Part shown: piece after piece, positions 1-64,000 of the stretch | Position numbering within the stretch: position 1 is the first letter of the stretch | How the letters are laid out: each line of letters opens with the position of its first letter | Source: Prolixibacteraceae bacterium | Lineage (GTDB): Bacteria > Bacteroidota > Bacteroidia > Bacteroidales > Prolixibacteraceae | Reading direction: 5' to 3' | Length of the DNA stretch: 64,000 bases | Assembly (NCBI GenBank): GCA_009773765.1 | Contig: WTWZ01000005.1 | Coordinates: 62,001-126,000 of the forward strand | Made by a program: the position numbers and the translations under genes | Notes under the pieces: generated by a model | What the model was told of the DNA's origin: nothing | The model's input: only the letters and a program-made list of their open reading frames with translations | Databases searched by the model: none

Positions 1-30
1 AAAGGATGTCAATTGACATCCTTTTTTGTA
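1..30. terminator. Perfect 24-bp palindrome followed by T-run, probable (bi)directional terminator
   Basis: aaaggatgtcaa|ttgacatccttt is an exact palindrome followed by tttt; adjacent to the stop of the minus-strand ABC permease. Confidence 0.7.
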
Positions 31-1278
31 TTATTCATAACGAAGAGACTCTATTGGATCAAGCAGTGAAGCTTTTTGTGCCGGATAGTAACCTGAAATG
101 ATTCCAACCCCAAAACACAATACAACCCCCATTATTATCCAACCCCAGGGAATAATAAATGTAGAACCAATCATTACTGATACCAGGTTGCCAACCAGAA
201 TTCCCAAAACGATGCCCAGAAAACCGCCAATTTGACCGATTACAATTGCTTCAATTAAAAACTGTTGCTTAACTGTTTTATTTTTTGCACCAATCGCCTT
301 TCTCACCCCAATTTCCCTGGTGCGTTCTGTTACCGATACAAGCATGATATTCATCAACCCGACGGCTGCACCCAAAAGGGTAATAAAACCAATTATAGTT
401 GCCACTAATGTAATATTCTGAATGTTCTTTAAAAGGAGGTTGACAATATTATCACTCTTTTCAATATTAAAATCTGTTTCATCAAGTGGCGACAAATTCC
501 TGACATTGCGAAAAACAGATTCGGCCTGGCCAATGGCAGCGTCAATTAATTCAGGTTGGTTCACCTTAATCTGAATATCGAAATTCATGTTTGGCCTCGA
601 AAAATAAGTGCGTGAATTTGAATATGGTATAAAACAGGCCAAATCGCTGCTCCCGCCAAATCCACTTCCTTTTTCGCTGAGGACCCCAATTACTTTATAA
701 TTCCCATTTCCAATACTTATAACTTTCTGAAGTGGGTTTTCACCTCCCTTAAATAATTTTTTAGCAAGTTCGCTTCCAATCAATACCATATTTCTCCCCG
801 AAATAATATCATCTTCACTAAAAGCCCTACCCTCATTCACTTCATATCCTGATGTAAACAAATAATCAGTATCGATGCCGCGAACAGTAATATTCGGATT
901 GGTTTTTTCGGAACCATATTTTAAAGTTGCAGTACCAGTTGAATTTACTGAAATTGATGACATAGCAGGAAAACTGAATTGTTTTTTGAATTCCTTTGCT
1001 TCGTAATAAGAAATGTATGAATAATTCTTTGTACGGTAACGCTGGTTTCCAATCTGCACCCTCATTCCCATGCTGGTAATTGAAAATGTATTAGCCCCAA
1101 GTACTGTAAATTCTTTGGTAATCGAGGTTTTTATTGATTCAATTGCGGTCAGTATCCCAACCAACGCAGTTATACCAATGGCAATAATCATTACCGTTAA
1201 TATAGAGCGAAGAATATTACTTCGGATAGATTGCAGCGCAATCCTGATATTTTCTGCAAATAACGCTGTGCTTCGCAT
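31..1278 (-). CDS. ABC transporter permease, MacB/FtsX family
   Basis: N-terminal TM segment, MacB periplasmic core, C-terminal '[25 protein letters not shown]' motif. Confidence 0.93.
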
Positions 1279-1659
1279 ATAAAATGTTTAACCTGATGTT
1301 AAATTTAAAACTTTAATAATAATTCAAACCACATTAGTTTCAAAAATTCAATTTCAATTACAAAAGATAATCCATTTCGGGGGAAAATGATTTTTTCCCG
1401 AATAGCAGACGTATTTGTTCGATATTTTTCCTTGTTAATTTTCTTTTAACATTTTTTAATGGAGCCGTATTTCTTTAAATCTTTCCTGGGCAAATTGAAA
1501 ATAATACAATGAAAATAATTATATATCAGTTTTTTGACAGGCCTTAAAATAGTTTTTTAAAACAGATTTCAATTTAACCGATAGTTTTTATCTAATATTT
1601 GGCATTTAATGTTCTTGCATATTGAATAAAAACATTTAAAATTTATCCCTGATTCAAAA

Positions 1660-2190
1660 ATGTACTTTATGATATTTCATTTTCAAATCATTTCACAAGA
1701 ATGTAAAAACTTTCAACTCGAAGTTGAATTATCTAAAAGACATACCTTTTTCGATTTTCATTCTTTAATTCAAAAAAGTTTAGGTTACGAATCACATCAG
1801 TTGGCGTCTTTTTTTATTCCCGATAAAAGAGGGTTAAAGGAAAAGGAAATTTCGATGCTTGACTTGGGCATGAATGGGGCAGCATATTATATTATGCAAA
1901 AAACCCCGCTTTCAGATTTAATTCAATCGAAAGGGCAAAAACTCATATATACTTTTGATTTTTTAAATGACAGATCATTATTAATAGAATTAACAGATAT
2001 CATTATGGAAAAAAATCTAATTGAACCATTAGTCACTTTAAAACGGGGTGTATCTCCAATTCAGGTTTTAGGTGAAGAGGTTGACGTAATTGATCATGAA
2101 TCGTTAGAAAACCAGGAAGAGAAAGTTTATATGCTTTTTGGTGAACTTGAAGATTACACAGAGATTTTTGGTGAAATGGAGGATTTTTAA
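1660..2190 (+). CDS. pRiA4b ORF-3-like (IS1096 passenger TnpR-like) family protein
   Basis: Sequence resembles the PRiA4_ORF3 fold family; no transposase nearby. Confidence 0.55.
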   Translation: MYFMIFHFQIISQECKNFQLEVELSKRHTFFDFHSLIQKSLGYESHQLASFFIPDKRGLKEKEISMLDLGMNGAAYYIMQKTPLSDLIQSKGQKLIYTFDFLNDRSLLIELTDIIMEKNLIEPLVTLKRGVSPIQVLGEEVDVIDHESLENQEEKVYMLFGELEDYTEIFGEMEDF

Positions 2191-2217
2191 CTCGCCGATA
2201 ACAATTTTAAAAAATTC

Positions 2218-2252
2218 GGGGGCTGTTCAGTATTTTGAACAGTCCTTTTTTG
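2218..2252 (+). terminator. Rho-independent terminator
   Basis: ggctgttca-gtatt-tgaacagtcc stem followed by ttttttg. Confidence 0.7.
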
Positions 2253-2281
2253 TTGTTAATTTGAGATAAAATAACGGGTAA

Positions 2282-3190
2282 ATGCAAAAATATTTAATTG
2301 TTTTAACCGGCCCTACCGGTATTGGAAAAACAAAAACCGGCATTCAAACCGCGCAACATTTTAATACTGAAATTGTATCGGCAGATTCGAGGCAAATTTA
2401 CAAAGAAATGGCCATTGGAACAGCAGTGCCTGATATTACCGAGTTAAACATTGTGAAACATCATTTCATTCAAACTCATTCTGTTCATGAAGTTTATAAT
2501 GCCAGCAGGTACGAAAACGAAGCTTTGAAGGTAATCAATTCTGTTTTAGAAACAAGAAATTTAGTTTTACTTGTTGGAGGCTCAATGCTTTATATCGATG
2601 CCGTTTGTCAGGGAATTGACATAATGCCCGATGCTGATCCGGAAATTCGAAAAGTGCTGACAGGCAAATTTGAAAACGAAGGATTGGAAAGTTTGCGCTT
2701 TCAGCTTAAAAAAATGGACCCCGTTTATTTCAACTCGGTCGACTTAAAAAATCCGAAACGGATAATCCACGCACTCGAAATCAGTATTCAAACCGGAAAA
2801 CCATATTCTTCGTTCCTTTCAAACCCAAAAAAAATACGCCCGTTTTCAATCATAAAAATCGGATTGAACTGCGACAGGGAAAAACTGCACAACAGAATAA
2901 ACTTTCGTATTGACCAAATGATTGATGCAGGGCTGGAAAATGAAGCCCGCAATTTGTACCACTTGAAATATTTAAATGCCTTAAATACTGTTGGTTACCG
3001 TGAATTATTTGCATTTTTCGACGGAAAAACAACACGCGAAAAAGCCATTGAACTGATAAAACGTAATTCGCGGCGGTACGCACGGAAACAGCTTACCTGG
3101 TTTAGAAACGAAAATGAAATGAACTGGTTTGAACCTGAACAGTTAAGTGAAATAATTGCTTTTATTAAAACCCGCATTTCTGAGCAATGA
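2282..3190 (+). CDS. miaA: tRNA dimethylallyltransferase
   Basis: P-loop GPTGIGKT, 'VSADSRQIYKEMAIGTA', 'RYARKQLTWFR'. Confidence 0.95.
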   Translation: MQKYLIVLTGPTGIGKTKTGIQTAQHFNTEIVSADSRQIYKEMAIGTAVPDITELNIVKHHFIQTHSVHEVYNASRYENEALKVINSVLETRNLVLLVGGSMLYIDAVCQGIDIMPDADPEIRKVLTGKFENEGLESLRFQLKKMDPVYFNSVDLKNPKRIIHALEISIQTGKPYSSFLSNPKKIRPFSIIKIGLNCDREKLHNRINFRIDQMIDAGLENEARNLYHLKYLNALNTVGYRELFAFFDGKTTREKAIELIKRNSRRYARKQLTWFRNENEMNWFEPEQLSEIIAFIKTRISEQ

Positions 3191-3645
3191 ATATACCCGG
3201 AAATTTTGTAATCCGTGTTTACGCAATTATTGTAAATGAAAATCAGGAAGTTTTGATTTCTGATGAATTTCAGCTTGGAATTAAAATGACAAAATTCCCC
3301 GGAGGAGGGCTCGAATTTGGCGAGGGAACAATTGATGGTTTAAAACGTGAACTCAGAGAAGAATGTAACAGCCAGGAATTAATAAATATCAAACATTTTT
3401 ACACCACCGATTTTTTTCAGAAAGCGCACTTTTACAACAATAAACAACTGATAAGCATTTATTACCAGGCCGAACTTGCAAAGCCTGTAAGATTCCCAAT
3501 TTCAAATAATCCGTTTAATTTCACCGTGAACAAAAACGGAAACCAAAGTTTTCGATGGGTTAAAATAAAAAATTTAAATGCAGATGAAATTACTTTCCCA
3601 ATTGATAAATTTGTTGCGGGAAAATTAAAACTACATTTTTTATGA
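3187..3645 (+). CDS. NUDIX hydrolase
   Basis: NUDIX box 'GGGLEFGEGTIDGLKRELREECN'; ATGA overlap with miaA. Confidence 0.9.
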   Translation: MNIPGNFVIRVYAIIVNENQEVLISDEFQLGIKMTKFPGGGLEFGEGTIDGLKRELREECNSQELINIKHFYTTDFFQKAHFYNNKQLISIYYQAELAKPVRFPISNNPFNFTVNKNGNQSFRWVKIKNLNADEITFPIDKFVAGKLKLHFL

Positions 3646-4784
3646 AAATTACCATTTTGGGGCCTGCGCATCCTTACAGAGGGGGTATTGCCGCACTAAA
3701 CGAGCGACTGGCACGGCAACTTGTTGATGAAGGCCACGATGTGAATGTTGTTTCGTTTACAGTACAATATCCCAAATTTCTGTTTCCCGGCAAAACCCAG
3801 TTTTCAGAACAAAAAACAACATTTAATTTTCAAATTACACGCGAAATAAATTCGGTTAGCCCCATAAACTGGTTAAAAACCGGCTGGAAAATTAAAAATT
3901 CACGCCCCGACATTTTAATTGTCAGATTCTGGTTACCATTTATGGGGATGAGTTTAGGCTCAATCTGCAGAATTGTTAAACTCAACCGGCATACTAAAAT
4001 TATTTCAATTGCCGACAATATAATCCCCCACGAAAAACGCCCCGGCGATAAACTGCTTTGCCGCTATTTTATTGGCAGCATCGATGCATTTATAACCATG
4101 TCGGGCAGTGTATTAAAGGATTTGGAAAAATTCAGGTATAAAAAACCAAAAATCCTCACACCCCACCCCATTTACGACCATTACGGGGCTGTTGAAACCC
4201 GTGAAAATGCGCTGATAAATTTAAACCTCTCGAAAGAAGACCGTTACATTTTGTTTTTTGGATTTATCCGCGATTACAAAGGACTGGATCTTTTGCTAAA
4301 GGCCTTTTCGAACCCATATTTTAAACCAAACAGAATAAAACTGATTGTAGCCGGCGAATTTTATGCCGACGAAGTAAGTTATCGCGACTTAATTAAGGAA
4401 CTGAACCTGGAAGATGATGTGATTTTAAGAACAAGTTACATTTCGAATACCGAGGTTCAGCACTATTTTAATGGCGCCGACATAGTTGCCCAGCCATATA
4501 AATCGGCAACACAAAGCGGAGTTACCCAAATTAGCTACCATTTCAATAAACCAATGCTGGTAACCAACGTAGGAGGTTTGGCCGAAACTATTCCTCACAT
4601 GAAGGTAGGTTATGTTGTTGAGCCTGATTCAGAAAAGATTGCAATAGCTTTGATAGATTTCTTCGAAAACAAACGACTGGAAAATTTCTCCGGCAATATT
4701 CTTCATGAAAAAGAACGTTTTAGTTGGGATAAAATGACCAGTTCCATTATGAAACTTGCAAACCAAATCAGAAAAAAAAAGTGA
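3642..4784 (+). CDS. Glycosyltransferase (GT4-like)
   Basis: N-term 'GPAHPYRGGIAALNERLARQL', Rossmann C-domain, 'GVTQISYHFNKPMLVTNVGGLAE'. Confidence 0.88.
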   Translation: MKITILGPAHPYRGGIAALNERLARQLVDEGHDVNVVSFTVQYPKFLFPGKTQFSEQKTTFNFQITREINSVSPINWLKTGWKIKNSRPDILIVRFWLPFMGMSLGSICRIVKLNRHTKIISIADNIIPHEKRPGDKLLCRYFIGSIDAFITMSGSVLKDLEKFRYKKPKILTPHPIYDHYGAVETRENALINLNLSKEDRYILFFGFIRDYKGLDLLLKAFSNPYFKPNRIKLIVAGEFYADEVSYRDLIKELNLEDDVILRTSYISNTEVQHYFNGADIVAQPYKSATQSGVTQISYHFNKPMLVTNVGGLAETIPHMKVGYVVEPDSEKIAIALIDFFENKRLENFSGNILHEKERFSWDKMTSSIMKLANQIRKKK

Positions 4785-4802
4785 TATTTTAATTGAATAA
4801 AA

Positions 4803-7043
4803 GTGCAGCATTTTACACCAGCGGAAAAAAGGTATATCGAAGATTGTTACGAAGATTTTATAAAGGAAATTCGCAATAAATTTGACGACGAACGGCTTGC
4901 CCGTATTGAAAAGGCATTCCGTTTTGCCAATGCTGCCCACGAAGGAATCAGGCGCAAATCGGGAGAACCGTACATTATACATCCGATTGCAGTTACAAAA
5001 ATTGTTGCCAAAGATATTGGACTGGGCGCAACATCGATTGTTGCAGCTATTTTGCACGATGTAGTTGAAGACACCGAATACCGCATTTCCGACATTGAAA
5101 CAATGTTTGGTGAAAAAGTAGCCAAAATTGTGGATGGGCTCACAAAACTTTCCGGCGATTTCGATTCGCGGCAGGCACTTACATTAAAGAAAATGTTAAT
5201 GACCCTTTCAGAAGACGTCAGGGTAATTCTCATAAAAATTGCCGATCGTCTGCATAACATGCAAACCCTCGAATCGATGCCACCAAACAAACGGATGAAA
5301 ACGGCCAGCGAAACCCTGTTTCTTTATGTGCCGCTTGCCCACCGTTTAGGTTTATACACCATTAAAACCGAACTTGAAGAACTCAGTTTTAAATACAAAC
5401 ATCCCGAAGAATACAACCAAACCATTTATTTGCTTCATAACCAGGAAGAAAAACGTAACTACCTGATCAACGAATTTATCAGGCCCATCAAAGAAAAACT
5501 GACACATGAAAATTTCGACTGCGAAGTAACACACCGGTTAAAATCGAGTTACTCCATTTGGCAGAAAATGCAAAATAAAGGCGTCAGCTTTAACGAAATT
5601 TACGACATTCTGGCCATTCGGATTGTAATAAAACCAAACCCTGACATTTCGGAAAAACGACAGTGTTTCGACGTTTTGTCCATCGTCACCGATATCTATA
5701 AACCTAAACCCGACCGAATCCGCGACTGGATAAACCTGCCCAAAGTAAACGGCTACGAATCGCTTCACGTTACGGTAATGGGGCCGCAGGGCAAATGGGT
5801 TGAAGTTCAGATAAGGACGGAACGAATGGATGAAATTGCCAACCGGGGATTTGCATCACATTACCGCTATAAAGACATATCAACTTTCGAAAATGAACTG
5901 GAAACCTGGATTGAACGGATTCGCGATCATCTGAAAAATCCGGATACCGATGCTTTTGAATTTCTCGATGATTTTAAACTTGATCTTTACGGTTCCGACA
6001 TCAATGTTTTCACCCCTAAAGGAGAAATGGTTTCCGTGCCGAAAGGCTCTACAGTGATTGATTTTGCATACGAAATCCACAGCGATTTGGGGAATAAATG
6101 CATAGGCGCCAAAATTAACCAGAAATTGGTGCCGGTTAGCCATATCCTTCAAAATGGCGACCAGATTGAAATACTAACTTCAAAAAATCAAATTCCCAAA
6201 CCCGAATGGCTCAAGTTTACAACAACTGCAAAAGCACGTTCAAAAATTAAAGATGCTTTTAAGCTGGAGAAAAACAAGCATATTGAAAAAGGAAAAATAA
6301 TAGTTGAGGCAGCTATTATTCAGTCTGGTGTACCTTTAACATCAAATAATTTAAAAAAAATTACAGGGCATTACAACCTCAATAATAAAGATCAGCTTTA
6401 TTCCGAGGTTGGAATGGGATTTATTGATTTAAAAGATATCAATGAAATTCTTGTCCGCAAATCGGAAAATAAACTGGTTAAATACTGGAATATCACATTT
6501 GGAGGCAAAAAAAAGGGTGGAAGCGGTAAAGAGCAATCAGATACAGCAACTAGCAAAAAATCAAAATCCAAAATTGACCGTAAAAAACCCTTTATTTTAA
6601 AAGAAAACCAGGACAATGTCACTTTTTCACTGGCCAAATGTTGCAATCCGATACCAGGCGATGAGGTTTTGGGATATCTGAGCACCGACGACCATGTGAT
6701 AATTCACAAAACTGATTGCCCTGTTTTAGACAAATACATTTCGAACCAGGGAGAAAAAGTGATAACTGCTGAATGGACAAAATTCAAAAAACAATCATAC
6801 CTCACCCGTTTAGTCCTCGAAGGTTTCGACAGGCTGGGAATCGTAAATCAAGTTACAAATATCATCTCGAACGAAAACAACATTAATATGCGCTCGGTTC
6901 AGTTTGATACCACCGATGGTATTTTTAAAGGTGAATTATTCCTTTACATTCATAATACCGAAGATTTAAATAACCTGATTTCCCAGCTCAAAAAAATAAA
7001 GGGAATCGAAAACGTATCGCGCATAAAAAATCTGAACGATTAA
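4803..7043 (+). CDS. RelA/SpoT bifunctional (p)ppGpp synthetase/hydrolase
   Basis: HD domain 'AAILHDVVEDT', synthetase, TGS and ACT domains; GTG start. Confidence 0.95.
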   Translation: MQHFTPAEKRYIEDCYEDFIKEIRNKFDDERLARIEKAFRFANAAHEGIRRKSGEPYIIHPIAVTKIVAKDIGLGATSIVAAILHDVVEDTEYRISDIETMFGEKVAKIVDGLTKLSGDFDSRQALTLKKMLMTLSEDVRVILIKIADRLHNMQTLESMPPNKRMKTASETLFLYVPLAHRLGLYTIKTELEELSFKYKHPEEYNQTIYLLHNQEEKRNYLINEFIRPIKEKLTHENFDCEVTHRLKSSYSIWQKMQNKGVSFNEIYDILAIRIVIKPNPDISEKRQCFDVLSIVTDIYKPKPDRIRDWINLPKVNGYESLHVTVMGPQGKWVEVQIRTERMDEIANRGFASHYRYKDISTFENELETWIERIRDHLKNPDTDAFEFLDDFKLDLYGSDINVFTPKGEMVSVPKGSTVIDFAYEIHSDLGNKCIGAKINQKLVPVSHILQNGDQIEILTSKNQIPKPEWLKFTTTAKARSKIKDAFKLEKNKHIEKGKIIVEAAIIQSGVPLTSNNLKKITGHYNLNNKDQLYSEVGMGFIDLKDINEILVRKSENKLVKYWNITFGGKKKGGSGKEQSDTATSKKSKSKIDRKKPFILKENQDNVTFSLAKCCNPIPGDEVLGYLSTDDHVIIHKTDCPVLDKYISNQGEKVITAEWTKFKKQSYLTRLVLEGFDRLGIVNQVTNIISNENNINMRSVQFDTTDGIFKGELFLYIHNTEDLNNLISQLKKIKGIENVSRIKNLND

Positions 7044-7113
7044 TTTTTAATCATTCCAAAGAAAATTAAAAAATATATTTTACTTTTACGCCCTATTTTA
7101 AATTGGTTTAAAT

Positions 7114-7551
7114 ATGAATAACCAAAAAACCAGAGAAACGGTAAAGAATATGTTTACCGAATATTTGGAAATGAATGGACATCGTAAAACACCGGAAAGA
7201 TTTGCTATACTGGATGAAATTTATTTTCGCGAAGGGCATTTCGACATTGAGTCGTTGTATATTTCGATGAAAAACAACAACTACAGGGTTAGCCGTGCCA
7301 CATTATACAACACCATTGATTTGCTGCTCGAGTGCAAATTGGTTGTTAAACACCAGTTCGGCAAAAACATTGCCCAGTTCGAAAAAGCATTTGCAACAAT
7401 GCAACACGACCATTTAATTGATATTACCAATGGAAAAGTGGTTGAATTTTTCGATCAGCGAATCAGAGAGATTATCGAAGACGCCTGTCTGAAAAACAAC
7501 TTCAAATTATCTCATCACACACTTTACATCTACGGCGAAAATCTGAAGTAA
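7114..7551 (+). CDS. Fur family transcriptional regulator
   Basis: Winged-helix '[26 protein letters not shown]...[16 protein letters not shown]'. Confidence 0.88.
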
Positions 7552-7655
7552 GAAATTTGCTGGTTACCTTAACAATTTATAAAACCCTTGTTACAAGTTC
7601 TGTTTTTTTAGCCGGTAACAAAAATATTTGTATTTTTAACCGCTTAAATGGCAGG

Positions 7656-7696
7656 CCGTGAAAATTTTATCTTTTACGATTAATTTTCACGGTTTT
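7656..7696 (+). promoter_or_regulatory. 11-bp perfect hairpin in the purA leader (terminator/attenuator-like)
   Basis: ccgtgaaaatt ... aattttcacgg followed by ttttcc, 30 nt upstream of the purA ATG. Confidence 0.5.
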
Positions 7697-7722
7697 CCAT
7701 GTAAAATAAAAATTGAAAATCA

Positions 7723-9009
7723 ATGAAAGTAGATGTATTGCTCGGCCTTCAGTGGGGAGACGAAGGAAAAGGGAAAATTGTTGATGTATTAACTCCAAAA
7801 TACGATGTAATTACCCGCTTTCAGGGCGGGCCAAATGCAGGCCATACTTTGGAATTCAACAACATAAAACATGTATTGCACACTATTCCGTCGGGTATAT
7901 TTCGCGATAATAAAATAAACATCATTGGCAACGGCGTGGTAATCGACCCGATAGTTTTTCAGAAAGAAATTGAATCGCTAAAAAAAATCGGGGTCGATAT
8001 TTCAAAAAATCTCTACATTTCGAAAAAAGCACACATGATTTTACCAACTCACAGGTTATTGGATGCTGCTTCGGAATCAAAAAAAGGCGAATCAAAAATT
8101 GGCTCTACACTTAAAGGAATTGGCCCAACGTACAAGGACAAAATTGGTCGCGAAGGTTTGCGGGTTGGCGATTTGCTCAACGATTTCGAAGAAAAATACA
8201 GGTCGAGAACTGATAACCACAAATTACTCCTGAAGGATTTCTTTCATTACGATTTTCAACAAATTCTTGATGATTGTGAAAAGGATTGGTTCGAGGGCAT
8301 CAGGCTTTTAAAAACATTCAATATAGTTGATACCGAACACATGATTAACCAGCTTTTGCTCGAAGAGAAATCGGTTCTGGCAGAAGGCGCCCAGGGAACA
8401 TTGCTTGACATTGATTTTGGTTCATACCCGTTTGTTACCAGTTCGAACACAATTTGTGCCGGCGCCTGCACAGGTTTAGGTGTGGCGCCAACAAAAATCG
8501 GCGAAGTTTTGGGCATTTTCAAAGCCTATTGTACCCGTGTTGGAATGGGGCCTTTCCCAACTGAATTGCTCAACAAAACCGGCGACAATATGCGAAAAGC
8601 CGGAAATGAATACGGTTCCACAACCGGAAGGCCCCGCAGATGTGGCTGGCTTGATTTGGTAGCCCTCAAATATTCGGTAATGCTCAACGGAGTTACCCAG
8701 TTAATTATGATGAAGGCCGATGTGCTCGACCAGTTTGAAACGATTAAAATTTGTATTGGCTACGAAATTGATGGTGAAATAGTTGAACATTTCCCGTTTG
8801 AACTCGACGACACTGTTAAACCCGTTTATGTTGAATTACCGGGCTGGCAAACTGATTTGACCAGAATTAAACACCAGGACGAGTTTCCGGAAGAATTCAA
8901 CAATTATATTAATTTTATTGAAGACGAAATGGGAATTCCAGTAACAATAGCATCAGTTGGCCCAAACCGTGAACAAACTATTATTTTGGATTCTGGCAAT
9001 AACCTTTGA
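7723..9009 (+). CDS. purA: Adenylosuccinate synthetase
   Basis: 'GLQWGDEGKGKIVD', 'GPTYKDKIGREGLRVGDL', 'STTGRPRRCGWLD'. Confidence 0.97.
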   Translation: MKVDVLLGLQWGDEGKGKIVDVLTPKYDVITRFQGGPNAGHTLEFNNIKHVLHTIPSGIFRDNKINIIGNGVVIDPIVFQKEIESLKKIGVDISKNLYISKKAHMILPTHRLLDAASESKKGESKIGSTLKGIGPTYKDKIGREGLRVGDLLNDFEEKYRSRTDNHKLLLKDFFHYDFQQILDDCEKDWFEGIRLLKTFNIVDTEHMINQLLLEEKSVLAEGAQGTLLDIDFGSYPFVTSSNTICAGACTGLGVAPTKIGEVLGIFKAYCTRVGMGPFPTELLNKTGDNMRKAGNEYGSTTGRPRRCGWLDLVALKYSVMLNGVTQLIMMKADVLDQFETIKICIGYEIDGEIVEHFPFELDDTVKPVYVELPGWQTDLTRIKHQDEFPEEFNNYINFIEDEMGIPVTIASVGPNREQTIILDSGNNL

Positions 9010-9031
9010 TTATTCCGAATAAATCATAAAT

Positions 9032-9070
9032 TAAAACCGTTCTTCCATAAAATTAGAAAGAACGGTTTTA
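9032..9070. terminator. Bidirectional terminator between purA and the TPM gene
   Basis: taaaaccgttctt / aagaacggtttta 13-bp perfect inverted repeat. Confidence 0.75.
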
Positions 9071-9101
9071 AACATTAAACGCGAAACTTTAAACTCTGAA
9101 A

Positions 9102-9881
9102 TTACCAGCTTCCCCCTGCGCCGCCGCCGCCAAAACCGCCGCCGCCGAAACCGCCAAAACCGCCGCTTCCCGAAGAAAAATTCCCGAACGAACCGCCTGA
9201 ACCGCGGCCACCTGACAGCATTCCCATTGCAAGCCAAAATGGTAAACTTTTACCTGGCGAATAAAACCGGTTGCGCCTGCTCCGCATCAAGGGAATAATA
9301 AGGAAAAAAAGCAGAAAGATGAATAGCCCCGGAAATATCCCATCGCTCTTCTTTGCATAATACTCCTGGTATTGTTCAGCGGTATATTCTCCTTGTGTAA
9401 TCTCCATAATTACCTTTACTCCGTTAGAAATACCTTTGTAATAATTATTTTCACTAAAGTACGGGATCATTTCATAGTCGATAACTGTTGAATTCACTAT
9501 GGCATCGGGCAAAACACCCTCCAATCCGTAACCTGTGGCAATAAATACCTGCCCTTTGCTGTTGCCCTGTTTGGGTTTTACCAGAATTACAATACCGTTA
9601 TTATTCTCCTTTTGACCAACACCCCATTTTTCACCCAGTTGAACTGCAAAATCAGCAGGGTCGTAACCATGCAAATCAGGAACGGTAACAATAACAATCT
9701 GTGTTGAAGTAGCCCTGTCAAAACGAACCAAAGTATCTTCGAGAAATTCACGTTCGTTTGCCGATAAAACATTGGCAAAATCGTTTACTAACCGCGGCGG
9801 TACCGGGCGATCAGGAATTTGTGCAAATGAAATTTCAGCAAAACCTGAAATTACCAATATCAAAATGACTAATTTCTTCAT
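9102..9881 (-). CDS. TPM domain (YgcG-like) membrane protein
   Basis: Signal peptide, TPM domain, Gly-rich C-terminus GGGGFGGGGAGGSW. Confidence 0.9.
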   Translation of the reverse strand: MKKLVILILVISGFAEISFAQIPDRPVPPRLVNDFANVLSANEREFLEDTLVRFDRATSTQIVIVTVPDLHGYDPADFAVQLGEKWGVGQKENNNGIVILVKPKQGNSKGQVFIATGYGLEGVLPDAIVNSTVIDYEMIPYFSENNYYKGISNGVKVIMEITQGEYTAEQYQEYYAKKSDGIFPGLFIFLLFFLIIPLMRSRRNRFYSPGKSLPFWLAMGMLSGGRGSGGSFGNFSSGSGGFGGFGGGGFGGGGAGGSW

Positions 9882-9889
9882 TATTAACT

Positions 9890-10330
9890 TTAATTTTTGC
9901 CAAACGATATATCATCCGAAAGTTCGTTAACATCCTCTTTAAAATACGTAAAATGTTTTTTCAACTGCTCACCTGCCATCAAAATACCATTAGTGAGCCC
10001 CTCGGCCAGGTTTCCTTCTTTGAATTTTGAAAGAACAAGTTCTTTTGTTGACTCCCAAAAATTTTCAGGAACTTTCTGGTTTAACCCGGCATCCCCTAAA
10101 ATGGCAAATTGATGGTCTTCAACTGCAAGATAAAACAGCACCCCGTTCCGCAACCGGGTTTTGTGCATTTCCATTTTTTCAAAAACATAAGCAGCCCGAT
10201 CCAAGACATCCCCCTTACAATATTTTTCAATATGTACCCTGATTTCGCCCGAAGTATTCATTTCGGCTGCCCTGATAGCGTTGGTTATCTGCAGTTTGTT
10301 TTCCGCGGTAAAATATTTCTTAACATTCAT
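9890..10330 (-). CDS. TPM domain protein
   Basis: 'AIRAAEMNTSGEIRVHIE' TPM family; operon with LemA. Confidence 0.85.
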   Translation of the reverse strand: MNVKKYFTAENKLQITNAIRAAEMNTSGEIRVHIEKYCKGDVLDRAAYVFEKMEMHKTRLRNGVLFYLAVEDHQFAILGDAGLNQKVPENFWESTKELVLSKFKEGNLAEGLTNGILMAGEQLKKHFTYFKEDVNELSDDISFGKN

Positions 10331-10341
10331 TTTATCTATAC

Positions 10342-10920
10342 TTAAAACTGTACTTCCGGTGCTTTATCTGCCCCCTGTTGTGCTTCAAAATAGGTTTTTT
10401 TATCAAAACCAAACCAGCCTGCATAAATTACCTGTGGAAACTTACGTATATAAGCATTGTAAGTTTGTGTGGCTTGGTTAAACTTTTGCCTTTCCACAGT
10501 AATTCTGTTTTCAGTCCCTTCAAGTTGCGCCTGCAAATCCAGAAAGCTCTGGTTGGCTTTTAAATCAGGATAACGTTCCACAACCACCATTAACCTGCTC
10601 AATGCTGACGATAAGCCATCCTGCGCCTGGTTAAACTGCTGAATGGATTCAGGTGTCAGGTTTTTTGGGTCGATATTTACCGAAGTTGCTTTTGAACGGG
10701 CTTCAATCACACCTTCCAGTGTTTCCCTTTCGTGAGCTGCATATCCTTTAACCGTGTTAACCAGGTTCGGGATTAAATCGGCCCTGCGCTGATATACGTT
10801 CTCAACCTGTGCCCATTGCGATGTAACCTGTTCTTCCATTTCAACCATTTTGTTGTAACCGCAACTTGAAAATAAAATTGCAACTAACGCTGCAAGTAAT
10901 ACAAATCTCATTCTTTTCAT
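10342..10920 (-). CDS. LemA family protein
   Basis: 'YNKMVEMEEQVTSQWAQVENVYQRRADLIPNLVNTVKGYA'. Confidence 0.95.
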   Translation of the reverse strand: MKRMRFVLLAALVAILFSSCGYNKMVEMEEQVTSQWAQVENVYQRRADLIPNLVNTVKGYAAHERETLEGVIEARSKATSVNIDPKNLTPESIQQFNQAQDGLSSALSRLMVVVERYPDLKANQSFLDLQAQLEGTENRITVERQKFNQATQTYNAYIRKFPQVIYAGWFGFDKKTYFEAQQGADKAPEVQF

Positions 10921-11043
10921 TTTTGCATTTTTTATAATTTGACAAATATTTCGAAATAATGTTAAAAATCATCCCAAAATTCGGGGAAACACAATATTTT
11001 ACCGCTGTATTTCATTTCAACACCGATAAACATTATCGAAGAT

Positions 11044-13044
11044 ATGACAACAATCGATTTTAAGCAAGTTATTCTGCAAGGAATTCCAAACTTCCTTCCC
11101 GAAACACGGCCCTATGATTTATCCGTAAATCACGCCCCAAAAAGAAAAGATATTCTTTCCGAAAATGAAAAAAAACTGGCTCTGAAAAATGCCCTGCGGT
11201 ATTTCAACCCAAATTTACATGCTGAACTTGCTCAGGAATTTTTAGATGAATTACTACAGTTCGGAAGAATTTACATGTATCGTTTCCGGCCTGATTACGA
11301 AATGTTTGCGAGGCCAATTGACGAGTACCCTGCCAAATCGAAACACGCTGCTTCAATTATGCTGATGATACAAAATAACCTCGATCCTCAGGTTGCCCAG
11401 CACCCATACGAATTAATCACTTACGGCGGTAACGGGGCAGTTTTTCAGAATTGGGCACAATACCTGCTAACCATGAAATACCTGGCAGAAATGACCGATA
11501 ACCAAACACTGGTAATGTATTCAGGCCACCCGATGGGATTGTTCCCCTCGCATCCCAAAGCACCGCGAGTTGTGATAACCAACGGAATGGTTATTCCCAA
11601 TTACTCGTCGCGCAGCGATTATGAAAGAATGAATGCTTTGGGCGTTTCGCAATACGGACAAATGACTGCCGGTTCGTACATGTACATTGGCCCGCAGGGA
11701 ATTGTCCACGGAACCACGATTACAGTTTTGAATGCTGCACGGATACATTCTCCGGGTGAAAATGCAGGTAAAATTTATGTAACCAGCGGATTGGGAGGGA
11801 TGTCGGGCGCGCAGCCAAAAGCAACAGTAATTGCAGGAATGATTTGCGTTATTGCCGAAATCAACCCAAAAGCAGTCGGTATCCGTCACAAACAGCGCTG
11901 GGTTGACGAAGTTTTCACCAATCTTGATTTGCTGGTTCCAAGATTACTGTCAGCACAAAAAAACAAGGAAGCAGTTTCACTGGCTTTCCAGGGAAATGTG
12001 GTTGACTTATGGGAAAAACTGGTTAAAGAAAATATTAATATCGATTTGGGCTCCGACCAGACTTCACTGCATAACCCGTTTGCAGGTGGTTATTATCCTG
12101 TTGATTTAACGCTTGAGGAATCAAATAAAATGATGGCCGAAGATCCGCAGCTTTTTAAAGCAAAAGTTGAAACCTCGCTGAAACGACAGGTTGTAGCAAT
12201 CAATCAACTTTCAAAAAAAGGAATGTATTTCTGGGATTACGGAAATGCTTTTCTGCTGGAAGCCAAACGCGCCGGGGCCGCCATTTTAAAACCCGATGGA
12301 GGGTTTATTTATCATTCATATGTTCAGGATATCATGGGGCCACTCTTTTTCGATTACGGATTTGGCCCTTTTCGCTGGGTTTGTACATCATGTGACCCTA
12401 AAGATTTGGAGACAACCGATGAAATTGCTGCTGAAGTCTTAACTGAGATCGAAAAATCCGCACCGTTCGAAATAAAAAAACAACTGAAAGATAACATACA
12501 CTGGATAAAAGAAGCCGACAAAAACAAGTTGGTTGTGGGGTCGCAGGCGCGCATTTTATATGCCGACTGCAACGGTCGCACAAAAATTGCCAAAGCCTTC
12601 AACGATGCCATCAAATCAGGCGAAATCTCGGCGCCCATTGTGTTGGGACGCGACCATCATGATGTTTCCGGAACCGACTCGCCTTACCGCGAAACTTCGA
12701 ATATTTATGATGGTTCAGCATTTACAGCCGACATGGCTGTGCAAAATTTTGCGGGCGACAGTTTTCGCGGCGCAACCTGGGTTTCGCTGCACAACGGCGG
12801 CGGGGTTGGCTGGGGAGAAGTAATAAACGGCGGGTTCGGGCTTACAATTGACGGCACTGCCGAAGCTGAAGAAAGATTAAAAATGATGTTGCACTGGGAT
12901 GTAAACAATGGGATTGCCCGGCGAAGCTGGGCACAAAACCCGGGAGCTAAATTTGCCATTCAGCAGGCAATGAAAGAAAATCCAGAATTGAAAGTTACTT
13001 TGGCAAATGCAGCAGATGAAAGTTTGATTAATAGTATGTTTTGA
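11044..13044 (+). CDS. hutU: Urocanate hydratase
   Basis: 'YGGNGAVFQNWAQYLLTM', 'VTSGLGGMSGAQPKA', 'ARILYADCNGRTKIAKAFN'. Confidence 0.93.
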   Translation: MTTIDFKQVILQGIPNFLPETRPYDLSVNHAPKRKDILSENEKKLALKNALRYFNPNLHAELAQEFLDELLQFGRIYMYRFRPDYEMFARPIDEYPAKSKHAASIMLMIQNNLDPQVAQHPYELITYGGNGAVFQNWAQYLLTMKYLAEMTDNQTLVMYSGHPMGLFPSHPKAPRVVITNGMVIPNYSSRSDYERMNALGVSQYGQMTAGSYMYIGPQGIVHGTTITVLNAARIHSPGENAGKIYVTSGLGGMSGAQPKATVIAGMICVIAEINPKAVGIRHKQRWVDEVFTNLDLLVPRLLSAQKNKEAVSLAFQGNVVDLWEKLVKENINIDLGSDQTSLHNPFAGGYYPVDLTLEESNKMMAEDPQLFKAKVETSLKRQVVAINQLSKKGMYFWDYGNAFLLEAKRAGAAILKPDGGFIYHSYVQDIMGPLFFDYGFGPFRWVCTSCDPKDLETTDEIAAEVLTEIEKSAPFEIKKQLKDNIHWIKEADKNKLVVGSQARILYADCNGRTKIAKAFNDAIKSGEISAPIVLGRDHHDVSGTDSPYRETSNIYDGSAFTADMAVQNFAGDSFRGATWVSLHNGGGVGWGEVINGGFGLTIDGTAEAEERLKMMLHWDVNNGIARRSWAQNPGAKFAIQQAMKENPELKVTLANAADESLINSMF

Positions 13045-13101
13045 TTTTGTGGTTTTCTAATGAATAACATCATGTGCTTTGGAAAGTCCATGCCCCAAAG
13101 A

Positions 13102-13422
13102 TCATTGATACGGTCTTTCTATTTCTCCCTCCAATTCGCCAATACCAATATTACGACTTTTACGGATAGATTCCCGGCCTTCGAAAAAAACAAGAATAGC
13201 TGGTACAGCAAAAACCTGATTTTGGGCTGCTACTTCGGGCAAAACATCAGATTTGATATAAATGAGTTTGATTTTGGGAAATTCGTTTTGAACCAATTCA
13301 GCAACTTTTGGTTTTAAAACCTTACAAACCTTGCAGTTCTCAGTTGAGAAATAGGCAAGTAAAGCCGGTTCCTCATCTTTCAGTTTTAAAAACTCTTCGA
13401 ATGATTGGATTTCGGTAAACAT
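13102..13422 (-). CDS. Thioredoxin family protein
   Basis: 'YFSTENCKVCKVLKPKV' CxxC thioredoxin fold. Confidence 0.85.
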   Translation of the reverse strand: MFTEIQSFEEFLKLKDEEPALLAYFSTENCKVCKVLKPKVAELVQNEFPKIKLIYIKSDVLPEVAAQNQVFAVPAILVFFEGRESIRKSRNIGIGELEGEIERPYQ

Positions 13423-13438
13423 TTCAGAATATATTATT

Positions 13439-13804
13439 TCAATATTGACCTGTATTCAGCATAACGAGGGTACAACCCTCAATGGTTTCAATCCCTTTTA
13501 TTTCGAGCATATCGGCCAATTCGAAATTCTCTGCCCCCGGATTAAAAATTACCCTTTCAGGTTTTAATTCAAGCAATGCCTGGTAATATTCCAATTGCCG
13601 TTCAGCCCCAACATACATGGTAACTGTGTGAATATCTTCTTTTACCGGAAATTCGGTTTGAATATCAACATCGCCCACTTTTCCTTTATGTTTGGCAAGT
13701 GCAACCACTTTGTGGTTATATCTTCTTAATAACTGAATAGCCATGTTAGAATAGCGCCCTGGATTGGCGCTTGCTCCAATTACCAATGTCTTTTTGTTCT
13801 CCAT
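13439..13804 (-). CDS. CoA-binding domain protein
   Basis: 'VIGASANPGRYSNMAIQLLRRYNHKVVAL'. Confidence 0.85.
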   Translation of the reverse strand: MENKKTLVIGASANPGRYSNMAIQLLRRYNHKVVALAKHKGKVGDVDIQTEFPVKEDIHTVTMYVGAERQLEYYQALLELKPERVIFNPGAENFELADMLEIKGIETIEGCTLVMLNTGQY

Positions 13805-13806
13805 TT

Positions 13807-14286
13807 TTACACCTTTTTTAACAGCACAACAGCATTTACCGAAATACCCTCTTCCCGGCCTTCGAAACCTAATTTTTCCGTTGTTGTTGCTTTCACCGAA
13901 ATCTGGTCGGCATTAATTTCTAGTACTTTGGCCATAACAAGCTCCATTTCGGGTATAAATAGCTTTAATTTAGGCTGTTGTGCATTTATTGTACAGTCTA
14001 TATTTACAATTTCGTAACCTTTCGACTTAATAAGTTCATTGGATTTTCTCAACAGTATTTTGCTGTCGGTATTTTGAAATTCGGGAGAATTATCGGGAAA
14101 ATGAGTCCCGATATCGCGCATTTTTGCAGCTCCCAAAAGGGCATCGCAAATGGCATGGATAACAACATCCCCATCGGAATGGGCCACTGTTCCCTTGTGA
14201 TGTGGAATTAAAATACCGCCCAGCCACAAGGTTTCCCCTTCAGCAAGGCGGTGCACATCATATCCCTGACCAACACGAAAATTCAT
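13807..14286 (-). CDS. ispF: 2-C-methyl-D-erythritol 2,4-cyclodiphosphate synthase
   Basis: 'RVGQGYDVHRLAEG', 'AHSDGDVVIHAICDALLGA'. Confidence 0.96.
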   Translation of the reverse strand: MNFRVGQGYDVHRLAEGETLWLGGILIPHHKGTVAHSDGDVVIHAICDALLGAAKMRDIGTHFPDNSPEFQNTDSKILLRKSNELIKSKGYEIVNIDCTINAQQPKLKLFIPEMELVMAKVLEINADQISVKATTTEKLGFEGREEGISVNAVVLLKKV

Positions 14287-15461
14287 TAACGCTGATTGCT
14301 AAATGCGTCAATATCAAAAGACAATGTGAACCTGAGAGTATTTTCAAGCGGGTGATTTCTCTGCGTTGGCAATAAGTACGAAAAATCGAGCGCAAAAACA
14401 TTCATTTTTAATCCTGCCCCGGCGGTAAAATATTTCCGGTTACCCTTATTCTGGTGTTCATAAAAATAACCGCCCCTTACGGCGAATTGTTTATTGTACC
14501 AATATTCAATACCGATTGCAAGGTTTATTTCCTGAATTTCCTCCTGAAAACCGCCTGGCGCATCATAAAATGATACAACAATACCTTCAATAGGGCCAAT
14601 ATCTGAATTGATGCCAGAGGGTAAAATAACCCCGTCAGGATCATACTGTATGGAATCAGCCGGAGGTGTTGGCACCAGCAATTTATTGGCCCCAAGAGAA
14701 AAGGTAAACGAGTTATAATCATCTAAATTGGAAGTATATGCAGTGCCCAGCATTAAATTGGTAGGAATAAAATCCTTAACTTCACCATCGGTATAAGAAA
14801 TTTTAGAACCTATGTTTTGAATGTTTATACCCGCCGAGAAAATGTTGTCTTTCCGGTTCACTCTGAGTTCCTTATACCAGTAAAAAGCAACATCGGCAGC
14901 AAATGAATTTCCGGCATGGGTTTCAACACCATTTACCATTTGTCCCCCGGTTAAATCAGAACGGATATAACGTAATGCAACTGCACCGGAGAAAATATCG
15001 GACAACATTCGCGAATAACCAAAGTCGATTGCAAATTCATTCGGGCTTTGCTGTCCCTGAACTTCGCCAAATTCGCTTGTGAAAATAATATCCCCCAATG
15101 AAAAATAACGTAATGAAGCGCTGATTGCCTGTACATTATCCAGCTTTTTATACCCCGACAAATAAGCAAGGTTAATATCGTCAACCAGATTGCGCAACCA
15201 GGGCGAATATGAAAGGCCAACTCCCATATCGCTTTCCATGAATACATGTTTTGCAGGGTTCCAGTGCTGAGAAGTAACATCGGGCGTTAGGCCCACACCG
15301 GCATCTCCCATACCACCTGCCCTCGAATCGGGGGTAATGGTAAGAAACGGGACTGCTGTTGTAATTGTATTGGCTCCCGAAGTAGTAGCCTGTGCCAAAG
15401 CACTTTCTGAAATAACCACTATCAGCGTAACCAGAAATAACAATCGAAATAATTGATTCAT
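14286..15461 (-). CDS. porV: Type IX secretion system outer membrane channel protein PorV
   Basis: 'FLTITPDSRAGGMGDAGVGLTPDVTSQHWNPAKHVF'; adjacent to porU. Confidence 0.92.
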   Translation of the reverse strand: MNQLFRLLFLVTLIVVISESALAQATTSGANTITTAVPFLTITPDSRAGGMGDAGVGLTPDVTSQHWNPAKHVFMESDMGVGLSYSPWLRNLVDDINLAYLSGYKKLDNVQAISASLRYFSLGDIIFTSEFGEVQGQQSPNEFAIDFGYSRMLSDIFSGAVALRYIRSDLTGGQMVNGVETHAGNSFAADVAFYWYKELRVNRKDNIFSAGINIQNIGSKISYTDGEVKDFIPTNLMLGTAYTSNLDDYNSFTFSLGANKLLVPTPPADSIQYDPDGVILPSGINSDIGPIEGIVVSFYDAPGGFQEEIQEINLAIGIEYWYNKQFAVRGGYFYEHQNKGNRKYFTAGAGLKMNVFALDFSYLLPTQRNHPLENTLRFTLSFDIDAFSNQR

Positions 15462-15569
15462 AATTTATTCAAAATTGAGGCTGCAAATATATAATAATTG
15501 TTTTTGCAGCCATAGTTTAATACAAAAGAGAACGAAGCAAACATTTAAAAATTTTACAGGATAAAAAAT

Positions 15570-18500
15570 TTAACGCGAAATCAGCATCTTTCCTGATTTT
15601 GAGAAATATATACCATCAGCATTTTGGGCTGTAACCCGATAAATATAGACGCCATTTAAAAGAAGAGTCCTTGTTTCGTTAAAGTTCCAGCGGATGGGAT
15701 TGCTCTTTGTTCCACCCGATCCAACCTGGGTAACAATATATTCCACCCTGCGCCCTGCCTGATCAAAAATCTCAATCATTACGCTCAGCGTGGCATCTGA
15801 TTGATTGTGCTCAAAAATAAAAAAGGTATAATCTGAGGCTGGATTTGGAGTGTTAATTACCTTTGTGATATAAAAATCCCCGGTTACTTCAAATTCAATT
15901 TCAGCTTCCGATGAGTTGTTGGCCACGTCCCAGGCTTTCAATGTGAGTGTGTGTTTTCCAACCGGAAGGTCTTTAAACGGAAAACTGACAACTCCGCTTT
16001 TATAGTTATTTATATCAGACTGAAAGTAATTGTTTAAAACCAGCACATTTGAATAATCGCCGTTTAATAGGGCTGTAATATCGTGCCCGATTCCTGTTCC
16101 GGCGGTATTGATTCCATTTTCATCGGACAAATAGGCTTTTAAAGTTGGATTTTTACTGGTTTGGCTACCCGAAATAAACTCCTGCGAATCCATAAACAGT
16201 TCAATTTTGGGCCCGGTGTTATCTGTTATAATTTGGTTAGATATACCGCCAATCTTAAAACCGGTAAAGGCCCCATGGGCGTCAACTTCATTGTTTTGCG
16301 CATAATACATAATCTTTCCCTTTCCAATTGAATAAGATATACCTTTCGGAACAACAAAACTGAAAGAAAAACGGCCATTGGTAACCGATGCCTGCCCCTT
16401 GTAAATGATGTTTTCCTGAACCTTAAACTGAAAAGGTGTTTCACCGTTATTTCCCAAAGTACTTACAACAGTCTCCTTGTCATAAACTGTAACCTTCATT
16501 TCGCCTGAAAAGCTGTTTATAATGGCACCTGAATAATCAGAAACAAATCCTTCGATATCTACCTTCTGCAATGCTTTTATAGTATCGGTTAAATTTGCGG
16601 CATTTTTACCGTTCACGAAAGTGGTTACCACCTTATGTTTTGGATATGAAAGCCGTAATGCAGGGTCGGCCAGCAATGTGAAATTTCGTTTATTGGTAGT
16701 GTTTATGGTATTGATTTTAGCCAAACGCATAATATCACCCATGCGGTAACGGTTTCCCTTTTCATCGGTTTCGAAAACAAAATTGTAAAAACTCCTGCTC
16801 AGCAAAAAGTTTGAATAGGCAAAAACCAGCCTTGTAGTTGAAAAAAGTCCAATTCCACCACCTACAGGATTAAACAAAACATATTCCCCAATTGACATAT
16901 CATCGGCATCAAACCGGCTAAACTCGCAGGTTGCCGTAACAAAAATGGGCAGGTTGCCGGCATTCGACCATGAATTCACATCACTGATTTCCAACACACG
17001 TTCATCGGCCATAAACCTCTCGTTGGCATGACCGACGTAATTCAAAATTAAAACGCCATCTTTTACACGGGTGTTTATGGCATCGTTTACAGCCGGATAT
17101 TTTTGTTCGCCTGCCGAATCAATCTTAGGATACGCATCGAAGTAGATTTTATCGGTAATAAACTCGCCATGATTTAAGTTTACAATATCTGCCAGCTTTT
17201 CCGAATCGGACATGTGTAAATTTCCGTCGCCATCGTCGCCAATAAAACATACAACGTTTCGCCAGCCGCCCAATGCCTCTGACGAGTAATAATTTTGAAT
17301 TTTATTGACAACCAATTCTGCTTCATAGGCGGTTGATGCCGGAATACGGCCAATACCCAAATCAACCAATCCGTTATAAACACTTTCTCCGGAATCGAGA
17401 ATTACAAAATAATCGTCGGTAACAAACGAAGCTACCGGCACCAATGAATTTTCGGACTGAAATGTTGGTACGAAATTCTTAGTGTTCGGTTTAATATTGC
17501 GGTTATCGTAACTTCCATCGCCAAAAAGCAAAACATATTTCAGTTGTTCATCCCTGTCATAAAACATTTTGATAAAATTCCTGATTCCGGTAGCTGATCT
17601 GGCCCCCGAACTAAATTCATTGTAAACCTGTTCTGTGGTAACCACTTCCACGCTCATCCCATCGTAACTTCGGTGAAAATCGGCCAGACGGTTTGAGGAA
17701 TTAATAAAATTTGGATGAGATATAATAACAAATTCCGGTGTGGATAATGAATGTAAATTCTGGTTTGGGACATCTCCAACCAATTCAGGTTCGCGATAAT
17801 TTCCATTTGGATTGAATGCAACATATTCTGCGAGTTCATTTGCCGGTCGTTTTGCAACAGCAACATTTCCATTTACAACAAGCGGAACTTCTTTTACGTT
17901 ATTCACATTGGTAATATCGAAAACCCGTGAACCAGTGCTAAAATTTTCGATTGAAAATGCTGCAATATTATTATTCCCAACCGAAGCCAGATCGCGAAAA
18001 AACAAAGCCTCGCTTCCAAATTTAAGTTTTTGCCTGTAATTCAGCTCTATAAAATCCAGCCAGGCCAAAGCATTTTCATCGACACTGTTGTTAACTTTAT
18101 CGGCAAAGTATTTTAATGTTATCCTTGTTTGGCTTCCTTGAACAGTGGCAGAAAAAATCCCCTCCCGTTCGTCGGCATAAGCAGATGTTTGACTACCTGT
18201 ATTTACCCTTTGGAAATTTAGTTTCCCTACCTCAGTTTGATTAACCGCCACATTCATTGCCGATGTTGCGAAGGAGCGGCTAATTGCACTTACTCTTAGT
18301 TTAATTTGCCCCGATGTTTCAATATCAGACAAGTTAAAATCTATATTATTAACAGAACTGTTTTTAAATTTATCTCCATACCATTTTTTCCCTGAACCCA
18401 GTGGAAGTACATTTTCCAAATCTTTCGCAAACAACTGGTATGCATCGGATGAAGAAATAAAATGAGTGGCATCTTGCAGAAGTGCAGGTAAAAGCGCAGC

Positions 18501-19361
18501 AGCTTTCTGATTGCCAACATTATTGGTTAAGAAAAAATATCCTTTTGTGGAGTAATCGTCAATACGGTGTTTAAAAATTTTGTTAACTGGGTCCAGTGTC
18601 CATTCAGTGGTACCCGGCGCATAAAAAAACAGGCAGTCGGCGCCGTTATTTTTGTCGTGCCAAACTGCACATTGTTCAAGGTCATCGTAATTAATCACTC
18701 CCGGATCTTCAGATAAAATAATGCCTCCGCTTCCAAAAACATTAACCTTTGCAGGGTCGGTAAAACCCCACGATACTAATTTTGAGTGTGGAATTTTGAC
18801 AATTCCTTTTTCAGAAACGGCAATTTTCAACCATTTTCCCTGCTTTAAAACCGAGCTGGTTTTCCAGTTAAAACTTTTCTGTGCTGTTTGCCCGCTTTTT
18901 AATGCTTGTTTATTTTCTACCGGAATTCGTTTTAATTCAAAACTTTTCAGCATAAGTATTTTGTCGCCCTCTCTCTTCAGTGTGGTTATAAATAGCTGCA
19001 GTTGCTGAATGTTGCGTGATTGAAATTTTGTCGTAACGATTTCAATTTCATTGCCAATCTTATCATATCCGGGAATATCAGAATTTATATCCGCTTTCTC
19101 AAAAATTGCATTTTCAATACTGAATTTATAATCATGTATCTGGCTGTCCAAATTAAACATCCGGAAATAAACCGGAATAGCCGATTCAGCGTCCGGGAAA
19201 CCAGCATCTGCAAAATTCAGTTCAGAATAAACAGGAATTCCATTTTCAACAATAACAGTATTCTCCCATTGAATTACAATAAATTCCTTTTGCACATCTC
19301 CTGCGGCAAATGCAACAAAAATAACGGACAACAGAAATAAATATTTTTTCATATCTAACAA
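15570..19361 (-). CDS. porU: Type IX secretion system sortase PorU (gingipain-like C25 protease)
   Basis: C25 motifs 'LNYVGHANERF', 'TATCEFSRFD', C-terminal T9SS-like beta domain. Confidence 0.92.
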   Translation of the reverse strand: MLDMKKYLFLLSVIFVAFAAGDVQKEFIVIQWENTVIVENGIPVYSELNFADAGFPDAESAIPVYFRMFNLDSQIHDYKFSIENAIFEKADINSDIPGYDKIGNEIEIVTTKFQSRNIQQLQLFITTLKREGDKILMLKSFELKRIPVENKQALKSGQTAQKSFNWKTSSVLKQGKWLKIAVSEKGIVKIPHSKLVSWGFTDPAKVNVFGSGGIILSEDPGVINYDDLEQCAVWHDKNNGADCLFFYAPGTTEWTLDPVNKIFKHRIDDYSTKGYFFLTNNVGNQKAAALLPALLQDATHFISSSDAYQLFAKDLENVLPLGSGKKWYGDKFKNSSVNNIDFNLSDIETSGQIKLRVSAISRSFATSAMNVAVNQTEVGKLNFQRVNTGSQTSAYADEREGIFSATVQGSQTRITLKYFADKVNNSVDENALAWLDFIELNYRQKLKFGSEALFFRDLASVGNNNIAAFSIENFSTGSRVFDITNVNNVKEVPLVVNGNVAVAKRPANELAEYVAFNPNGNYREPELVGDVPNQNLHSLSTPEFVIISHPNFINSSNRLADFHRSYDGMSVEVVTTEQVYNEFSSGARSATGIRNFIKMFYDRDEQLKYVLLFGDGSYDNRNIKPNTKNFVPTFQSENSLVPVASFVTDDYFVILDSGESVYNGLVDLGIGRIPASTAYEAELVVNKIQNYYSSEALGGWRNVVCFIGDDGDGNLHMSDSEKLADIVNLNHGEFITDKIYFDAYPKIDSAGEQKYPAVNDAINTRVKDGVLILNYVGHANERFMADERVLEISDVNSWSNAGNLPIFVTATCEFSRFDADDMSIGEYVLFNPVGGGIGLFSTTRLVFAYSNFLLSRSFYNFVFETDEKGNRYRMGDIMRLAKINTINTTNKRNFTLLADPALRLSYPKHKVVTTFVNGKNAANLTDTIKALQKVDIEGFVSDYSGAIINSFSGEMKVTVYDKETVVSTLGNNGETPFQFKVQENIIYKGQASVTNGRFSFSFVVPKGISYSIGKGKIMYYAQNNEVDAHGAFTGFKIGGISNQIITDNTGPKIELFMDSQEFISGSQTSKNPTLKAYLSDENGINTAGTGIGHDITALLNGDYSNVLVLNNYFQSDINNYKSGVVSFPFKDLPVGKHTLTLKAWDVANNSSEAEIEFEVTGDFYITKVINTPNPASDYTFFIFEHNQSDATLSVMIEIFDQAGRRVEYIVTQVGSGGTKSNPIRWNFNETRTLLLNGVYIYRVTAQNADGIYFSKSGKMLISR

Positions 19362-19528
19362 TTACAGAATTGTAACAAAGAAACGCCCAAAAAGATGATT
19401 TATTGCAACACAAAAGTTTAGTCAAATATCATCTGAAACAAGCCACATAAAGGCAAAGATATCAACATAAACAAAGAATGAAGATTTTTTTTTAAAATGG
19501 TCAAACAATAAGAATTGAACAAATTAGT

Positions 19529-19536
19529 TATATTTG
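19529..19536 (+). promoter_or_regulatory. Bacteroidetes-type -7 element (TATATTTG) upstream of gldJ
   Basis: Match to TAnnTTTG 26 nt upstream of the start. Confidence 0.45.
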
Positions 19537-19561
19537 TGACGATCTGAAAAAAATACAAATA

Positions 19562-21019
19562 ATGAATATGATGAAGTTAAGAACTTTGTTCATGCTAATA
19601 TTGGCCGTTTCCGTTTCAGGATGCGGTTTATTTGGTGGAAAAGGCGGGGGTGGCGCCTCCCGTACAACCGGTTGGGAATATAACAGCGAAGAAACAGGAA
19701 ACATTCCGTTTGAGTCAGGTTACAAACAGGAAGCCGGCCCTGGTTTGGTTTTTATTCAGGGAGGTACTTTTACCATGGGCAGAGTTGAACAGGACGTGAT
19801 GTACAGGTGGGACAACACACCACGGAGAGTAACAGTTGCATCCTTTTATATGGACGAAACCGAAGTTTCAAACCAGGATTACAGAGAATTTATACATTGG
19901 TTAAACCGTGTTTATCCCGGCAATAAACCTAAGATTAACTCAGCATTACCCGATACAACCGCTTGGAGAAGCCAGTTAGCATACAATGAACCTTATGTGG
20001 AGAATTATTTCAGGCACCCTGCGTACAGTGATTATCCGGTTGTGGGAGTAAACTGGGAGCAGGCAAACGCTTATTGCGCATGGCGCACCGACAGGGTTAA
20101 CGAACAAATTCTGGTTGACAGGGGTATAATTGCCCACGACAATACACAATCGGGCCAAAATGTTTATACATCAAAAACCTATATCACCGGGTTGTACCAG
20201 GGGACAGATGGAAATAACCCGTTGGAGAATCCCGATGGCTCAACAAAACGGGTTCAGTGGGAAGATGGAATTATGCTGCCAAATTACCGTTTGCCTACTG
20301 AGGCAGAATGGGAATACGCGGCTTATGGCTTAACCGAAAATATGGACGGTGAGCTTTTAACCGACAAAAAACTTTATCCATGGAATGGCGCATATTTGCG
20401 TGAAGATTCAAAAAGGGGGAAAGGACAATTGAATGCCAACTTTGTTCGCGGACGGGGCGATATGATGGGTGTGGCCGGAGCATTAAACGACAATGCTGAT
20501 ATTACAGCACCGGTTTTTTCATACCAAGCCAACGATTTTGGTTTATATTGCATGGCTGGAAACGTAAACGAATGGGTGGCAGATGTTTACCGCCCTATGT
20601 CGTTTAAAGATGTTGAAGAATTTAATCCTTTTCGGGGAAATGTGATAACAGAATACCGCCGCGACAATAACGGTACTTTGATGCGCAACGAATTCGGGGA
20701 ATTAATTAAAGACACTGTTCCCGGGCTTGACCTCCGGAATTTTAACGATGGCGATCCAAATTCTCAAATTGTAGAGTCGGGAAACTGGAATGCTGCGCAA
20801 AACAATAAAACATCAGATATGTATATTCAGGATGACCGCCCCGGTGCTTTCTCCTCTTTAATAAACGATAATGTCAGGGTTTACAAAGGTGGCTCGTGGA
20901 AAGACCGCCCGTACTGGCTTGTTCCCGGAACAAGAAGATATCTTGAACAGGATAAATCGCAGGACGACCTTGGATTCCGCTGTGCAATGACCAGGGTTGG
21001 AAGCCCTCAGGGATTTTAA
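19562..21019 (+). CDS. gldJ: Gliding motility/T9SS lipoprotein GldJ (SUMF/FGE domain)
   Basis: Lipobox 'VSGCG', FGE-sulfatase domain 'FTMGRVEQDV...TEVSNQDYREF', neighbours porU and murF. Confidence 0.82.
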   Translation: MNMMKLRTLFMLILAVSVSGCGLFGGKGGGGASRTTGWEYNSEETGNIPFESGYKQEAGPGLVFIQGGTFTMGRVEQDVMYRWDNTPRRVTVASFYMDETEVSNQDYREFIHWLNRVYPGNKPKINSALPDTTAWRSQLAYNEPYVENYFRHPAYSDYPVVGVNWEQANAYCAWRTDRVNEQILVDRGIIAHDNTQSGQNVYTSKTYITGLYQGTDGNNPLENPDGSTKRVQWEDGIMLPNYRLPTEAEWEYAAYGLTENMDGELLTDKKLYPWNGAYLREDSKRGKGQLNANFVRGRGDMMGVAGALNDNADITAPVFSYQANDFGLYCMAGNVNEWVADVYRPMSFKDVEEFNPFRGNVITEYRRDNNGTLMRNEFGELIKDTVPGLDLRNFNDGDPNSQIVESGNWNAAQNNKTSDMYIQDDRPGAFSSLINDNVRVYKGGSWKDRPYWLVPGTRRYLEQDKSQDDLGFRCAMTRVGSPQGF

Positions 21020-21040
21020 AAAATTTATTTGAGATAATTT

Positions 21041-21075
21041 AAAAGCTTCATTTTTTGTAAAATGAAGCTTTTTTT
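21041..21075 (+). terminator. Rho-independent terminator after gldJ
   Basis: aaaagcttcatttt-ttgt-aaaatgaagcttttttt. Confidence 0.8.
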
Positions 21076-21110
21076 ATGCAAATTTTTTAAACGATTTTTA
21101 TTTTTGATGA

Positions 21111-22403
21111 ATGACAACAACTGAAGAAATCTATCGGATATTCAAGAATAAACCTGTCATCTCAACCGACAGCAGGAAAATTGAGGAGAACTCTATTTTT
21201 TTCGCCCTGAAAGGTGAAAACTTTAACGGTAATAAATTTGCAGCAGCAGCTTTGAACAAAGGCGCCGGTTACGCAATTATCGATGAAAAGGAGTATTTTA
21301 TTTCAAATAAAACAATTCTTGTTGATAACGTTTTACAGGCACTTAAAGACCTCGCCAATCTGCACCGCAAAAAACTCGGGATACCCATTTTGGCAATTAC
21401 AGGGTCAAATGGGAAAACAACTACAAAAGAACTTGTTTCGGCTGTTCTTTCTCAAAAATTTAAGGTTAGTTCCACAGAAGGAAATTTAAATAATCACATC
21501 GGCGTTCCGCTTACATTACTAAAAATGAATGCCGAAACCGAAATTGGCGTGGTGGAGATGGGCGCCAACCACATCGGCGATGTTGCAGAGTTATGCGAAA
21601 TAGCAGAACCAGACTTTGGAATTATTACCAACATTGGTAAAGCACACCTCGAAGGATTTGGTTCTTTTGAAGGGGTGGTAAAAACAAAGTCGGAACTTTA
21701 TCATTACCTTAAAAGTAAAAAAGGAACGATATTCTATAATTACGATAATCCTATTCTCACTAACCTGACCGCCGAAATTCAAAATAAAATCAGTTTCGGA
21801 AAAGAAAAAGCCGGTTTTACTGGAGAATTAATTGACTCTCCGCCATTTGTTCACGTTAAAGCCAATTTCAAAAAAGGAGTATTATATTTAAATACAAACC
21901 TGACAGGAGATTATAATTTCGAAAATATTATGGCTGCAGCTTGTATTGGAGATTATTTTAACGTTGATCCTTTACTAATTCAAAAAGCGCTGAAAAATTA
22001 TTGCCCACAAAATAACCGCTCCCAGTTAATCAATAAGTACGGGCTTAAAATAATTATGGATGCATACAATGCTAATCCAACCAGCATGCAGGCATCCATA
22101 AACAGCTTTATTTCAAACGTTTCAGACAAATGTTACCTCATTCTTGGCGACATGCTCGAATTAGGGGCTTATTCAGAACCGGAACACATTGCTATTTTGG
22201 AATTGCTAAAAAACTATCCTCGAACAAAGGTTTACACAGTAGGTAAGAATTTTATGGCAGTAGCAAAATATTTTACCTGTCAGCCATTTTTAAATGTTGA
22301 ACTACTTTGCGAATTTCTTCAGGAAAACCCCATCACTGAAGGAGATGTTCTGATTAAAGGATCGCGTGGAATTCAGCTCGAAAAGGTTTTAGCCTGTTTC
22401 TAA
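21111..22403 (+). CDS. murF: UDP-N-acetylmuramoyl-tripeptide--D-alanyl-D-alanine ligase
   Basis: 'ITGSNGKTTTKEL', 'NNHIGVPLTLL', 'DAYNANPTSMQASI'. Confidence 0.96.
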   Translation: MTTTEEIYRIFKNKPVISTDSRKIEENSIFFALKGENFNGNKFAAAALNKGAGYAIIDEKEYFISNKTILVDNVLQALKDLANLHRKKLGIPILAITGSNGKTTTKELVSAVLSQKFKVSSTEGNLNNHIGVPLTLLKMNAETEIGVVEMGANHIGDVAELCEIAEPDFGIITNIGKAHLEGFGSFEGVVKTKSELYHYLKSKKGTIFYNYDNPILTNLTAEIQNKISFGKEKAGFTGELIDSPPFVHVKANFKKGVLYLNTNLTGDYNFENIMAAACIGDYFNVDPLLIQKALKNYCPQNNRSQLINKYGLKIIMDAYNANPTSMQASINSFISNVSDKCYLILGDMLELGAYSEPEHIAILELLKNYPRTKVYTVGKNFMAVAKYFTCQPFLNVELLCEFLQENPITEGDVLIKGSRGIQLEKVLACF

Positions 22404-22771
22404 TTTAAAAGCGGTTTTTCCACTTTCAGTACATCGGCAATTGCCTTTTCGAAAGTTTGTTTTGGCAAAGCACCCATTGCCATCTGTGGCTGTCCGTCCT
22501 GCGGCACAAAAAGCAAAGATGGGATGCTCTGTATTCCAAACATACCGGCCAGTTCCTGCTCCTCTTCGGTATTTACTTTGTAAATTACAATTTTATCGCC
22601 GTACTCTTTTTGCAACTCCTCCAAAATAGGAGCCACCATTTTACACGGGCCACACCAATTGGCGTAAAAATCAATTAAACATGGTTTGCTTCCCTCGTAT
22701 TTCCAATCTTTATTTACTTCGAAATTGAAAACCTTTCCTTTGAAAGTTTCCATAGTTAAATGTTCCAACAT
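22400..22771 (-). CDS. trxA: Thioredoxin
   Basis: 'DFYANWCGPCKMVAPILEEL' WCGPC active site. Confidence 0.9.
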   Translation of the reverse strand: MLEHLTMETFKGKVFNFEVNKDWKYEGSKPCLIDFYANWCGPCKMVAPILEELQKEYGDKIVIYKVNTEEEQELAGMFGIQSIPSLLFVPQDGQPQMAMGALPKQTFEKAIADVLKVEKPLLN

Positions 22772-22886
22772 AATATCTGTTTTTAATTATTAATTCATAT
22801 ATCTATATATCTCGTTTTTTACATGTCAAATATAGTGCCTCTTTACCCACTCAAAATATTTACCTCCGATTTCAGCTAAATAATTG

Positions 22887-22894
22887 TAATTTTG
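22887..22894 (+). promoter_or_regulatory. Bacteroidetes-type -7 element (TAATTTTG) upstream of the CCA enzyme
   Basis: Match to TAnnTTTG. Confidence 0.4.
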
Positions 22895-22954
22895 TCACAA
22901 TTTTTTCAGATTGTGTCAGAATATTAAACCCGGCACAATGAATTTTGACAGAAC

Positions 22955-24364
22955 ATGATTAAAAAATTACAACACAATATATTTCAGGAAATATCAAAAA
23001 CCGCCGATCAAATGCAGTTGGAAACGTATGTGATTGGCGGGTTTGTGCGCGATTTGTACCTGAAACGTAAGTCGAAGGATATTGACATTGTAACTATTGG
23101 AAGTGCAATTGAACTGGCCAAAAAAGTTTCAGAGAAGCTAAAAAACAAGCCACAGGTTAACGTGTTTAAAAATTTTGGCACAGCAATGCTAAAATACAAA
23201 GATATTGAAATTGAGTTTGTTGGAGCCCGAAAAGAATCGTACCAAAGAGGTTCAAGAAAACCCATTGTAGAAAATGGAACCCTTGAAGATGACCAAAACC
23301 GTCGTGATTTTACCATCAATGCCCTGGCACTGGGATTAAACAAATCAAATTTTGGAGAACTGGTTGACCCGTTTAATGGAATAAATGATTTAAAAAATAA
23401 AATCATCCGTACGCCGCTTGAACCTGACATTACTTTTTCCGACGATCCATTGAGGATGATGCGGGCAATCCGGTTTTCATCCCAACTTGGGTTCGAGATT
23501 CAGACAGATACTTTACAATCGGTTACTAAAAACAGGGAAAGGATAAATATCGTTTCCGGTGAAAGAATAATTGACGAAATCAATAAAATAATGATGGCCG
23601 AAAAACCTTCTGCCGGGTTCAAACTGATGGAGGAAACTGGTCTTCTAAAAATTATTTTCCCGGAATTGCTGCAATTAAAAGGTGTGGAGTTCATAAACGG
23701 AGTTGGCCACAAGGATAATTTTTACCACACACTGGAGGTTCTTGACAGAATTGTACCTAATACCGAAAATCTGTGGCTCCGCTGGTCGGCATTGCTGCAC
23801 GACATAGCCAAACCAGCCACAAAAAAATATTCAGAAGGCCAGGGATGGACTTTTCATGCCCACAATTTCGTGGGAGTAAAAATGATTCCCGGAATCTTCA
23901 AACGGCTTAAACTCCCGTTAAACGAGAAAATGAAATATGTACAGAAAATGGTGCAACTCCACATGCGCCCCATTGTGCTTTCCGAAGAAGTTATTACTGA
24001 TTCGGCTGTCAGGCGTTTACTTTTTGAAGCAGGCGATGACATTGATGATTTAATGACACTCTGCGAGGCTGATATCACATCTAAAAATCCCGACAAAGTG
24101 AAACGCTACATGAAAAATTTTCTTGTAGTACGCGAGAAACTAAAGGAAATAGAGGAAAAGGATGCTATCAGGAATTTTGAGCCGCCCGTAAATGGCGAAT
24201 TAATTATGGAAACCTTTGCACTTGCCCCCGGCCGCGAAGTTGGTATAATTAAAGATGCCATAAAAGAAGCAATTCTCGACGGGATAATTCATAACGGTTT
24301 TGAAGAGGCGTTTGCGTTTATGCTGCAAAAAGCCAGTGAGCTTGGCTTAACACCAAAAAATTAA
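22955..24364 (+). CDS. CCA-adding tRNA nucleotidyltransferase with HD domain
   Basis: '[22 protein letters not shown]', '[11 protein letters not shown]', 'LLHDIAKP'. Confidence 0.94.
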
Positions 24365-25401
24365 TTAACTGTATTTAATTCAAGTAAAACGGGCAAATGA
24401 TCGCTAAAACCACCATTGTAAGAAAAACCGTAATATGTTCTGAATGGTTTTTTACCGCCAAATTTTTCGTCATGTTCCAGTAAAAAGGGAAGCTCCACAA
24501 TTTTAGCATTTTCAGGTGTGGCGCTAATACCCGTGTTTGGGGTCAAGAGTGAACCTGAAACAATAATCTGATCGAAAATAAACCATTGCGATTGATATTT
24601 CAAAGTTCCGCTACTGACTCTTTTTCTGTTAAAAAACAAATTATAAAGCTGATTTTCAACAATTGGTCCTTCAACCATTTTTGCCATTAATACTTCAAAC
24701 AGGCTTTCATCTTCAGGGTTATCATTAAAATCGCCAGTTATAACAATTTTAGGCGATCGATACTTCTGAACTAATTCATCAACTTTAATTTTTAAAATTC
24801 TTGCCGCTGCGTTCCGCAACGATCTGGTTTCCATGAAACCTGAATACCTCGAAGGCCAATGATTACCAAAAATATGTAAAGTATCAGTTCCGTTTACAAC
24901 TCCCGAAATATACAATATCTCGCGGGTATCTATTTTTTTCCTGTTCACTTCCACCTGATAATAAGTGTATTCCAAAGGGTAAAACCTTTCCTGGTTATAA
25001 ATCATACCCACATCTATTCCACGGCGGTCGGGCGAATCCTTGTGAATAATTTTGTAAGGGTAAGATTTTAACGGCGTATTATTGATTAATTTTTCGAGCA
25101 CATCCCTGTTTTCAATTTCACAAAATATCACAATATCAGGCACGTTCCACCCTGACGCCCCTAAAATGGCTTTCGAAATATTGAGCAACTTTAAATTCAT
25201 CCGTTTGCCAGTCCAGCGATATTCGCCTTCGGGTGTAAAATAATTATCCTCTGTTTCCGGATTATCGTATGTATCGAAAAGATTTTCGACATTATAAAAA
25301 AGGATTGAAAATTTACCTGTGTTTTGTTGAGAATATGAAAACTGGGAAAAATAAAAACTTAACAGTACCAGAAGCGCTTTACCTGCCATTTTTCCTTTCA
25401 A
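24361..25401 (-). CDS. Endonuclease/exonuclease/phosphatase family protein
   Basis: '[14 protein letters not shown]', '[11 protein letters not shown]', 'FSDHLPV'. Confidence 0.92.
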
Positions 25402-26830
25402 TTCGCTCGTAGGCCCCTACATCCGGGCCACTGTCGCCAGTCCTGTCTTTGGTTAAAATATCAAGCGGGAATTGTTCGCCAAATTCCAGTTTGCCAACAT
25501 CTTTTGCCGGTGATAATGTATCTAACTGGTAGTTGAGCTCAATATAAGGATCGATAAACAGTGGATCATATTTGACACCTTTCCATACATTTTTGTAGTT
25601 TGCCTTGTTCGACGTATTAAATGTGTCGGCTACCTGCATTATACAATTTTCGAAAAGAAAATTGAACTCATTTTTGTTGTTGTTCCCCAGTTCAATTTCC
25701 TGGGTATTATTGCCAAAAATGATGCTGTTCCCAAAAGTTGCCTTTCCCAAATCGCCACTATAGGTGGTTGATCCACCTTTTGAATCCTTGATTATTAAAA
25801 CATTCGACAAAACCAACGAAGAAGTAGAGCGCGCCTTGGTTGAGAAATTGCCCCAATAATTTGCAATTGTGGTATGGTAAAATTCGTATTCGCCACCCAC
25901 AAGCAGTGCAACAGCATAAAAACCACAATTGGCAATTAAACCGTTGTAGGCATAAATTTTCGATTTTATGGCGAATAAGCCTGCATAAGCCATATTTTCA
26001 ATTTTACTGTTGGTGAGCTTAACCGAGGCATATCCTTCATTTTCAATTGTTCCAACCTGCAGCCCGATATTTGCATTTTTTATGACACAAAAATTGAAAA
26101 CATTATCGTGGCTACCTGAAAATAATACTATCCCATTCCATTGGTCAGGCACATTTTTGTATGAATCTTCCAACCGGTCGGGCAAAAATTGTATTTGCTG
26201 CTGAAATGTGCCATTTGCCTTTATTTTTCCCTTTACATATAAGCCTGCCCCTTTGTGGAAATAGATTCTTGTTCCAGGTTCGATTGTTAAAACTGATGTA
26301 CTGTCAACATAGGCATAATCATAAACAAGATAGGGTTTTTCAGCAGTCCACGTGGTGGTTTTTACAGTTTCGCCCTTAACCAGTTTAAAATCCTGTCCAT
26401 AAGCAATAAGCTGAACATTCTGAATGTTTGAATTTGTAGTGAATTCGATTGAATCCTGAACCACCATCGGCAGATTTTGGCCATTGGGATCGATTGTTAC
26501 TTCAACAAAAATGAAAATACTGTCGCGGGCGGGAACTTCAATTTCATAAACTTCATTTCCAACTTCGCCGTTAATATTTAACCTGAAACTCGAAAAATCC
26601 CCGCCAGAAAGCCGAATACGTGAAACTAAAATATTTTCCCCGTAAGGATTATGTACCGTAAAACGTTGTGTTGTTGAACCAATTGTGGTAAAGATTGTAT
26701 CAAATGTAATGGTATCTGCAGAAAATCTTAACTGTGCATCCGGCGAATTCAAATATCCTTCGTCCTCGCACGAAAAAAGTGCGACAACAATAGCAACTAC
26801 TGCCAAAAGCCGAAGTAGATATCTGTTCAA
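25379..26830 (-). CDS. Right-handed parallel beta-helix/choice-of-anchor lipoprotein
   Basis: Lipobox 'VALFSC', repetitive beta-helix segments, 'DRTGDSGPDVGAYE' C-term. Confidence 0.8.
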   Translation of the reverse strand: MNRYLLRLLAVVAIVVALFSCEDEGYLNSPDAQLRFSADTITFDTIFTTIGSTTQRFTVHNPYGENILVSRIRLSGGDFSSFRLNINGEVGNEVYEIEVPARDSIFIFVEVTIDPNGQNLPMVVQDSIEFTTNSNIQNVQLIAYGQDFKLVKGETVKTTTWTAEKPYLVYDYAYVDSTSVLTIEPGTRIYFHKGAGLYVKGKIKANGTFQQQIQFLPDRLEDSYKNVPDQWNGIVLFSGSHDNVFNFCVIKNANIGLQVGTIENEGYASVKLTNSKIENMAYAGLFAIKSKIYAYNGLIANCGFYAVALLVGGEYEFYHTTIANYWGNFSTKARSTSSLVLSNVLIIKDSKGGSTTYSGDLGKATFGNSIIFGNNTQEIELGNNNKNEFNFLFENCIMQVADTFNTSNKANYKNVWKGVKYDPLFIDPYIELNYQLDTLSPAKDVGKLEFGEQFPLDILTKDRTGDSGPDVGAYERIERKNGR

Positions 26831-26927
26831 TTTTCTGAATTAAATAATAATATAACGGTAATGCGAAACAGTTATTATTGCAAATATAAAAAATCAATTT
26901 ACAATTTTTAACATTTATTTGCAATAA

Positions 26928-28379
26928 TTAATTTGCGGCGTAACGTTTTTCTGAAACAAGCCACAAACCTATGATGGTTAATAAACCATTTACAATTAAA
27001 AGTTCAAATCCAAAACGATAGCCATTAAAAATTACTTCGGAATATTTCGAAATAAAATAACAAATAATGGGTGAAACAACAGCTACCGCCGGAACCCATT
27101 TATCTTTCACAATCCGCTTTGAATATATGCCAAAAACAAATAACCCCAGTATGGGCCCGTAAGTGTAACCTGCCACCCGAAAAACAGCAACCACAATGCT
27201 TTCGTTGTTAATGGCCCTAAATAGCAGGATAACAACAATCAGTAATAACGAAAACATGATATGCGACCATTTTTTTATTCTCTTCTTTTTAGTTTCGTCA
27301 AATTTTTCAACCTTTAAAAAATCGACACTAAATGAAGTGGTAAGGGCAGTTAATGCCGAATCGGCGCTTGAATATGCCGCAGCAATAATTCCAAGTAAAA
27401 AGGCAATGGCAACGGGCAGCCCGAAATGGTTCATGGCAAGCATCGGGTACAAATTATCGGTATTTTCAGGCAGTGAAATCCCTTTGTTTTTGGCGTAAAT
27501 ATAAAGCAATGCGCCGAGGCTTAAAAAAAGAAAGACAGTTACCAGAAACGATAAACTAAAAACCATCATGTTTTTCTGAGCATCCCTGATATTTCTGCAA
27601 GTCAGGTTTTTTTGCATCATATCCTGATCCATGCCCACCATTACGATGGTAATAAACATTCCGGCAAAAAACTGTTTAAAGAAATTATTGCCTGTTCGCC
27701 AGTCCCAAAAGAAAATCTGAGAATTTGGGCCATGAATAATTTCTTTGATTAAAGTTCCGGCACTCCAGCCAAAACTATTTGAAACTGATACAATTGTAAA
27801 TATTACTGCACTAACCAGAAAAAGTGTCTGAAAAGTATCGGTCCAAACTATGGTTTTAATCCCTCCTTTAAATGTATAAACCCATATTAACCCGATAGTT
27901 ACTGTAACAGTTAATGCAAAAGGTATTTTAAAGGCATCGAAAAAAGCAATCTGAAGTACCACGGCTACAAGAAACAACCTGAATGCTGCCCCAATTAATT
28001 TGGAAACCAGAAAGAAAAAAGAACCGGTTTTATGCGAATATTCCCCAAAACGTTGTTCCAGAAAAGTGTAAATAGAAACCAGGTTCATTCTATAGTATAA
28101 AGGGAGCAATATCGCCGCAACAATCCAGTATCCAACAATATTGCCCAATACAAACTGGAAATACGAAAATGCCGAATTGCCAACTTCGCCGGGCACTGAA
28201 ATAAAAGTAACCCCTGAAAGCGTTGCCCCCACCATTCCAAATGCCACCAGGTACCAGGGCGATTTGCGGTTACCGGTAAAAAATGCATTTGTATCGGCCT
28301 TTCTGGAAGTAACCCACGAAAACGCGATTAAAACCAGAAAATACCCTAAAACAATACCAAGAACTAAATATGGATTCAT
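26928..28379 (-). CDS. Sodium:solute symporter (SSS family); candidate MurNAc transporter
   Basis: SSS fold, 'AAAYSSADSALTALTTSFSVDF'; linked to NamZ-like and GH3 genes. Confidence 0.88.
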   Translation of the reverse strand: MNPYLVLGIVLGYFLVLIAFSWVTSRKADTNAFFTGNRKSPWYLVAFGMVGATLSGVTFISVPGEVGNSAFSYFQFVLGNIVGYWIVAAILLPLYYRMNLVSIYTFLEQRFGEYSHKTGSFFFLVSKLIGAAFRLFLVAVVLQIAFFDAFKIPFALTVTVTIGLIWVYTFKGGIKTIVWTDTFQTLFLVSAVIFTIVSVSNSFGWSAGTLIKEIIHGPNSQIFFWDWRTGNNFFKQFFAGMFITIVMVGMDQDMMQKNLTCRNIRDAQKNMMVFSLSFLVTVFLFLSLGALLYIYAKNKGISLPENTDNLYPMLAMNHFGLPVAIAFLLGIIAAAYSSADSALTALTTSFSVDFLKVEKFDETKKKRIKKWSHIMFSLLLIVVILLFRAINNESIVVAVFRVAGYTYGPILGLFVFGIYSKRIVKDKWVPAVAVVSPIICYFISKYSEVIFNGYRFGFELLIVNGLLTIIGLWLVSEKRYAAN

Positions 28380-28382
28380 GGT

Positions 28383-29552
28383 TTATTCAAAATCGGGGTA
28401 AAGCAAATATTTCTTTCTCATCAATTTATATTTTTTCAACTCAGGTTCCAGGGCTTCCAATATTTCATGTTCACTCTTTCCTGATCTGATTTGAGCAATC
28501 AGTTCATCATTTCCCGCAAGTAAATTAAACCAGTTTTCCCGCGTCAGAAAATCCTTCTTATCCTCATACTTGTTATAAAAATCAATAAAAAATTTCAATG
28601 TGAATTTTGGCGCATTTTTTAAAGGCCTGAGATCAATCCCGTAACAAACTTTCCCTTCGTTAAGCGGATTTACCGCCACTCCGGGAATATCTTTTGGGGT
28701 GAACTGAAAATCGCCCAGATTTTTTTTCAGGCCGCCCAAAACCTGAAAAGGAAAATCTGTTCCCCTGCCCACGCTCACACTGGTTGCCTCGAAAAAGCAA
28801 AGCGATGGATATAACCTGACAGATAAATAATTGGGCAGATTTGGCGACGGCCTTACCGGTAATTCATATTTTGTTGAATGTGTATAGTTTTGAACCGGAA
28901 TTACGTGCAAATCACATTTACGGCCAGCCTTGTGCCATTTTTCACCGTTAATCATTTGTGCCAGTTCGCCAACAGTACAACCGTGCACAATTGGTATGGG
29001 ATGCATCCCGACAAACGATTCAAATCCGGGTTTTAAAACAGGCCCTGCAACATAATCCCCATTGGGGTTCGGACGGTCCAAAACTATCAACGGCATGTTA
29101 TTTTCGGCGCAAGCTTCGATAACCTGGTGCATTGTTGAAATATAGGTGTAAAAACGGCAACCAACATCCTGAATGTCAAAAATCATTACATCAATATTTT
29201 TTAAATGTGCAGAAGTGGGCTTTTTGGTTTGGCCATACAACGACAAAACCTGGATCCCGGTTTTCACATCCAGACCATCTTTAATTTCTTCGCCCGCTGA
29301 AACATCGCCGCGAAAACCATGCTCTGGCGCAAAAATTTTTTCAACCTGTATATTTTTTGACAAAATAAAATCCACCAAATGAATACTACCTACCTGAGAA
29401 GTGTGGTTAACCACAAGGCCAACTCTTTTATTTTCAATAATTGGCAGGTATTTTTCTGGTTGCCCGGCCCCGGTTATAATTTTATCTGAATTTGCCGACG
29501 ATGAAAACCCTGCTAAAATCAACATAAATATGAATCCGAAAAACTTAAACAT
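28383..29552 (-). CDS. DUF1343 protein (NamZ-like exo-beta-N-acetylmuramidase)
   Basis: 'GLVVNHTSQVG', 'FAPEHGFRGDVSAGEEI', 'MIFDIQDVGCRFYTYISTM'. Confidence 0.88.
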   Translation of the reverse strand: MFKFFGFIFMLILAGFSSSANSDKIITGAGQPEKYLPIIENKRVGLVVNHTSQVGSIHLVDFILSKNIQVEKIFAPEHGFRGDVSAGEEIKDGLDVKTGIQVLSLYGQTKKPTSAHLKNIDVMIFDIQDVGCRFYTYISTMHQVIEACAENNMPLIVLDRPNPNGDYVAGPVLKPGFESFVGMHPIPIVHGCTVGELAQMINGEKWHKAGRKCDLHVIPVQNYTHSTKYELPVRPSPNLPNYLSVRLYPSLCFFEATSVSVGRGTDFPFQVLGGLKKNLGDFQFTPKDIPGVAVNPLNEGKVCYGIDLRPLKNAPKFTLKFFIDFYNKYEDKKDFLTRENWFNLLAGNDELIAQIRSGKSEHEILEALEPELKKYKLMRKKYLLYPDFE

Positions 29553-29571
29553 GTTTTAATAACGTTTATGA

Positions 29572-29579
29572 TATATTTG
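29572..29579 (+). promoter_or_regulatory. Bacteroidetes-type -7 element (TATATTTG) upstream of the GH3 fusion
   Basis: Match to TAnnTTTG. Confidence 0.45.
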
Positions 29580-29635
29580 CGAAAATACCAATTGCCAATA
29601 CTTTTTTGTTATTTAACGTGTAAAAATTTTATTTA

Positions 29636-32605
29636 ATGTTTTATACAGCCGAAATCATGAATTTGAGGGGAAGAGTTTTAATAATCGTTTTACTTTTTGG
29701 GGTTTTCAGTATTTCGGGGGTTTCAGCAACAGAGCCACCCTTTGTTCGGTTTAAAACCGATAAGTGGGTTACCGAACAATTGGAAAAAATGACGCTTGAT
29801 GAAAAAATTGCCCAACTTATGACCATAGCCGTTTACCCTGAACAGGGCACTGAGAGTAAAAACAAAACACTTGAACAAATTCAGCTTTACAAACCGGGGG
29901 GCATCTTAGTAATGCAGGGAAAACCTGTGGAAACGGCAAAATGGATAAACGATTTTCAGGAAAAATCAAAAATACCACTATTGGTAGCTATTGATGGCGA
30001 ATGGGGATTATCGATGCGGATTGACAGTGTGATGAAGTTCCCGTATGCCCAGGCAATCGGGGCGGTGCAGGATTCGGCAATTATTTACCAAATGGGCCGC
30101 GATTTTGGCGCACAACTGAAACTGATGGGAATTCACATGAATTTTGCCCCTGTGGCCGATGTCAACACCAATTCAAATAACCCGGTTATCAATTTCCGGG
30201 CTTTCAGCGAAAATAAAACCGATGTCGCCAGAAAAGCATGGTGGGTGGCCAAAGGGATGCAGGATGCCGGGGTGGTTCCGGTGGCAAAACATTTCCCCGG
30301 ACATGGCGACACCGACACCGATTCGCATAAAATACTTCCGTTTATTTCCCACTCAAAAGCAAGAATGGATTCTCTCGAATCTTTTCCTTTCCGCTATTTG
30401 TCAGAAAAAGGAATCAGCGGAATAATGACTGCACATTTAAATGTTTCTTCAATCGACAATTCTCAAATCCCATCTTCGCTTTCAAAAAAAATAATAACAG
30501 GTTATCTGAAAAAAGAAATTGGCTACAAGGGGTTTATTGTTACCGATGCCATCAACATGAAAGGGGTGAAGACTGAAAAAGGAAATGCCGAAGCTGAAGC
30601 GCTGATTGCCGGAAATGACATGGTTGAATTTGTACCCGATTTAAACAAAGCAATTCAATCGGTTAAGAATGCCATTAATGAAGGAAGGCTGAATATTTCA
30701 GAAATTGATGAAAAATGCCTTACAGTTCTGGCGCTGAAACGATGGGCAAATCTTAACAATTACAAACCTTCCGACCTGAACAACTTAACTTCCCGGCTGA
30801 ATTCCCCGTTCTTCGAAGTAACCAACCGAAAGCTGATAAAAGGTTCGCTTACAGTTTTAAAAAACAGGGGAATTTTACCTGTGCAAGGGCTCGATTCCTT
30901 AAGAATTGCATCGCTCATTATAGGAAGCACAGAGATTTCACCTTTCCAGAAAATGCTTGAAAATTATGCACAGACCGACCATTTTACACTCTCAAAAAAT
31001 GCCACCGAAAATGATTGGGCAAAAATCCGGGCAAAACTTAAAAATTACAATCTGGTTATTTCAGGAATCCAGGGAATCAATATTTATCCGCCATCGAAAT
31101 ATGGGGCCACAGAAATACAGCTCAGGGCTGTAGCTGAAATCATAAATGATAATAACTCCGTTTTTGTGTTTTTTGGAAATGCTTACGCATTAAAACATTT
31201 TGAAACCATCCATCACTCAGGCGGATTAATCCTGGCTTACCAAAATACGCCCCTCCATCAGGAGTTGGCTGCCCAGTTGATATTTGGAACTTTTGATGTA
31301 ACCGGAAAATTGCCGGTTACTGTTGACACCAGGTTTAAATTTAATCAAGGGATTGTACTGAAAAGCAACAAAAGCCTCGCTTACGCCATTCCTGAAGAAA
31401 CCGGGATCAAATCGGAATTGCTTGCAAAAAAAATTGATTCTTTAGCGTATTTAGGAATAAACAACGGGGCATATCCCGGCTGCCAGGTTTTAATTGCCAA
31501 AGACGGAAATGTAATTTTCCATAAAACTTACGGATACCATACTTACGATAAAAAAATGCCTGTTAAGGAAACCGACCTTTACGATTGGGCATCAATAACC
31601 AAAGTAACGGGGCCACTTCCGGCAATTATGAAATTGGTTGACGAGAAAAAACTGGATATTGACCAACCTCTGTGCAAATACTGGCCCGACTTTAAAAACA
31701 GCAACAAAGAGAATATTAAAATTACCGATTTTCTGGCCCATCAGTCGGGTATTCCCGCCTGGATACCTTTTTGGCAAATGGCTGCCAATAAAAAAGGAGA
31801 ACTTGATCCCAATTACTTTAAACACAGGCCTACTGAAGGTTACCAGGTTCGGGTATCCGAAAATCTGTACCTCAAAGACGATTTTAAAAAACTGATTTAC
31901 GATTCCATCAGAAATACCAAACTGGGGCCAAAAAAATATGTTTATTCCTGTTTAAGTTTTCATATTTACCCTGAAGTAATTGCAAAACTGGCCGGCATGA
32001 ATTATGAAGAATATCTGAAAAGCACTTTTTACCGGCCCCTTGGGGCTACCACAATAACGTACAATCCTTACATGCTCTTTACCCTGAACCAAATTATCCC
32101 CACTGAAACCGATGAATTATTCAGAAAACAAACCATTCGCGGTTTCGTGCACGATGAAGGCGCTGCAATGCTGGGCGGTATTTCCGGGAATGCCGGCTTG
32201 TTTGGCACAACCGGGGATTTGGCCAAACTGTTTCAGATGTACCTGCAAAAAGGTTATTATGGTGGAAAACGTTACATCAGCGAAGAAACGGTAGGCCGGT
32301 TTATCAAAATTCAATTCCCGGAGAACAACAACCGCCGTGGACTGGGATTCGACAAACCACTCATCGATAACAACAAAAAAACACTGAAGGATGCATATCC
32401 GGCAATTGATGCCGGCGAAAACAGCTTTGGCCATTCGGGATTTACAGGAACCTTCGTTTGGGCCGACCCCGATAACGGGCTGCTCTATATTTTCATGTCG
32501 AACCGCGTTTGCCCGACACGTGAGAATGGAAAACTATTCGATTTAAATATTCGTACTGCCATGCACCAGGAAATTTATAACTGTATTAAAAACGGTATCA
32601 ACTGA
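29636..32605 (+). CDS. Glycoside hydrolase family 3 (NagZ-like) fused to serine hydrolase/beta-lactamase domain
   Basis: NagZ motif 'KHFPGHGDTDTDSH'; C-terminal SxxK 'SITK' and 'HSG'; start could be 29657 (second Met). Confidence 0.92.
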   Translation: MFYTAEIMNLRGRVLIIVLLFGVFSISGVSATEPPFVRFKTDKWVTEQLEKMTLDEKIAQLMTIAVYPEQGTESKNKTLEQIQLYKPGGILVMQGKPVETAKWINDFQEKSKIPLLVAIDGEWGLSMRIDSVMKFPYAQAIGAVQDSAIIYQMGRDFGAQLKLMGIHMNFAPVADVNTNSNNPVINFRAFSENKTDVARKAWWVAKGMQDAGVVPVAKHFPGHGDTDTDSHKILPFISHSKARMDSLESFPFRYLSEKGISGIMTAHLNVSSIDNSQIPSSLSKKIITGYLKKEIGYKGFIVTDAINMKGVKTEKGNAEAEALIAGNDMVEFVPDLNKAIQSVKNAINEGRLNISEIDEKCLTVLALKRWANLNNYKPSDLNNLTSRLNSPFFEVTNRKLIKGSLTVLKNRGILPVQGLDSLRIASLIIGSTEISPFQKMLENYAQTDHFTLSKNATENDWAKIRAKLKNYNLVISGIQGINIYPPSKYGATEIQLRAVAEIINDNNSVFVFFGNAYALKHFETIHHSGGLILAYQNTPLHQELAAQLIFGTFDVTGKLPVTVDTRFKFNQGIVLKSNKSLAYAIPEETGIKSELLAKKIDSLAYLGINNGAYPGCQVLIAKDGNVIFHKTYGYHTYDKKMPVKETDLYDWASITKVTGPLPAIMKLVDEKKLDIDQPLCKYWPDFKNSNKENIKITDFLAHQSGIPAWIPFWQMAANKKGELDPNYFKHRPTEGYQVRVSENLYLKDDFKKLIYDSIRNTKLGPKKYVYSCLSFHIYPEVIAKLAGMNYEEYLKSTFYRPLGATTITYNPYMLFTLNQIIPTETDELFRKQTIRGFVHDEGAAMLGGISGNAGLFGTTGDLAKLFQMYLQKGYYGGKRYISEETVGRFIKIQFPENNNRRGLGFDKPLIDNNKKTLKDAYPAIDAGENSFGHSGFTGTFVWADPDNGLLYIFMSNRVCPTRENGKLFDLNIRTAMHQEIYNCIKNGIN

Positions 32606-32847
32606 TTCTTAATTAATGTTAATAATAGGATAGCCATTTTCTGTTAAACATTAATATTTTATGTTCTTAACCTCTGTTGTACAAATAATTACAAGGCATG
32701 TTCAACCAATCGGCAAACAGCTTAAAACCAAATTTTAAAAGCATTGGAAAATACCTGTTTTTAATCTTTTTGTTATTAAATTATTAATTCTACTTTTACA
32801 CTTGAGACATTTTTTTATTTTGTTATTCACATAAAATATTAAGCGAT

Positions 32848-33093
32848 ATGACAAGCAAAATCACATTTAACGAGTTGCGAAAAATCAAAGACAGCTTACC
32901 TGACGGTTCCATTAAAAAACTGGCGCAAGAATTTGCAGTGTCCGAGGAAACCGTCAGAAATTACTTTGGAGGCGCCAATTATGTAAAGGGATCAACCGTT
33001 GGGATACACATGGAACCGGGGCCAAACGGGGGGATAGTTCTGCTCGACGACACTGCAATCCTCGACAGGGCAAAGGAACTTATTGAACCCTAA
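32848..33093 (+). CDS. Small HTH DNA-binding protein, 81 aa
   Basis: 'SIKKLAQEFAVSEETVRNYFGG' helix-turn-helix-like. Confidence 0.65.
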   Translation: MTSKITFNELRKIKDSLPDGSIKKLAQEFAVSEETVRNYFGGANYVKGSTVGIHMEPGPNGGIVLLDDTAILDRAKELIEP

Positions 33094-33130
33094 GCACCAC
33101 AAAATATAAATAACCAATTATTATATTTCG

Positions 33131-33162
33131 TAAACTGTCTTATATTTAGGGCAGTTTTTTTA
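33131..33162 (+). terminator. Rho-independent terminator
   Basis: aaactgtc-ttatattta-gggcagtttttttaa. Confidence 0.65.
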
Positions 33163-33187
33163 ATACTCATATTAACCTGATTTTAAA

Positions 33188-33982
33188 ATGAAAAAATTAT
33201 CATTTCTATTTATTACACTAAGTGTTGTACTGTTTTTCCCTTCTTGCGAAAAACCATGGCAACCTCTTTTTAATGGCGAAAATCTCGACAACTGGGACAA
33301 ACATCTGGGCACTCCGTTAAGCGGATACGAAGATTTAGCGCTAACTGCCACAACAGAAAATGTTTTTACAGTTGTGGAAGAAAATGGCGAGAAACTGATT
33401 CGTATTTCCGGCGTTGTAAACGGTTCGCTGGCTACCCGCGACACTTTTGCCAACTACCACCTGCAACTGGTTTTTAAATGGGGCGACGAAATTCATTCGC
33501 GCCAGAACAGCGGCCTTTTATACCACAGTTTTGGCGACTTTGGCGTGGCCATCGGGACCTGGATGACCAACATTGAATGCCAGTTAATGCACGAACGCCT
33601 CGGCGACACCTATTTGATGGAAAACACCTATTGCGAAACAGCCGTCAAAGAGGTTGAAGGAAGCTTTATGTTTGCCAAAGATGGCGAGGTAAAAAAATTC
33701 GGGAGAGATTTTAACGGGCCGGGAATTAAAAAAGGAGTTGATGCCGAAAATCCGTTGGGTGAATGGAACACGGTTGACCTTTTTTGTGTTGGCCAAACTG
33801 CCGTACACGTTGTAAACGGACAGATTACAATGATAAACAAAAACACCGGAAAAGTTGAAAACGGAGAGGTAATTCCTTTAACTTCCGGTAAAATTCAATT
33901 ACAGTCTGAAGGCGCAGAACTGTTTGTTAAATCAATACAGATTAAACCGATTAAGGAAATTCCGGCAGAACTGATGAAATAA
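33188..33982 (+). CDS. DUF1080 (3-keto-disaccharide hydrolase-like) lipoprotein
   Basis: 'WQPLFNGENLDNWDKHL' DUF1080 signature; lipobox FPSC. Confidence 0.88.
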   Translation: MKKLSFLFITLSVVLFFPSCEKPWQPLFNGENLDNWDKHLGTPLSGYEDLALTATTENVFTVVEENGEKLIRISGVVNGSLATRDTFANYHLQLVFKWGDEIHSRQNSGLLYHSFGDFGVAIGTWMTNIECQLMHERLGDTYLMENTYCETAVKEVEGSFMFAKDGEVKKFGRDFNGPGIKKGVDAENPLGEWNTVDLFCVGQTAVHVVNGQITMINKNTGKVENGEVIPLTSGKIQLQSEGAELFVKSIQIKPIKEIPAELMK

Positions 33983-34002
33983 TAAATGTGTCATATTTTC
34001 CG

Positions 34003-34034
34003 CCCGTTCCATTTTTGGAGCGGGTTTCTTTATT
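34003..34034 (+). terminator. Terminator hairpin
   Basis: cccgttcc-attttt-ggagcggg followed by tttctttattt. Confidence 0.55.
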
Positions 34035-34139
34035 TCAAAAAATCAGAGTTACTAACATTGATATTCATTATGGTTAACATCTTTTTTTGAATAAATATTC
34101 CAAATCCTTTATTCTTGTAAAAAATTTTAAACCTGTAAT

Positions 34140-35339
34140 ATGAAGCCTACATCTTTTCTTGAGCAATTAACAGTAAAAAACTCGGTTTTAGGGGTACAGT
34201 TTTTATTTGTTGCTTTTGGCGCAACAGTTCTGGTACCATTGCTTGTAGGTATTGATCCGGCTGTTGCCCTGTTTACTGCCGGAGTTGGAACCCTTATTTT
34301 TCATCTCGTTACTAAGGGACAGGTACCAATTTTCCTTGGAAGCAGTTTTGCATTTATTGCCCCAATTATTGAAGCAACAAAACTCTTCGGCTGGCCGGGA
34401 ACCCTTTCCGGCATTGTTGCAGTTGGCCTTGTTTACGGAATTGTTTCGGCGCTGGTAAAAGCTCGTGGCATTAAATTTATCGAGCAACTTTTTCCGGCAG
34501 TTGTAGTTGGCCCCGTTATTATGATTATTGGATTATCGCTTGCACCAACTGCGGTAAACATGGCAAAAACTGATTGGATCCTCGCTATAATTGCGTTAAC
34601 CACAGCAATTATCGTTGTAATTTTCGGTAAGAAAATGATTAAACTTATTCCTGTTTTTATCGCAATCGGGGTAACTTATGTAGTTGCAATTATCTGGGGA
34701 AAAGTTGATTTCACTCCGGTTAAGGAATCGGCATGGATAATGATCCCGCAATTTACTTTGCCGCAATTTCACTGGAATGCCATTTTGTACATGATTCCGG
34801 TAGCAATCGCCCCAATAATTGAACACGTTGGCGATATTTATGCAGTTGGCGGAGTTTGCAACAAAAACTTCATTGAAAAACCCGGGTTAAACCGCACCTT
34901 GCTGGGCGATGGAATTGCAACCACTGTAGCCGGTATGTTTGGCGGGGTTCCAAATACAACTTATTCCGAAGTTACCGGTGCCATAACTTTAACCAAAGTT
35001 ACAAATCCGTTTGTTTTGCGTATTGCTGCAGTAACAGCTATTGTTTTTGCTTTTGTCGGAAAAATAAGCGGATTTCTGAAAACCATTCCACAATCAATTC
35101 TGGGAGGGATAATGCTGCTGCTGTTCGGAATGATTGCTGCAATAGGCATTAAAGCATTGGTTGAATCAAAATCCAATATTTCGGAAACCCGCAACCAGGT
35201 AATCATTTCTGTGGTATTGACCATCGGAATTGGCGGTGCAATACTGAAATCGGGCAATTTTTCGCTGGGCGGAATCGGATTAGCTGCTGTTGTGGGAATA
35301 ATTCTGAACCTTATTTTGCCAAAAACAAAAACTGAATAA
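34140..35339 (+). CDS. NCS2 family uracil/xanthine permease
   Basis: 'PIIEHVGDIYAVGGVCNKNFIEKPGLNRTLLGDGIATTVAGMFGGVPNTTYSEVTGAI'. Confidence 0.94.
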   Translation: MKPTSFLEQLTVKNSVLGVQFLFVAFGATVLVPLLVGIDPAVALFTAGVGTLIFHLVTKGQVPIFLGSSFAFIAPIIEATKLFGWPGTLSGIVAVGLVYGIVSALVKARGIKFIEQLFPAVVVGPVIMIIGLSLAPTAVNMAKTDWILAIIALTTAIIVVIFGKKMIKLIPVFIAIGVTYVVAIIWGKVDFTPVKESAWIMIPQFTLPQFHWNAILYMIPVAIAPIIEHVGDIYAVGGVCNKNFIEKPGLNRTLLGDGIATTVAGMFGGVPNTTYSEVTGAITLTKVTNPFVLRIAAVTAIVFAFVGKISGFLKTIPQSILGGIMLLLFGMIAAIGIKALVESKSNISETRNQVIISVVLTIGIGGAILKSGNFSLGGIGLAAVVGIILNLILPKTKTE

Positions 35340-35435
35340 CTTTTTTTTCAGCTGAAAAGCCGACGCAGGAAACGGTAGATTATTATTTCAATTCCGGGTT
35401 CTTCGGAAAGGCAAGCGTAAAAAACCAATTGACTG

Positions 35436-35463
35436 TTATTATCGTCAATGACGACGATAATAA
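35436..35463. other. Perfect 11-bp hairpin in intergenic region
   Basis: ttattatcgtc-aatgac-gacgataataa; no T-run on the + strand. Confidence 0.5.
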
Positions 35464-35585
35464 GATAGTAAAAACAAATTTTCAGTTAACTTTTTTAAGG
35501 TTAAATTTCAATATTTAGTCAACATACACTGAATTTGTGATTTTCAGGATTTTGCCTCTTTGTACCTTTTTCATACCTTTAATAC

Positions 35586-36593
35586 ATGAAAGAAGCGCAA
35601 TTTTATACCATTGCCGAAAACCAAACTGTCAGTTGCGAACTTTGTCCGTGGCAATGCATTTTAAAAACGGGGCAAACCGGAAACTGCAAGGTGCGCAGCA
35701 ACGAAAACGGGATTTTGGTTACCCATGTTTACAATAAAACTGCCGCTTTGGGCATTGATCCAATCGAAAAAAAACCGCTTTACCATTTTTATCCCGGTAA
35801 AAGTATTTTATCCATTGGCGAAGTGGGCTGCAACCTGCATTGCAGCTTTTGCCAGAACCACCTTATTTCGCAGTGTTGTGCTGAAGACTTTACAGGTTTT
35901 CACGAAATCACTTCAGGGGAACTTGTTGCCAAAGCGCTGAAAATGCCTCAAAACATTGGTATTGCCTACACTTACAACGAACCGTTTACCTTTTATGAGT
36001 TCATGTTCGATACCGCTCAACTTGCCCATGAAAAGGGGCTTAAAAATGTGGTTGTTTCAAACGGTTACGCCAATCCTGAACCGCTGCAAAAAATTCTGCC
36101 TTTCACAGATGCTTTCAATATCGATTTAAAAGCCTTTAACGATGAATTTTACCGGAAACAGGCCAATGGGAAACTGGCCCCTGTACTTGAAACCCTGAAA
36201 ATAATTGCAAAAAGCGTAGCTCATCTCGAAATTACCAACCTCGTAATACCCGGATTAAACGATGATGAAACAGAATTTGAAAAAATGACCCAATGGATTT
36301 CTGCTGAACTGGGGAACGAAATCCCGCTGCACCTTTCGCGCTATTTTCCGCAATATAAAATGGATACTCCGGTAACGCCGCTAAAAAAACTGGAAAAACT
36401 TTACGCCCTGGCAAAAAATCATCTGCAATATGTTTACCTCGGGAATGTAAATGAAATTGAATACACCTCAACTTTTTGCCCTGGTTGCGGGAATATGATT
36501 ATTGCCCGAAACAGGTATAATACAACCACTGCCGGGATTAATTCTGACAAATCATGTAAATTCTGCGGGAAACGCATTAACATTGTGCTTTAG
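35586..36593 (+). CDS. amrS: AmmeMemoRadiSam system radical SAM enzyme
   Basis: 'GCNLHCSFCQNHLIS' CxxxCxxC, 'YTYNEPFTFYEF', C-terminal Cys pairs. Confidence 0.88.
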   Translation: MKEAQFYTIAENQTVSCELCPWQCILKTGQTGNCKVRSNENGILVTHVYNKTAALGIDPIEKKPLYHFYPGKSILSIGEVGCNLHCSFCQNHLISQCCAEDFTGFHEITSGELVAKALKMPQNIGIAYTYNEPFTFYEFMFDTAQLAHEKGLKNVVVSNGYANPEPLQKILPFTDAFNIDLKAFNDEFYRKQANGKLAPVLETLKIIAKSVAHLEITNLVIPGLNDDETEFEKMTQWISAELGNEIPLHLSRYFPQYKMDTPVTPLKKLEKLYALAKNHLQYVYLGNVNEIEYTSTFCPGCGNMIIARNRYNTTTAGINSDKSCKFCGKRINIVL

Positions 36594-36715
36594 TAAAAAA
36601 ACTAATGAAAGTTTTCAACCCCGTCATTTTTCCGGGGAGGATCCAATAAAAACAGGCAGGGCGATTTAAAATCCCCGGTAACCGGCGAAAATAAACCGAA
36701 TTATTAAAAAATTGC

Positions 36716-36817
36716 GTGGCCCCAGAAACCGAAAGTGAACTTTTTGACAACCAAAACAAATTGGGTTTCTCCGAAAAAGGTCAGTGGGGAGGACATGAAA
36801 TCATTGAAAAATACTGA
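36716..36817 (+). other. Uncalled short reading frame with protein-like composition (possible small ORF or gene remnant)
   Basis: GTG frame VAPETESELFDNQNKLGFSEKGQWGGHEIIEKY*. Confidence 0.25.
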
Positions 36818-36855
36818 CGTGTTTTTAGAACCCTTTTATTTTCAATATTTTCAAG

Positions 36856-36863
36856 TACTTTTG
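36856..36863 (+). promoter_or_regulatory. Bacteroidetes-type -7 element (TACTTTTG)
   Basis: Match to TAnnTTTG, 26 nt upstream of the helicase ATG. Confidence 0.4.
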
Positions 36864-36888
36864 GGGTCGTAAAAAATATTTTTATTGA

Positions 36889-38139
36889 ATGAAGTTTTCA
36901 GAATTAGGAATACACGATGATTTGCTCGACGCCATTTCGTACATGGGTTTTAAAGAGGCTACCCCAATACAGGAGCAAGCCATTCCAATTATTTTAAAGG
37001 GTAAGGATTTAATTGCCTGTGCACAAACCGGAACCGGAAAAACAGCCGCTTTCTTGCTCCCGATTTTAGATTTGATTGCCGATTTGCCCGGCGGCACAAC
37101 ATCAACGTTAATTATCGTGCCCACCCGCGAACTGGCCATCCAGATCGACCAGCAGGTGCAGGGAATTGGTTATACTATGGGAATTCATTCGATAGCCATA
37201 TACGGCGGCGGCGATGGCGATAACTGGGGACAACAGCGGACAGCGCTTACCAGAGGCGCCGACATTGTGGTTGCCACTCCCGGCAAGTTAATTTCTCATT
37301 TAAACCTGGGTTATGTGAAATTCGACACCATCAAATTCCTGATACTCGATGAAGCTGACCGGATGCTCGATATAGGTTTTTACGATGATATCATAAAAAT
37401 CATCTCCTATCTGCCAAAAGAAAGGCAAACACTGATGTTCAGCGCCACCATGGCGACAAAAACCAGAACTCTCGCTTCGCAGGTACTCCAAAATCCCGAA
37501 CATATTAACATCTCAATGTCGAAACCCGCTGAAGGTGTTTTGCAAGCCGCCTACCTGATATACAACCAACAAAAAAACGGCCTGATCAGCCATTTAATTT
37601 CAGAGAACCCCGATTACAACAGCATTCTGATATTTTGCTCCACAAAAAAGGCAGTGAGCGAATTAACGCGGGTACTGAAAAAACAGAAGTTTTCGGTTGA
37701 AGCCATTTCATCCGACCTGGAACAGGCTCAACGTGAAGAGGTTTTGCAGGGCTTCCGCGCAAAACGCACGAGGATTTTAGTTGCTACCGATGTAATGAGC
37801 CGTGGAATTGATATTAAAGATATTAACCTTGTTGTCAATTACGATGTTCCGCAGGATGCTGAAGATTACGTTCACCGAGTGGGACGGACCGCCCGTGCCG
37901 ATGCAACCGGCGTTGCGCTTACTTTGGTGAACGAGGATGATATGTACAGTTTTCACCAGATTGAACAACTTATTGAACGGGAAGTTTTTAAAATTCCCCT
38001 GCCACAGCATTTTGGAGAGGGTCCGGTTTGGAAAATAAAAAGTTCATCAGGAAAATTCCATAAAAGAGGTTTTAATAAAGGGAAAACAGGTGGCAAAAAA
38101 CCTTTCAGAAAATTCAGGAACAAACCTGCAAAGCATTAA
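36889..38139 (+). CDS. DEAD-box RNA helicase
   Basis: 'AQTGTGKT', 'LDEADRMLD', 'SATMATKT', 'YVHRVGRTARA'. Confidence 0.96.
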   Translation: MKFSELGIHDDLLDAISYMGFKEATPIQEQAIPIILKGKDLIACAQTGTGKTAAFLLPILDLIADLPGGTTSTLIIVPTRELAIQIDQQVQGIGYTMGIHSIAIYGGGDGDNWGQQRTALTRGADIVVATPGKLISHLNLGYVKFDTIKFLILDEADRMLDIGFYDDIIKIISYLPKERQTLMFSATMATKTRTLASQVLQNPEHINISMSKPAEGVLQAAYLIYNQQKNGLISHLISENPDYNSILIFCSTKKAVSELTRVLKKQKFSVEAISSDLEQAQREEVLQGFRAKRTRILVATDVMSRGIDIKDINLVVNYDVPQDAEDYVHRVGRTARADATGVALTLVNEDDMYSFHQIEQLIEREVFKIPLPQHFGEGPVWKIKSSSGKFHKRGFNKGKTGGKKPFRKFRNKPAKH

Positions 38140-38211
38140 CTTTTTTTTCAGAATTTTGAATTCATCCAGAATTAACGTATCTTTTTATAAGATTTCAAAA
38201 ACTAAAAACTT

Positions 38212-39090
38212 ATGAAAGCAAAAGGTATTTTTCTATTGGCGTTATTGATAATTTTTTCATTTATTTCCATTGGGCAAACAATACAGGATACTGCAGTTTT
38301 TCAGGTGGAAACGAATGATGGAAATGAATTTCTTGGGGAAATTGTGTTTCAGGGTTCAGTAAATATAATTCTAAAAACACAAAACTTTGGAGAACTAACT
38401 ATTTCACGTACCAACATTAAATCGATAAAACAGGTAAACGTTCAGCAAATAAAGGATGGAAAACTTTGGTCCGAAAATCCTCAGTCAACCCGGTATTTTT
38501 GGTCGCCCAATGGTTACGGATTGAAAAAGGGCGAAGGTTATTATCAGAATATATGGGTTTTATGGAACCAGTTTGCGTATGGGGCCACTGACTATTTTTC
38601 TTTTGGAGGAGGAATAATTCCTTTGTTCCTATTTGATGGTTCTCCAACGCCGGTTTTCCTGACTGCTAAATTTTCAATTCCAGTAGTTGAAAACAAGTTC
38701 AATATCGGAGCAGGTGGAATTATGGGCACTGTGCTGGGAGAAGAAGAAACAGGTTTTGGAATTTTATACGGACTTTCAACTGTCGGTACCCCGGATAACA
38801 ATGTGACGGTTGGTATGGGATATGGTTTTGCCGGAGGAGAATGGGCAAAATCGCCCATGATAAACGTGAATGGCATGTTCAGGGTAAGCAGCAGGGGTTA
38901 CTTTATTACCGAAAATTATATTATAAGTGCGGGAGGAGAAAGTGTGGTGGTTATTTCACTCGGTGGCCGCTCAATTATTAAAAAAGCTGCCTTGGATTAC
39001 GGATTGGTTTTACCACTATCGGCCGATTTTGATGGATTTATTGCTTTACCCTGGCTTGGTTTTACAGTGCCGTTTGGGAAAACAAATTGA
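38212..39090 (+). CDS. Hypothetical exported protein, outer-membrane-like C-terminal region
   Basis: Signal peptide, beta-rich Gly/aromatic C-terminal half. Confidence 0.6.
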   Translation: MKAKGIFLLALLIIFSFISIGQTIQDTAVFQVETNDGNEFLGEIVFQGSVNIILKTQNFGELTISRTNIKSIKQVNVQQIKDGKLWSENPQSTRYFWSPNGYGLKKGEGYYQNIWVLWNQFAYGATDYFSFGGGIIPLFLFDGSPTPVFLTAKFSIPVVENKFNIGAGGIMGTVLGEEETGFGILYGLSTVGTPDNNVTVGMGYGFAGGEWAKSPMINVNGMFRVSSRGYFITENYIISAGGESVVVISLGGRSIIKKAALDYGLVLPLSADFDGFIALPWLGFTVPFGKTN

Positions 39091-39101
39091 TTTTGCCGAC
39101 T

Positions 39102-40280
39102 ATGAAACGGGTAGTTATCGGACTTTCAGGTGGCGTTGATTCCAGTGTTGCTGCATATTTGCTAAAAGAACAGGGACACAATTTAATCGCGGTGTTTATG
39201 GTAAACTGGCACGAACGTGTTGGAAATATTACCAGCGCCTGCACCTGGGAGGAAGATGCGCTGATTGCCCAAATGGTGGCTAAAAAACTCCATATCCCGT
39301 TTCATATTGTCGATTTAAGCAATGATTATAAAAAACGCGTGGTTGATTACATGTTTGCCGAATACCAGGCAGGCCGCACTCCCAATCCCGATGTGCTTTG
39401 CAACCGCGAAATAAAATTCGATTCATTTCTGGAAGAAGCCCTGAAATTAGATGCCGACTTTGTGGCTACCGGTCATTATTGCCGTAAAAGCGAAATTGAA
39501 GTAAATGGGCAAACCATTCACCAGCTTCTGGCAGGCAAAGATACCAATAAAGACCAGAGCTATTTTCTTTGCCAGTTAAACCAGCAGCAACTATCGAAAG
39601 CCATGTTTCCGGTTGGTGAATTATTAAAGCCGGAAGTTCGCGAAATTGCCCGGGAACAAAATCTTCCAACTGCCGAACGTAAGGATTCACAGGGTATTTG
39701 TTTTGTGGGAAAGGTAGATTTGCCCACCTTTTTGCAGCAGCAACTTATACCAAAAACCGGAAATATCATCGAAATTCCGGCAGATTTTATGGAAAAGAAA
39801 AAGAATGTTGCAATTACAGTAGAAAATTATCGCAAATTATGTTTTCCGTTCCCGTTCAAACCCTGGAACGGCGAGGTAATTGGAGAACATCAGGGCGCAC
39901 ATTTTTATACCATCGGGCAGCGAAAAGGACTAAATATTGGCGGACATAAAGAACCGCTATTTGTAATTGGAACCGATGTTCAGCGGAATATTATTTATGT
40001 AGGCGAAGGTCAAAATCACCCCGGATTATTTCGCCGCGGATTATTTGTGGCAGCACCCGAAATGCACTGGGTTCGCACCGATTTAAAAATGCAGCCTGGT
40101 GAAAAACGCGAATTTGACATTAGAATCCGTTACCGACAACCGCTGGAAAAGGGAACAATTCATGTCAAAGAAGACGGATCCTGGTTTATTTTCGATAACG
40201 AACAGCGTGGAATAACATCCGGACAGTTTGCAGCGTGGTACAACGGCGATGAATTAATTGGATCGGGGGTTATTGCATGA
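39102..40280 (+). CDS. mnmA: tRNA-specific 2-thiouridylase
   Basis: 'VIGLSGGVDSSVAAYLLKEQGH', 'TPNPDVLCNREIKF', 'KDQSYFL'; ATG at 39102 preferred over the TTG at 39087. Confidence 0.95.
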   Translation: MKRVVIGLSGGVDSSVAAYLLKEQGHNLIAVFMVNWHERVGNITSACTWEEDALIAQMVAKKLHIPFHIVDLSNDYKKRVVDYMFAEYQAGRTPNPDVLCNREIKFDSFLEEALKLDADFVATGHYCRKSEIEVNGQTIHQLLAGKDTNKDQSYFLCQLNQQQLSKAMFPVGELLKPEVREIAREQNLPTAERKDSQGICFVGKVDLPTFLQQQLIPKTGNIIEIPADFMEKKKNVAITVENYRKLCFPFPFKPWNGEVIGEHQGAHFYTIGQRKGLNIGGHKEPLFVIGTDVQRNIIYVGEGQNHPGLFRRGLFVAAPEMHWVRTDLKMQPGEKREFDIRIRYRQPLEKGTIHVKEDGSWFIFDNEQRGITSGQFAAWYNGDELIGSGVIA

Positions 40281-40290
40281 AGTTTTAAGA

Positions 40291-40318
40291 AAATAAGGAA
40301 TAAGAAATAAGGAATAAG
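40291..40318 (+). repeat. 2 x 14-bp direct tandem repeat (aaataaggaataag)
   Basis: Exact tandem duplication in the mnmA-yicC intergenic region. Confidence 0.85.
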
Positions 40319-40397
40319 AAAGTTGAAAGGGAAGAAACTTCGGATTCCAGACTTTGGACTTCCGACTTTCTTTTAACTTAGCGCAAAATTTTTCAAA

Positions 40398-41273
40398 ATG
40401 ATAAAATCTATGACTGGCTTTGGTAAAGCCGAATTCGAGGTAAACAACAAAAAATTCACCATCGAAATAAAATCGCTAAACAGTAAGCAACTTGATATAA
40501 ATACGCGAATCCCGGCAATTTACCGCGAAAAAGACATCGAAATCAGAAAAGAACTTTCGGATAAACTCGAACGTGGAAAAATTGATTTTAACATTTATGT
40601 TGAAAGCCTGGGCGACGAGTCGAACTCAAAAATTAACGAACCCATTCTGCGAAGTTATTTCAAACAACTTGGCAAAATTAGCGCAGAATTTAACCTGGCC
40701 ACCGACCATTCAACCCTTCAGGCTGCCCTTCGTTTGCCCGATGTGGTAAAAACCGAATACCAGACACTTGACGAGGAGGAGTGGGAAATTATTCTTAAAA
40801 ATATCAGAAAGGCAATTGCCGATATCGACAAATTCAGGGTCCGGGAAGGCGACTCATTAAAAATTGATATCATAAAAAGTATTGATCTTATCCAATCGCT
40901 TATGTCTCAAATTGAACCATTTGAAGGCCCGCGAATTGAAGCATTGAGGGCCCGTTTAACCGAAAATCTCGACAAGTTAAGTTTAAATGGGAATGTTGAC
41001 AAAAACCGCTTTGAGCAGGAATTGATTTTTTATCTTGAAAAGCTCGACATTAACGAGGAAAAAGTAAGGCTTGCAAACCATTGCGAATACTTTACTGATA
41101 CCGTTGCCGAGCCTGTACCAACCGGTAAGAAGCTGGCGTTTATTTCGCAGGAAATTGGCCGTGAAGTAAACACCATCGGTTCGAAAGCCAACAATACTGA
41201 AATCCAGCGGATTGTTGTTCAAATGAAAGACTACCTTGAACGGGTGAAGGAACAGTTGCTGAATGTTTTATGA
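40398..41273 (+). CDS. YicC family endoribonuclease
   Basis: 'MIKSMTGFGKAE', 'GREVNTIGSKANNTEIQRIVVQMKDYLERVKEQLLNV'. Confidence 0.95.
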   Translation: MIKSMTGFGKAEFEVNNKKFTIEIKSLNSKQLDINTRIPAIYREKDIEIRKELSDKLERGKIDFNIYVESLGDESNSKINEPILRSYFKQLGKISAEFNLATDHSTLQAALRLPDVVKTEYQTLDEEEWEIILKNIRKAIADIDKFRVREGDSLKIDIIKSIDLIQSLMSQIEPFEGPRIEALRARLTENLDKLSLNGNVDKNRFEQELIFYLEKLDINEEKVRLANHCEYFTDTVAEPVPTGKKLAFISQEIGREVNTIGSKANNTEIQRIVVQMKDYLERVKEQLLNVL

Positions 41274-41836
41274 AAGGCAAACTCATCATATTTTCAGCGC
41301 CGTCGGGGGCAGGGAAAACAACGATTGTACGGCATCTGCTCAAAAGAAACCTCAAACTCGAATTTTCTGTTTCGGCCACCAGCCGTACTCCGCGGCCAAA
41401 CGAAACCAATGGAAAAGACTACTATTTTCTTTCGGAAGAAGAATTTAAGAAGAAAATAACGAACAGTGAATTTCTGGAATGGGAAGAGGTGTACAACGGA
41501 ATTTTTTACGGATCGTTAAAAAGCGAAGTGGAACGAATTCGCAACAACGGGAAAAATGTAATTTTTGATGTTGATGTTGTTGGCGGATTGGATATTAAAA
41601 AGATTTATGGTGATGAAGCTCTTGCCATTTTTGTGCAACCACCATCAATTGAAGAGTTGCGTAAAAGACTGATAAGCCGTTCAACCGAAACCGAAGAAAA
41701 AATACAGGTGCGCATTGCCAAAGCCGAACACGAACTTAGGTTTGCCAGTCAGTTTGATAAACTTGTAACCAACAACGATTTGGCGCAGGCGTGCAAGGAA
41801 GCTGAGGTAGTAATCCGGCAGTTTCTGGGAGTTTGA
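41270..41836 (+). CDS. gmk: Guanylate kinase
   Basis: 'IFSAPSGAGKTTIVRHLL', 'SATSRTPRPNETNGKDYYFLSEEEF'. Confidence 0.96.
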   Translation: MKGKLIIFSAPSGAGKTTIVRHLLKRNLKLEFSVSATSRTPRPNETNGKDYYFLSEEEFKKKITNSEFLEWEEVYNGIFYGSLKSEVERIRNNGKNVIFDVDVVGGLDIKKIYGDEALAIFVQPPSIEELRKRLISRSTETEEKIQVRIAKAEHELRFASQFDKLVTNNDLAQACKEAEVVIRQFLGV

Positions 41837-41858
41837 CTTTCCGGGAGTTTGACTTTCC
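41827..41858 (+). repeat. 2 x 16-bp tandem repeat (gggagtttgactttcc) spanning the gmk stop codon
   Basis: Exact direct repeat 41827-41842 and 41843-41858. Confidence 0.85.
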
Positions 41859-41893
41859 AAAGTCAAACTTTTCTGGGAGTTGGAAACTCCCAG
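41846..41893. repeat. Two consecutive perfect hairpins downstream of gmk
   Basis: agtttgacttt-cc-aaagtcaaact (41846-41869) and ctgggagtt-gga-aactcccag (41873-41893). Confidence 0.8.
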
Positions 41894-41926
41894 TCCCGGA
41901 TTTATTTTTAATTTGGAATTTAAAAG

Positions 41927-42049
41927 ATGAGCAACCTTATTTCAGATATTCTCTCGCCAAAACCCGTCCGCTTAAAAGTCGGGCTTTATTTTGGTTCCTA
42001 TAACCCAATCCACATCGGGGTTAGGGGTCAAACAGATGAAAATTATTGA
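41927..42049 (+). pseudogene. nadD: Truncated 5' copy of nadD (first 31 codons, then unrelated sequence to stop)
   Basis: 41927-42019 matches 42914-43006 at 89/93 positions; homology stops inside the GSYNPIHIGH motif. Confidence 0.92.
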
Positions 42050-42913
42050 ATTTCATACTTTTCGGAGTAGGCTCAATAATCAATTTTCAATTTCTGTATG
42101 AAGTTAAAATATCTGATTTATTTCTAATTTCAAGCCTTTATTACTAAATCACAAAATCATGGAAGAAAAATTCAGAAACTACCTAACAAAATTGGGACTT
42201 AAGGGTGCCCCAAATAATTATCCTCAGGCAATAAATTTAATATCTCAGCATTATTCAAGCCGCACCGGAAAATACATCGATATTTATTCAATTAAAGAAT
42301 TAGATAAACTAAAAGTAGTAGTGCAAGATTATGAACAGTCTGGAAGATTTGCGGATTACGGATATGAACATCATGGCAGATATAGAGCAGCAATTAAAAA
42401 ATATTTGGAGTTTTTCGAGAAGATGAATCATGCTAATACCAACTCAGAACATGTTATAGAATTTGAAGAAATAAACGAAGATTCGATATCAGAATCAGAA
42501 TCACTATTTACTTATGAAAGAGATCTGCAGAAATCGCTTTACAGTGATGTTGAAAGATTATTTTCGGAATATGTTATTTTTGGAAATAACAAAGAAGGGA
42601 TTGAATATTCAATAAATGGTAAAAGAATTGATTTATTATTAGTTAATAAGATAACTAAAGATCTTCTTGCTATTGAATTGAAATCCGGAATTGCCGATTT
42701 TAAAGTTTTCGGTCAGATTTCAATGTATCTAGGTCTTCTAAAAAACAAATTCCCCGAAAGAAAAGCAAAAGGACTAATTATCGCAGGTTCTATTGATGAG
42801 TCATTATTATACGCTTGTTCAACAACCAATCTAATTTCATTAAAAACATATAAGATGAATTTGCAACTTGATGAGGTTTTGTAAGTTGTTTTGGATAAAT
42901 TATGTATTTTGAA
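42020..42913. mobile_element. Putative ~0.9 kb insertion carrying a solitary nuclease gene, bracketed by 93-bp direct repeats of nadD
   Basis: Flanking long direct repeat; no transposase; AT-rich interior. Confidence 0.6.
42159..42884 (+). CDS. NucS-like PD-(D/E)XK nuclease with N-terminal restriction-enzyme-type helical domain
   Basis: C-terminal 'GKRIDLLLVNKITKDLLAIELKSGIADFKVFGQISMYLGLL' (D...ExK); N-term 'INLISQHYSSRTGKYIDIYSIKELDKL...GYEHHGRYRAAIKKYLEFFE'. Confidence 0.7.
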   Translation: MEEKFRNYLTKLGLKGAPNNYPQAINLISQHYSSRTGKYIDIYSIKELDKLKVVVQDYEQSGRFADYGYEHHGRYRAAIKKYLEFFEKMNHANTNSEHVIEFEEINEDSISESESLFTYERDLQKSLYSDVERLFSEYVIFGNNKEGIEYSINGKRIDLLLVNKITKDLLAIELKSGIADFKVFGQISMYLGLLKNKFPERKAKGLIIAGSIDESLLYACSTTNLISLKTYKMNLQLDEVL

Positions 42914-43537
42914 ATGAGCAACCTGATTTCAGATATTCTTTCGCCAAAACCCGTCCGCTTAAAAGTCGGGCTTTATTTTGGTTCCTATAATCCAATTCAC
43001 ATCGGGCATTTGGCCATTGCCAATTTTATTGTGGAATATACTGATATCAACCAGCTTTGGTTTGTTGTTTCGCCACAAAACCCGCACAAGAAAAAGGAAA
43101 ACCTTCTTGCCGGTTACCACAGGCTGGAATTGGCGGAGCGTGCGGTTGAAAGTGATGTCCGGTTCCGGGTTTCCAACATCGAATTCCATTTGCCCAAACC
43201 AAGTTATACAGTTGATACACTGGCCCGTTTAAACGAACGTTTTCCACATTACAGTTTTGCAATTTTAATGGGGTCTGACAATCTGGAAAACTTTCATAAA
43301 TGGAAGAATTACGAAGTCATTCTGGAAAATTACAGTATAATTGTTTATCCCCGTCCTGGTTTCGACAAATCGAAAGTTCAATACCATAAAAATATTACGG
43401 TTGCTGAAGGAGCCCCGTTAATGGAAATCTCTTCCACATTTATCAGAAATGCCGTAAAAGAGGGAAAAGATGTTCGTCATTTCATGCCGCCAATGGCATG
43501 GAAATATATGGATGAGATGAACTTTTACAGGAAATAG
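42914..43537 (+). CDS. nadD: Nicotinate-nucleotide adenylyltransferase
   Basis: 'GLYFGSYNPIHIGHLAIANF', 'SPQNPHKKKENLL', 'ISSTFIRNAVKEGKDVRHFMP'; ATG at 42914 matches the truncated copy's ATG. Confidence 0.94.
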   Translation: MSNLISDILSPKPVRLKVGLYFGSYNPIHIGHLAIANFIVEYTDINQLWFVVSPQNPHKKKENLLAGYHRLELAERAVESDVRFRVSNIEFHLPKPSYTVDTLARLNERFPHYSFAILMGSDNLENFHKWKNYEVILENYSIIVYPRPGFDKSKVQYHKNITVAEGAPLMEISSTFIRNAVKEGKDVRHFMPPMAWKYMDEMNFYRK

Positions 43538-43544
43538 AAAAAAT

Positions 43545-44411
43545 CTACCTCGTTTTGGTCATATCTTCATCAACACAAATTGTAAAATCAGCCTTGCCCG
43601 TATTCCCTTCAGCCAATTCCGATATTTCCCCCTGGGAAACTGTGTGAACAGTAACAATTTTTAAATCAGGATTTTCCTGTTTCAAATACCAGTAAATACT
43701 TTCGTAATTTTCAGAGTGATATGAACCGTGGTAATGAATGAATAATTGTCCCGGCGACCAGTTTTTCAAAATAAAATGCGCCATTGTTGCGTCTTTTATG
43801 GCTTGTGCTTTGGGAAAATTAGGGGTTACATGGCTGCCCATTCCTTCCATTTCCAACATGCTTTTGTAGCAATTTAATTCCGCGTCATATTTTATTGGTA
43901 GCGGCGGAAGAAAGGTTTTTGCCTCGGCTGAAAGTACATCCAGCCCTTCAAACCCTTTCAAATTTACAATTGAGGCATACCTCCGCGGAACATTTGTAGC
44001 CACAAATTTAAGGTTGTTCGTTCTTGCAAAATCAACCAGTGGTTTGTAGTCGGTTTTGTAATTGGGCCAAAGCCGGGCATTCGATTCAAAACTGCCCTGC
44101 GAAATCATGTTGCTGATATATTCATCCAAAATTACCTGGTTGTCGCTTTCAAACATTTCGGCGCCAAGTACCAGTTTATCCTTCTTCAAATCATACAAAT
44201 CTTTGGTGAGTTCGAGCTGCAGCCAATGTGAAACCGGGTTATCGTGCAACTCGCCAAAAAGAACAATATCAGCATCTTCCGCTTCTTTCAGCATTTTTTC
44301 GTATTTAATGTCTTTCCCGTCTTTATTAAAAAGATAATAGGCAGGTTTATCGGTTTTAAACGCAGTAAAAACTAAAAAAGTGGCAACCAGTACAATTTGA
44401 TATTTATTCAT
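43545..44411 (-). CDS. ChaN family (haem-regulated) protein
   Basis: 'ADIVLFGELHDNPVSHWLQLEL', 'KDATMAHFILKN'. Confidence 0.85.
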   Translation of the reverse strand: MNKYQIVLVATFLVFTAFKTDKPAYYLFNKDGKDIKYEKMLKEAEDADIVLFGELHDNPVSHWLQLELTKDLYDLKKDKLVLGAEMFESDNQVILDEYISNMISQGSFESNARLWPNYKTDYKPLVDFARTNNLKFVATNVPRRYASIVNLKGFEGLDVLSAEAKTFLPPLPIKYDAELNCYKSMLEMEGMGSHVTPNFPKAQAIKDATMAHFILKNWSPGQLFIHYHGSYHSENYESIYWYLKQENPDLKIVTVHTVSQGEISELAEGNTGKADFTICVDEDMTKTR

Positions 44412-44618
44412 GTTTTTTATCTTGTAACATTGATAACAACAAAAGAAAGCTTTTTCGGTTTAAATCGAACCAACACTGATATTTTGTTTAAACAAATGGC
44501 GGTATCAGGTATTTTTTACAGCGCCGCGCCATTCCCGATTTTAGCTCCCATGCGAAAAAGGATTAATAAAAAATTCGTTCGCGAAAGGGGCTTATCAAAT
44601 GGCGGTTTACGAAAAAGA

Positions 44619-45395
44619 CTACAGTTTCCCCAACTCCTCTTTAAGCCAGTCAGGCCGGTTGGTGGTGATTTTGGTAACTCCCAGATTTGTTAAACGTTTT
44701 GCTTCTGCGGTGCTGTCAACTGTCCAGACAAGCACTTCAAGTTTATTCTCTTTTGCAATTTTCATTACCTCATCATCAATAATTGAATAGTGCAGATTTA
44801 CACCATCAAGCCCGTTTTCGGCGGCATCGGCAATTTTTTTGTGCAAACCGTTTTTTGAAGCGCTCAACCAGTAACATTTGTTTTGGGGGAATGTTTTTTT
44901 CACTTCAACAATTGTTTTCCAGTCAAAGGCAATAAATGCAATCTGTTCCCTTTTTTTGCTTTTTTCCATACCTCTTACCAGCAGCGGAATAACTTCGCTA
45001 CCACACTTAATTTCAACCACCAGCGTTTTCCCGTCAGGCACGGTTTCTATTATTTCAGTTAAATAAGGAATTTTTTCACCCTTAAATTTTTCACCTTTCA
45101 TGATTCCGGCATCCAAATCGCGCAGCAATGTGGAAGGGGTATCGGCTATTTTCAGGTTCTTTTTCCCGGAGCAGGTCCGCTTTGTGCCTTTGTCGTGAAT
45201 CACCATTATCCGGTTGTCCTTCGAAAGGTGAATATCACATTCTACTGCGTCTGCACCCAGTTCCCATGCCAGTTTTGCCGCGGCAACCGTGTTCTCGGGA
45301 GCCAGGTATGAAGCGCCGCGGTGTGCTATAAATGTATTTTGCGCTGTTAGTTCCATTACCAAAAAAATGACATATATTGTTATTTGCAGTTTCAT
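44619..45395 (-). CDS. Glycerophosphodiester phosphodiesterase
   Basis: 'IAHRGASYLAPENTVAAAKLAWELGADAVECDIHLSKDNRIMVIHD'. Confidence 0.94.
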   Translation of the reverse strand: MKLQITIYVIFLVMELTAQNTFIAHRGASYLAPENTVAAAKLAWELGADAVECDIHLSKDNRIMVIHDKGTKRTCSGKKNLKIADTPSTLLRDLDAGIMKGEKFKGEKIPYLTEIIETVPDGKTLVVEIKCGSEVIPLLVRGMEKSKKREQIAFIAFDWKTIVEVKKTFPQNKCYWLSASKNGLHKKIADAAENGLDGVNLHYSIIDDEVMKIAKENKLEVLVWTVDSTAEAKRLTNLGVTKITTNRPDWLKEELGKL

Positions 45396-45492
45396 AATTA
45401 TCTGTTTTTATTGTCCGAAGATAGTCAGTTAAAGAATTAAATTAACCGGGTTTGAGTTAAAAAATGTAGTTTTACCTTTTCTTTACACAACA

Positions 45493-46386
45493 ATGTATTC
45501 AGCACTTACAACAAATATTGGAATTTTTGGATTGAAGTTACTGGCAAGGCTTCCCTTTCGGTTTATTTATATCATTGCCGATATTTTCTATTTTTTTGTT
45601 TATTATGTTGCTGGTTATCGTCAAAAAGTTGTAATTACCAACCTAAGAAATGCCTTCCCCGAAAAAACCAGTATTGAGATAAAAAAAATTGCTGAAAAGT
45701 ATTACCGCCATTTTAGTGATTTAATGCTCGAATCGATAAAAATGAGGCACATGTCTGTCAATGATTTCAAAAAAAGGATGATTATTGCAAATCCTGAACT
45801 GGTGAACCAATTTTATGACAAAGGGAAAAGTGTTGTGGTATTAACCATGCATTACAATAATTGGGAGTGGAGCTGTTGTTTCCCCTTATATCTGAAACAT
45901 ACAAATATTGGGGTTTATAAACCGCTGCACAATCAGGGGTTCGATAAATTTATTTACCAAAACAGGTCGCGTATGGGAGGCGAATTGGTCCAGAATAATA
46001 AAATACTGAGGCGGATTATTCAGGCAGAAAATCAAAAAGAACCAGTTTTTGTATGGTTGGCAGGCGACCAGACACCTCACCCGGAACAGCAATTCTGGTT
46101 TACATTTTTAAACCAGGATGCCCTGTTTTATCCGGGACCGGCTGTTATTTCGAAAAAGTTTGACCAGCCCGTTTTTTTTCAGAAAATTGAAAAAACAGGG
46201 CGTGGAAAATACAAAACAACTTTTGAATTGCTTTTCGAAAATCCAAACCTGCACAGCGAAGCAGAAATAATAAAAACCTATATAGAACACATGGAAAAGG
46301 TTATTTGCGAAAAACCTGAATATTACCTGTGGTCGCACCGGCGGTGGAAACACAAACGGCCTGAAGGGATTGAACTGACATTGTAA
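45493..46386 (+). CDS. Lysophospholipid/lipid A acyltransferase (LpxL/HtrB-like)
   Basis: 'VVVLTMHYNNWEWSCCFPL' HxxxxE/D-like motif, C-term 'YYLWSHRRWKHK'. Confidence 0.9.
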   Translation: MYSALTTNIGIFGLKLLARLPFRFIYIIADIFYFFVYYVAGYRQKVVITNLRNAFPEKTSIEIKKIAEKYYRHFSDLMLESIKMRHMSVNDFKKRMIIANPELVNQFYDKGKSVVVLTMHYNNWEWSCCFPLYLKHTNIGVYKPLHNQGFDKFIYQNRSRMGGELVQNNKILRRIIQAENQKEPVFVWLAGDQTPHPEQQFWFTFLNQDALFYPGPAVISKKFDQPVFFQKIEKTGRGKYKTTFELLFENPNLHSEAEIIKTYIEHMEKVICEKPEYYLWSHRRWKHKRPEGIELTL

Positions 46387-46389
46387 AAA

Positions 46390-46468
46390 GAGGGGCCGGC
46401 AAATTCATATTTCAGCCAGGGAAAGTGACCTGTTGAACCGGATAAACCTATCCGTTGCCGGCTACCTC
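46390..46468. other. Structured intergenic element: long-range stem enclosing a perfect tetraloop hairpin; possible bidirectional terminator or structured RNA
   Basis: gagg-g-gccggcaa ... ttgccggc-ta-cctc outer stem; inner cggata-aacc-tatccg. Confidence 0.5.
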
Positions 46469-46507
46469 AAAAAACCGCGCTGTAAAAAAAACCAAAATTT
46501 TACTCCT

Positions 46508-47929
46508 TTAAAGCCTTAAGAAATCATCCATGTTTTTTGCAGCCACTTTGCCAGCTTCAATGGCATGTACCACAAGGCTGGCGCCTTTTTCAGCATCGCC
46601 TGCAGCAAATAATTTTGCCACCGTTGTTTGTTTTTTTCCATTCACTTTTACATTTCCGCGATGGTCGTAATCCACTCCCAGGGCATCAAGCAAACCCACA
46701 TGAACGGGTTGGGCAAACCCCATTGAAAGCAATGCAAGTTCAACGTTCAGTAATTCTGTAGTACCTTCCACTTCGTGCATGGAATAACTACCATTTGCAT
46801 CTTTTTTCCATTCAACCTGCACCACTTCCACCTGTTTCAGTTTCCCGCTTTCGCCGATAAACCTTTTGGTATTCAGGCCCCAGCGGCGTTCGCAACCTTC
46901 AATATGGGAACTTGAAGTTCGCAGTGTATTAGGCCAGTAAGGCCAGGGATTGTTTTCGTCGCGTTTTTCGGATGGTTTTGGAAGAATTTCAATTTGAGTT
47001 ACCGATTTTGCTTTTTGGCGGATTGAAGTTCCAACACAGTCGGAACCTGTGTCGCCACCTCCAATTACAAGCACATTTTTATCTTTTGCATGAATTCTCA
47101 ATTCACTGGGAATCTGTTGTCCGGATACGGTTTTATTTTGCTGCGTTAAAAAATCCATTGCAAAATAAACGCCTTTCAGGCCGCGCCCTTCCACTGATAA
47201 ATCGCGGGGTTGCTCTGCGCCAACGGCTAATAAAACGGCGTCAAATTCGTTGTAAAGTTCTTCCTTCGAAATATCAAAGCCAACATTTATATTAGTCCTC
47301 AAAATAACCCCTTCGTCAACAAACAGCGCCAAGCGGCGGTCGATAATCCCTTTGTTCAGTTTAAAGTCAGGAATTCCGTAGCGGAGCAAACCTCCAATGG
47401 CGTCGTTTTTTTCGTAAACCGTAACCCAATGTCCGGCCCTGTTCAACAAATCGGCTGCCGACAATCCGGCCGGGCCTGAACCAATAACCGCCACTTTCTT
47501 TCCAGTTCTTATTTTGGGTGGATTTGCCCTTACAATTCCTGCTTCGAATGCCTGCTCAACCGTGGCACATTCGTTTTCGCGAATGGTAACTGCTTCGTCG
47601 TGAATGGCCAGAACACAAGACTTTTCGCACGGGGCAGGACAAACCCTCCCTGTAATTTCAGGGAAACTGTTTGTTGAATGTAAAATGAAATAAGCTTCAT
47701 CTTTCCGTCCACGGTAAATTGCATCCTGCCACTCCGGTATTTTACTTCCCACAGGGCAACCCCAGTGGCAAAAAGGTATTCCGCAATCCATACAACGCGC
47801 CGCCTGCAGTGCCCTGTCGTTTTCGTTCAGCGTTTGCTCAACTTCGCCATAATCATTTATTCTGTCGTTTACCGGGCGATAACCTGCATCTTTCCGGGGC
47901 ACTGTCATAAAACCTTTTGGATCTCCCAT
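46508..47929 (-). CDS. gltD: Glutamate synthase small subunit
   Basis: 'RCMDCGIPFCHWGCPVGSKIPEW', 'VAVIGSGPAGLSAADLLNRAGH'. Confidence 0.95.
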   Translation of the reverse strand: MGDPKGFMTVPRKDAGYRPVNDRINDYGEVEQTLNENDRALQAARCMDCGIPFCHWGCPVGSKIPEWQDAIYRGRKDEAYFILHSTNSFPEITGRVCPAPCEKSCVLAIHDEAVTIRENECATVEQAFEAGIVRANPPKIRTGKKVAVIGSGPAGLSAADLLNRAGHWVTVYEKNDAIGGLLRYGIPDFKLNKGIIDRRLALFVDEGVILRTNINVGFDISKEELYNEFDAVLLAVGAEQPRDLSVEGRGLKGVYFAMDFLTQQNKTVSGQQIPSELRIHAKDKNVLVIGGGDTGSDCVGTSIRQKAKSVTQIEILPKPSEKRDENNPWPYWPNTLRTSSSHIEGCERRWGLNTKRFIGESGKLKQVEVVQVEWKKDANGSYSMHEVEGTTELLNVELALLSMGFAQPVHVGLLDALGVDYDHRGNVKVNGKKQTTVAKLFAAGDAEKGASLVVHAIEAGKVAAKNMDDFLRL

Positions 47930-47966
47930 CTGTAACTCTCCTGTCTTTAAAATTGATAAAAATTGT

Positions 47967-50900
47967 TTACTCGTGACGTGAAGGATCGTCTTCCATTAAC
48001 TGGAGTTTCTTTTGTAACTCTTTCAATTTCTGTTCTTCCAAAACCTTTTTATACTCAAAAGGTATGACTTTCACAAATTTGGGGAGATACTCTTCCCAGT
48101 GAGTAAGAATTTTTGCCGCAAGTGAACTTTGGGTATATAAAAGATGATTATTAATTAACTCCTGCAACTCTTTTATATCTGCTTTTTCGTCAACCGGGCC
48201 CAAATCAACCAACCCTCGGTTACAGTAATAATCGAAATCGCCTGCCATATCGAGTACATAAGCAATTCCACCGCTCATACCCGCTGCAAAGTTTTTCCCT
48301 GTTTTTCCGAGTACAACTACCCTGCCGCCGGTCATATATTCGCAGCAATGGTCCCCTGTTCCTTCAATAACAGCTTTGGCCCCTGAATTTCGAACGCAGA
48401 AACGTTCGCCTGCCACACCCCTGATATAGGCTTCTCCGCTTGTGGCCCCGTAAAACGAGGTGTTTCCGATGATGATATTTTCTTCGGGTTTAAAGGTTGA
48501 TTCGGGCGGTGGAACCACAATTATTTTTCCTCCCGACAATCCTTTACCAATATAATCGTTCGAGTCGCCAACCAAACGGAAGGTTACCCCTTTCACCAAA
48601 AATGCGCCAAAACTTTGCCCGGCAGTTCCATTGAACATACAGTTGATGGTATCTTTGGCAAGTCCGGCTTCACCGTATTTTTTTGAAATTACGCCGGAAA
48701 GCATCGCTCCCACAGTCCGGTCAATATTTTTTATTTTTCGCGAAATCCAGACTTTTTCCCCTGCCTGTATCGCTTTCTTCGATTCGAGTATTAAATCCAA
48801 ATCAATATGATCAGAATTAAGCTGTGTGTTTTGATGTGTATTATGAATGGCATTCTCTTTCGCTTCCATTGGAACATAGAGTAACCGCGAAAAATCCACA
48901 TTTTTCATTTTCCAGTTAACCACTTCCTGGTTAACTTCGAGCAAATCGGTGCGGCCAACAATGCCGTCGAATTTGGCAAATCCCATTTCGGCAAGGTATT
49001 CCCTGATTTCCTGCGCTAAAAACCGGAAAAAATTAATGGTATATTCTGATTTGCCAATGAAACGCTTGCGCAGTTCCTTGTCCTGCGTTGCAATTCCGGC
49101 GGGGCAAGTGTTCATGTGGCATTTACGCATCATGATGCATCCAAGAACAATTAATGCCGATGTTGAAAAACCAAATTCCTCGCCGCCAAGACAAGCCAGG
49201 ACAATTACATCCCGCCCGGTTTTAAGCTGGCCGTCAACCTGAAGTTTCACCCGGCTGCGAAGATTATTTAACACCAGTGTCTGCTGGGCTTCGGCTATTC
49301 CCAATTCAACAGGTAATCCGGCGTGTTTAATTGAACTTGCCGGGCTTGCGCCGGTTCCCCCATCGCCACCGGCAATAATAATTACATCGGAAAATGCTTT
49401 GGCAACCCCTGCAGCAATAGTTCCAACCCCATCTTCCGAAACCAGTTTCACGGAAACAGCAGCCCGCGGATTGGTGATCTTCAGGTCGTAAATTAATTGT
49501 GCCAAATCTTCGATCGAATAAATATCGTGATGCGGAGGCGGCGAAATCAATGTAATTCCGGGAGTTGAATGCCTCAGTTTTGCGATGATGTTGTTTATCT
49601 TGTAGCCGGGAAGTTGTCCGCCTTCGCCCGGTTTTGCACCCTGTGCAATTTTTATCTGCAGTTCATCGGCATTAACAAGGTAGTTGTTGGTAACGCCAAA
49701 CCGCCCTGAAGCAACCTGTTTAATTTTACTGTTTCTGATTGTCCCGAAACGTTCAGCATCCTCGCCGCCCTCGCCGGTATTACTGCGGCCGCCAATTGAA
49801 TTCATGGTTACAGCCAGCGCTTCATGGGCCTCTTTGCTAATGGAACCGTATGACATTGCACCAGTTACAAACCTTTTCATTATTTCCTCAACCGGTTCAA
49901 CCTGATCGATGGGCAACGGGTTGTTCTTTCTTAGATTAAAACAACCACGAATGAATGCCGGTTTTTTGTTTTGGTTATCAACCAGGGTTGAGTATTCTTT
50001 AAATTTGGAATAATCGCCGGTGCGGGTTGCCCATTGCAGCAACCCAATGGTTTCCGGGTTCCAGGCATGATGTTCGCCATATTTCCGCCAGGCATAAACA
50101 CCTGCATTTTCAAAACCAAATGGTTCCGGAGTAGCTTCTTTTTTATATGCTTCCTCATGAAACATGAGCGTTTCACGGGTTATTTCTTCCAGCCCAACTC
50201 CACCAATTTTTGAAATAGTCCCGGTAAAATATTTATCGATAAGTTGCTGGCCGATACCAATTGCCTCGAATATCTGTGCCCCGTGATAACTGCGAAGGGT
50301 TGAAATACCCATTTTCGAAAGTACTTTCAACAAACCCTTTTCAACTGATTTAATATAGTTTTTGCGGGCCTCATTGTACTCTTTTGTAATTTTTCCATCG
50401 CTCACCAAATGATCGATTGCGGCAAAAGCAAGATAAGGATTGATTACGCTTGCCCCAAAACCAAGTAAAAGGGCAAAATGGTTTACTTCGCGTACTTCTC
50501 CTGTTTCAACAATGATACCCACCTGCATTCGTTTCTTTACTTTAATGAGATGGTGATGAACCGCCGCAACCGCAAGCAATGATGGAATTGGCGCCAATTC
50601 TTCAGAGATATTTCTGTCGGAAAGAATGATGTAATTTTTTTCATCATCCACTGCATTTTCGGCATCGGCCAGCATTTTTTCGATTGCATTTTCGAGGCCT
50701 TCTTTTCCCTCCCTTACAGGGAAAACCATCGGGATTATTTTGTGGGTGAAAATGTCATCTTTCATATCTTTTATTTTCCCAAGGTCGGTATTGGTTAATA
50801 TCGGGACCGGGAATTTAACCAGGCGGCAATGTTCGTATGTTTCCTTTAAGATATTCGAACTAAGCGAACCTATGTAATTGGTCAGCGACATAACCAACCC

Positions 50901-52520
50901 TTCCCTGATTGAATCAATTGGAGGATTGGTTACCTGCGCAAACATTTGCTTAAAGTAGTCGAACAACCTCTTGGGCTTTTCAGAAAACACAGCCAGGGGT
51001 GCATCATTTCCCATCGAACTGGTGGGTTCGGCGCCTGTATCGCACATGGGCTGAATGATTTCGTACATGTCTTCCTTGCTGTAACCAAAAACTTTAGAGT
51101 AGGTATCGAAATTTTCGATTTTTGACGAAACCCGGTTTTTTACTTTAATGTCATCCATTAATAACCGGTTTTCCTTTAACCACATGTCGTAAGGGTTCCG
51201 GTGGCTGAGCTGGTCTTTTACCTCCTCGTCGGGTATAATTATCCCAAGCTGGGTATCGACAAGCAGAATTTTACCAGGGCGCAAACGGCCTTTCACGCTG
51301 ATTTCCCCGGGAGCAAATGTCTGCACGCCAACCTCGGAACCCATTACAATCAAATCGTTTTTGGTGATTACGTACCTCGAAGGCCGCAAACCGTTTCTGT
51401 CTAATGTTCCCCCAATGTAACGGCCATCGGAAAAAACCATGGAAGCCGGGCCATCCCAGGGTTCCATTATGGTTGAATGATATTCGTAAAAGGCTTTTAA
51501 ACTTTCGGGTATCGGGTTTTTCTGGTTAAACGATTCCGGAATCATCATACACAAAGCGTGCGGAATTGTTCTTCCGGTCATGTGTAAAAACTCCAGGACA
51601 TTATCAAATGAAGCTGAATCCGATTTTCCGGGTTCGATAACAGGCAAAAGTTTTTTGAGGTCTTCCCCAAATATTTCCGATTTCATTAAACCCTCCCGTG
51701 CCTGCATCCATAAACGGTTTCCGCGGATTGTGTTTATTTCGCCGTTGTGTGCAATTATTCTGAATGGTTGCGCCAGGTTCCAGGTTGGAAAAGTGTTGGT
51801 ACTAAAACGCGAATGTACAAGGGCAATGGCACTTGAAAATTTTTCGTGCCTGAAATCGAGATAATAATCGCGCAATTGTGAAGGTGTAAACATTCCCTTA
51901 TAAACAATAATTTTTGCCGAAAAACTGGGCTGATAAAAGGCGTCTTTATATTTCAGTTCCGAACCGCGTATTTCTTTTTCCGCCAGTTTGCGCACCAGAT
52001 ATAGTTTCCGTTCCAGGGCATCCCTTTCAAGGTTGGCATGGACAAAAATTTGTTTCACAGCCGGTTCTGTGGTTTTTGCAATTTCGCCCGGCACCGAACT
52101 GTCAACCGGAACATCGCGGTAACCTGCCAAAATTAATCCCTCTTCCCTGATGTGCTTATTTAAAACATCGATACAAAAATTTGCCTCTTTTTCCTCTTTT
52201 GGAAGAAAAATAATGCCGGTTCCGTAAGTCCCCTTTTCGCCAACATTCATATTCAGAACTTCGGTAATAAATTCATGCGGAATTTGCATCAGCAGTCCGG
52301 CGCCATCTCCGGTGGTTTTATCAGCGCCAGTTGCACCGCGATGGTCCATGTTTAACAAGACATCGAGCCCTCTCCGAACTATTTCGTGTGAAGGTTTACC
52401 TTTGATATGCGCAACAAATCCAATCCCACAATTATCATGTTCATTTTCAGGGTTATATAAACCCTGTGCACCAGGTAATCTCATCTTTATCATTTTTATC
52501 TGTTTTAATCTGTCTTGCAC
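47967..52520 (-). CDS. gltB: Glutamate synthase large subunit
   Basis: 'DNCGIGFVAHIKG', 'HSRFSTNTFPTWNLAQPFRIIAHNGEINT', FMN and FeS domains. Confidence 0.97.
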   Translation of the reverse strand: MQDRLKQIKMIKMRLPGAQGLYNPENEHDNCGIGFVAHIKGKPSHEIVRRGLDVLLNMDHRGATGADKTTGDGAGLLMQIPHEFITEVLNMNVGEKGTYGTGIIFLPKEEKEANFCIDVLNKHIREEGLILAGYRDVPVDSSVPGEIAKTTEPAVKQIFVHANLERDALERKLYLVRKLAEKEIRGSELKYKDAFYQPSFSAKIIVYKGMFTPSQLRDYYLDFRHEKFSSAIALVHSRFSTNTFPTWNLAQPFRIIAHNGEINTIRGNRLWMQAREGLMKSEIFGEDLKKLLPVIEPGKSDSASFDNVLEFLHMTGRTIPHALCMMIPESFNQKNPIPESLKAFYEYHSTIMEPWDGPASMVFSDGRYIGGTLDRNGLRPSRYVITKNDLIVMGSEVGVQTFAPGEISVKGRLRPGKILLVDTQLGIIIPDEEVKDQLSHRNPYDMWLKENRLLMDDIKVKNRVSSKIENFDTYSKVFGYSKEDMYEIIQPMCDTGAEPTSSMGNDAPLAVFSEKPKRLFDYFKQMFAQVTNPPIDSIREGLVMSLTNYIGSLSSNILKETYEHCRLVKFPVPILTNTDLGKIKDMKDDIFTHKIIPMVFPVREGKEGLENAIEKMLADAENAVDDEKNYIILSDRNISEELAPIPSLLAVAAVHHHLIKVKKRMQVGIIVETGEVREVNHFALLLGFGASVINPYLAFAAIDHLVSDGKITKEYNEARKNYIKSVEKGLLKVLSKMGISTLRSYHGAQIFEAIGIGQQLIDKYFTGTISKIGGVGLEEITRETLMFHEEAYKKEATPEPFGFENAGVYAWRKYGEHHAWNPETIGLLQWATRTGDYSKFKEYSTLVDNQNKKPAFIRGCFNLRKNNPLPIDQVEPVEEIMKRFVTGAMSYGSISKEAHEALAVTMNSIGGRSNTGEGGEDAERFGTIRNSKIKQVASGRFGVTNNYLVNADELQIKIAQGAKPGEGGQLPGYKINNIIAKLRHSTPGITLISPPPHHDIYSIEDLAQLIYDLKITNPRAAVSVKLVSEDGVGTIAAGVAKAFSDVIIIAGGDGGTGASPASSIKHAGLPVELGIAEAQQTLVLNNLRSRVKLQVDGQLKTGRDVIVLACLGGEEFGFSTSALIVLGCIMMRKCHMNTCPAGIATQDKELRKRFIGKSEYTINFFRFLAQEIREYLAEMGFAKFDGIVGRTDLLEVNQEVVNWKMKNVDFSRLLYVPMEAKENAIHNTHQNTQLNSDHIDLDLILESKKAIQAGEKVWISRKIKNIDRTVGAMLSGVISKKYGEAGLAKDTINCMFNGTAGQSFGAFLVKGVTFRLVGDSNDYIGKGLSGGKIIVVPPPESTFKPEENIIIGNTSFYGATSGEAYIRGVAGERFCVRNSGAKAVIEGTGDHCCEYMTGGRVVVLGKTGKNFAAGMSGGIAYVLDMAGDFDYYCNRGLVDLGPVDEKADIKELQELINNHLLYTQSSLAAKILTHWEEYLPKFVKVIPFEYKKVLEEQKLKELQKKLQLMEDDPSRHE

Positions 52521-52757
52521 ACAACAACAGCCAACTCATTGTTTTGTACCCGTAGCTGTAAAATTGAAAGCAAAAATCGAATTTACCTTACAATGTGAAA
52601 TCAAATATAGCCAAAAAGACTAATTTTAACAATCTGTATTATTAAAACGTGTGTTTAATAACATACGCTTAACCTATCGGTTGGTTCAGTTTTTAAACTG
52701 AAAGTGGAGTTTAACGGGATTGAAACAATATTTTTTCACCCTAAAAAAGTACTGTAA

Positions 52758-54089
52758 TTATTTCAATAATTGATTTATTGCCACTACTACTTTTTCGAAC
52801 TGAAAACTTTTTACTTTCCCGTTTTTGTATTCCGCGATTTTATCGAGACATAAATTCCCTATACTCCCCTCATGAGTATGTTTCACCTCTTTTTTGGGTT
52901 GAAACTGGCCTGTTTCAATTTGTGCGCCAACTATTTTGTAGGCATCCCTGAATGGAATCCCCTGTAAAACCTGTTTGTTTACTTCTTCCACACTAAAAAG
53001 AAAATCGTATTTTGAATCGTTGAGTATATTTTCATTTACCGACAAGCTTTCGAGTGCCAGGGAAGCGATATTCAAACAGTTATTCAGCTCTTTAAATGAA
53101 GGCAGAAAAATTTCTTTTACAATCTGTAAATCGCGAAAATAGCCGCTTGGCAGGTTGTTTGTCATCAACAAAATCTGGTTGGGGATTCCCTGCAGTTTAT
53201 TGCATTTTGCCCGGATTAATTCAAAAACGTCAGGGTTTTTTTTGTGGGGCATAATACTCGAACCGGTTGTAAATTCGTCAGGCAGACTCACAAAATTGAA
53301 ATTCTGGCTCATAAACAGGCAAACATCGAATGCCAGTTTAGAAAGGGTCGCGGCGAGATTTGCCAAAGCAAACGATACTATTTTTTCAACTTTACCGCGC
53401 CCCATTTGCGCATAAACCACATTGTAGTTCATTTTGCCGAAGCCAAGCAAATCGGTTGTAAGCTGACGGTTTAATGGAAAAGACGAACCATAACCGGCAG
53501 CCGAACCAAGCGGGTTTTGGTTGGTAATATTGTAAGCCGAAAGAAGCAATTCCAAATCGTCGGTTAAACTTTCGGCGTAAGCGCTGAACCACAAACCAAA
53601 CGAAGAAGGCATTGCAATTTGCAGGTGTGTGTAACCGGGCATTAAAATGTGTTTGGTTTCCCCGGCGCGCCGAAGCAGGATGTCAACCACCGACGAAGCG
53701 CTTTCCACTATTTCTTTGATAGCATCTCGTGTAAAAAGTTTTAAATCGAGCAAAACCTGGTCGTTGCGCGAACGGCCGCTGTGAATTTTTTTGCCTAAAT
53801 CGCCCAGTTCTTTGGTCAGCAAAAATTCAACCTGTGAATGAACATCTTCGACGCTATCTTCTATAGCAAAATTATTCTCAGTGGCAAGCTGATATAACTT
53901 TTTTAGCTCCTGAAGTAAAACGGGTAGTTCTTCCTTTTCAACCAAACCAACCGTTTCAAGCATTGTAACGTGGGCCATCGAACCTAAAATATCAAAAGGC
54001 GCCAAATACAGATCGAGTTCGCGGTCTTTTCCTACCGTAAATTCCCCGATGGCCTTGTTTACCGGAGTTCCTTTTTCCCAGAGTTTCAT
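52758..54089 (-). CDS. argH: Argininosuccinate lyase
   Basis: 'DVHSQVEFLLT', 'SGRSRNDQVLLDLKLF', 'GSSIMPHKKNPDVFELIRAK'. Confidence 0.95.
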   Translation of the reverse strand: MKLWEKGTPVNKAIGEFTVGKDRELDLYLAPFDILGSMAHVTMLETVGLVEKEELPVLLQELKKLYQLATENNFAIEDSVEDVHSQVEFLLTKELGDLGKKIHSGRSRNDQVLLDLKLFTRDAIKEIVESASSVVDILLRRAGETKHILMPGYTHLQIAMPSSFGLWFSAYAESLTDDLELLLSAYNITNQNPLGSAAGYGSSFPLNRQLTTDLLGFGKMNYNVVYAQMGRGKVEKIVSFALANLAATLSKLAFDVCLFMSQNFNFVSLPDEFTTGSSIMPHKKNPDVFELIRAKCNKLQGIPNQILLMTNNLPSGYFRDLQIVKEIFLPSFKELNNCLNIASLALESLSVNENILNDSKYDFLFSVEEVNKQVLQGIPFRDAYKIVGAQIETGQFQPKKEVKHTHEGSIGNLCLDKIAEYKNGKVKSFQFEKVVVAINQLLK

Positions 54090-54257
54090 TTTTATTCAGT
54101 TTGAATTTTTGCAAAGATATTGAATTCGGGGTGAAACAGTACAGGCGATATCACAATGTTGCACTTGGGCAATATTCAACAGGTGGACAATCTTGAATTC
54201 TCTGAAATATTTGCCACTTTTACTGCAATTTTACACAACTTAATTAATGCGGAATTC

Positions 54258-55883
54258 ATGCTGAAAGATAAAGCGCTTCAATTTATTTTTCTTTTTATTG
54301 CCGTAGTAGGTTTATGGGGCTATTTTGCCGGATTACCCATTGATGTAACGCGCGATGCCGGTAAATATGCAACTGTAGCAAAGGAAATGTTTCAAAGCGG
54401 GGACCTTGTGCACCTCACTATTCACGGCGATGCATACGACCAAAAACCACCGATGCTCTTTTGGTTGGGCGCGTTAGGGTTTACCTTTGGCGGCATTTCA
54501 AATTTCTGGTTTAAACTACCCGTTCTTTTATTGGTTTTCGCCGGGTTTTACTGGGCTTTTCAACTGGGCAGAAGTTTATATAATAAACGGGTGGGTTACC
54601 TCACTGCAACATTTCTTGCTTTTTCCACCTTCTATTCGTTGTACAGCATGGATATTCATGCCGACACACCGCTGCAGGCTTTTGTTACGCTGGCTTTATG
54701 GCAACTTTTCGAATTTATAAAAACCAGAAAAAACAGACACTGGATTTTGGGGTTTATCGCCATTGGGATGGCAATATTAAGCAAAGGCCCAATTGGAGCG
54801 GCAATTCCGGCATTTGCTGTAGTTGGCCATATTTTGCTGAAAAAAGAATACCGTTTTTTACTGGATTACCGCTGGTATTTGGGAACTGTTTTGGCGTTTG
54901 TGGTTGCAAGTCCGGCACTTATTGGTTTGATGAACCAGTTTGGCTGGGAAGGTATCAGGTTTTTCTTTTGGGAAAACAATGTTGGCCGCATAACAGGTAC
55001 ATATATCCAGGCGGTCAACGACCCTGTTTTCTATGTTCACACCTTGCTTTACCTGTTTCTTCCGTGGGTGTTGCTGTTTTTTATTTCCACTTTTTCAGAA
55101 TTTAAAATGCTCGTAAAAAACAGGTTTCGCTCAAATGAGTATTTCACATTCACCGGAATCTGGGTTTTCTTTATTATTATCAGCGCTTCCAGCAACCAGG
55201 CGCCAAACTACATTTTTTCAATAATTCCGTTAATGGCGGTTCTTACAGCAAAATGGGCCGACATCGCCCTTGAACAAAAACCAGGGTTAACCCGCATTTT
55301 CAACCGCGTTCAGAATTTTGTAGTGTTTTTAATCTGGGTTATGATTGCAGGATTGGCTTTTTATCTTTTCCCGCTTCCCGGATTTTACTTTTGGCTGGTG
55401 ACCATAATTGCAATGGCAGCTACACTTTTTTTGTATAAAAAATCAAAAGAGCCCGAAATGCGACTGGTTTTACCCTCGGTGCTGGCATTTTCGGTGTTGA
55501 TGTTTTTACTGAACACCAATGTTTTCCCGTATATTTTCAGCTATCAGGCGCCGCCAAAAGCAGCGAGGCATTTCACCGAAAATGCATTGGAAACTGAGAA
55601 ACTTTACAATTACAAATATCCGCAGTATGAACTTTTCTTTTACAGCCAGCCACAGGCCACCCAGCTAAAAACCAAAGAAGACATGAAAACTGCCGCAAAA
55701 AAAACAGGGACATGGATTTTTACAGATGCTGAAGGTATAAAAGATTTTGAAGCACTTCAACTAAAAACGGATACCATCATTGAATACCAACATCTGTACC
55801 TGAACCGCGGCGGGCGCTTTATTAATCCCAAAACACGCGACAATGTTTTGAAACCCATGTATTTGATAAAAATGCCAAATTAA
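54258..55883 (+). CDS. ArnT-like membrane glycosyltransferase (GT39/GT83 superfamily)
   Basis: 'DVTRDAGKYATVAKEMFQSGDLVHLTIHGDAYDQKPPMLFWLGA', multi-TM; ATG 54258 preferred to 54156. Confidence 0.85.
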   Translation: MLKDKALQFIFLFIAVVGLWGYFAGLPIDVTRDAGKYATVAKEMFQSGDLVHLTIHGDAYDQKPPMLFWLGALGFTFGGISNFWFKLPVLLLVFAGFYWAFQLGRSLYNKRVGYLTATFLAFSTFYSLYSMDIHADTPLQAFVTLALWQLFEFIKTRKNRHWILGFIAIGMAILSKGPIGAAIPAFAVVGHILLKKEYRFLLDYRWYLGTVLAFVVASPALIGLMNQFGWEGIRFFFWENNVGRITGTYIQAVNDPVFYVHTLLYLFLPWVLLFFISTFSEFKMLVKNRFRSNEYFTFTGIWVFFIIISASSNQAPNYIFSIIPLMAVLTAKWADIALEQKPGLTRIFNRVQNFVVFLIWVMIAGLAFYLFPLPGFYFWLVTIIAMAATLFLYKKSKEPEMRLVLPSVLAFSVLMFLLNTNVFPYIFSYQAPPKAARHFTENALETEKLYNYKYPQYELFFYSQPQATQLKTKEDMKTAAKKTGTWIFTDAEGIKDFEALQLKTDTIIEYQHLYLNRGGRFINPKTRDNVLKPMYLIKMPN

Positions 55884-55889
55884 GCCGAA

Positions 55890-57572
55890 ATGAAATTATT
55901 TAAAAATCTTGAAAAGAAACACTGGCTGCTGCTTACTGGTTGGCTGCTGATAAATATTGTGCAATCGGTTATTACCAATCTGCACTCCGACGAAGCATAT
56001 TACTGGATGTATTCCAAAAATTTAGAATGGGGGTTTTTCGATCATCCTCCCATGACTGCTTTTCTGATTTATATCGGAGATTCACTTATGCACAATGAGT
56101 TGGGCGTGCGCCTTTTGGTTATGCTTCTTTCAACGTTAACTATGGCAATGATTATGAATGAACTGAACGAGAAGAAAGACCTGTTTTTCCTCGCTGTTTT
56201 CATACTGTCATTTCCGTTGGTACACACACATATTGGCGGTTTCATGGCTTTACCAGATACCCCTCTGGTGTTTTTTACTTTACTTTTTTACCTGGGGTAC
56301 AGGAAATTTGTTAACGAACCAAACCTGAAAATGGCCCTGCTGATGGCTTTTGTAGCTGCAGCCATGATTTACAGCAAGTACCATGCTTTTGTTGCGTTGG
56401 GCCTGGTGGTTTTGTCGAACCTAAAATTACTCCGGAACAAATATTTCTGGGTTACTGTTTTTGTTATCGTTTTGCTTTTAATCCCGCACATCTGGTGGCA
56501 AATAGAAAATCACTTTCCAACATTGAAATACCATTTAATTGGCCGCACAAAACCAGTCCGGTTCTGGACTGTTCATAACAACATTACCAGCCAGTTGCTG
56601 GTTGCCGGCCCGTTGAGCGGGTTAATTGTTTTTTACAGTTTAAGCAGGTTCAAAATCAATGGCGATGCGTTTAAAAGGGCAATTATTTTTAGTGTTCTGG
56701 GGTTTTACATATTCTTTTTCATCATGAGTTTTAAAAACCGGATTGAGGCGCACTACACTACCGCCATCACCCCGTTGCTCATGATTGCAACGTATCCGGT
56801 TATTTCAAATAATCTTGTCCTGAAAAAATGGTTTAAGCGGTTGGCGCTTCCGGTGGTTGTGCTTTTTTTCTTTTTTCGTTTCTATCTGGCGGCCGATTTT
56901 CTGCCCAATTACGGCGAAATAAAAATTTCTTTTTACAACCATAAAGCTGCTGCAGAAGAAGTTAAAAAAATGGCTGCCGGTAAAATAGTTGCCTCTTTCA
57001 ATAATTTCGCTTTTCCGGGAATCCATCAGTTTTACACCGGGGATCCGGCAATACACATGGCTGTGCCAGGTTATCGTTTTTGCCAGTTCGATTTATGGGA
57101 TGAAGAAACTTTAGGGGAAGGCAAACCACTTTTAGTTTACATTCCCGACCGAATGGACACAACCAATAACATTACACTTGCAAACGGAAGAAAAGCGAGA
57201 ATAATTGAAATACCGGAGTTTCAGTCGTTAAAACATCTGGAGCTTGAATTGTCAAATATTTCGATATTAAATGATAGCATAAAAATGCAGGTTACCTTAA
57301 CCAACGGGTTCGAATATAACATTGAATTTAATCACCCTTCAATGCCATTAATCGGATTTACACAACCCAAACAAAACGAGATTTCAGCAACTCCGGTATT
57401 TCAACTTACAGGAACGGAATCGCTTCCACCCGGCAGGCAGGTTACTTTTAAATACAGTGTCCCGCTAAACATGGTCGATCAAAAACAACCGGTTTTAATT
57501 TTTACACAAACTGCGGAAAGAAACCGTGGCCAGTTGGCATCAATTCATGTTTCTGATTATATTTCGAAGTAA
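55890..57572 (+). CDS. GT39-family membrane glycosyltransferase
   Basis: 'LHSDEAYYWMYSKNLEWGFFDHPPMTAFLIYIGD', multi-TM. Confidence 0.88.
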   Translation: MKLFKNLEKKHWLLLTGWLLINIVQSVITNLHSDEAYYWMYSKNLEWGFFDHPPMTAFLIYIGDSLMHNELGVRLLVMLLSTLTMAMIMNELNEKKDLFFLAVFILSFPLVHTHIGGFMALPDTPLVFFTLLFYLGYRKFVNEPNLKMALLMAFVAAAMIYSKYHAFVALGLVVLSNLKLLRNKYFWVTVFVIVLLLIPHIWWQIENHFPTLKYHLIGRTKPVRFWTVHNNITSQLLVAGPLSGLIVFYSLSRFKINGDAFKRAIIFSVLGFYIFFFIMSFKNRIEAHYTTAITPLLMIATYPVISNNLVLKKWFKRLALPVVVLFFFFRFYLAADFLPNYGEIKISFYNHKAAAEEVKKMAAGKIVASFNNFAFPGIHQFYTGDPAIHMAVPGYRFCQFDLWDEETLGEGKPLLVYIPDRMDTTNNITLANGRKARIIEIPEFQSLKHLELELSNISILNDSIKMQVTLTNGFEYNIEFNHPSMPLIGFTQPKQNEISATPVFQLTGTESLPPGRQVTFKYSVPLNMVDQKQPVLIFTQTAERNRGQLASIHVSDYISK

Positions 57573-57592
57573 ATAATTGGAATTTTAACATT

Positions 57593-59428
57593 TTACTTTT
57601 TCAGAAAATCATCGTGAAGTACCTGCAAATATGCTTTTGCAAAACCTAAATCGGGTTTTGCGTTTTCCGTGGTTGAGAAATGAATAAAATCTCCCGAATT
57701 CTGATCATAAAAGAATTCGCCATCGCCGGTAATATATCCCCAGCCCGAATCGCACATATAAAAAGCGTAAGAAGGTGATGAAAGCAAGTCGTGCCCAAAA
57801 ACTGACGGGTCAGGTTTCCAGCCAAACTGTTTCACAAGGGTTGGCGTCAAATCGGGTTGTCCGCCAATTTTATGAATCACCCCCGGTTTTTTTACAACTC
57901 CGCCAGTCCATATTAACGGGATTTGGTACGTTGCGGGTTCAATAATTTCCGTTGGCCCGGGCTCAAGGGCGCCGTGATCGGAAGTTATGATTACCAATGT
58001 GTTATCCCAGTATTTAGTCTGTTTAAACGCCCTGATAAAATCGCCCAGGCAACTGTCGGCGTAAGCGAGCGAATTGAGGAATTTTGCTTCGTTGCTGCTG
58101 CCTTTTATCATTTGTACCGGCACATCGTAAGGGGTATGGCTGCTTAATGTATAAACCACAGTAAAAAAAGGTTTTGGCTTATCTGTTCCCTTTAAAACCT
58201 TTTCGAACAGATAACCGTCGGGAACTCCCCAGTTACTCATTTTCTGAAGTTCTTTTGGGAAATCTTTTTGTGATATTACTTCATTGTAATCTCCCTGAAG
58301 GACAAATGATTTCAGATTATAAAAATCAATATCGCCCCCGTAATAAAATGAAGTGTGGTAACCATTCCTGTTAAAATAGTCTGACATCATTGGCAGTTTG
58401 TCTGATTTTTCGGGATAATTGATCACAGACTGCGAAAGCAGGGAAGGATAAGACCCCAGAATGGCGGCCATTCCACGATCCGAACGGTTACCACTGGCAT
58501 AAAAAGAAGGGAATATTATCCCATCAGCAGAAATTGAATCCATATTCGGGCATACATCATATTTCCCGCCAAAGGATGTTATCACTTTGTTCGAAAAACT
58601 TTCGAGAATGATTAAAATGACGTTGGGCAAATCAGACTTGTCAATATCAATAAACAGGGAATCTGATTGCACGCGCCGGCTTACAACCATTTCAAACTTC
58701 TGGTAAGCTAAGCTCATATCCATGTAAACACAGGGATTTATATAAGTTTTTTTGCGTTCGATGGTTTGAAAAAAGTTCCACAAAAAATTATAGGCAGCCT
58801 GGTTTACATACAATTTATTGCTAAACGAAACTGAGCTTAAATTAATGGGCGAAGTTCCCAAACCACCGCGTATTGGTATGAACAAGAAGCCTGTTAATGC
58901 CAGCATCACCGGAAATGAATACCATTTTTGCCGTGTGCCCCCAAGTAATTCCCTATGCAAAAACCGGTTAAAAAGCCATCTGAATAAAATAACATAAAAA
59001 ATAATTACACCAGTTGCAGCAAAAACATCTTTCGTTGTTATGCTGGAAATCACCCCTTGCGGATTGGCAATATAATCGAACGCCGAAATTCCAACACGGG
59101 TTCCCCAATGCGGATATAAACCCAAATCGATAATATTGATTAATGTTATAACAATGAGAAGAATAAACGTGTAAAGTTTAAAAACGGAACTTAAAATTTT
59201 GGGGGCGAATAAAAATGAAAATGAAAGCAAGATTCCGGGAATAACCATCAGATAACTAACCAGCGAAATATCCATCCTGAAACCATGATAAAAGATGCCC
59301 CAGGTTTCAGAAAATGTCAGAGAACCTGAAAGATTGCAGTTGTAAATTAAAAAAATGCATTTCGACAACAAAAAATAGCCAAGCCAAAACAAAAAATATT
59401 TAAAAAAAACAACAAGTAGTTTTTTCAT
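57593..59428 (-). CDS. LTA synthase family/sulfatase-like membrane phosphotransferase
   Basis: N-terminal TM helices, sulfatase domain 'NVILIILESFSNKV', 'IITSDHGALEPG'; internal Met start at 59428 preferred to 59509. Confidence 0.9.
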   Translation of the reverse strand: MKKLLVVFFKYFLFWLGYFLLSKCIFLIYNCNLSGSLTFSETWGIFYHGFRMDISLVSYLMVIPGILLSFSFLFAPKILSSVFKLYTFILLIVITLINIIDLGLYPHWGTRVGISAFDYIANPQGVISSITTKDVFAATGVIIFYVILFRWLFNRFLHRELLGGTRQKWYSFPVMLALTGFLFIPIRGGLGTSPINLSSVSFSNKLYVNQAAYNFLWNFFQTIERKKTYINPCVYMDMSLAYQKFEMVVSRRVQSDSLFIDIDKSDLPNVILIILESFSNKVITSFGGKYDVCPNMDSISADGIIFPSFYASGNRSDRGMAAILGSYPSLLSQSVINYPEKSDKLPMMSDYFNRNGYHTSFYYGGDIDFYNLKSFVLQGDYNEVISQKDFPKELQKMSNWGVPDGYLFEKVLKGTDKPKPFFTVVYTLSSHTPYDVPVQMIKGSSNEAKFLNSLAYADSCLGDFIRAFKQTKYWDNTLVIITSDHGALEPGPTEIIEPATYQIPLIWTGGVVKKPGVIHKIGGQPDLTPTLVKQFGWKPDPSVFGHDLLSSPSYAFYMCDSGWGYITGDGEFFYDQNSGDFIHFSTTENAKPDLGFAKAYLQVLHDDFLKK

Positions 59429-59796
59429 GCTGAATAATCTGAATTTTCCAATTAACCTGGAAGAAAACTGAAAAAGTGATACAAAATTAGAAAAATAATG
59501 GGTTTTCAATGTTTGTGATAAAATCCGGTTTTTAAACTTCAGCCTTCATTAGATTAAATAGAATTTTGATTGTATTTAATGATTTATACTAATTTTATGA
59601 CAGTTTAAATGTATATATTTTGCCTTTTTGAAACAAAATATGCCTCAAACATTAAAAATTTGTTAACAGATATTAACTTTCATTCCAATATCAACACTTA
59701 TGTTATAAAACATGCATATTTTTGAACCGTATTCAATTTTTTATAGGGTAGTATAATTAATTACTGTTTTTATTTTGACATATATACCCATATAAA

Positions 59797-59803
59797 GGGG
59801 GGG
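59797..59803 (+). repeat. G7 homopolymer tract upstream of the ammonium operon
   Basis: ataaaGGGGGGGtgagc in an AT-rich 370-bp intergenic region. Confidence 0.9.
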
Positions 59804-59879
59804 TGAGCAATATTTATATTTATATATATTTATTAAACGAGAAAAAGCAATTAGAAATTAACTTTTAAAAATTACGATT

Positions 59880-60548
59880 ATGAAAAAGATTTTAATGATT
59901 ACTATGGGTTTGTTAATGATCATGACATTTGTTCCGGGGGCCAAAGCGCAAGAAGAAGAAAAAGCAAGTTCATGGAATGCCGGACTGGATATTTACAGCA
60001 GTTATATCTGGAGGGGTTCAAAATTTGGTACCGGACCGGCCATTCAACCATCAGTTAAATTTACCACCGGTGGATTAACCATTGGAGTTTGGGGATCGTT
60101 TGATGCAGCGGGCTATGCCGAAACTGATCCTTACATTTCCTATAGTTTCCCATTTGGGTTGAGCATAGGTGTTACAGATTATTATTATCCTACTTTAGGT
60201 GGATCATTTTTTTCAGATTCTTCTCATGCCGCAGAAATCAACCTGGGCTATACATTTAAAAGCCTAAGTTTTAGTGCAAACTATATCCTGAATGAAGCAC
60301 CTGTTCCCGCAAGCAGTGGCGCTGACTTATATTTTCAGGCAGGGTATGCATTCGAAAATTTTAATATAAGTATTGGTGCAGGGAACGGCTGGCATACTTC
60401 GGATACTGAATTTAATATTTGCCATGTCACAATCGGCACGACTAAAACCATAGAGATAACCGATAAGTTTTCGATCCCGGTGAGTGGTTCGGTGGTTCTT
60501 AACCCCGACAAAGAACAATTATTCGTAGTAGTAGGAATTTCTCTTTAA
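59880..60548 (+). CDS. Outer-membrane porin-like protein (TorF-like)
   Basis: Signal peptide; 'NAGLDIYSSYIWRGSKFGTGPAIQPSVKFTTGGLTIGVWGS' beta-barrel pattern. Confidence 0.75.
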   Translation: MKKILMITMGLLMIMTFVPGAKAQEEEKASSWNAGLDIYSSYIWRGSKFGTGPAIQPSVKFTTGGLTIGVWGSFDAAGYAETDPYISYSFPFGLSIGVTDYYYPTLGGSFFSDSSHAAEINLGYTFKSLSFSANYILNEAPVPASSGADLYFQAGYAFENFNISIGAGNGWHTSDTEFNICHVTIGTTKTIEITDKFSIPVSGSVVLNPDKEQLFVVVGISL

Positions 60549-60568
60549 TTATAAATAAACTGATTCAA

Positions 60569-60916
60569 ATGAAAAAAATTGAAGCAATAATTCGAAAATC
60601 CCAGTTCGAAGAAGTAAAAGAAGCTTTGCATGAAGCTGATATCGACTTCTTTACTTATTGGGATGTTACCGGTATTGGTAACGAAGTGGCAGGGGGCATA
60701 TACAGGGCCCAGGTGTACGAAACCCGGTTTATACAGCGCAGGATAATCACATTTGTATGCCGCGACCACCTGGTTGACAACGCAGTTAAAGCAATTATCA
60801 AATCTGCGCGCACCGGCGAACTTGGCGATGGAAAAATTTTTATCTCAAATATTGAAGGTTCCATCAGGATAAGGACAGGAGAAAAGGGACCGGAATCATT
60901 ATTCATTAAAGATTAA
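60569..60916 (+). CDS. P-II family nitrogen regulatory protein
   Basis: 'MKKIEAIIRKSQFEEVKEALHEADIDFFT', 'TGELGDGKIFIS'; adjacent to amtB. Confidence 0.92.
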   Translation: MKKIEAIIRKSQFEEVKEALHEADIDFFTYWDVTGIGNEVAGGIYRAQVYETRFIQRRIITFVCRDHLVDNAVKAIIKSARTGELGDGKIFISNIEGSIRIRTGEKGPESLFIKD

Positions 60917-60941
60917 TTCAAACGTTTAAAAATATATCACA

Positions 60942-62390
60942 ATGAAAAAAATATATAAACATATATCTGTGATTCTCGGAGCAGTCGTTCTGCTTGTCAG
61001 CGCCACTACATTTCTTTGGGCGCAGGATTCTGCTGTAGTTGTGCCAGGTTCAGCAATAGTTGCACATAACACGATTGCGGCCGCCCAGGAAACACCTGCA
61101 ACAATAGTCCCAACCATTGATGCAGGCGATACTGCATGGATGATAGTAGCAACTGCATTCGTTTTAATGATGACTATTCCGGGCCTGGCATTCTTTTATG
61201 GCGGGCTGGTCCGTCAGAAAAACGTTTTGAACATTATGATGCAGTCGGTAATATTAACCGCTGTTATTACTGTTCAGTGGATAGTTTTTGGTTATAGTAT
61301 TGCATTTGGTTCATCAGAGGGTGTTTTAGCCCCGTTCATTGGAAATCTTGATTGGGCATTTCTAAAGGGTATCGGCATTTTCGACCTCAGCCCGTATTAT
61401 ATTTCCCATTCGCAGCCAACTGCCGATGGCGGAACAATTGGTACAATTCCACATATTTTATTTATTCTTTTTCAATGTATGTTTGCGGTTATAACACCCG
61501 CATTAATTATTGGCGCTTTTGCTGAAAGGATTAAATTCGGCGGATTTGTAGTGTTCTCGTTGTTGTGGGCTACAATTGTTTACGATCCGGTTGCTCACTG
61601 GGTATGGTCGGCTGATGGCTGGTTGTATAAACTGGGCGCACTCGACTTTGCCGGAGGTACCGTGGTACATGTTAATGCAGGTGTTGCAGCTCTTGTTACG
61701 GCATTGATGATTGGCAAACGTAAGCATTACAAGGGTCATGCAATTCCACCACACAATATTCCATTTGTAGTTTTGGGAACTGCATTACTTTGGGTAGGAT
61801 GGATCGGGTTTAACGCAGGGAGCGGATTAGCAGCCGACGGACTTGCTGTTAGCGCTTTCCTGGTTACACATCTTGCCGCTGCAACTTCGGCTGTTACATG
61901 GGTAATTTTAGACGCTGTTTTCAATAAAAAAACAACTGTAGTTGGTATTGCAACCGCTGCTGTAGGCGGATTGGTTGCTATTACACCTGCTGCAGGTTTT
62001 GTTGATGTTACCGGTGCACTTTTTATTGGTATTGGTGTAGCTGTTTTGTGTTTCATTATGGTAGGTTACGTTAAAGGAAAACTGGGGTACGACGACACAT
62101 TGGATGCATTCGGAGTGCATGGGATTGGTGGTATCTGGGGGGCTATTGCAACTGGTTTGTTTGCAACCACAGCGGTACAGAATTATTCAGGTTTATTCTA
62201 TGGAAATGCAGGCCAGTTGGTTACGCAGCTTATTGCAACCGGCGTTACCATTTTGTACTCAGGCGTTCTTACATTTATTCTTTTCAAAATCACAGATAAA
62301 TTAATCGGGATCAGAGTTACTGAAAAAGAAGAATCTGTTGGCCTTGATTTATCACAACACAAAGAAATTGCTTATACTGCAATTGATTAG
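60942..62390 (+). CDS. amtB: Ammonium transporter
   Basis: 'DTAWMIVATAFVLMMTIPGLAFFYGGLVRQKNVL', 'DFAGGTVVHVNAGVAAL', 'DAFGVHGIGGIWG'. Confidence 0.97.
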   Translation: MKKIYKHISVILGAVVLLVSATTFLWAQDSAVVVPGSAIVAHNTIAAAQETPATIVPTIDAGDTAWMIVATAFVLMMTIPGLAFFYGGLVRQKNVLNIMMQSVILTAVITVQWIVFGYSIAFGSSEGVLAPFIGNLDWAFLKGIGIFDLSPYYISHSQPTADGGTIGTIPHILFILFQCMFAVITPALIIGAFAERIKFGGFVVFSLLWATIVYDPVAHWVWSADGWLYKLGALDFAGGTVVHVNAGVAALVTALMIGKRKHYKGHAIPPHNIPFVVLGTALLWVGWIGFNAGSGLAADGLAVSAFLVTHLAAATSAVTWVILDAVFNKKTTVVGIATAAVGGLVAITPAAGFVDVTGALFIGIGVAVLCFIMVGYVKGKLGYDDTLDAFGVHGIGGIWGAIATGLFATTAVQNYSGLFYGNAGQLVTQLIATGVTILYSGVLTFILFKITDKLIGIRVTEKEESVGLDLSQHKEIAYTAID

Positions 62391-62416
62391 TTTAGTTTAT
62401 TAGATTAGAAAATCAG

Positions 62417-62451
62417 GAACCGGTCTACTTTTTTGTGGCCGGTTTTTTTGT
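62417..62451 (+). terminator. Rho-independent terminator after amtB
   Basis: aaccggtc-tacttttttgt-ggccggttttttt. Confidence 0.8.
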
Positions 62452-62506
62452 TGAAAACTCAGATAAAGAAAAACGCCTGTTTTTAAAACTATAACCTGAA
62501 TAACCC

Positions 62507-62514
62507 TATTTTTG
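62507..62514 (+). promoter_or_regulatory. Bacteroidetes-type -7 element (TATTTTTG)
   Basis: Match to TAnnTTTG 30 nt upstream of the start. Confidence 0.4.
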
Positions 62515-62543
62515 CCATTTCAATTTTAAAAAAGAAAAAGACG

Positions 62544-63020
62544 ATGATGCAAACCTGGTTCGAAAGCAAAGTAAAATATGTAAAAGTTTCCCAAAGCGGT
62601 AATGAGCAAATGGTTACCGAAAATTTTCTCCTCGATGCCGTTTCATATACCGATGCTGAAACCCGCATAATCAGGCAAATGCAGCAAACTGTTAAAGGCG
62701 GGGAGTTTGCGATTGTTGATATAAAAAAATCACGGGTTGCAGAAGTTTTTCAGTACGAATCAGGCGAATGGTGGTACAAAGCAACCATTAACCTGGTAAC
62801 CGTTGATGAAGAGGCAGGAAAGGAAAAAAAGTTACGCGCTTATTACCTTGTAATGGCCGATGATATTAAGGAAGCACTGAACCGGCTTGACGAGAGTCTT
62901 TCGTTTCTTGTGGTTCCGTATGTAGTATCGGCAATCGCTATAAGCACAATTGTCGATGTATTTCCTTATGAGCCGGCAGAATCCTTGATACCTGAAGGAT
63001 TTGTTCCAGTTAATACTTAA
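62544..63020 (+). CDS. DUF4494 family protein
   Basis: 'WFESKVKYVKVSQSGNEQMVTENFLLDAVSYTDAETRI' Bacteroidetes-typical family. Confidence 0.8.
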   Translation: MMQTWFESKVKYVKVSQSGNEQMVTENFLLDAVSYTDAETRIIRQMQQTVKGGEFAIVDIKKSRVAEVFQYESGEWWYKATINLVTVDEEAGKEKKLRAYYLVMADDIKEALNRLDESLSFLVVPYVVSAIAISTIVDVFPYEPAESLIPEGFVPVNT

Positions 63021-63697
63021 AGGTTCGACAGCACTTTATAAAAGTTAAACTGGTCGCGCCGGATTGGATCGAACTGATAATAAGCCATTGCAATGCGCGA
63101 AATATCCTGAATTGTTATGTAAATTTCGCTTACTTCCTTATAGCCATACGAATTGAGTTGTGCATCGCCTTCAAGCGCCTCAAAACATTTTGTGAAACGG
63201 GTAATTTCATGGGCACAATTTAAAATTTTGTCGATAACTGAATCGGGTGTGTTTTTTGCAACAATTTTTCTCCGGGTTTCAGCGTCGAGATTATTGGCAA
63301 AAGTGGTAAGGAATTTATGCAAGCTGAGATGATCCCCATTTTTGGCATCACTAAAAAACTCCGTATATCCGTGTTTTTCAAAAAAACTTTTCAAGAATTG
63401 CTTATTATTTTTAAAATCAACCTTAATCGATGCACGTAAAACTTTCAGGCTTTGCATACCTGCAACCATAATTTCGTGCCATTCCATAAACTTCTTATTA
63501 TCAACCGAATCAGCACTTCCATGATAGTATTTTTCAATGGTATCGTTAATCCATACATTTATCGATGTTGCGTATCCCGGATCCCAATCTTTTCTGATCC
63601 GGCTTAATTCATAAATATTTTCTTTGAACGTTTTGGCAATTTTCTGACATGCCAAAATGGTTACAGTACTGGTCGGACATGCTATCATGGTTTCCAT
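63017..63697 (-). CDS. Hypothetical protein, alpha-helical
   Basis: Intact 226-aa ORF, no recognised motif. Confidence 0.6.
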   Translation of the reverse strand: METMIACPTSTVTILACQKIAKTFKENIYELSRIRKDWDPGYATSINVWINDTIEKYYHGSADSVDNKKFMEWHEIMVAGMQSLKVLRASIKVDFKNNKQFLKSFFEKHGYTEFFSDAKNGDHLSLHKFLTTFANNLDAETRRKIVAKNTPDSVIDKILNCAHEITRFTKCFEALEGDAQLNSYGYKEVSEIYITIQDISRIAMAYYQFDPIRRDQFNFYKVLSNL

Positions 63698-63864
63698 AAT
63701 ATAAAGTTTTTAAAAGTTAGTTGACTCTTACAAATCTACCAACTACAATTAATAATGCCTAACAAAACCGATTGAATATTGAATGTTTTACAGTTATGTT
63801 ATGAAACTATGTTGCATAACCATGTTTTAAAAAACCTTTTTGATAATCGGGTAAAATTCGTGAA

Positions 63865-64000
63865 TTAAGAGTGTCGCTTTCTTAATTCTGCAACAATGTC
63901 TTCTATCCGGTAACCTTTGTGGGAAAGAAGCACAATCAGGTGATACAAAAGATCTCCGGCTTCGTAAATAAAATTTTCGTTGTCGTTGGCCATGGCCCCG
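63865..64000 (-). CDS. hisE: Phosphoribosyl-ATP pyrophosphohydrolase domain (HisE or HisIE C-terminus), partial at window edge
   Basis: Reverse-strand reading '...GAMANDNENFIYEAGDLLYHLIVLLSHKGYRIEDIVAELRKRHS*'. Confidence 0.85.
   Translation of the reverse strand, partial: GAMANDNENFIYEAGDLLYHLIVLLSHKGYRIEDIVAELRKRHS

Follow-up and report, generated by a model that had tools for sequence, protein, structure and literature searches.

Within the 64,000-nucleotide stretch of Prolixibacteraceae DNA analysed here (hereafter the window), the start of nadD occurs twice downstream of gmk, once as a short remnant and once as part of an intact gene, with a low-GC segment carrying a single nuclease gene between the two copies. 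The features of the locus, in window coordinates, are as follows:

41270..41836, forward strand: gmk (guanylate kinase), the upstream neighbour, an ORF whose synteny holds in 28 genomes and which adjoins nadD in insert-free relatives.
41927..42019, forward strand: remnant nadD 5' end, codons 1-31, one copy of the repeat, joined to the native gmk-side flank and taken as the displaced native start.
42020..42049, forward strand: foreign tail of the remnant ORF, nine codons and then the TGA at 42047-42049, with the left junction at 42019/42020 (ATCGGG/GTTAGGGG).
42020..42913, no strand assigned: inserted segment of 894 bp, recognised by sequence and composition (GC 29.4%).
42159..42884, forward strand: ORF for a predicted 241-aa PD-(D/E)XK nuclease, supported by domain and structure matches, the single clear ORF of the insert.
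42914..43006, forward strand: functional nadD 5' copy, 89/93 identical to the remnant with four synonymous differences, taken from the substitution pattern as donor-derived.
42914..43537, forward strand: intact nadD (ORF; CTP_transf_like domain match, E 2e-22), with a further in-frame upstream ATG at 42902.

Structurally, the two 93-nt copies lie 987 bp apart from start to start, begin exactly at the nadD start codon, and differ only at third codon positions. The nadD pair is the sole direct repeat of at least 40 bp with comparable spacing in the window, and is thus not a product of chance. The insert is markedly poorer in GC than the window as a whole (39.6%), with only 0.9% of 894-bp segments equally low, and just 29 bp separate the nuclease stop codon from nadD. 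At 42019/42020 the insert abuts the remnant with unrelated sequence, and at its other end it meets the homologous repeat, which is the anatomy of a one-sided integration. The original prediction had described this repeat, an insert of ~894 bp with one nuclease-like ORF and an intact nadD downstream, all of which we re-found exactly; it had also reported no transposase, integrase or methylase, and we saw none of these in 42020-42913, nor an attC site or terminal inverted repeat. With a lone nuclease ORF and no methylase, the cargo is not a restriction-modification unit. Between gmk and the remnant, a REP-like palindromic repeat (GGGAGTTTGACTTTCC...AGTCAAACT, GGGAGTTGGAAACTCCC) was noted at 41822-41900; palindromes of this kind also lie on both sides of a 196-aa ORF resembling a REP-associated transposase elsewhere in the genome (C33:77376-78183), and a single-domain GIY-YIG nuclease gene of 107 aa lies between REP-like palindromes (CATCCTGAGCGTAGTCGAAGGATG) at C59:9475-10083.

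Comparison with relatives revealed the empty site. At each of the 28 loci of the genus where both genes are visible, gmk adjoins nadD (with a gap of about 54-323 bp in 27), and neither a second nadD fragment nor a nuclease lies between them in any of these 28 genomes; nor do other members of the genus carry the nuclease gene. The insertion is therefore lineage-specific, which bears out the claim of the original prediction that a segment had entered here, next to what relatives keep as one nadD start. The closest nadD among the compared genomes is 76% identical at the amino-acid level, so the comparison set contains no conspecific. In one of the 28 (G004, locus L028) the gap is occupied by a different single ORF of 237 aa, with no repeat, indicating that insertions are tolerated there; this ORF looks like a membrane protein and has no confident Pfam match.

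Functionally, the inserted protein has an N-terminal helical domain (about residues 1-94) and a NucS/YhcG-type nuclease domain (about 112-236), in which D158, E173, K175 and Q186 are invariant. Its C-terminal half exceeds the Pfam cut-offs for YhcG_C (33.1 bits; cut-off 32.5) and NucS_C (26.1; cut-off 24), and, judged by sequence, this is a PD-(D/E)XK domain of the YhcG_C/NucS_C type with the predicted catalytic residues present. A search of PDB sequences with the protein gave no match, and its AlphaFold model (pLDDT 80) matches EndoMS/NucS in Foldseek (5gke, 2vld). We rejected an assignment to NucS/EndoMS itself, as the full-length equivalog model NF003270 scored 19.3 bits against a cut-off of 216. 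A PADLOC model match to PDC-S02 (E 2.9e-17, residues 79-238, half of the profile) makes the protein a candidate member of that candidate defence family.

Twelve relatives of the nuclease were found across GTDB, mostly full-length proteins with 38-60% identity, in hosts that include Methylococcales, Marinobacter, Desulfobacteraceae, Vibrio, Oscillospiraceae, Endoriftia and Methylobacter; viral and phage collections gave no close relatives, and plasmid matches reached ~30% identity over the nuclease domain only. Three relatives, those of Marinobacter, Methylobacter and a single Desulfobacteraceae MAG, have an attC-like site starting a few bases from the gene's end (searched with a relaxed pattern, since strict RYYYAAC misses real sites), and 6 of the 11 relative-bearing genomes searched encode an integron integrase. 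The original prediction had proposed looking for the protein at other loci with flanking host-gene duplications; none was seen among the relatives, two of whose contigs (L052, L054) are too short to judge. The same was true of the nuclease paralogs of the window genome (L002-L005), of phylum-level matches (L036-L043), and of the six carriers among 235 Vibrio genomes. Repeats in one Vibrio genome (G848) were rejected as gene-end duplications because they are terminator-like hairpins. One relative (L047) has partial repeats ~1.7 kb apart around two ORFs, where no gene end was recognised. In a Methylococcales MAG (L044, 10001-10729) a relative stands alone between genes that by eye are zwf- and edd-like, with neither duplication nor attC. 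With attC cassettes in three relatives and a nadD-type duplication in none, the family would seem to move by several routes, and the duplication appears to be a property of the window genome rather than of the nuclease.

A scan for direct repeats around inserts, covering 2.21 of the 4.27 Mb of the genome, found at least seven further ends of intact genes doubled around small inserts:

ileS 5' end and promoter-side DNA (156 bp, 85% identity; locus L098, C87:83014-84254): an ORF with a weak Pfam match to a PIN domain, plus two small ORFs.
Response regulator 3' end (173 bp, 92%): RelBE.
Nucleotidyltransferase (NTase) 5' end (268 bp, 90%): DUF3791/DUF3990 (PADLOC PDC-M13).
T9SS-type gene 3' end (151 + 124 bp, 91-98%): MNT-HEPN (PDC-S09).
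SDR 3' end (62 bp up to the contig end, 85%): RHH-MazF.
sdhB 3' end and terminator (90 bp, 87%): AAA/DUF4143 ATPase (PDC-S01).
crp-like 5' end (105 bp, 86%): lipoprotein.

The six sites other than ileS lie at C87:93911-94827, C13:284-1996, C44:2486-4000, C59:19073-19957, C15:23374-24852 and C21:114624-116192. Seven of the eight cargoes, the nuclease included, are toxin-antitoxin (TA) or candidate defence genes, the exception being the lipoprotein. Gene-end duplication is not universal among TA loci: the eight ParE-family loci of the genome include one clear duplication and one weak 52-bp repeat. An empty site was verified for nadD only, because gene order on the outer side of the ileS, response-regulator and NTase sites is not conserved in relatives. 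Three further TA modules between repeats were not counted, namely those on C12, C27 (HigBA) and C56 (MNT-HEPN), the doubled piece being a whole gene, part of a module or a piece with no identified intact partner; at C12:48007-50793, two copies of a whole DUF2007 gene (80%) enclose a 207-aa ORF along with a PemK/MazF-type toxin that has a small ORF upstream. Also dropped as unrelated were tandem paralogs (C18, C33, C57, C60), an Rhs locus (C38), REP-flanked genes (C33, C59), a tandem response-regulator/TPR unit in G020, and a CRISPR array (C2:1-5192; 37-nt repeat GTTTCAATCCTTGTTTTTTTGGAAGTGGGGTTTTAAG) with a putative cas4-type ORF nearby.

The recurrence of the same anatomy around unrelated TA modules in one genome, together with nuclease relatives elsewhere that have no gene-end duplication, speaks against the 'minimal mobile nuclease unit' of the original prediction, and the insertion was probably not driven by the nuclease itself.

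Evolutionarily, the way in which the copies differ is informative as to their origin. Pooled over the eight repeat pairs, 62 differences are synonymous and 27 nonsynonymous; by pair, the ratios are 4:0 for nadD, 13:2 for the response regulator, 18:6 for the NTase, 8:1 for the SDR gene, 8:7 for ileS, 4:2 for the crp-like gene, 6:8 for the T9SS-type gene and 1:1 for sdhB. The expected synonymous share is ~27% for neutral change and at most ~40% for a remnant decaying neutrally beside a constrained gene, and the pooled counts depart from this 40% post-insertion-decay model with P 1.5e-8, a value that assumes independent sites and refers to pairs pooled after the pattern was seen. Individually, the four differences of the nadD pair give weak evidence against the same 40% model (P 0.026, again assuming independent sites), and the T9SS-type and sdhB pairs have no significant synonymous excess. 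The copies thus look like alleles that diverged under purifying selection, and not like recent duplicates, which counts against the original suggestion that the unit duplicates its target and regenerates the gene start as it integrates. The NTase repeat begins 4 bp before its ATG and the nadD repeat at the ATG itself; limits at the start of coding constraint are as expected of homologues from diverged genomes, rather than of an arbitrary stretch of copied target. From this allele-like divergence we infer that the nuclease and the second nadD start most likely entered together, out of a diverged relative. The relatives searched include no donor in which the nuclease precedes nadD, so a donor origin rests on the substitution pattern.

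A related species (G022, locus L207) has its own duplication of the ileS 5' end, in which the cargo is a zeta-type toxin in place of the PIN-domain module of the window genome, and the two genomes have in common a 53-aa ORF and the junction at ileS. Over an 80-bp core, the G022 remnant is 97% identical to the native ileS of a sister genome (G035), versus 92% to the working copy of G022 itself, and in its final bases it has changes in common with the ileS remnant of the window genome. This sequence pattern agrees with a left part that is native and a right part carried in on the element. The common junction could go back to a single early insertion that G035 has since lost, rather than to repeated transfer.

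We posit, as a reading that has somewhat the better of the argument, that the 93-bp repeat is not the target-site duplication of a transposition-like event, and that DNA of a diverged relative, carrying the cargo along with its own gene end, integrated through one homologous crossover and left the native end as the remnant. Under this scheme, a fragment with the nuclease directly in front of nadD would enter the cell, a single RecA-type crossover would take place between its nadD start (at least 93 bp of homology) and the nadD of the recipient, and its other end would be joined illegitimately, either because the molecule was trimmed and circularised before a Campbell-type integration, or because linear DNA underwent homology-facilitated illegitimate recombination (HFIR). 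The product would be the native nadD start on its gmk-side flank, truncated to a remnant ending at 42019, then the nuclease, and then a working nadD with the donor start; the cargo may have been kept by selection or by hitch-hiking, and the same route may have brought TA and candidate defence modules to the other core-gene ends of the genome. Such products are known from experiment: when Escherichia coli received linearised DNA that was homologous at one end only, duplications of the lacZ end were present in 56 of 60 selected integrants, those of 14 sequenced spanning 109-950 bp, and they were explained by trimming, recircularisation and one RecA-dependent crossover, with true HFIR as the remainder (PMC3240628). 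HFIR has also been proposed for the T6SS effector-immunity arrays of Vibrio cholerae (PMC5361080).

Of the other readings, true insertion with long target duplication, in which the unit or host repair would have copied 93 bp of nadD at insertion and the copies would have diverged later, deserves the most careful weighing, since the anatomy is identical to that of Helicobacter pylori restriction-modification insertions (PMC1643837, PMC3874152) and the nadD copies are 96% identical. We nonetheless consider it unlikely: the pooled synonymous excess departs from post-insertion decay, the nadD repeat has its limit exactly at the start codon, the ileS copies are just 85% identical, and the ileS remnant of G022 resembles the allele of a sister species. 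An older tandem duplication of the nadD start, into which the nuclease later entered by any route, would be compatible with two diverged copies, but it would need the same coincidence at eight loci, and no relative has a cargo-free nadD duplication, which makes it improbable. Slightly more doubtful again is a homing-type event, in which the nuclease would cut nadD, be copied in and restore the gene start; despite its intact PD-(D/E)XK motif and the scatter of close relatives over distant phyla, the same anatomy surrounds RelBE, MazEF, PIN, MNT-HEPN and DUF3990 modules that include no such nuclease, other copies of the family have no gene-end duplications, and no other genus member carries the gene.

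Site-specific recombination in trans, with an integron integrase or another tyrosine recombinase placing the cassette, draws on the attC-like sites directly 3' of the relatives in Marinobacter, the Desulfobacteraceae MAG and Methylobacter, on the integron integrases of the relative-bearing genomes, and on the start of the insert, GTTAGGGG, which loosely resembles GTTRRRY. The insert, though, has no attC at or near its 3' end, the window genome has no integron integrase over the cut-off, and cassette insertion would not double 93 bp of nadD, so that we regard this route as very improbable. An assembly or strain-mixing artefact has, in our estimate, a slimmer chance still: the structure is known from the assembly alone, which is fragmented into 118 contigs, but the copies differ, both ORFs are intact, and further cases lie on different contigs, with a similar one in a second genome (G022).

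The wider question is how small TA genes and solitary nucleases can move when they bring neither transposase nor integrase, and the eight gene-end duplications, with their substitution pattern, separate 'copied at insertion' from 'brought from a relative' and make the question testable. Returning to single-crossover integration from a relative, we tentatively suggest, as an idea that may well prove wrong, that this lineage acquires, genome-wide, TA and nuclease modules that have no recombinase of their own, the core-gene end of the donor serving as an anchor that restores the interrupted gene, and the repeats keeping the module excisable or swappable (as with the zeta-type and PIN cargoes at ileS), so that core-gene ends would act as integrase-free docking sites for addiction modules.

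Among known systems, the inserted protein resembles PDC-S02 and NucS_C/YhcG_C nucleases in its C-terminal nuclease domain, its PDC-S02 match and the match of its AlphaFold model to EndoMS/NucS, but differs from them in its N-terminal helical domain and in standing without partner genes. With respect to integron gene cassettes, full-length relatives elsewhere adjoin attC-like sites, whereas the nadD site has neither attC nor an integron integrase. HFIR and trimmed-circle crossover share with the nadD locus one homologous anchor, one illegitimate junction and displaced native pieces beside a new module; here, though, the process would be read from the anatomy of a natural genome, with several cases in that genome and mainly TA or defence cargo. 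Insertion with long target duplication was reportedly described by Nobusato et al. in 2000 for restriction-modification genes. The anatomy that goes by this term, to which the original prediction had referred, has ~100-bp target-derived direct repeats and a single-copy empty site; both are what we found, as are the small defence or selfish cargo, the intact target and the lack of a transposase. As a pattern, this is documented for restriction-modification genes (PMC1643837, PMC3874152), whereas the cargo at nadD is a solitary nuclease, the other sites hold mostly TA genes and no methylase is present, and the allele-like divergence of the copies in the window genome argues for cargo and second copy having arrived together. 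Insertion with long target duplication might itself be re-read as the plain integration, by a single crossover, of cargo attached to the end of a core gene.
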